Source: a virus. Taken from it: a DNA stretch of 23,370 nt. The stretch is from positions 1 to 23,370 of the IMG/VR virus record IMGVR_UViG_3300048584_000286. One strand, given 5' to 3'. Each line of letters opens with the position of its first letter. Positions within the stretch are counted from its first letter, which is position 1. Below, in pieces: positions 1-23,370 of the stretch. The notes beneath the pieces are model-generated. The model was not told the origin of the DNA and did not search any database. It saw only the letters and a program-made list of their open reading frames with translations. A program made the position numbers and the translations under genes.

Positions 1-531
1 GGCGTCGAGTCCGGAAAGCACGGGCGGAAGCTCATTCTCGAATTTTGCCCGCAAGATGGATGACGCCTGGGCGACCAGACCGATCCATTCCTCGCGGACC
101 TTGGTGAGCGGGACGTATTCGCCCTTTTTCACTGCAATGCGCAGCTCACGTTCCTCCACTTCGGCCAAGAGTTTGCGGGCCTTGAGCGCCTCTTCGTTGC
201 CAACCGGCACGCGACCGGCATTCAAGCCGCGGAGCCGGACGAACTCGCGCCAGTCAGCCACCGGCCAGAGTCCGTTGGAGAGCGCCTTCGGCGAGCCGTC
301 CATCTTTTGCCAAGTGGAAAGCGTGCGGCGAGACACCCCGAGCACGGCGGCGAGTTCCACCAGAGTCTGTGCGTAAGCGAGCGTATCCGCGCTGCCCGCC
401 GCCCGGGATTCGATGCGCGTGCGCTCAGCGACGGTGAGCGGCTTCCCTGCGGCGACTTTCTTGACGATGTTTTGAAAATCGGCGTCGAGGATTTTACCCG
501 CGATGTCCGGTGACAGTTCCTTTGGCTCCAC
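1..531 (-). CDS. Phage terminase small subunit, Nu1-like (3' end outside window)
   Basis: Probably the DNA-recognition subunit of the packaging terminase. The frame has 177 codons without a stop and runs off the left edge. A GTG start is chosen because an in-frame TAA lies only two codons upstream. Residues about 57-100 carry a helix-turn-helix (TLVELAAVLGVSRRTLSTW, then a wing-like DWREFVRLRG), the layout of the gpNu1 and phage small-terminase family. A charged helix follows (about 113-140, EEALKARKLLAEVEERELR), typical of the linker and oligomerisation region. It is the last gene of the leftward transcription unit, and a large terminase subunit would be expected just outside the window. The start has only a weak AAGG close to the GTG. 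Another HTH DNA-binding role is possible. Confidence 0.72.
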   Translation of the reverse strand, partial: MEPKELSPDIAGKILDADFQNIVKKVAAGKPLTVAERTRIESRAAGSADTLAYAQTLVELAAVLGVSRRTLSTWQKMDGSPKALSNGLWPVADWREFVRLRGLNAGRVPVGNEEALKARKLLAEVEERELRIAVKKGEYVPLTKVREEWIGLVAQASSILRAKFENELPPVLSGLDA

Positions 532-546
532 GCCTTAGAGAAACTG

Positions 547-1287
547 TCAATCCCCGGGCCTGAGTCTGTATTGAATGAACCGTTCAATCTTCTGCATTCC
601 GCAGCCAGCCAGTTCTTTCATTGGCCACACCTTGCTGAAGTCAAGACTCCACATGTTCTCCGCCTTGGCCGCGTCAGGACTCCGAACTATTTCGCGAAGT
701 TCTTCCAATAGATCCACGACATCACGCTGGGAAATCTGTCCGTCGGCAGCGTTGGCAAGAAGATCAAGAATGAACTCCCGAACGCATAGGATCATGATTT
801 GCACATGGTTCACGTCGTTGCGCTCGGTCTGATCCAACGTGACGACATTGCATATCTTGGCTTTCAATACCTTGATGGGAGCCAAAAGATGCACCACGAG
901 ATTGCCAACTGTGACCTGAATCGCGTCGGCGAGTTCATCACGCGTGAGGCCTTTTACATCCCGCAGCACTTCGATTTTCCGGAGTCCATCGCCCAATGAT
1001 GCCTCAACATAACCAATCACCGGACTTCTCGGCTCGGAATAGAAAACGGCCCCATTGGTGACCCGCTTGATGTGTTCCAGAAGCTCGCGGTTGCCTGCGA
1101 TGTCGAGATCTTTGCTGGTGAAAGGACGATAACGTGCCAGCTTGCGACCGATACGTTTCGAATAGTAGATGGCCCATGCGTTTGCGGCCTGCCCACCAAC
1201 GACAATGGGTACTGGCAGCCCTGCCTCCACTCCGAGAACATCGGAATAGTCGCCGAGTCCTGTCGGCTGTCTCATCGCGTCGCTCAC
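547..1287 (-). CDS. Nucleotidyltransferase-fold protein, AbiEii/MNT-like, probable toxin or enzyme of a two-gene module
   Basis: The frame stays open upstream to 1512, but the supported start is GTG at 1287, whose GTGA overlaps the stop of the 64-aa gene; ATG at 1275 is an alternative. The 246-aa product shows the minimal nucleotidyltransferase signature: GG at residues 31-32 inside a hydrophobic strand and helix (VPIVVGGQAANAWA), then SKDLDI at about 58-63, supplying the DxD pair that binds metal and NTP. The rest is mixed helix and strand with no second recognisable domain. Proteins of this type include AbiEii toxins and MNT antitoxins, and they are usually paired with a small partner gene, as here. 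Position between CmoA and the terminase, with its own promoter, suggests a cargo gene. Which partner is toxic cannot be told from sequence. Confidence 0.68.
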   Translation of the reverse strand: MSDAMRQPTGLGDYSDVLGVEAGLPVPIVVGGQAANAWAIYYSKRIGRKLARYRPFTSKDLDIAGNRELLEHIKRVTNGAVFYSEPRSPVIGYVEASLGDGLRKIEVLRDVKGLTRDELADAIQVTVGNLVVHLLAPIKVLKAKICNVVTLDQTERNDVNHVQIMILCVREFILDLLANAADGQISQRDVVDLLEELREIVRSPDAAKAENMWSLDFSKVWPMKELAGCGMQKIERFIQYRLRPGD

Positions 1288-1478
1288 CTGGCCCTGCGAT
1301 TTTTGACGTATCCCGCGAGATCGACGATTCTCATAGTCGCTCCGACTGGAATGAATGAGTTTGTCTCCTGCAGTTTCCGAGCGGAAGTCTTTCCGGAACG
1401 CAAGGCACGAGCATCCTCGGCCCGCTCCTTTTGATGGGCTTTTTGAATTTCGAGGAAATTGACCGTATTGCGGCTCAC
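1284..1478 (-). CDS. Small basic protein, 64 aa, partner of the nucleotidyltransferase
   Basis: Starts with GTG at 1478 and ends on a TGA that overlaps the GTG of the nucleotidyltransferase gene, so the two are probably translationally coupled. The product is rich in Lys, Arg and Glu. An N-terminal helix (about 8-35, containing QKAHQKERAEDARALR) precedes a short hydrophobic strand (RIVDLAGYV). No family is recognised. The order of a small gene followed by a nucleotidyltransferase is that of toxin-antitoxin and minimal-nucleotidyltransferase modules. A sigma70-like promoter sits immediately upstream and would give an almost leaderless mRNA. There is no Shine-Dalgarno. It is believed because of the coupling and the promoter. 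Confidence 0.55.
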   Translation of the reverse strand: MSRNTVNFLEIQKAHQKERAEDARALRSGKTSARKLQETNSFIPVGATMRIVDLAGYVKNRRAR

Positions 1479-1484
1479 GGTTTG

Positions 1485-1512
1485 AACATAGCAGGCCTCG
1501 GCGCGGGGTCAA
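1485..1512 (-). promoter_or_regulatory. Sigma70-like promoter for the 64-aa/nucleotidyltransferase pair
   Basis: On the minus strand TTGACC (1512-1507, 5/6 match to TTGACA) and TATGTT (1490-1485, 4/6 match to TATAAT) are separated by 16 bp. Only 6 nt separate the -10 box from the GTG at 1478, so transcription would begin at or next to the start codon (a leaderless message). It lies in the 74-bp gap after the CmoA-like gene. Confidence 0.45.
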
Positions 1513-1552
1513 GCCAGAGCCGAAACCCTACATTGCATGCCAAAATTGGGCC

Positions 1553-2275
1553 TCACGGCTTCACTGCCACCCATCCGGCGAAGTTCAGGTGCCGCCAGAA
1601 GCAATCGACCGAGGTGAAACCTTCCTGATGAAGAAGTTCCTCGTTCCAGCGGGCGGTGACCGGAACCAGCACGCCTTCAAGTGACAGCCGTTTCCGGTCG
1701 ATCTGGCTGTCGGAATACCCGTTCTCCCGCTTGATCTGGAGGAAGAGATTCACGAACGCCTCATCGAGCTTGGACGTGGCCCCGAGCACCTTTTCGACTA
1801 GGATGAAGGCTCCGCCCGGCGCGAGCGACTCGAAGACGCGGCGGATGATCTGCTGGCGGTATTCGATGGGGGTGAATTGCAGGGTGAGCACCGAGAGCAC
1901 GAGGCTGGATGTCACACCAGGGAACTCGTGGCGCAGGTCGGCAGACTGGATGCTGACGCGGTTGCCGTGCTGGTGGTAGTTGAAGTTCTCTCGTGCCGCC
2001 TCGATCATCGGCTCGCTGATTTCCAGGCCGATGTAATCGTTGGCCGCGCCGAAGTTGGAGACGAACGGCAGGAGCGCCTGACCGCGTGAGCATCCCATGT
2101 CGATGATGGCGGTTCCCGGTTGCACGAAGCGCCGGCCAACCTCGAAGGTCACCATGCGCATCGCGTTGTATTGCGGGATGCTCCGCTGGAGCATGTCGTC
2201 GAACACCGCAGTCACTTCCTGATCGAACTGCCAGGCTCCGCGTGGAATCACCTCATCACGTTGGGCTTCACTCAT
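1553..2275 (-). CDS. CmoA-like SAM-dependent enzyme (carboxy-SAM synthase family)
   Basis: At 240 aa it matches CmoA in length and order of motifs: an N-terminal WQFDQEVTAVFDDMLQRSIPQY stretch in two parts (15-36), FVQPGT (50-55), SAM-binding motif I IIDMGCSRGQA (57-67), the ribose-binding acidic residue in IGLEIS (82-87), TLQF (131-134), LAPGGAFILVEK (151-162), KRENGY (182-187) and a conserved RKRLSLEGVLVPVT run (194-207). Known CmoA converts SAM and prephenate to carboxy-S-adenosylmethionine, used by CmoB on tRNA wobble uridine. No CmoB is visible here. The gene starts 16 nt after the HAD-like gene in a phage-type operon, so the product may supply carboxy-SAM to a phage modification enzyme, or may be a divergent methyltransferase. 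No clear ribosome binding site is visible. Confidence 0.82.
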   Translation of the reverse strand: MSEAQRDEVIPRGAWQFDQEVTAVFDDMLQRSIPQYNAMRMVTFEVGRRFVQPGTAIIDMGCSRGQALLPFVSNFGAANDYIGLEISEPMIEAARENFNYHQHGNRVSIQSADLRHEFPGVTSSLVLSVLTLQFTPIEYRQQIIRRVFESLAPGGAFILVEKVLGATSKLDEAFVNLFLQIKRENGYSDSQIDRKRLSLEGVLVPVTARWNEELLHQEGFTSVDCFWRHLNFAGWVAVKP

Positions 2276-2291
2276 GCCCGCGTGGCGGATG

Positions 2292-2744
2292 TCAACGCGG
2301 CAGGCGTTTCACGATCCGCGTCCCTTCGGTCAGGCAGGTGCCTTCCGCCGTCACCCATAGGCAGGGAATGGAGAACCGAGCATACATCTCGCGGGTCCGG
2401 GGATTGCTCTCAATCGCGAGATAACGGGCGTGCTCGCCGTGAATCGGGAACACGTCTTTTTTCAGCAGATGCTCTTTGATGGCCGGTGGATTCCACCAGC
2501 CCTTCGGCGCGAAGCACGCGTCCTGCGGTCGCCAGCCGGTTTGTTCTTCGATGCGGTCGAGCGTCCTGATCGTCCAGGTTTCCGGGCGGGCGGTGATGAG
2601 CACGACGGTGTGAGGCCGCACGAGCTCCACCAGCCATTGCCGGTATTGCTCATTGGCCAACCGTTTCTCCATGCGCTCGGGCGTGGTGCCGTGCTTGGGC
2701 GAGTTCGCCACCAGCGTGTAATTGAGGTCTAGCAGTATGATCAT
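2292..2744 (-). CDS. HAD-like hydrolase with DxN in motif I
   Basis: The start ATG at 2744 overlaps the stop of the ParB-methyltransferase gene (ATGA) and opens directly into the HAD motif: LLDLNYTL at residues 4-11. The nucleophile Asp6 is present, but the second acidic residue of DxD is Asn8. Motif II is ITARPE (50-55), a candidate motif III Lys is K81 or K90, and an acidic IESNP (111-115) sits in the motif IV position. The 150-aa length means a capless or minimal-cap HAD. Loss of the second Asp usually weakens general acid/base catalysis, so this may be a phosphatase with altered chemistry or a binding protein. The substrate is unknown. Confidence 0.62.
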   Translation of the reverse strand: MIILLDLNYTLVANSPKHGTTPERMEKRLANEQYRQWLVELVRPHTVVLITARPETWTIRTLDRIEEQTGWRPQDACFAPKGWWNPPAIKEHLLKKDVFPIHGEHARYLAIESNPRTREMYARFSIPCLWVTAEGTCLTEGTRIVKRLPR

Positions 2745-4255
2745 AGGGTAATCTGAAGACGTTGGGAGAAAGAGTCCATGGCGCATTTCACGAGATCCAT
2801 GCGGGTGCCGTCCGGATAGGGCAGGTTGAATTCGAACTCGATGGCCGCACGCAGGCGGGCTGGATCGACGGGACGCGCCGACGCACAGGCCGCGTTGATG
2901 TTGTTGGAAAAGTCAGCCACCTTCACCGAGCGGAAGAACGGGCCGAACAAGTCGCGGAATTCGGACTCGGTGTGATACTTCTGGACCTTCGGCTTGTCCT
3001 GAAAATCGCCGATGCGGATGCCTGGTTCGTAGTCGAGACGGAACGCGATGTTTCCGGCGTTGGACTCGTTCATGAACGCCTTGCCATTGACCTGCCGCCA
3101 GCCGGACTCCCCGGCTGAGGATGCGCAGGCATAGACCTTGGTGAACGGCTTGCACAGGGCAGCACACAGGCAGGCGATGTGCTCGCGATCCTCACGAAAG
3201 GGCACGGAGTTCAAGACGCTGGCGATGAAGATGCTGGTCCATTCCTTGCCCGCTGCGACTTCGGCTAGAAAGGCCCGTGCCAGTTCCACGCTTTCCGCTT
3301 TGTTGATGCCCCCTGGTCCAAGGCGATACGGCTCGAACGGCGTGCAGTCGATACCGGCCTGGCGCAGGAGGAAGGTTTCGGTCAGGTGGCCGGCACCAAA
3401 GTCGAGGATCGTCGAACCATGTTCCTTGGTCCAGCGGGTGCGGTCAGATGCCTTGCCGATGTCGAAATCCTTGCATGGCTTCGCGCCATGCGTGGCGAAG
3501 ACGAAGCCGTTGCCGAGCTCGCGCCTCACGCGGCGTGCGCGGCGGAACGAATTGAAGCGGAGCATGTCGGCATAACGCGTGTGGATGTCGAAATCCATCG
3601 ACAGCAGGTTCATCATTGCCCGGGCGAATTCTGCTTCCTCCTCGGTGACGAACACAACCGGTGCGAACGCCGCGCCCTTTTCGGCCAGCATTTCCAACCT
3701 GCCGATGCCATTGATGACCGTGAGATCCTCGCGGCAGACGATGGGCATGAGGATGCCGTGGCGATGCAGCGTGCGTGCGAGGTTGCGGGCATACTGGATC
3801 CAGCGGCCGGAGTTCACCTTGCAGAGATCCTTGACTGCGACTTCCGCAGGCTTAAGGCAGCGAAGGAAACAATCGCTGCCAACCTCCTTGTCGGGGATGC
3901 GGGCGGCAAGCGCTTGAATGTCGAGTGATTGCAGCTCGCTGGTGACTCTGCTGGGCGTGCTATTAAAATCGAAATCGTTGGTCGCCCGGTTGAACACGAT
4001 ATTGAGTGCCTTGCGCTGGTCGAGGTCGAGAGCCTTGGTTCGGGATACCGGGATGTGCGTGGCACCCATGCGCGATGCGACGAGGTGGCGCTGGTGACCG
4101 GAAAGAATCTCTCCGTCCGAGTCAGCGAAGATCGGCGCGATGAAGCCGAGCTTGCGAAGCGACAACTCGATCAGGTCGAGACGCTCGGCAACCGCCGTCC
4201 GAGGATTGTAGGTCGATGGTCTAACGGATTCGATGGATTCAAGGGTGATGTTCAT
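2741..4255 (-). CDS. Two ParB/Srx-like domains fused to a SAM-methyltransferase-like domain
   Basis: The ATG at 4255 overlaps the previous stop (ATGA); the frame is open further upstream but homology starts here. Residues 1-75 form a ParB-fold domain (NPRT at 17-20, GHQRH at 53-57, then IPV). Residues about 150-205 repeat the same architecture (ARNLARTLHRHGILMPIV, INGIGRLEML, APVVFV), suggesting a second, degenerate ParB-like domain. From about 280 a Rossmann methyltransferase motif I is visible (STILDFGAGHL, 281-291), with a downstream acidic FEPYRL (307-312) and IASVLNSVPF. There is no DPPY/NPPF or PCQ motif of a standard DNA methylase. In phages such proteins accompany DNA modification. 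The reaction here is unknown. The HAD-like gene is coupled immediately downstream. Confidence 0.65.
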   Translation of the reverse strand: MNITLESIESVRPSTYNPRTAVAERLDLIELSLRKLGFIAPIFADSDGEILSGHQRHLVASRMGATHIPVSRTKALDLDQRKALNIVFNRATNDFDFNSTPSRVTSELQSLDIQALAARIPDKEVGSDCFLRCLKPAEVAVKDLCKVNSGRWIQYARNLARTLHRHGILMPIVCREDLTVINGIGRLEMLAEKGAAFAPVVFVTEEEAEFARAMMNLLSMDFDIHTRYADMLRFNSFRRARRVRRELGNGFVFATHGAKPCKDFDIGKASDRTRWTKEHGSTILDFGAGHLTETFLLRQAGIDCTPFEPYRLGPGGINKAESVELARAFLAEVAAGKEWTSIFIASVLNSVPFREDREHIACLCAALCKPFTKVYACASSAGESGWRQVNGKAFMNESNAGNIAFRLDYEPGIRIGDFQDKPKVQKYHTESEFRDLFGPFFRSVKVADFSNNINAACASARPVDPARLRAAIEFEFNLPYPDGTRMDLVKCAMDSFSQRLQITL

Positions 4256-4908
4256 AGTCCGAGGCGGCTGCGGATTTCCTGAACGACCGAGTCCTTGTCG
4301 AAACCGGCGTCCTGTTTCACGCGGTCGCACCACGCGATGAATTCTTCCTGGGTGATGCGGAACCGATAGAGGCCGACCGCGACGGTGACGTCGCTCTTGT
4401 CGAGTTCCTTGTCATGGCGGTCGTCGTCATCCTCGTCATCGTCATTGCCACCCGGATTGAGCAGGCCCTCGATGTCGGCAGGCTCGAAGCCCGCGAGGAT
4501 CGTATCGAAGTCGATGGCCTTCCACTCGCTGGCGATTTTTTCGAGTTCGTTGAGATCGACCGTGGAAAGTTCCGCCAGCCGGTTGTCAGCGACCAGCACG
4601 GCAAGTTCATCGTTCTCGCTGGCGAAGTCCTGATAGTCCACTGGCACGACTTCCGCGCCGAGGTGCTTTGCGGCCATCAGGCGGCCGTGACCGGAAACGA
4701 TCAAGCCGGTGAGATTGGAAACGGTGATTGTCTGCCGCCAGCCGAAATAGCGGATGTTTTTGGCGAGCAGTTCGATCTGCCGCTGCGGGTGGGTGTTCGG
4801 ATTGCGGGGGTTGGGTTTCAATTCCCCGACCGGCACGAGCTTGTCGAAGCTGCACCAGACTTCGATGCCATTGGCGAGTGTGCGGGCTTTGGGAGAATCA
4901 TCCGTCAT
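4252..4908 (-). CDS. ParB-like nuclease/Srx-fold domain protein
   Basis: A 218-aa protein starting at ATG 4908; its tail overlaps the next gene by ATGA. Residues 24-92 carry the phage ParB signature: VPVGELKPNPRNPNTH, an LLAKNI helix, then ITV and LIVSGHGRLMAAKHLG and VPV. The GHGR loop corresponds to the GxxR nucleotide-binding motif of ParB (a CTPase fold). An acidic run (about 154-164, mostly Asp) links to a helical C-terminus. This single-domain type usually sits beside phage DNA methyltransferase genes and is thought to act in phage DNA modification rather than chromosome partition. No cognate N6-adenine methylase lies next to it here, only the ParB-methyltransferase-like fusion. Confidence 0.78.
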   Translation of the reverse strand: MTDDSPKARTLANGIEVWCSFDKLVPVGELKPNPRNPNTHPQRQIELLAKNIRYFGWRQTITVSNLTGLIVSGHGRLMAAKHLGAEVVPVDYQDFASENDELAVLVADNRLAELSTVDLNELEKIASEWKAIDFDTILAGFEPADIEGLLNPGGNDDDEDDDDRHDKELDKSDVTVAVGLYRFRITQEEFIAWCDRVKQDAGFDKDSVVQEIRSRLGL

Positions 4909-5143
4909 CGTCGCTTTGGATGGTGTCAACGGCATGGGTGACTTGCGCGAGCAGGGGGAGGATTTCCTTCCACGCATCCGGCGGGCACCATCCGAGGGCA
5001 AACCATTCGCGGCTGCCGGCCACGTCGCGCCATTCGACGGTGACCGGTGTTTCCCACCGCATGTCCGGCGAGCGGTAGCGGAAGACGGCGCGGGCGAGAC
5101 GACCGCTGCGGTCGAAGGTGATCTGATGGATTCTCGCCTTCAT
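4898..5143 (-). CDS. Hypothetical protein, 81 aa
   Basis: ATG at 5143 overlaps the stop of the AAA+ ATPase gene (ATGA), and its end overlaps the ParB gene start by 11 nt, so it is an integral cistron of the operon. The product looks like a compact beta-rich domain (KARIHQITFD, ARAVFRY, VTVEWRDV) followed by a helix (DAWKEILPLLAQVTHAV) and an acidic tail. No family is recognised. It is accepted because of the tight coupling on both sides. Confidence 0.6.
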   Translation of the reverse strand: MKARIHQITFDRSGRLARAVFRYRSPDMRWETPVTVEWRDVAGSREWFALGWCPPDAWKEILPLLAQVTHAVDTIQSDDDG

Positions 5144-5808
5144 GACAGCCCCTCCGCATCCAGCCAGGATTCCAGATCGGCGAGTGCGGCCCGGACGCAT
5201 CCGCCGCTGCCCACCGCGATCCGCAATGACGTCTGTTCATCGACCGGCCAATGTCGGCGAAGCATCGTGGCGATTTCCTCGGTGGACGGTGCCGCGAGCT
5301 TGATCGACTGGAAGCGCGTCTGGAATCGCTCGGTGAGCAGGTCGAGTTGCAGGTTGCTGGTGCCGATCACGGCACGGCCTTGTGGCAGGCGGTCGAGATA
5401 ACTCAGGAGCAAGTCCTGTGCATCTCGCGTGCAGCGGTCCATTTCGTTGATGATCTTCACCGAATAGACACCGAACAGCGAGCAGACCCCCAGCGTGCCC
5501 ATCCACTGCTTCACGGTTTCGACGGTGACGAGCTTGCCGTTGTATTCCTCGATGGCGAAGCGCGTGCCGGATAATGCATCGGCCACCATGTCGGCGATGC
5601 TGGTCTTGCCGACACCCGGCGGGCCGTAGAGTAGAATCTTCACCGGAACGGCAGGATCATCGTGGAGCTTGCGCGCCTTGGCGACGAGTCGGCGTGCGAC
5701 GGTGGCGGCGGGGCCGCAGAGGTCATCGGGTCCGGTAGGTCGCCACGCCAGCGGAGAGCTTGCGGGGCACGGTGTAGGGTTCGGCAGAATCTTGAAGAGT
5801 TGTGACAT
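5140..5808 (-). CDS. AAA+ ATPase, clamp-loader (RFC)-like
   Basis: The 222-aa protein begins at ATG 5808. The N-terminal WRPTGPDDLCGP (22-33) resembles the WRP-DDxxG lead-in of RFC/RuvB-type AAA+ proteins. Walker A is GPPGVGKTS (62-70). The Walker B position reads KIINEMDR (118-125), with Asn in place of the usual Asp before the catalytic Glu. Sensor 1 is GTSN (149-152), followed by ERFQTRF (160-166), the arginine-finger region. Only the AAA+ core and a short lid are present, so it is shorter than cellular clamp loaders. It may load or remodel a replication or transcription factor. The start overlaps the preceding 79-aa gene by 86 nt; no ATG, GTG or TTG lies between that start and the conserved WRP region. 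Confidence 0.8.
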   Translation of the reverse strand: MSQLFKILPNPTPCPASSPLAWRPTGPDDLCGPAATVARRLVAKARKLHDDPAVPVKILLYGPPGVGKTSIADMVADALSGTRFAIEEYNGKLVTVETVKQWMGTLGVCSLFGVYSVKIINEMDRCTRDAQDLLLSYLDRLPQGRAVIGTSNLQLDLLTERFQTRFQSIKLAAPSTEEIATMLRRHWPVDEQTSLRIAVGSGGCVRAALADLESWLDAEGLS

Positions 5809-5962
5809 GGGGATCTTGGTTGGAATTGGTGATGGCCCTGGCGACGGCCACCGCGCCCTTGCGGTAGAGGGTGACGGCGAGTAGTTCGCCATCAACGATC
5901 ACCGACCAGTAGCGCGTGGCGTAGCCATCGGGTTTGCGGTATTTTTCGACTGCGACCTTCAT
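5723..5962 (-). CDS. Hypothetical protein, 79 aa
   Basis: ATG at 5962 shares one base with the stop of the upstream 111-aa gene (TGATG). The product is a small beta-rich domain (KVAVEKY, RYWSVIVDGELLAVTLYRKGAVAVARAI), like small phage proteins of unknown function. The last 28 codons overlap the AAA+ gene in another frame. Both frames look coding, because the AAA+ lead-in is conserved while this ORF has the expected operon coupling. No function can be assigned. Confidence 0.55.
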   Translation of the reverse strand: MKVAVEKYRKPDGYATRYWSVIVDGELLAVTLYRKGAVAVARAITNSNQDPHVTTLQDSAEPYTVPRKLSAGVATYRTR

Positions 5963-6297
5963 CAGAAGTTGTAGTCGTGGAATTGGCGGCGGCCGGGAAT
6001 AACCGGCTCGCCGTTGGTGGTGCGGAACCAACCATCCTTGCGGCGGCTGGCCCGGTGTGTCGCCCCTTCGGGATTGAGCGAGTATTGGTAGGTCTGCTCG
6101 GTGTTGTTGGTGCAATGACCGCCAAACCCACCGGCGACGAACTTGGGTTTCCAGTCGTCGAGAACGGCGGTGTCCTCCTGCATCCAGAGGGTCTTACCAC
6201 TGGGGCTGATGCGAATCACCGTGCAGGCGGTGCGGTCGGAGTAGTGGCAGACGGTCGCGCCACCGCCGACGGCAGGTGTCCAGTCGGGTGCGCTCAT
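5962..6297 (-). CDS. Hypothetical protein, 111 aa
   Basis: ATG at 6297 overlaps the stop of the HTH gene (ATGA). The sequence suggests a beta-rich domain with strands around VGGGATVCHYSDRTACTVIRISPSGKTLW (split here by turns). A Gly-rich loop (GGFGGHC) and an Asn/Thr/Gln stretch follow, ending RRQFHDYNF. It resembles small phage proteins annotated only as hypothetical. No catalytic motif is visible. It is coupled by TGATG to the next gene. Confidence 0.6.
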   Translation of the reverse strand: MSAPDWTPAVGGGATVCHYSDRTACTVIRISPSGKTLWMQEDTAVLDDWKPKFVAGGFGGHCTNNTEQTYQYSLNPEGATHRASRRKDGWFRTTNGEPVIPGRRQFHDYNF

Positions 6298-6824
6298 TTG
6301 CCCCAGCCCTCCCTCCGACTGCGGGTCTTGATCGTGTTTGGCGACAGGCCGAAGTGCTCGGCGGTCTGCTTCACGCTGCGGCATTCCTCCCAATGAGCCC
6401 GGACGTGCGACCACTGTTCGTCACCGTGGCCGGGATTGCCGACCTTCTTGGCGGGCTTGGATGCTTTTGCCTTGGATGACTTGGCCTTGGGTGGCGTGGT
6501 CTCCGCTGGCGTTGGCTCGGGCTCAGCAGCGTCGGCGAACGCGTCGTAACGTCCCGGGCTGGCCTCGGGTTCTGGACGGGTGAGTGGCACGACGTTCGCG
6601 GCTGGCGTGACATTGCCATCGCCCCCGGCGAGGATTTCCGCGACAATCTCGCGGATCAGTGGCACCGGGATTTCGGTGATGGTGAAGACCAATCCGTTGA
6701 GCGTCTTTCGCCCGATGGACTGCTTGAGGAACTTCAATGCCTCGCCTCGGGTGCGGCCCTGGTAGCGGCCTTCGAATACGTTGGTTTCCTTGTCGTCGCA
6801 GACGATGTAATACAGTTTGTTCAT
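6294..6824 (-). CDS. Protein with C-terminal helix-turn-helix
   Basis: A 176-aa protein with a globular N-terminal domain (1-65: NKLYYIVCDD, EGRYQGRTRGEALKFLK, GLVFTITEIPV), a disordered Pro/Ala/Lys linker (about 75-130) and a C-terminal HTH (149-174: RSVKQTAEHFGLSPNTIKTRSRREGW). This looks like a sequence-specific DNA-binding protein with a sensor or dimerisation domain. The start ATG at 6824 follows an A/C-rich leader ending ACACCACC and has no Shine-Dalgarno. It could regulate the repeated leaders nearby, but nothing shows this directly. Confidence 0.65.
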   Translation of the reverse strand: MNKLYYIVCDDKETNVFEGRYQGRTRGEALKFLKQSIGRKTLNGLVFTITEIPVPLIREIVAEILAGGDGNVTPAANVVPLTRPEPEASPGRYDAFADAAEPEPTPAETTPPKAKSSKAKASKPAKKVGNPGHGDEQWSHVRAHWEECRSVKQTAEHFGLSPNTIKTRSRREGWGK

Positions 6825-6836
6825 GGTGGTGTTAGG

Positions 6837-7067
6837 TTATGGTTTGGTGTTGGTGACGTTGCCGTCGGTGTCGATCCGGACGCTGAACGCCAGCAGTCCG
6901 GTGGGAGTTTGCTTGGCGAAGTCAGCTCGGAACTCGCGGGCGTGGATGCCGGCCATCGGATCGACCGGCATGATGCGCCGGGCGGTGAAGCCGTTTTTCT
7001 CAAGTCCGCGAATGCCTTGCTGCATCGCCTTGGTCAGGTAGTTGTTAGGAATGGATACTGTTGTCAT
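6837..7067 (-). CDS. Hypothetical protein, 76 aa, behind leader copy 1
   Basis: The frame is open to an upstream ATG at 7139, which overlaps the stop of the DUF2786 gene. ATG at 7067 is preferred, because the intervening DNA is a copy of the leader found before two other genes and the other two genes start at the equivalent place. The product (MTTVSIPNNYLTKAMQQGIRG onward) has a helix with QQGIRGLEKNGF, then VDPMAGIHAREFRADF and a terminal strand LLAFSVRIDTDGNV. No family is recognised. If 7139 is used instead, the protein has 24 additional, very polar N-terminal residues. Confidence 0.55.
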   Translation of the reverse strand: MTTVSIPNNYLTKAMQQGIRGLEKNGFTARRIMPVDPMAGIHAREFRADFAKQTPTGLLAFSVRIDTDGNVTNTKP

Positions 7068-7068
7068 A

Positions 7069-7124
7069 GCATCCCTCATCTGCCCGTCTGATCGGGCACG
7101 TCCATGTCTTTTTTCGTCTTTCTG
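7069..7124 (-). promoter_or_regulatory. Leader copy 1 with a 9-codon upstream ORF (MDVPDQTGR)
   Basis: Transcribed leftward. A purine-rich stretch (AAAGACGAAAAAAGAC) is followed by an ATG at 7105 opening MDVPDQTGR-stop (7105-7076), then GAGGG and the start of the 76-aa gene at 7067. It contains a perfect stem, GCCCG/CGGGC around ATCAGA, inside the upstream ORF. It shares GACGAAAAAAGACATGGAC and GGCAGATGAGGGATG with copies 2 and 3. Confidence 0.6.
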
Positions 7125-7135
7125 TTGGATGGTTT

Positions 7136-7837
7136 TCATGATGGAAGCGGGCGGTTGATTTGGATGGTGCGGCCTTTGGTTTCCCCGGCGACGTAGCTTC
7201 CGGAATGGAGGTGGCGACGACGTTGCGAACGAGTGCGGAGCTTGCCGTATGCATCCTCGACATAGCGGGTGATCGCCGCCTCCTGATCCACGACCACCAG
7301 TCCGTATGCCTGGCGCTGGTCGGCGGCGTAGGATTGTTCCGCCCGTTGCTTCGCCGCTTTGAGTTCGGCGTTCAGTCCGTCGCGCAGGCCCCGGTAGTAG
7401 GATGCCTTGTCCGGGTTGGCGTGGGTCCGTTTGAACTCGTTCCAACAGCGGAAGAATGTCTGCCGCAGGTAGTTGAAGGCGAAGATAGCGAAGTCAATGT
7501 CGGCGGCGGCACCGATGATGTCCACCGGAGTCCCTCGCCCATTGGGCATCAGGATCGTCTTCACGTTGAAGTGCGCCTGCAGGATCGAGAGGATCATCAG
7601 GTCCGCCGGGTTGAGGGTCTTCGGCAGATCGACCTTGCCCTTGTTGACGGTGAAGCCCGCGCCGCCGGATTCGCCGCGTTCCATGCGGAGTAGCGCCGAG
7701 TCGATGTTGTGGCGGGTCATCAATTCCTGTGCCTTGGCCAGCGCCACCTTGGCTTCGTTTTCGGTGGAGCCGCGGGATCGGTCGGCCAGTCGCAGGAGCT
7801 TGCGGATTTTTTCAAGGATGTCGGATTCGGATTTCAT
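7136..7837 (-). CDS. DUF2786 domain protein
   Basis: 233 aa from ATG 7837. Residues about 7-46 match DUF2786: ILEKIRKLLRLAD, then ENEAKVALAKAQELMTRHNID. The remainder (about 75-200) is mixed, with a helical region (FAIFAFNYLRQTFFRCWNEF; YYRGLRDGLNAELKAAKQRAE) and a basic C-terminus, the layout common to DUF2786 proteins of phages and plasmids. The biochemical role is unknown. The first codons and the preceding GATCCC are duplicated at about 8724-8747, after the ligase gene, as a broken copy. The next ATG overlaps its stop, but leader copy 1 follows. Confidence 0.75.
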   Translation of the reverse strand: MKSESDILEKIRKLLRLADRSRGSTENEAKVALAKAQELMTRHNIDSALLRMERGESGGAGFTVNKGKVDLPKTLNPADLMILSILQAHFNVKTILMPNGRGTPVDIIGAAADIDFAIFAFNYLRQTFFRCWNEFKRTHANPDKASYYRGLRDGLNAELKAAKQRAEQSYAADQRQAYGLVVVDQEAAITRYVEDAYGKLRTRSQRRRHLHSGSYVAGETKGRTIQINRPLPS

Positions 7838-7858
7838 GGGATCTCAGGGGGCTGAATG

Positions 7859-8149
7859 TTAGACGTCCTCGTCGGGCAGACCTGCGGTGATGACATCCAC
7901 CGGGATGTGGGTGGATCCGCCCGACTCGCAGAGGTCGGAGTAGCGGATCTTCGCGGCCTTGAGTTCGGCGCGGGCGGTGTCCAGATCGTCCCAGCATTCG
8001 AGGAAGACCCGGCGCGGGCGACCGGCGAGAACCGAGCTGCGTCCATAGGTCGAATGACCGTAGAGCGTCGGCATGTTGGAGCAGTAGGTTTCGCCTCGCC
8101 CGTATTCGAGGGTCAGGCGGTGGTGCTGTTTGATGTATTCGATGTCCAT
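7859..8149 (-). CDS. Hypothetical protein, 96 aa
   Basis: Starts at ATG 8149 after an A/C-rich leader (ending AACACCAAC) without a Shine-Dalgarno and lies between same-strand genes with short gaps. The N-terminal half has a strand-rich region (HRLTLEYGRGETYCSNMPTLYGHSTYGRSS in two parts) and the C-terminal half has a helix (DDLDTARAELKAAKIRYSDLCES). It is a typical accessory protein of phage early regions. No recognised family. Confidence 0.6.
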   Translation of the reverse strand: MDIEYIKQHHRLTLEYGRGETYCSNMPTLYGHSTYGRSSVLAGRPRRVFLECWDDLDTARAELKAAKIRYSDLCESGGSTHIPVDVITAGLPDEDV

Positions 8150-8176
8150 GTTGGTGTTTGGTTGGGGTTGGTCAGT

Positions 8177-8344
8177 TCAGTGGGAGTTGATGGATTTCTC
8201 GGCGTCGTTCATTCCGAGATTGCAGTAGGACTCGCCGGAATATCCGGCGGCAGCCCATTCCTCGCGGGCTTCATCGGTGAGCAGTTCGGCGACTTGTTCG
8301 ATTTCCTCGATGGTCATGGCGTCTATTTCACTGGCGGTGTACAT
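8177..8344 (-). CDS. Small acidic protein, 55 aa
   Basis: A short gene between the 96-aa and 72-aa genes. ATG at 8344 follows AAACCACC; the product begins MYTASEIDAMTIEEIEQVAE and ends DAEKSINSH. It is strongly acidic and probably all-helical, with a likely two-helix N-terminal part (TIEEIEQVAELLTDEAREEW). The gap to the upstream gene is 7 nt, which supports it as a real cistron. No family is recognised. Small acidic phage proteins can be DNA mimics, but that is only a possibility. Confidence 0.55.
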   Translation of the reverse strand: MYTASEIDAMTIEEIEQVAELLTDEAREEWAAAGYSGESYCNLGMNDAEKSINSH

Positions 8345-8351
8345 GGTGGTT

Positions 8352-8570
8352 TCAGGGGTTGATGGTTGCGGGTTGGATCATTTCAGCGGTAACGAGTTCG
8401 GTCGGGATGATCCCGCCGTTCGGCCATTCGACAGGCCGGATGAATCCGCGGTCGCCGTTCCATTCGGCAATCACATGGAGCGTGTCGTCTCCATCCCAAT
8501 CGGGCCGGATCAGGACCAACATTCCGGTGACGTATGGGGTGTCATTGGCTGTGTTGGTAGTCCCTTTCAT
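8352..8570 (-). CDS. Hypothetical protein, 72 aa, behind leader copy 2
   Basis: ATG at 8570 follows leader copy 2. The 72-aa product looks like a small beta barrel of the SH3 or KOW type: GMLVLIRPDWDGDDTLHVIAEWNG, in strands separated by turns, then RGFIRPVEWPNGGIIPTELVTAEMI. The pattern of an initial VxIRP strand, a turn, and a closing PxELVTAEMI is common in small phage modulators, but no family is claimed. It would be the first gene of the transcription unit that continues to the 55-aa, 96-aa and DUF2786 genes. Confidence 0.6.
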   Translation of the reverse strand: MKGTTNTANDTPYVTGMLVLIRPDWDGDDTLHVIAEWNGDRGFIRPVEWPNGGIIPTELVTAEMIQPATINP

Positions 8571-8730
8571 CGTCTCTCATCTGCCAGTCTGACAACTTGA
8601 GTCCATGTCTTTTTTCGTCTTTTTTCATCCTGTTCCGAATGCCAGTTAGATAATATTTTGGCATGGTGCATGAGCGTCATAATGCGTTCCAATCATGCGT
8701 CATTTCACACGCTCCGAATAAGGATTTCGG
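8571..8730. repeat. Diverged direct repeat, copy A of the leader/promoter module
   Basis: This intergenic block resembles 9529-9673 along most of its length. Besides the leader itself, both contain TTGGCATG, then CCAATCATGCGTCATT here against CCAATCAGGCGTCATT in copy B, and CTCCGAAT near the distal end. It probably carries the minus-strand promoter; TATTAT (8659-8654, minus strand) is a possible -10. An inverted pair ATGCCA/TGGCAT with a 14-nt spacer surrounds it. Confidence 0.6.
8572..8620 (-). promoter_or_regulatory. Leader copy 2 with a 9-codon upstream ORF (MDSSCQTGR)
   Basis: On the minus strand GAAAAAAGACATGGAC is followed by an upstream ORF from ATG 8606 to TGA 8577 (MDSSCQTGR). GAGACG and the start of the 72-aa gene at 8570 follow. 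It is almost identical to leader copy 3 and shares both ends with leader copy 1. Confidence 0.62.
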
Positions 8731-8747
8731 ATTCGGATTTCATGGGA
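8711..8747 (-). pseudogene. Remnant of a duplicated DUF2786 gene start
   Basis: Directly after the ligase stop, the minus strand reads GATCCC then an ATG opening MKSESEILIRSV-stop. The intact DUF2786 gene begins with the same GATCCC and MKSESDILEKIRKLL. The identity covers about 25 bases and ends abruptly inside repeat copy A. It suggests that in an earlier arrangement the DUF2786 gene followed the ligase and that the 7838-8720 block was inserted or duplicated between them. Confidence 0.55.
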
Positions 8748-8748
8748 T

Positions 8749-9525
8749 CTATTCGTAGTTGCGGACGGCAAGGAATGTTGGGAATCGCGGGACTCCATCA
8801 GGAGTCAGTTCGAAGTAGCGGACAGTCACGATGGCACCGATGGCCGGCGGGGTTTCCCTTTCGGCGTCGGTGAACCCGGACCCGGCGCGGAACGTGGTGC
8901 CGTCTCTGAGTTGGCAGACAAGCGCCCCGAGTCGTCCTTCGTGTTTGCCTTCACCGTCCTGGTGGCCGATCACGGTGGCCTCGTCGTCGATGAATCGCTT
9001 GAGCTTGCGAAGGTGACCGGACCGCTTGAATTCGTAAGGTGAACGCGGGGCGCGGAGCATGACACCCTCGCCTTTGCCGTTGAGGATGGAACGCTCGAAA
9101 TCAAGCAAGGCGTTGTCGGACTGACAGAGCACCTGCTCGACTATCGAGACATGGCCGGGGAGCTGCAGGGCTAGCAACGTGCGTTGCCGGTCTTCGGTCG
9201 GGCCGTCGGCTTGAACATCAAAGACCAAATATTTAACCGGTGACCAGTCGGCGGTCATGGACCGAACGATGCTCACCGCGTCGTTGAACTTCCCGCGACC
9301 GACGAACAGCTCGCCGTCCAGCGGCAGCGCGGGCAGTCCCGCTTTGAACCATGCCGGGGCGTGGAAGATGTTGCCGCCACGGGAGCGGAAATGTTCGCCG
9401 TCCCAAATGGCGCGGACTCCGTCGAGTTTCTCTGACATCCACCAGCCGTCCGGCCGCATGGTCTTGTCCCAATTCTTCGCCAACATCGGCGGCTTGGTTG
9501 TTAGGTTTGGTGTGTTTGCTTTCAT
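8749..9525 (-). CDS. ATP-dependent DNA ligase, minimal phage type
   Basis: Seals nicks in double-stranded DNA through a lysyl-AMP intermediate. With start ATG 9525 (the neighbouring ATG 9528 is also possible) the protein is 258 aa. Motif I is SEKLDGVRA with catalytic Lys33, motif III is LDGELF (69-74), motif IV is EGVMLR (153-158) and motif V is LRKLKRF (172-178). A short OB-fold domain follows (about 185-250, with ATVIGHQDGEG and VTVRYFELTPDGVPRFP). The length fits minimal phage or bacterial Lig E-type ligases. No signal peptide is present, so it is likely cytoplasmic. Leader copy 3 precedes it and the amidoligase operon diverges from it. Confidence 0.9.
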   Translation of the reverse strand: MKANTPNLTTKPPMLAKNWDKTMRPDGWWMSEKLDGVRAIWDGEHFRSRGGNIFHAPAWFKAGLPALPLDGELFVGRGKFNDAVSIVRSMTADWSPVKYLVFDVQADGPTEDRQRTLLALQLPGHVSIVEQVLCQSDNALLDFERSILNGKGEGVMLRAPRSPYEFKRSGHLRKLKRFIDDEATVIGHQDGEGKHEGRLGALVCQLRDGTTFRAGSGFTDAERETPPAIGAIVTVRYFELTPDGVPRFPTFLAVRNYE

Positions 9526-9528
9526 CAT

Positions 9529-9575
9529 CCCTCATCTGCCAGTCTGACAACTTGAGTCCATGTCATTTTTCGTCT
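9529..9575 (-). promoter_or_regulatory. Leader copy 3 with a 9-codon upstream ORF (MDSSCQTGR)
   Basis: The minus strand reads GACGAAAAATGACATGGAC, then an upstream ORF from ATG 9561 to TGA 9532 encoding MDSSCQTGR, then GAGGG and the ligase start codons. The upstream ORF is identical to that of copy 2. The GAGGG is the likely ribosome binding site, spaced for ATG 9525. Confidence 0.62.
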
Positions 9576-9673
9576 TTCTTTCGCGGTAAATTGGACTCGC
9601 GATTGGCATGTGTTTTGAGTCACACGAAGCGTGCCAATCAGGCGTCATTCCGCAGACTCCGAATCTGTTTCGG
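9529..9673. repeat. Diverged direct repeat, copy B of the leader/promoter module
   Basis: Partner of 8571-8730. It lies between the divergent ligase and amidoligase genes. Within it GATTGGCATG (from 9600) and GTGCCAATC form an inverted pair around 21 bases, a possible operator. Confidence 0.58.
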
Positions 9674-9679
9674 TTGGCA

Positions 9680-9697
9680 CGTTTCATGAATGAAACG
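9680..9697. repeat. Perfect palindrome in the divergent promoter region
   Basis: CGTTTCAT and ATGAAACG are perfect 8-bp arms around GA, about 80 bp before the amidoligase start. TTGGCAC immediately precedes it. It has the size and symmetry of a dimeric repressor operator. Confidence 0.5.
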
Positions 9698-9740
9698 ATG
9701 CGGAGAAATTATGTCTTTTTTCCTCTAACTCCACTTAGCC

Positions 9741-9773
9741 ATGGACGTGAGGTGGCACCATGGCAGATATTAA
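9741..9773 (+). promoter_or_regulatory. Leader copy 4 with a 10-codon upstream ORF (MDVRWHHGRY), plus strand
   Basis: ATGGACGTG, 12 bases, then GGCAGAT: the same two blocks at the same spacing as leader copy 1, but before the plus-strand amidoligase gene. The upstream ORF ends in TAA only 2 nt before the amidoligase ATG at 9776. The 12-mer ATGTCTTTTTTC at 9711-9722 also occurs near copies 1 and 2, in the opposite orientation relative to transcription. Confidence 0.45.
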
Positions 9774-9775
9774 CC

Positions 9776-10582
9776 ATGACAACGCCGACCATGTCCCGCC
9801 GCTTCGGAGTCGAGATTGAATTCCTCTCCACCATCACCAAAGAGCAGGCCGTCATGAGCCTTAGAGCCGCAGGCATCCGGGTCGAATCTTCCTACTACAC
9901 CCACGACACCACGCCCTATTGGAAGATCGTCACCGACGGCTCCTGCGGTTTGGAACTCGTCTCACCGGTTCTCGAAGGTGAGGCCGGCATCGAGGAAGTC
10001 AGAATCGCCGCCGCCGCACTCGAAGCCGCGGGTGCCCAAGTGGACAAGCGCTGCGGACTCCATGTCCATTTCGACGCCCGCTCGATGAATCTCAAAGCGG
10101 TGAAGAACCTCTTCAAACTCTGGCTCAAATTCGAGGATGTTCTCGATACGTTCCAACCGCAGTCACGCCGAGGCAACAACAACACCTACTGCCGCACGAA
10201 TCTTGAGAGCGGCGTTTCTGATAGCGAGGATCACAGAGGCCAATGCTACCGAGTCTTCCAGAAGATCGACGCCTGCCGGAACATGGATCAGATGAAGCAG
10301 CTCTACCCCTGCCGCTATCGGAAGCTCAACATCCAATCCTACTTCCGTCATCAAACGCTGGAGGTCCGCCACCACTCGGGAACCACAGATCCAGCCAAGA
10401 TCACCAACTGGGTGCGTCTGATGGCCCGTGTGTTCGACGCCGCCGAAGCCGCCGCCACCGTCCGCAACCGCCCGGTGGACACCGGCCTCGGGATGAACCG
10501 CATGAAGTGGTTCTTCCAAGCCATCGACGCCAGGGGACTGACGAAATTCTACACCGAGCGCGCCAAAAAACTGGCCGCCTGA
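9776..10582 (+). CDS. Amidoligase-family protein (COOH-NH2 ligase fold)
   Basis: 268 aa from ATG 9776; the open frame extends upstream but that part is noncoding leader. Family features: RFGVEIEF (9-16), where the Glu residues bind metal; VTDGSCGLELVSPVL (52-66); CGLHVHFD (93-100); and FRHQTLEVRHHSGTTDPAKI (190-209). These match the Amidoligase_2 group of the glutamine-synthetase-like ATP-dependent ligases, which form amide or peptide bonds on small molecules or protein tails. The substrate here is unknown. Two small genes follow closely. Such enzymes occur on plasmids and phages with equally unknown substrates. Leader copy 4 precedes it. Confidence 0.85.
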   Translation: MTTPTMSRRFGVEIEFLSTITKEQAVMSLRAAGIRVESSYYTHDTTPYWKIVTDGSCGLELVSPVLEGEAGIEEVRIAAAALEAAGAQVDKRCGLHVHFDARSMNLKAVKNLFKLWLKFEDVLDTFQPQSRRGNNNTYCRTNLESGVSDSEDHRGQCYRVFQKIDACRNMDQMKQLYPCRYRKLNIQSYFRHQTLEVRHHSGTTDPAKITNWVRLMARVFDAAEAAATVRNRPVDTGLGMNRMKWFFQAIDARGLTKFYTERAKKLAA

Positions 10583-10591
10583 TTTCCACCA

Positions 10592-10870
10592 ATGACAATG
10601 ACCACCATGAACACCGAATACCATACCATCGACGGCGCGACATTCTCCGCCGTCGATGCCACCGACCTGATGACCCAACTCCGGGCCGACAGCTTCAACC
10701 CGGAAGCCGACCTGCCGTCCTACTGCCGAGCCACCGCTCGTGCGTCCAAGATGCAGACCGGAAAACCGCATCGCCAGTGGCCGCCCAAGGCACTGGTCGA
10801 AGACATGCTCGCCTCTGGCCTGATCGCCACCGGCAAGCGCCATCCGGAATGGGGAACCACCAACGACTGA
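10592..10870 (+). CDS. Hypothetical protein, 92 aa, in the amidoligase operon
   Basis: Starts 9 nt after the amidoligase stop. ATG 10592 is given; ATG 10607 is a plausible shorter start. The product contains MNTEYHTIDGATFSAVDATDL in its N-terminal part, an RATARASKMQTG stretch and PPKALVEDMLASGLIATGKRHPEW at the end. A winged or helical small domain is likely. No family can be named. Its place between two recognisable small-operon genes supports a shared function, perhaps as a substrate or adaptor of the amidoligase. Confidence 0.6.
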   Translation: MTMTTMNTEYHTIDGATFSAVDATDLMTQLRADSFNPEADLPSYCRATARASKMQTGKPHRQWPPKALVEDMLASGLIATGKRHPEWGTTND

Positions 10871-10876
10871 ACGGAC

Positions 10877-11155
10877 ATGGCATACCGAATCATGGAACCA
10901 CGCTTCCCGCTTGGGAAAACCGTGGCAACTCCCGGAGCGATGGCCCTCGGAATCGACCTGGCATCCTACATGCACCGCCACCACTGCGGCGATTGGGGTG
11001 ATCTCGACGAATGCGACAAGCAGGCGAACGAGGATGCCCTGATCCACGGCGACCGCATCCTCAGTCACTACAAGCTCGGCGGAGGCCGGCGAATCTACAT
11101 CATCACGGAATGGGACCGGGCCTCGACGTGTGTCATGCTCCCCGAGGAGTATTGA
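10877..11155 (+). CDS. Conserved mobile-element protein, 92 aa (plasmid/ICE type)
   Basis: Starts 6 nt after the previous gene. The sequence FPLGKTVATPGAMALGID, HHCGDWGDLDECDKQANEDAL, GDRILSHYKL and RIYIITEWDRASTCVMLPEEY is a pattern I know from small conserved proteins of plasmids and integrative elements, often near antirestriction or amidoligase genes. No biochemical role is established. The last 23 bases overlap, tail to tail, the minus-strand nuclease gene. Confidence 0.68.
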   Translation: MAYRIMEPRFPLGKTVATPGAMALGIDLASYMHRHHCGDWGDLDECDKQANEDALIHGDRILSHYKLGGGRRIYIITEWDRASTCVMLPEEY

Positions 11156-11486
11156 TCCACGCGACGATACGCTCGATGAAGTCGAGATCGAGCTGCTTCT
11201 CAGTCAGCCGGATGACGGTCCAGCCTGCCAACACCGCTTCGAGATACTTCTCGGCGTCCTTGGCGTAACCCGCACCTCGGTTGTGCCGACCAGCTCCGCG
11301 CTGGAAAATTCCGCCCTCGATTTCAATCAGCGTGCGGCTTGCAACATGTGCAAAGTCGGCACGCCACAAACGGGAAGCATGGAACCTCACTTCCCGCTCC
11401 AGGGGTGGACCTTGCGCCACCCTCCAGAGTAGCAGAAACCTCGATTCCAAGCGGGATGCAGCCATTTCCCTGGTGTCCGGAGTCAA
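11133..11486 (-). CDS. DUF559/VRR-NUC-like PD-(D/E)XK nuclease
   Basis: 117 aa from TTG 11486, whose TTGA overlaps the stop of the 90-aa ORF; ATG 11465 is an alternative. The core resembles small endonuclease-like proteins: FLLLWRVAQGPPLEREVRF, then WRADFAH with the first acidic residue, TLIEIEGG with the paired Glu residues, and YLEAVLAGWTVIRLTEKQLD. The last strand with its Arg matches the fold's end. It may act in recombination or DNA end processing. The gene converges with the amidoligase operon and overlaps it by 23 bp, leaving no room for a terminator. Confidence 0.66.
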   Translation of the reverse strand: MTPDTREMAASRLESRFLLLWRVAQGPPLEREVRFHASRLWRADFAHVASRTLIEIEGGIFQRGAGRHNRGAGYAKDAEKYLEAVLAGWTVIRLTEKQLDLDFIERIVAWINTPRGA

Positions 11487-11755
11487 CGTCCCGAGCGTCC
11501 GTTATGTGGGAAACGCAAAAACAATTTATCACGTAAATTCAATGAGGTGCGGACATCCCTGCCGACTGTCTCGGGTTCAATAGATTCCTTGATGGGTTCG
11601 AATCCATCTGAACCCGTTTGAACCCCGTCCAGCATGGCGATGATGTCGGGCGTCACGTCGATGCTGGTTTGCCCCTGTTGAACTGCTATCAGCCGCGCTC
11701 CTTCGCGGAGCATGCGTGTAACCCTGTGGATTGGTGTCGTGGCGTTGAGGGGCAT
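11483..11755 (-). CDS. Hypothetical protein, up to 90 aa
   Basis: Open from ATG 11755 (ATG 11713 is also possible) and coupled by TTGA to the nuclease gene. The middle reads as coding (MLREGARLIAVQQGQTSIDVTPDIIAMLDG), but the C-terminus is basic and low in structure. Codons for DGVQTGSDGFEPI contain a 10-bp-period run of GGTTCAAA-like repeats (11594-11626). It starts 13 nt after the tRNA-like element, with no Shine-Dalgarno. It is retained mainly because of the coupling. Confidence 0.42.
   Translation of the reverse strand: MPLNATTPIHRVTRMLREGARLIAVQQGQTSIDVTPDIIAMLDGVQTGSDGFEPIKESIEPETVGRDVRTSLNLRDKLFLRFPHNGRSGR
11594..11626 (-). repeat. Three tandem degenerate 10-mers of the GGGTTCAAAY type
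   Basis: On the minus strand GGGGTTCAAAC, GGGTTCAGAT and GGATTCGAAC follow one another with a period of 10 bases inside the 90-aa ORF. The same motif and period recur at 13167-13186, in the noncoding region upstream of the HTH gene. Confidence 0.4.
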
Positions 11756-11767
11756 GGTGATCGTGAG

Positions 11768-11840
11768 TGGTTGCAGGGGCGGGAATTGAACCCGCAGAGG
11801 GCAAGGGTATGAGGCTCGCCTGGGACCGTCCCTCCCTGCG
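11768..11840 (-). tRNA. tRNA-like element with CAT anticodon loop and very short D arm
   Basis: On the minus strand a 73-nt sequence ends in an encoded ACCA. The T arm is perfect: GCGGG/CCCGC around TTCAATT. The acceptor pairs GCAGGG with CCCTGC, with a C-A mismatch at the end. The anticodon arm pairs GGCGAG with CTTGCC (one G-T) around CCTCATACC, placing CAT in the usual position but with a C-C closing mismatch. The D arm is reduced to GGGA/TCCC with a 3-nt loop. It would be a Met- or Ile-type tRNA, a decaying one, or a tRNA mimic. It begins 5 nt after the 201-aa gene's stop codon. Confidence 0.5.
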
Positions 11841-11845
11841 TTTGG

Positions 11846-12451
11846 TTAGAGCGCCTCGTAGATGTCGAGGATCAGCTTGAAGTCCTTTTTGACGTTCTCC
11901 CGCTGTTCCTCGTCCCACTGATCGACCGGATCGTCAGCCGTGGTCTGCTTCCACCAGCGGATGAGTCGATTGATGAGAGCAAGGTGAGTGATGACTCCCT
12001 TGTCGGCAGGATCGCCTTCGACCTCCTCGGGTGTGGCGAGGCGACCGAAGTTGATGGACTTACGCAGTCGGCGGACGCTGAGCTTATGCTTATCCGCCAT
12101 GTCCAGCCAATGCTGCTTTTCCTCGTCGGTCTTCAGTTTGGCGACCGTAGCGTGGATGTAGTAGTCGAGATTGTATTTACGTAAATACATTTCAACCTTT
12201 CGTGCAACGTATGCATACTGGCGCAGCGTCTGGTAGGCCAGTCCCGTGCGAACCAATGCTTCCTCATACTTTTCACCGTAGTGGGCTTCACCGTAGTTGA
12301 TCCAGTCACCGATGATGAAGCCGATAGACTTTCCGATGGGCGCGAGCTTCTGTCCGAGAGCATCCCATTCCTCAAAGGTCAGTTCCTCGTTGAATTGAAT
12401 GCCGGTGGGCGTGATGGAAAATTTGGGGTCGTGGATAGCGAGAGTGTTCAT
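11846..12451 (-). CDS. Phage-type 201-aa protein, possibly DNA-binding
   Basis: ATG at 12451 overlaps the stop of the HTH gene (ATGA). The sequence has a recognisable phage/plasmid pattern without a named function: LTFEEWDALGQKLAPIGKSIGFIIGDWINYGE (in two parts), YEEALVRTGLAYQTLRQYAYVARKVE, an HATVAKLKTDEEKQHWLDMA segment and a LSVRRLRKSI helix. The central part resembles the HTH and helical region downstream of ParB/KorB N-terminal domains, so DNA binding is plausible. It is all-helical, acidic at the C-terminus, and a candidate to bind the GGTTCAAA repeats nearby. Confidence 0.68.
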   Translation of the reverse strand: MNTLAIHDPKFSITPTGIQFNEELTFEEWDALGQKLAPIGKSIGFIIGDWINYGEAHYGEKYEEALVRTGLAYQTLRQYAYVARKVEMYLRKYNLDYYIHATVAKLKTDEEKQHWLDMADKHKLSVRRLRKSINFGRLATPEEVEGDPADKGVITHLALINRLIRWWKQTTADDPVDQWDEEQRENVKKDFKLILDIYEAL

Positions 12452-12996
12452 CGTTCTTCGGTGCGGTATCGTTTGAGTTGTGAGCGCTGATAGATGGTGC
12501 GTGCCTTCTCGCTGCGCATGGCTCGGGATGGTGGCAGTTTCAGCCTTTCGGTGATGTCAACGCAGCGCTTCGAGACAGCGGCCCGCGTGATGCCGTGGCG
12601 CTTGGCCACCTTGGTCATGCTGTCGCCGGCATAGACCCGCAGGCCTAGGGCGATGGTGAGGCAGTCGATGGTTAGTCGGGTGTTGTCCTCCGAGACGATG
12701 TCGGCCACCAGGCGACGCAGGATCTCCGTCGCACTCCCCATGGCGTGGGCTTCCGTGACTTCGTCCTCGTGATCGACCAAGGCCGCGATGTCCGGCGTGT
12801 GACTGGCCGCGGGTGAGTCGGCCATGTCATGATCCGGCGCTCCGTTGCCATGTCGTTGCAGGCAGGGTTTGAGCAAGCCGAGCTTCTCAGCCTCCCGACG
12901 TTCTTCGAGGGTCATGGACTTCACCCAGGCCTCGTATTCGCGTTCGTACTGAGCATCCCGTTTCGTCTGCTTTTTGGCGTAGTCGTCGGAGTTCAT
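12448..12996 (-). CDS. HTH protein, possible regulator of the adjacent repeat region
   Basis: 182 aa from ATG 12996, which is preceded by an excellent AAGGGGG ribosome binding site, rare in this window. The N-terminus is charged and helical (QYEREYEAWVKSMTLEERREAEKLG). The C-terminus holds an HTH (about 124-150: AGDSMTKVAKRHGITRAAVSKRCVDI) followed by a basic tail. The resemblance is to sigma- or transposase-like HTH domains. It heads the leftward operon and sits directly downstream of the palindromes and repeats at 12997-13233, one of which overlaps its ribosome binding site, so autoregulation is likely. Confidence 0.68.
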   Translation of the reverse strand: MNSDDYAKKQTKRDAQYEREYEAWVKSMTLEERREAEKLGLLKPCLQRHGNGAPDHDMADSPAASHTPDIAALVDHEDEVTEAHAMGSATEILRRLVADIVSEDNTRLTIDCLTIALGLRVYAGDSMTKVAKRHGITRAAVSKRCVDITERLKLPPSRAMRSEKARTIYQRSQLKRYRTEER

Positions 12997-13033
12997 TTTG
13001 AACCCCCTTTCAGCCGATCTAAAGCTGATGGCG

Positions 13034-13057
13034 CTGGTTCCCTCAAGGGTGAACCAG
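13034..13057. repeat. Inverted repeat CTGGTTC/GAACCAG
   Basis: Perfect 7-bp arms CTGGTTC (13034-13040) and GAACCAG (13051-13057) surround a 10-bp spacer that itself contains CCT and AGG. The GGTTC half resembles the downstream GGTTCAAA repeats. Confidence 0.55.
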
Positions 13058-13090
13058 AGCGCGCGAATCTCGGTTTACCGATTCGCGCTC
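13057..13090. repeat. Large inverted repeat GAGCGC..GAATC/GATTCGCGCTC
   Basis: GCGAATC and GATTCGC arms, extended by GAGCGC/GCGCTC with two extra bases on the left arm, enclose CGGTTTACCG. The centre contains GTTTACC, repeated 19 bp downstream. No U tract follows, so it is not an obvious intrinsic terminator. Confidence 0.55.
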
Positions 13091-13091
13091 T

Positions 13092-13109
13092 GTTTACCTT
13101 TAGGTAAAC
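13092..13109. repeat. Perfect palindrome GTTTACC/GGTAAAC
   Basis: Seven-bp arms around TTTA. GTTTACC also occurs at 13073-13079, so the motif is present as two direct copies and one inverted copy. Confidence 0.55.
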
Positions 13110-13116
13110 CATAAGC

Positions 13117-13141
13117 ATTATAGTAAGTTGCCTTACTATAA
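13117..13141 (-). promoter_or_regulatory. Palindromic operator overlapping a consensus TATAAT -10 box
   Basis: TTATAGTAAG (13118-13127) and CTTACTATAA (13132-13141) are perfect 10-bp arms around TTGC. On the minus strand the sequence reads TATAAT at 13122-13117, a perfect -10, about 120 bp upstream of the HTH gene. The -35 region is weak. A repressor on the palindrome would block the promoter. Confidence 0.5.
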
Positions 13142-13166
13142 CCCGACCTATTCTGTTAGTTAGAGC

Positions 13167-13233
13167 GGGTTCAAATGGGTTCAAACCAATTTGAATCCGA
13201 GGTTCAAACCCTGCTGAAATGACGGGTTCAAAT
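13167..13233. repeat. Iteron-like GGGTTCAAAY cluster
   Basis: Copies: GGGTTCAAAT 13167-13176, GGGTTCAAAC 13177-13186 (a tandem pair), inverted ATTTGAATCC 13189-13198, GGTTCAAACC 13201-13210, and GGGTTCAAAT 13224-13233, which overlaps the primase stop codon. Spacing of about 10-12 bp places the first copies on one DNA face. Confidence 0.6.
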
Positions 13234-15246
13234 TCCATGGCGCTGCCCCCTCCACAGGCGAGTTGCTTTGTCGAAAACGAAGGGTGAGCCCTTCTTCATG
13301 TTGGCGAGGCAGTAGAAGACGCGCTGAGCCTCCTTGAGCGTGCAGTCGCCTTCGACCTCGGCAATCCGGTCGGAGACATACGCCAGCACGGCGGACTCCT
13401 GGGGGACCTTGCCATTGGCCAGCGGGGGCATGGTCTCGACGGCGCTGGCGTAGCGATCTGCAGCGCTGCCCATCTTGTAGGTCGCCTTCGCCTTCTCGCT
13501 CTTTGGATTGCCTTGTGGAGCTTTGAGCTGGGCAGGATCGGCATTGCGGTCGGTGATGAAGATCGACTCGCACCAGCGGACGACGAACGGCTTCACGGGC
13601 GGCAGGGCGCGCAGCGTGAGGTCGATGACATGGGCATCGTCTTCCTCGTGAGGTGTCATCGTTAGAATGACATCGGGGTCACGAGCGAACACACCCGAGC
13701 CGCCGATCCGGTCGATGGATTCCTTGCCCGCCTGGTTGCCCTTGGAAAAGTGCGCGCCGAAGACGGCCGCGGCTCCGGACTTCGCCGCCAGTTGCTCGAC
13801 TTCATTGAGCAGGCTCGCGATGTCGCCGGCGTCGTTTTCGTTGCGTGCGCCGAGGCCCTTGTAGATCGGGTCGATCAGGATCAGGGAATACCCGGTATCA
13901 CGGATGCGTCCGAGGATCTTGGGGATGAGCGCGGAGAAGTCGGTGGCATGGCCGCGCAGGTTCCAGATGTCGAAGCCGGTGAAGTCGGAAATCTCCTTCG
14001 CCGCGGCGATCCGGGTGATCCGGTATTGGAGCGCGAACGGTGGAAGCTCGAAGTTCAGATAGAGGGCACGGCCTGGACGCGTCGGGAATCCCCACCACGG
14101 CGAGCCGGTGGACACGGAGAGCATCAGGTCGATCAACGACCAGCTCTTGCGTGCCTTCGACGGGCCGCCTAACACCATCTTCGCCCCCTGATGGAGGATG
14201 CCATCAACGAGCTGCGGTGGCTCCGGCTCCGGCTGGCCCATGAACGCATGGCCGGGGAGGATCGGGGGCAGGTCGGAATTCGAGTGTGCCGCCTCCCATG
14301 CCGTCCACGACTCCGCGCCGAATTCCAGCGAGAGGAGTGTCTGCCGATGGGGCTGACCATCGACTGTGCGCCAGCCGTCGGGACAACGGGACAGGCGCGA
14401 AGGATTCCGGTTCTGCTTGTCCAGGTTGATGCCGGAAAACCATTCCCAGATGATTTCAACCCGGCGCTTGTATTCCTTCTCGTCCGGCGCATCGACCCGG
14501 ATCCACGCGTGCAGGCTCTTGTTGCCTGAGTCGATCAACGCAGCGACCGGCATGCCGCTGGCGACCACCGCATGGTATTGTTCTTCCTTGGGGATCGGCT
14601 TGCCGGCCTCGTCGCGGTCGAACTCGACCAGCACATGGCGGAACGCGGTCACATCCTCGTTCTTAGCCCCGCCTTTGGTCATAGGGTTGATGCGCAGGAA
14701 CAACCCGAGCTTGGTGCCGAACACACGGTCAATGCCACCCTTTGCCGCCACCTTGGATTTCCATTCGGTGGCTGTGAGCGTGACACCACGGCGGGGAACG
14801 ATTCCACCCTCATCGTTTTCCGCCGCCGGGGAGATGGCGACGAATTCATCCGGCTGGAAACACGCGTCGATGAGCCTAACAAATCCATCGTCGATGGTGA
14901 CCGGCAGCGCCATCGTGGACCGTTCTCGGTGGACCGGAGCGGGCATGGTACGCCGTGGCGCAGGTGATGGTGCGGTGGGCAATGGCCCGGACACCCCGAG
15001 CGGTTCCCTGGAGGTCCGCGCATAGACCGAGCGGATCGTATGGCGCGCCTCGGATTCGGTCAGCCCGTCGGCCAGCGCACGGGCGAGCAACTGCGCTTCC
15101 GTGTCTTCCAGCGGGTGGCCGGCATCACGGAACTGACAGGTCGCATCGAAGAGTTCGGCGTTGCGCATTCCCTCGGCAGCTCCGCGTTGCAGGTAGTCGA
15201 GGGTGCGCCTGGGCAGCGACAGCCCGGTGGATCGGTATTTCGGCAT
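13228..15246 (-). CDS. Primase fused to RepA-like (AAA_25) replicative ATPase
   Basis: 672 aa from ATG 15246. Residues about 8-78 resemble a PriCT-type helical domain. Residues about 115-310 look like a RepB'/archaeo-eukaryotic-type primase: HVLVEFDRDEAGKP (204-217), SGNKSLHAWIRVDA (240-253) and NPSRLSRCPDGWR (281-293). A RecA-fold ATPase follows: a variant P-loop GGPSKARKSW (360-369), Walker B LILIDP (455-460), AHFSKGN (498-504) and RIGGSGVFARDPD (513-525), typical of RepA/AAA_25 helicases. A C-terminal region (about 600-672) may be a winged helix. It probably primes and unwinds DNA at the element's origin, and the repeat region lies immediately downstream. Confidence 0.85.
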   Translation of the reverse strand: MPKYRSTGLSLPRRTLDYLQRGAAEGMRNAELFDATCQFRDAGHPLEDTEAQLLARALADGLTESEARHTIRSVYARTSREPLGVSGPLPTAPSPAPRRTMPAPVHRERSTMALPVTIDDGFVRLIDACFQPDEFVAISPAAENDEGGIVPRRGVTLTATEWKSKVAAKGGIDRVFGTKLGLFLRINPMTKGGAKNEDVTAFRHVLVEFDRDEAGKPIPKEEQYHAVVASGMPVAALIDSGNKSLHAWIRVDAPDEKEYKRRVEIIWEWFSGINLDKQNRNPSRLSRCPDGWRTVDGQPHRQTLLSLEFGAESWTAWEAAHSNSDLPPILPGHAFMGQPEPEPPQLVDGILHQGAKMVLGGPSKARKSWSLIDLMLSVSTGSPWWGFPTRPGRALYLNFELPPFALQYRITRIAAAKEISDFTGFDIWNLRGHATDFSALIPKILGRIRDTGYSLILIDPIYKGLGARNENDAGDIASLLNEVEQLAAKSGAAAVFGAHFSKGNQAGKESIDRIGGSGVFARDPDVILTMTPHEEDDAHVIDLTLRALPPVKPFVVRWCESIFITDRNADPAQLKAPQGNPKSEKAKATYKMGSAADRYASAVETMPPLANGKVPQESAVLAYVSDRIAEVEGDCTLKEAQRVFYCLANMKKGSPFVFDKATRLWRGQRHGI

Positions 15247-15261
15247 CTTGTGGGTGAGTGG

Positions 15262-16782
15262 TCAGCGGTTGGCAAATTGGGCATCGAGGAATTGCTTGGC
15301 CTCCTCGAACGTGGCGGTTTCCGGGCGTCCATGGCCGTAGCGGCGCATCACCCGGACTTGTTTGGGCGTCGCCAGGCCGAGCTTTCGGCGGGTGATCAGC
15401 CGGTCTAGCAGTAGCGAGGCGTGCCCCTTGCTCAGGATGCCCATGGTATCGAGGCCGAACTTCTGCAGCACATCGAGCTGCTTGGACGTGGGGGACTGTG
15501 CCTGCCACGCCATGGTCGGGACGTATTCCGCCAAGGCCGCCTCGTTGAGCGTGACGGCGAGCTCCAGGGGATCGAGCACGCTGCCGCGCCGGGTCCGGTT
15601 CTGGCTGAGTCGCTTGGTGAGTGATCGGGTGCGATCCGCATTCACTTCCTCGCGGGCTTCTTCGAGGTCGCCCTCGCCACCGAGCTTTTCCGTGAGCGCT
15701 TTCGCATCCGCCTCGTCCTCGGCGATCAGGTTGGCCGGCCGCATCAGGCTGTGCTCCTCGGCCTGCCAGAGGAAATCGAGAACCAGCAAATGGTCCTTGC
15801 CGCCATACATCCGCGTGCCGCGACCGATGATCTGCGAATACAGCGCCCTCACCTTGGTTGGCCGCAGACACACCACACAATCAATCGACGGTTCGTCATA
15901 GCCTTCGGTGAGCAACATTGCGTTGGTCAACACGCGGATCTCATCCTTGCGGAACCGCTCCAACGTCGCCTGCCGCTCGGTGGTCTGCCCGTCGATGTGC
16001 TCTGCTAACAACCCACGCTCCCGGCAGATTTCCGCGAAACGCTTCGACACCGCGATCAACGGCAGGAACACGAGCGTCTTGCGGTGCCGGTGTTCCACCA
16101 ACACATCTGCGATTTGTTCGAGATATGGTTCGAGCGCATGGCCGAGGTCATCCGCATTGAAATCTCCCGCCGTGGTGCGCACGCCCCGGAGATCCATGCC
16201 AAGCGGCACGGTCTTGACCTTGATCGGCGCGAGCCATCCTTGCTGGATCAATTCCAGCAGGCTGATTTCGCAGGCGATGTTCTCGAAGTAGCGACCGAGG
16301 TTCTTCTTGTCTCCCCGGTCAGGTGTCGCAGTGACGCCTAACACCTTCGCGTGATCGTGGAAGTGTCCCAGCGTGTTGAGATAGCTGTCGGCTAGCGCGT
16401 GGTGCGCTTCATCGACAACCACCAGGCCGAAGTGATCCCGCGGCCACCGCTCACGGCGTTTTTCACGCATGAGCGTCTGGACCGATGCCACCACGACCGG
16501 GGCATCGAGCGACGCACGGTCATCGCCCATCTCCACCTGGGCTTCGAGGCCGGTGGAACTGCGGAGCTTGTCCACAGCCTGGGTGATGAGTTCCTCGCGG
16601 TGCGCGAGGATCAACGTGCGCTGCGGCTGGTAATCCTGCGCCAAACGGCTGAAGAGGATGGTCTTGCCACCACCGGTCGGCAGCACGCCGAGCTGGCGGT
16701 GGAAATCCTCAAAGCCCTTGTGGATGTCCTGCCGAGCTTTCTGCTGGTAGGCGCGGAGGCCCATTTTGGGAGACTCGTTCAT
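15262..16782 (-). CDS. DEAH-type superfamily 2 helicase
   Basis: 506 aa from ATG 16782, which has a strong AAAGGAGGGG site and overlaps the previous stop (ATGA). Motifs: Q-like LRAYQQKA (9-16), Walker A PTGGGKT (35-41), motif Ia LAHREEL (59-65), DEAH (124-127), TATP (151-154), LTNAMLLTEGYDEP (285-298) and motif VI QIIGRGTRM (317-325). The C-terminal ~150 residues are helical and may bind DNA or partners. This is the RAD25/UvrB-like SF2 helicase commonly found in phage replication modules. It is followed 15 nt later by the primase gene. Confidence 0.9.
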   Translation of the reverse strand: MNESPKMGLRAYQQKARQDIHKGFEDFHRQLGVLPTGGGKTILFSRLAQDYQPQRTLILAHREELITQAVDKLRSSTGLEAQVEMGDDRASLDAPVVVASVQTLMREKRRERWPRDHFGLVVVDEAHHALADSYLNTLGHFHDHAKVLGVTATPDRGDKKNLGRYFENIACEISLLELIQQGWLAPIKVKTVPLGMDLRGVRTTAGDFNADDLGHALEPYLEQIADVLVEHRHRKTLVFLPLIAVSKRFAEICRERGLLAEHIDGQTTERQATLERFRKDEIRVLTNAMLLTEGYDEPSIDCVVCLRPTKVRALYSQIIGRGTRMYGGKDHLLVLDFLWQAEEHSLMRPANLIAEDEADAKALTEKLGGEGDLEEAREEVNADRTRSLTKRLSQNRTRRGSVLDPLELAVTLNEAALAEYVPTMAWQAQSPTSKQLDVLQKFGLDTMGILSKGHASLLLDRLITRRKLGLATPKQVRVMRRYGHGRPETATFEEAKQFLDAQFANR

Positions 16783-16982
16783 ACGCCCCTCCTTTCTTTG
16801 ACAGGGAGATTCAACGAAATCCTCTCGCAAAACGTGCCGATGACCTTGCCACCGATGATCAAGCGCTTCGGCCGCGGGCCGTGCCAAATGACCCGCTCCA
16901 CCCTGATTCCCATTTTCTCAGGAGACACGCCCTCGCCGAGAATGAGGCTTGCACACTTGGGTTTTCGCTTAGAACGGTTCAT
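16779..16982 (-). CDS. Small basic protein, 67 aa
   Basis: ATG at 16982 lies inside the end of the DUF669-like gene (14-nt overlap) and the stop overlaps the helicase start, so it is tightly coupled on both sides. The protein is strongly basic, with an N-terminal SKRKPKCASL and strands RVERVIWHG, PKRLIIGGKVIG and TFCERISLNLP. No family is recognised. It may be a small nucleic-acid-binding accessory of the helicase. Confidence 0.55.
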   Translation of the reverse strand: MNRSKRKPKCASLILGEGVSPEKMGIRVERVIWHGPRPKRLIIGGKVIGTFCERISLNLPVKERRGV

Positions 16983-17394
16983 TGGATTTGCGGGGTGCTG
17001 GTTTCGCGGTGGACTTTGGCGCGATGGTTTCACCGGGCTTTTCAGGCAGCCACGCGGCGACCTTGTTGCTCTTCTTGCCGTTGTATTCCTCGACGCTGAG
17101 GCGGGCCTTGCCGGTGCGGCCGATCAGATCGTCGGCGGTGATTTCGACGTCCTCCTCCGGTGAAACCACTTCGCCGGTGGCGGCGCGGAAGGCGTCGATC
17201 TTCCAGAAGGCGGTCGGGATGAAGACGAGGAAATCGTAGAGGTAACTGCCGGGCGATGTCCGGAGCTTGAGTTCGATCATCTCGTGGCCGGTCTTGGAAA
17301 CCGTCTCGATGGCGTCGATGACTTCGACCTGATAGTCGCCAGGATCAACGAAATCGGGGCGTTCGGTCGGGGTGGATGCGGTGTATGATGGCAT
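16969..17394 (-). CDS. DUF669-like phage ssDNA-binding protein
   Basis: 141 aa from ATG 17394. The body reads PGDYQVEVIDAIETVSKTGHEMIELKL, then LYDFLVFIPTAFWKIDAFRAATG, EITADDLIGRTGKARLSVEEYNGKKSNKVAAWLP, and a Pro/Ala/Lys tail. This is the DUF669 pattern found in phage recombination modules. By analogy with phage single-strand DNA-binding proteins it would bind ssDNA for the Sak4-type annealing system. It lies 4 nt after the exonuclease. An OB-like domain with an unstructured C-terminus fits that role. Confidence 0.78.
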   Translation of the reverse strand: MPSYTASTPTERPDFVDPGDYQVEVIDAIETVSKTGHEMIELKLRTSPGSYLYDFLVFIPTAFWKIDAFRAATGEVVSPEEDVEITADDLIGRTGKARLSVEEYNGKKSNKVAAWLPEKPGETIAPKSTAKPAPRKSNEPF

Positions 17395-17398
17395 GATG

Positions 17399-18400
17399 TT
17401 AGTTTGGTTTGGTTTTGGATTGTTTGAGATAGGTGGAGGGCGCGGCGTGCTTAACCGCTTCTTCCGGGAATGGTTTTTCGCTGGGCAGCCGCTGGCTCCA
17501 CAGGTCGCGGAACTTTGCTGCTGATAGATTGCCGTAGGCCGCGAGCACTGGGCCGAAACCCATGCGCTGGATGTGGTGGCCGACGGTTTCGCAATCGACG
17601 AACTCGCTGCCCTTGCGCGTGACGAGCTTCCAACCGGGGACTGCGCCGCCGGTCTTGATCCGCTCGGTGGCGATCTTCTTGGCGCGCTCGCGGAAGTCCT
17701 CGACCACCGCGCTGGCAGCTAGAAATCGTCCGAGCTTTTCCGGATCAGCGAGCAGCGCGTCAAAATCGAAGCCGGGTTCCGTGACGGTCAGTGTCTCGCC
17801 GACCATCGCCAGCCGCGCCGGACAGGTATCTGCCTTCGCGCACCAGCCACAGTATTCACACGGATTGGGCTTCTTCGCCGGATCGTGGAATGACTTCACG
17901 ACCTGATCGACGATGGCATGCGCCTCCTCGTAGGTGAACCGATGGGTTTCGATTTCCCGCTGGTCGCAGAACAACAAATGCGCCGTCCACGACGAGGCGA
18001 AGTGCGCGCCCATCAGTCCGAGCGCGTAGGCCGCCATCTGTTCGCGGTAGTTCCGCCGCGCACCGGTCTTCAGATCGAAGTGGGTGAACTTCATCGGAAC
18101 TATGGCATCTGCCGTGCCGGTGAGATTGAGGATCTTCACCCGGCAGTCGTCTTCGCGGGCAAGAACCCGCTCGCGGCCAGACATGGCCCGCACCATTGAG
18201 ACCGACCAAGAAACAGCGGCGATCTCATCGGCGGTGAGTTTGTTCGCCAGGACGAAGCGTTCTTCGAGTCCGAGCAATTCGGCGCGGAATGCGGTGTCTA
18301 GCAGAGTGCCGCGCTCGGCGGCGGGGCCGGCCACAGGATTGCTCTCGTAGCACGGACACACCGCCAACTTCGGCAGGTTGGATGGACGAAGGGCGCTCAC
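17399..18400 (-). CDS. RecB/Cas4-type PD-(D/E)XK exonuclease (DUF2800-like), probable 4Fe-4S
   Basis: GTG at 18400 overlaps the Sak4 stop (GTGA) and has an AAGGAGGG site; the frame's further upstream codons are not needed. The 333-aa protein has catalytic-type residues in GTADAI (Asp98), HFDLKTG (Asp109 and Lys111) and YREQMAAYALGLM (Gln121), the RecB-nuclease motif II, III and QxxxY pattern. An N-terminal CPC (15-17) and CEYCGWCAKADTC (Cys181, 184, 187 and 193) give a Cas4/AddB-style iron-sulfur cluster. It would resect DNA ends for recombination with the neighbouring Sak4 and ssDNA-binding protein. Confidence 0.8.
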   Translation of the reverse strand: MSALRPSNLPKLAVCPCYESNPVAGPAAERGTLLDTAFRAELLGLEERFVLANKLTADEIAAVSWSVSMVRAMSGRERVLAREDDCRVKILNLTGTADAIVPMKFTHFDLKTGARRNYREQMAAYALGLMGAHFASSWTAHLLFCDQREIETHRFTYEEAHAIVDQVVKSFHDPAKKPNPCEYCGWCAKADTCPARLAMVGETLTVTEPGFDFDALLADPEKLGRFLAASAVVEDFRERAKKIATERIKTGGAVPGWKLVTRKGSEFVDCETVGHHIQRMGFGPVLAAYGNLSAAKFRDLWSQRLPSEKPFPEEAVKHAAPSTYLKQSKTKPN

Positions 18401-19413
18401 TGGGCTCCCTCCTTTTCCTTGAGCCATTCCGCCACAGCGGCGACGAAACGATCAGGTTCACTCAGCATCCGGGCGGCGTATGCCGGATCCAGGTTGTCGA
18501 TGGATTCGAGCGGACCTTCCTGCGTGTAGCCGAGCTGGCCGCGGGCGACCAAGAAATCGACCACGTTGGCCATGTCTGCCTTGTGCTGGAACGCGGCGAA
18601 GACCCGGTCGGTCAACGAAGGTGCCGGTTCTGCAGGTTCCGGCTTTGCGGCGACGGAGCCCCCCGACTCCGCCGCCGCGCCGAACACCGGGGCCAGGGCC
18701 TCAGCGGTGAACGGAAGTTTGTCCGGAAGACCATGGCGGTTTTTCGCGTCATAGGCCGCCGTATGGGTGGCAAAGAGCACCCGCTCCTTGCCGCCGACAC
18801 CGCGCATTTTGCCGTTGTCCTTCTCGGCGACCTTGGTGACGTAGTTTCCGAAAAGGACCACGTCGGCCCATTCCTTGAGCAGGGGAGCGACCTGCTTGCT
18901 GAGCTTCAACTCGAACCGGTCGTAACTGCCCGCCTGGTCCGGTGCCTCGAACTTGCGCACCGTGGCGTGGGCCAGAAACACGACGTGCATCCCGCGGGCG
19001 AGCAGGGCATCCAGCGAATTGAGAAACCGGGCGAATTCCTCGGCAAGAATGACCCAGCCCTTGCCATACCCAAAATCCTCGATGCTGTCTTTGTTGGCTT
19101 TCCGGCAAAGGTGTTCGATCAGGCGCTTTTCCAGCCAGTCAGCAGTATCGATCACCAGCGTCCGGAAATCGTGTTGCGTTGACGCAAGCTGGGCGACGGC
19201 CGCCGAAATCTCCTCCCACGTCGAAGCCGAATCGAGTCGGACGACATCCAGGTGATCGGTCCCGCCTTCGGTGTCGAGAAAGACGGGTTCCGGAAAACGG
19301 CCTGCCAGCGTCGATTTGCCGACGCCTTCCGGTCCGTAAACGACCGCCTTTTGCGGCCTAGTGATCTTGCCCCGGCGAACGGCCAAGGGACGGGTAGTGG
19401 TTTGTGGATTCAT
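18397..19413 (-). CDS. Sak4-like RecA-fold ATPase (AAA_24)
   Basis: 338 aa from ATG 19413. Walker A is YGPEGVGKST (26-35), followed by FLDTEGG (45-51); Walker B is TLVIDT (85-90). VVFLAHATV is the usual strand before the end of the RecA core. An Ala/Pro/Glu linker leads to a C-terminal helical domain with SESDRF-like residues. This is the phage Sak4/AAA_24 type, which assists single-strand annealing recombination. It lies in the expected order with exonuclease, DUF669, helicase and primase. No Shine-Dalgarno is present (TTCACC precedes ATG). Confidence 0.85.
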   Translation of the reverse strand: MNPQTTTRPLAVRRGKITRPQKAVVYGPEGVGKSTLAGRFPEPVFLDTEGGTDHLDVVRLDSASTWEEISAAVAQLASTQHDFRTLVIDTADWLEKRLIEHLCRKANKDSIEDFGYGKGWVILAEEFARFLNSLDALLARGMHVVFLAHATVRKFEAPDQAGSYDRFELKLSKQVAPLLKEWADVVLFGNYVTKVAEKDNGKMRGVGGKERVLFATHTAAYDAKNRHGLPDKLPFTAEALAPVFGAAAESGGSVAAKPEPAEPAPSLTDRVFAAFQHKADMANVVDFLVARGQLGYTQEGPLESIDNLDPAYAARMLSEPDRFVAAVAEWLKEKEGAQ

Positions 19414-19419
19414 GGTGAA

Positions 19420-19662
19420 TTACTGTGTATGATTTGTATGACTTACTGGCGAAAAAAAGGGGTTAGGGTCGGAGAGAAAGCGACGAAGTGCCCGATTGAT
19501 GACATTCGATGCAGAGAGATCGTGATTGGCGGCGAACTCCCGGAGGCGGGTCAAATCCCCCTCTTGAATCCAAAAGGTGGTAGGGATTCCTCGGGTTGTG
19601 ATCGGCTTGGCTGCGGTCTTTGCTGCTGGTTTGGCGGTTGGCTTCTTTGATCTCGTCTTCAT
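19420..19662 (-). CDS. Ribbon-helix-helix protein, first gene of the replication operon
   Basis: 80 aa from ATG 19662. An N-terminal Lys/Ala/Pro tail (1-22) precedes an RHH domain: strand IPTTFWIQEG (26-35), helix LTRLREFAANHD (38-49) and helix SASNVINRALRRFL (50-63). Such CopG-like dimers bind operators and repress their own operon. The inverted copies of TGTATGACTTAYTGG at both ends of this gene (19435-19449 and 19695-19709) are candidate binding sites. It ends 6 nt before the Sak4 gene. Confidence 0.72.
   Translation of the reverse strand: MKTRSKKPTAKPAAKTAAKPITTRGIPTTFWIQEGDLTRLREFAANHDLSASNVINRALRRFLSDPNPFFSPVSHTNHTQ
19435..19449 (+). promoter_or_regulatory. Candidate RHH operator, downstream copy
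   Basis: TGTATGACTTACTGG inside the RHH gene's 3' end. On the minus strand this reads CCAGTAAGTCATACA. A second TCATACA follows four bases later in the same direction. Confidence 0.4.
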
Positions 19663-19694
19663 CGGCTGGGCGGTTCAGTTTGTGTCTGACAGGA

Positions 19695-19709
19695 CCAATA
19701 AGTCATACA
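19695..19709 (-). promoter_or_regulatory. Candidate RHH operator, upstream copy
   Basis: On the minus strand TGTATGACTTATTGG, 14/15 identical and inverted relative to 19435-19449. It lies in the 142-bp divergent gap before the RHH gene. Confidence 0.42.
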
Positions 19710-19756
19710 CGAGACCGGCGACAATCGAAAAATATGAACTGGCCTCAAATTCCTAC

Positions 19757-19785
19757 TTGATCCTATTAGGCGGGGCTCCTACATT
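19757..19785 (+). promoter_or_regulatory. Sigma70-like promoter for the right-hand defence cluster
   Basis: TTGATC (19757-19762, 4/6) and TACATT (19780-19785, 4/6), 17-bp spacer. It lies 20 bp before the first gene of the plus-strand cluster. The leader would be very short. Confidence 0.4.
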
Positions 19786-19804
19786 CACACCCAGTTCACA
19801 CGTT

Positions 19805-20413
19805 ATGAACGAGACCCCAAACACCGAAGGGCCGGAAAAAGCCCCCGAGCGCCGCGTCAAATCCGTGAATTTTACGGACCAGGCGCTATACGACTACGCC
19901 AGCCAGAGGGCGGACAATCTTTACGGAGGGAATTTCAGCGGTTACGTCACCGCGCTGATTGAGCGCGACCGTTCAATGGCTGAATCGCGTCGGACCTTCC
20001 ACGATCTTGAAGCCAAGATACTGGAAATCATCGAGCCCTACGGCGGAAGATTGGGGAAGGAATCCGATCCGTTTGATTTCGAAGTTCCCAAACTCGATGT
20101 GGTGATAGAGGCGCGGTCCAGATTCCCGCGCGAGCGCCACCTCGAATACCAGCTACTGAGCTCCATGCAGAAGGTGTCTTTCACCTCTCCTCTAACACGG
20201 GTCATCGTCACCTACCCTACCGACCTCGCTGACGCGGAAAAAGAACGCTTCCGCCAATTCGAGACGGCCGGCATTGAGAACCTGCGGGCCTGTGATCTCG
20301 CCGAGATGGTAAAATTCCTCGCGTCACTCGTCCAGCCGGACACGGAATCACTGGAAGACGCCTTGTTAGATCAGGATAACGCTGGCAAGCCCAAGAAATC
20401 CCCACAAACCTGA
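19805..20413 (+). CDS. RHH-like N-terminus plus alpha/beta domain, 202 aa, first gene of the BREX-like cluster
   Basis: ATG 19805 follows the cluster promoter; the frame is open further upstream, but that part is a hydrophobic, non-conserved reading of noncoding DNA. Residues about 17-55 (RVKSVNFTDQALYDYASQRADNLYGGNF, split here; SGYVTALIERD) fit a ribbon-helix-helix-type DNA-binding unit. Residues about 85-175 form an alpha/beta domain: LDVVIEAR (97-104), LEYQLLSSMQK, TRVIVTYPTDLADAEKERFRQFETAGIENL in two parts, and DLAEMVKFLASL. The second domain is reminiscent of nuclease folds but no catalytic Asp-Glu-Lys set is clear. It may be the cluster's regulator, or a sensor. No Shine-Dalgarno is present. 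Confidence 0.62.
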   Translation: MNETPNTEGPEKAPERRVKSVNFTDQALYDYASQRADNLYGGNFSGYVTALIERDRSMAESRRTFHDLEAKILEIIEPYGGRLGKESDPFDFEVPKLDVVIEARSRFPRERHLEYQLLSSMQKVSFTSPLTRVIVTYPTDLADAEKERFRQFETAGIENLRACDLAEMVKFLASLVQPDTESLEDALLDQDNAGKPKKSPQT

Positions 20414-20422
20414 CCCCGCCCC

Positions 20423-20887
20423 ATGCCCATGCCAGCCATCATCGACGGAGGGGTGTTGCCCGGAGGCATCCACGATTGCTCGTTGGATGAGGTGCGCGCG
20501 ATGTTTGCCGCCTCTCCTTGGCGAGCTAAACTTCTGGACCGCTTCGACCAGTTTCTCAAACGGCTCGATGAGTTCATTCCTGACACTCGCATCACCCTCT
20601 ACCTCGATGGGAGTTTCACCACGAATTGGGAGTGCAACGACATCGACGTGATTATTGAGGCACGCGATTTCGAGGGAGATAAAACAGATCATCTTCGGAA
20701 GCTGGTCAGTGTGCGCGCAAGGCATGAGTTTATGGATGTTTACAGCGTTGTAATCCATGTCGTCGTCCCTGGACTACGGGGCCGCGACTTTCGCCAGTGG
20801 TTTCAGAGAGTCAAAGGAGAGGAAGCCTGGCGATTTGGAAATGAAGTCAACGCCCTGCGGAAAGGAATCGTCCGGTTGTCGCTATGA
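20423..20887 (+). CDS. DUF6932-like nucleotidyltransferase
   Basis: 154 aa from ATG 20423 (ATG 20429 also possible). The opening IIDGGVLPGGIHDCSLDEVRAMFAA and then LYLDGSFTTNWECNDIDVIIEA match the DUF6932 family: GS at 63-64 and DID at 73-75 supply the nucleotidyltransferase metal site. These proteins look like minimal NTases that modify an RNA or a partner protein. The stop overlaps the next start (ATGA), so the pair is coupled. This is the second unrelated small NTase in the window, after 547-1287. Confidence 0.75.
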   Translation: MPMPAIIDGGVLPGGIHDCSLDEVRAMFAASPWRAKLLDRFDQFLKRLDEFIPDTRITLYLDGSFTTNWECNDIDVIIEARDFEGDKTDHLRKLVSVRARHEFMDVYSVVIHVVVPGLRGRDFRQWFQRVKGEEAWRFGNEVNALRKGIVRLSL

Positions 20888-21951
20888 ATGACCCATCTAA
20901 ACAGCTACCGTGGCAGAAACTGGTGGATCGCAAGGCGAGTGAACTCATCGAGCACGTCGCGGCGACTTACGATTGGGTGAAGACACATGGGAAATCAGAT
21001 CCCACCTTTTTCCACGACATGGCGGCCGATCAGTTCCAGTGGCTCCGCGAACTTTATGAGCGCGAACTGCCGTTGGCCAAAATGCTCGACGAAGCGGACT
21101 TGACCGTCGAGCTATGGTGTCCGGATGCCCACTTTTCCTACCCTCGCTTGAGCGTAGTGTCATCGACATTCGCCAAGCTCCGAAAAAATGTTGCTCATGT
21201 AACCAAGGCGGTTGCCGGCGTCAGAGATCCTCAGAATGGCCGACCTTTCCACATGCCGGAAGAGATGGAGCTCGGGTTCAGTTCGCTTATCCAAAGTGGC
21301 ACCGTCCGATTCGGATTTAGCTTGCCCCGTCCCGAAGATTCGCTCTTCAATCACGATGACCCGCTGTATCAGGCGGTCGCGAGCGCGGTATCGGCAATCA
21401 AAACAGTTAGTTTTTCACTCTCCGAAATTGATGACGAGGCTGATTTCGAAAAAGAGGTTAAGCTGGCATTGACTGATCCCAAATTGCGCGACTCCGCACT
21501 GATTGCAGTGCGAGAACTCGCACCATCCGGGCGATCTCACGGCATCAAGGGGGTTTCGATTGCGGGAGCTGGTGTTAGCCTCTCCGATGTGAAGCCCCTT
21601 ACTAAGGAGAGTCGCCAGACAGTTCGTCATCTTCTCGCCACTCCGGTAAAACGCACCGAGGTCATTACCATCACCGGAATCGTTCGTGAAACCGACCTCG
21701 ACGACAAACGCTTTGAAGTTCGCGGAATCGAAGACGGCTTCGTTACCGACCTCCGCTGCATCTACGGCCCCAAGGTCGCCGATCCCATTGCCTCGAAGTG
21801 GCTCAATCACAAGGTCGAGGTCACGGGGCGGGTTGAGCGAGACGCCAGCGGCCGGGCCAGGCTGATGAAAGTCGCCCACCTGAAGCTCGTCGATGCCCCG
21901 AATGACACCCAACAACAGATCGAATTCGATTTTCCTGACGAAAATCGGTAA
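20884..21951 (+). CDS. 355-aa protein with predicted C-terminal OB-like domain, coupled to the DUF6932 NTase
   Basis: ATG 20884 overlaps the NTase stop (ATGA). The N-terminal ~110 residues are helical and then strand-rich (LVDRKASELIEHVAATYDWVK; LTVELWCPDAHFSYPRLSVVSS). The middle contains FSLPRPEDSLFNHDDPLYQAVASAVSAIK in parts and a helical stretch. From about 255 to 335 the alternation TEVITITGIVRETDLDDKRFEVRGIEDG, LRCIYG, NHKVEVTGRVERD and RLMKVAHLKLVD suggests a five-stranded OB fold. No catalytic motif is recognised. It may be the NTase's target or an effector that binds nucleic acid, as inferred from the coupling only. Confidence 0.6.
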   Translation: MNDPSKQLPWQKLVDRKASELIEHVAATYDWVKTHGKSDPTFFHDMAADQFQWLRELYERELPLAKMLDEADLTVELWCPDAHFSYPRLSVVSSTFAKLRKNVAHVTKAVAGVRDPQNGRPFHMPEEMELGFSSLIQSGTVRFGFSLPRPEDSLFNHDDPLYQAVASAVSAIKTVSFSLSEIDDEADFEKEVKLALTDPKLRDSALIAVRELAPSGRSHGIKGVSIAGAGVSLSDVKPLTKESRQTVRHLLATPVKRTEVITITGIVRETDLDDKRFEVRGIEDGFVTDLRCIYGPKVADPIASKWLNHKVEVTGRVERDASGRARLMKVAHLKLVDAPNDTQQQIEFDFPDENR

Positions 21952-22016
21952 AAATCCGAGCATACCCCCGCAAATGTCCCACCCCACTTTCTAAAATCAA
22001 TCTCTCACCTCACTAA
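21952..22016 (+). other. Short gap before the brxA-position gene
   Basis: 65 bp of pyrimidine-rich sequence. No promoter or Shine-Dalgarno is evident, so read-through from the upstream genes is the simplest view. Confidence 0.4.
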
Positions 22017-22829
22017 ATGTCCGATTTCCTGCCGACCGCCGATCTCAATTTCCCATCTACTTTGGTGCCGTTTGGTTTTTCCTCCAACCGGACGGGAGGA
22101 CACATGGCTCGTTCCATGATGCTTCAGGAGCTTGAAGAGATTTGTCGGTCGATGCCCGAGAACTCGGTTCCATCCGATTACCAGCGGGCGATTGAGCCGG
22201 AGAATCTTCTTGGGAAACCCACTTTCGGCAGCAGGCAAAAAACCTATCGTCATTTGGTCGAACTCTACGGTTTGAATCCAAATTTGCCGCTTTTTCGGGT
22301 TTTGAGGCGATTCGCCACGGAAGATCCGGCGAGCATTCCGCTGATGGGGATGCTCTGCTGCTTCTGCCGCGATCCTCAACTGCGGCAGAGCTTCAGTCTC
22401 ATTGATTCACTGAAGCCCGGCGAGGTTCTGCCACGGGTTCGTATGGAAGCGCACCTTGAAGCTGGATTCCCAGGCGTCTTCAGCGACCCAATGAAGAAAT
22501 CTCTTGCGCAAAACGTGAATACAACCTGGACGGTTGTGGGGCATCTCGACGGGCGTTCTACCAAGCGCCGGGACCTGCCTAAGCCGCTGCCTAGTGCCAC
22601 CGCCTATGCGATGTTTGCCGGCTGGCTCTCGGGACTGAGGGGCCAGATTCTACTCAATTCTATTTTTGGCCACCTTGTCGCCCTGACACCGGATCAAATA
22701 CTGAATCATCTCTCGGCGGCCTCCGCCCGTGGATGGCTTCGCTTGAGGAATGCAGGTGGAGTCACGGAGATCGACTTTTCGCCGCTTCTAACTAAACAAG
22801 AGCAGGACCTTATTCATGTCACGCATTGA
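22017..22829 (+). CDS. BREX-associated protein in the brxA position, 270 aa
   Basis: Start ATG 22017 is used because SNRTGGHMARSMMLQELEE seems conserved; ATG 22104, preceded by GGGAGG, would shorten it by 29 residues. The body (residues about 60-100: LLGKPTFGSRQKTYRHLVELYGLNP; then ATEDPASIPLMGMLCCFCRDPQLRQS; VNTTWTVVGHLDGRSTKRRD; AMFAGWLSGLRGQILL) is all-helical with a winged end. It is not clearly DUF1819 (BrxA) but resembles proteins encoded directly before brxB in defence islands. The brxB start lies 14 nt inside its end. Confidence 0.6.
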   Translation: MSDFLPTADLNFPSTLVPFGFSSNRTGGHMARSMMLQELEEICRSMPENSVPSDYQRAIEPENLLGKPTFGSRQKTYRHLVELYGLNPNLPLFRVLRRFATEDPASIPLMGMLCCFCRDPQLRQSFSLIDSLKPGEVLPRVRMEAHLEAGFPGVFSDPMKKSLAQNVNTTWTVVGHLDGRSTKRRDLPKPLPSATAYAMFAGWLSGLRGQILLNSIFGHLVALTPDQILNHLSAASARGWLRLRNAGGVTEIDFSPLLTKQEQDLIHVTH

Positions 22830-23370
22830 TCAGATTCTAACAAACTTTCGAACGCACGTCTCACAGCCGCTGCGCATCGATTTTCCTTTGAGCCAGCGGA
22901 TTTGGTTTGTGGTTTATCCTCCTGAGGACGAGCGCAGGCTAGGACCTCGATTGCCTGAGTTCGAACTCGCAACCAAGGACGCCGGACTCGAATGGGTGCG
23001 GGTCGATGTCTCCGGGTCATTCGCCGATTGGCTCGATAGCCGGGATGACAAAGATGTGATACTCGGAGATCCGGAGTTGGTGGAAACCTACGCTGACCCT
23101 GGATACGTCGATTTCCTAAAAGAGCGTCTGACGGATGCCGTCTCACAGCAAACTCCGAGTTTCCTTGATCGCACGGTTTTCGCACTCACTGGCCTGATGG
23201 AGCTTTATGATTTTGTCCACGTTTCAAGCATCATGGACGCTTTGGATTCAAAGTTCCCAGGCGTGCTTCTCGTGTTTTTCCCCGGCGAGCGTGAAAACAA
23301 CACCTATCGATTTCTCGGTGCCCGCGATGGTTGGGACTACCTTGCCGTGCCTATTTTAGCCGAATCCTAA
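22816..23370 (+). CDS. brxB: BrxB (DUF1788), component of a BREX phage-exclusion system
   Basis: 184 aa with the DUF1788 signature from end to end: MSRIDQILTNF, RIWFVVYPPEDERRLGPRLPEFEL in parts (28-51), VDVSGSFADWL (63-73), LTGLMELYDFVHVSSIMDAL (124-143), LLVFFPGERENNTYR (151-165) and ARDGWDYLAVPI (169-180). BrxB is a core cytoplasmic BREX protein of unknown biochemical activity, required for host DNA methylation and phage exclusion. The stop codon is the last triplet of the window, so further BREX genes (brxC, pglX, pglZ) would be expected just outside. Confidence 0.82.
   Translation: MSRIDQILTNFRTHVSQPLRIDFPLSQRIWFVVYPPEDERRLGPRLPEFELATKDAGLEWVRVDVSGSFADWLDSRDDKDVILGDPELVETYADPGYVDFLKERLTDAVSQQTPSFLDRTVFALTGLMELYDFVHVSSIMDALDSKFPGVLLVFFPGERENNTYRFLGARDGWDYLAVPILAES

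Follow-up and report, generated by a model that had tools for sequence, protein, structure and literature searches.

The DNA analysed here (hereinafter the window) spans an entire IMG/VR virus record (23,370 bases), whose gene set is that of a tailed phage and includes a terminase small subunit, a primase, a helicase, a Sak4-like protein, an exonuclease and a clamp-loader-like ATPase. On the minus strand of the window, a CmoA-like gene is followed by a promoter, by the gene of a 64-aa protein, by that of a nucleotidyltransferase (NTase) and, lastly, by the terminase gene (Table 1). The CmoA-like gene matched TIGR00740 with an E-value of 2.5e-49 (below that model's cut-off) and phrog_4752 with one of 2.4e-74; the terminase small subunit matched phrog_57 (E 8e-12). 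The two inner genes form a small overlapping pair with the putative antitoxin first, that is, the layout of type II toxin-antitoxin systems. The coordinates, the overlap and the promoter sequence given in the preliminary description of this DNA all proved exact when the sequence was read again. Neither an Rfam match nor a tRNA gene was found anywhere in the window.

Table 1. Position of the features discussed in the text (numbering of the window).
Feature	Coordinates	Strand	Remarks
64-aa basic protein, putative antitoxin	1284..1478	-	GTG start; no recognisable DNA-binding domain
246-aa NTase, putative toxin	547..1287	-	GTG start; S58-x-D60-x-D62, K144, D158
GTGA overlap coupling the 64-aa gene and the NTase gene	1284..1287	-
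CmoA-like methyltransferase-fold gene, left flank of the cargo slot	1553..2275	-	TIGR00740, phrog_4752
Terminase small subunit, right flank of the cargo slot	1..531	-	phrog_57; runs off the window
-35 box of the module promoter, TTGACC	1507..1512	-	TTGAC kept in 11/11 distinct loci
-10 box TATGTT, extended (TG before it)	1485..1490	-	6 nt ahead of the GTG start at 1478
TTGACA before the terminase gene	545..550	-	13 nt before the terminase start
Candidate operator of a chromosomal ribbon-helix-helix homologue (not a feature of the window)			GGTTGAATCAACC
DUF6932 protein, also PDC-M63A, ahead of BrxA	20423-20887	+
BrxA	22017-22829	+	PADLOC E 1.9e-74
BrxB, first part	22816-23370	+	PADLOC E 7.7e-51

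Viral contigs and one MAG contain further copies of the pair, some close and others distant. The preliminary description had proposed a module of two genes, and this was borne out in the relatives: the 64-aa gene lies directly before the NTase gene in all the complete phage copies, and it is also kept, as a motif, beside most of the chromosomal NTase homologues. The comparison with three close phages (L005, L006 and L007) revealed purifying selection on both genes, with dN/dS values of 0.05-0.15 for the 64-aa gene and of 0.07-0.21 for the NTase, and 29 of the 64 columns of the small protein are invariant over ten sequences. In principle, the pair might be a decayed or non-functional remnant. 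In one sister locus (L003), the NTase frame ends early, ahead of a PIN-like gene (a match to Pfam PIN at E 0.012, below its cut-off) and a frame of 81 aa (2757-3495); the MAG that contains this locus also has a full-length copy (L002). Moreover, two plasmid copies, L018 and L019, appear damaged. However, the low dN/dS values and the invariant catalytic residues of the group to which the window belongs render such a decay hardly credible.

As to the nature of the NTase (P0002), no Pfam family was matched at E up to 1, nor any NCBIfam or PADLOC model; P0001 and P0002 both lack a match in Pfam, NCBIfam and PADLOC, and have only weak and unnamed ones in PHROGs. The search of 25 NTases against Pfam and PADLOC did not reveal a consistent family, nor any AbiEii, toxin or defence family; in PADLOC, one or two of the homologues weakly resembled Cas2-type models. 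At E up to 0.1, no match to the DUF1814/AbiEii models of Pfam was obtained for any of the 25 aligned NTases and, since this sequence-family test failed, we make no claim of DUF1814 membership. No sequence match was detectable among the PDB chains, MenT1 included. Two weak records (E 7e-3) retrieved from GenBank phages fell inside an annotated baseplate gene and were not used.

The AlphaFold model of the NTase (pLDDT 89.3, pTM 0.89) found its best VIA-align match in MenT1 (8an4; Z 11.3, 169 aligned residues, rmsd 3.7), the other solved neighbours being ANT(2'')-Ia (Z 10.9), a fungal NTase-like protein (10.4), MenT3 (9.8) and LnuA (8.9). The Foldseek E-values were modest (1.1e-3 to 2.5e-3 for MenT1), as were the matches with viral predicted models, mostly unnamed or generally NTase-like. 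Hence, the model has the fold of MenT toxins in a non-specific manner: MenT1, ANT(2'')-Ia and the fungal protein are tied, so the fold alone cannot separate a toxin from an antibiotic modifier. The active site is well conserved: all the 25 aligned NTases share S58, D60 and D62, and each of K144 and D158 occurs in at least 90% of them, so that the family possesses the quartet S/T, D (of DxD), K, D. These residues correspond to T39, D41, K137 and D152 of MenT1, an equivalence of order and spacing and not of residue-level superposition. In MenT1 these four residues are reported as conserved, with D41, K137 and D152 needed for toxicity, and the phosphate acceptors are given as T39 in MenT1 and S78 in MenT3 (available text of PMC10435456 and PMC11375011). 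In E. coli, MenT1 itself is reported not to be detectably toxic (available text of PMC10435456). The presence of ANT(2'')-Ia and LnuA at scores tied with or near that of MenT1 would also suit an enzyme of the ANT(2'')/Lnu kind modifying a small molecule (a drug or a metabolite), with the 64-aa protein as an accessory or a regulator, and it is the partner gene and the neighbourhood that speak on this possibility.

The 64-aa protein yielded a poor model (pLDDT 62), with two or three helices of low confidence, which is compatible with a protein that would fold on its partner. When the profile of the short partners was compared with the PDB, it did not match any antitoxin, MenA1 included. In hhalign, however, the family aligns (E 4.5e-7) with the C-terminal segment of the longer partners encoded on chromosomes. 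In 13 loci (L034-L046, among which L038/L043 and L041/L044 are near-duplicates), the partner is 125-134 aa long and joins an N-terminal ribbon-helix-helix (RHH) domain to a C-terminal segment resembling the 64-aa family, and the same layout recurs in a 117-aa version in L032 and L033. RHH_1 was matched by 4 of these 13 long partners (best E 5.9e-5), and, of the 13 PDB profile matches of the family, the top seven are CopG/Arc/MetJ-type proteins or the antitoxin EndoAI (best E 0.02). Other loci have a short partner as in the phage (L047, L048, L051, L052, Rhizobium with 69 aa and Sphingobium with 61 aa). A pattern common to the partners, roughly R-x2-D-x3-L-x9-[LI]-Q-x2-N, was found in its strict form beside 18 of the 28 NTase loci vs 2 of the 1478 other ORFs of those loci, one of the 18 matches (L033) being spurious, in the RHH part, and L052 and L058 being one locus. 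By eye, a looser or displaced motif can be recognised in L032, L033, L034 and L052, and one with a different spacing in L049 and L057; in at least two NTase loci (L050 and L059), the ORF found upstream lacks the motif.

The palindrome GGTTGNNNCAACC precedes the antitoxin gene in 13 of the 13 RHH loci, once per fetched stretch, and in the form GGTTGN3CAACC it ends 5-19 nt before the antitoxin start in all of them; by contrast, none of the seven phage loci examined, window included, contains a palindrome better than those of shuffled sequences. The phage partner looks like an antitoxin without its DNA-binding domain and its operator. The simplest reading of these comparisons is that on chromosomes the RHH antitoxin would repress its own operon, and that the phage form may correspond to the neutralising segment alone. 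Such a conserved and coupled small partner, with versions that carry an RHH domain and a palindrome, is the layout of a toxin-antitoxin system and not what would be expected of a small-molecule modifier, a role that we consider quite unlikely also in the light of the HipBA modules found among the alternative cargo of the same phage slot (see below).

A profile search disclosed NTase homologues in 26 of 387 Verrucomicrobiota genomes, 22 of them beyond short marginal matches, that is, once G125, G216, G223 and G263 (46-62 residues, E above 1e-4) were left out, and tblastn added homologues on plasmids of Rhizobium, Sphingobium, Mesorhizobium, Agrobacterium, Chroococcidiopsis and Termitidicoccus. 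The host of the phage may be verrucomicrobial, as suggested by the one MAG, in which the locus occurs twice. This MAG (CAMCYK01, with L002 and L003) is labelled Akkermansia muciniphila and listed at 6.3 Mb, which exceeds the genome size of that species, and its label may be wrong. The pair of the Sphingobium plasmid (L020, 2283-5591) adjoins annotated CBASS genes (Mov34, ThiF and cGAMP synthase). This adjacency, together with the position of the phage copies in a cargo slot, would also fit a pair devoted to abortive infection or defence, with the 64-aa protein acting as its sensor or activator instead of as an antitoxin. We regard this as unlikely, given that the chromosomal partners resemble RHH antitoxins with their own operator.

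The slot itself was analysed by comparing the CmoA-terminase junctions of viral contigs, of two MAG contigs and of the window, drawn from the best 80 of 118 and the best 80 of 171 matches and deduplicated by sequence. Among the matches listed, 46 of the 86 rows have a near-empty junction (gap of 65 nt or less), and the filled ones contain a 63-aa gene (12 rows), the NTase pair (9), HipBA (5, two of which are the first cassette of composite contigs), an HNH-like gene named by eye and without a Pfam match (3), a 136-aa gene (2), the composite as a whole, from end to end (2), or single cases (7), with L015 and L016 counted in more than one class. With more than ten kinds of content over these 86 rows, from the matches listed, the junction behaves as a hotspot of phage cargo. 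The idea, put forward in the preliminary description, that the pair is independent cargo inserted between CmoA and the terminase is thus strongly supported, the junction being near-empty in those 46 rows and variable in the rest. The same comparison bears on the possibility that the NTase is a phage enzyme of translation control, without toxic function, acting on tRNA together with the CmoA-like protein: the CmoA-like gene does lie directly upstream of the pair in the phage copies, but it precedes the slot whatever the cargo, in those 46 rows of the matches listed it occurs without the pair, and the chromosomal homologues have an RHH-type partner upstream instead. This makes such a partnership very improbable.

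Some contigs retain possible traces of cargo exchange. The HipBA cassette (HipA_C E 2.4e-51, plus an HTH partner) and the NTase pair stand in tandem in L015 and L016, which are contigs from two metagenomes, in the order HipBA, fused terminase/CmoA fragments, NTase pair and intact terminase. The fused element (3655-3958), lying between the two cassettes, consists of a 5' fragment of the terminase gene joined to a 3' fragment of the CmoA one, a scar that fits the acquisition of cassettes by recombination in the flanks. In L210, an HTH gene resembling the one in the HipBA cassettes is followed by an NTase pair 40% identical to that of the window. Other cargo, observed among L127, L158, L161, L153 and L159, comprises a DUF6994 protein (E 7e-86), a DUF3223 protein (E 5e-16) and proteins of 214, 226 and 136 aa without a Pfam match.

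Concerning expression, the two boxes of the module promoter are separated by 16 nt. Taken by itself, such a match is within chance (2 sites found vs 1.1 expected in 5 kb); the promoter becomes credible because it recurs before the GTG in each of the 11 distinct loci, in which both genes and the GTG start are likewise conserved; every one of these upstream sequences has TTGAC followed by any of the four bases, a spacer of 16 or 17 nt and a -10 box whose end lies 6-9 nt ahead of the GTG (in L210, this distance refers to the GTG chosen for that locus). Mononucleotide shuffles gave per-locus P values from 0.000 to 0.055, the weakest being those of L007 (0.055) and L008 (0.046). An early alignment in which these two loci appeared to be devoid of a -35 box was overturned by the later scan, which recovered TTGACT-17-TAAATA. 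The same scan at 22 other positions of the window, two of which (2750 and 16800) are not start codons, scored at most 8, vs 9.5 at the module. Since the promoter position is conserved in 11 of 11 sequences and no other tested start of the window scores as high, a leaderless mRNA, as postulated in the preliminary description, appears likely, the comparison among relatives being the part of the evidence that speaks for it. In Mycobacterium tuberculosis, toxin-antitoxin transcripts are described as mostly leaderless (available text of PMC8485053). The idea that leaderless promoters are common to all the cargo of the slot was rejected: clear scores were obtained only for the NTase pair and, in L161, for the gene of 214 aa (P 0.003), members of the 63-aa class gave mixed values (P 0.04 to 0.79), and the HNH, PIN-like and other cargo genes did not exhibit a leaderless-type promoter by the same scan.

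The known system most similar to this pair is MenAT1 of M. tuberculosis, in which a very small antitoxin, MenA1 (68 aa vs 64 here), is encoded upstream of an NTase; MenA1 is without a DNA-binding domain (as described in the available text of PMC10435456) and none is recognisable in the 64-aa protein, the toxin fold and the S/T-x-D-x-D signature are shared, and MenAT1 is described as devoid of transcriptional autoregulation in the part of PMC11375011 that deals with it. Unlike MenAT1, the pair of the window is phage cargo, has a partner motif of its own and chromosomal cousins that use RHH antitoxins, and has no detectable sequence match to MenT1 or MenA1. MenAT3 and AbiE (the COG5340-DUF1814/AbiEii type IV systems) are also bicistronic antitoxin-NTase operons, and the fold of MenT3 is close as well, but the NTase of the window does not match Pfam DUF1814/AbiEii and its partners are of RHH type or without a recognisable DNA-binding domain, whereas those antitoxins have a DNA-binding domain of the winged-helix type (MenA3, in the available text of PMC11375011), and an antitoxin of this type is said to be able to repress its own operon at inverted repeats (available text of PMC7319586). 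HipBA fills the same slot in sister phages, yet it comprises a kinase toxin and an HTH antitoxin, unrelated to the proteins of the NTase pair. Lastly, the slot recalls the anti-phage hotspots of P2 and P4, described as small loci with a high turnover between two conserved phage genes, by the cos site (Rousset et al. 2022, available text of PMC9122126); here, the variable slot lies beside the terminase small subunit of an uncultivated phage lineage, and the cargo observed is toxin-type or unnamed. In the open-licence literature, we did not find a paper joining an RHH antitoxin with an NTase toxin, nor, among the papers listed, one joining DUF1814 with CopG in such a system.

On the whole, an unclassified toxin-antitoxin module of the MenAT-like type is the best reading of the pair, and we consider it probable that it represents a mobile cassette of this kind carried by a tailed phage. 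The preliminary description had left the choice between a toxin-antitoxin and an abortive infection pair; the fold, the gene order and the homologues with RHH domain and palindrome favour the former, abortive infection being one possible use of it. In the model that we infer, the host RNA polymerase would read TTGACC-16-TATGTT and begin transcription on the GTG itself or one or two bases away from it, and the resulting leaderless mRNA would encode the 64-aa antitoxin first, the translation of the NTase being coupled to it through the GTGA overlap. The NTase, as a MenT-type enzyme, would most likely add nucleotides to RNA, probably at the acceptor ends of tRNA, and, if unchecked, would stop translation; the 64-aa protein would bind and silence it, as the similarly sized MenA1 does with MenT1, possibly by promoting phosphorylation at S58. 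In the chromosomal relatives, the same neutralising segment would be fused to an RHH repressor acting at the palindromic operator, and the phage form, which appears to lack both, would be expressed without self-repression. A probable use, because the slot is where related phages swap toxin-type cargo, might be either to shield the cell, infected or lysogenic, against competing phages or to enforce retention.

More tentatively, and with somewhat less than even confidence, one might go further and see here a family of NTase toxin-antitoxin systems not described before, whose neutralising segment would be naked in phages but, on chromosomes, fused to a self-repressing RHH domain, residing in an uncultivated phage lineage with a terminase-side slot for the swapping and the tandem stacking of cassettes, and relying on a leaderless promoter to keep the antitoxin made under translation stress. 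If this were true, a toxin-antitoxin family would have been missed by profile libraries, an antitoxin travelling as phage cargo could do without its DNA-binding half, and the terminase-side slot of a common environmental phage lineage would be a place in which to seek further anti-phage systems and toxins. By setting the RHH form against the naked one, the role of autoregulation can be tested directly.

Two further features of the window deserve mention. Its minus strand contains four TTGACA sites, three of which (550, 2295 and 4929) lie just before phage genes, 13-15 nt from the start codons of the terminase, CmoA and ParB-like genes, and are without a fitting -10 box by eye; the terminase-side one occurs in the cargo-bearing junctions, except for the HNH class, and is absent from the near-empty ones. 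On the plus strand, positions 20423-23370 correspond to the start of a BREX operon, carried by this viral contig and cut by the contig end, in which a 355-aa protein also precedes BrxA and BrxB.
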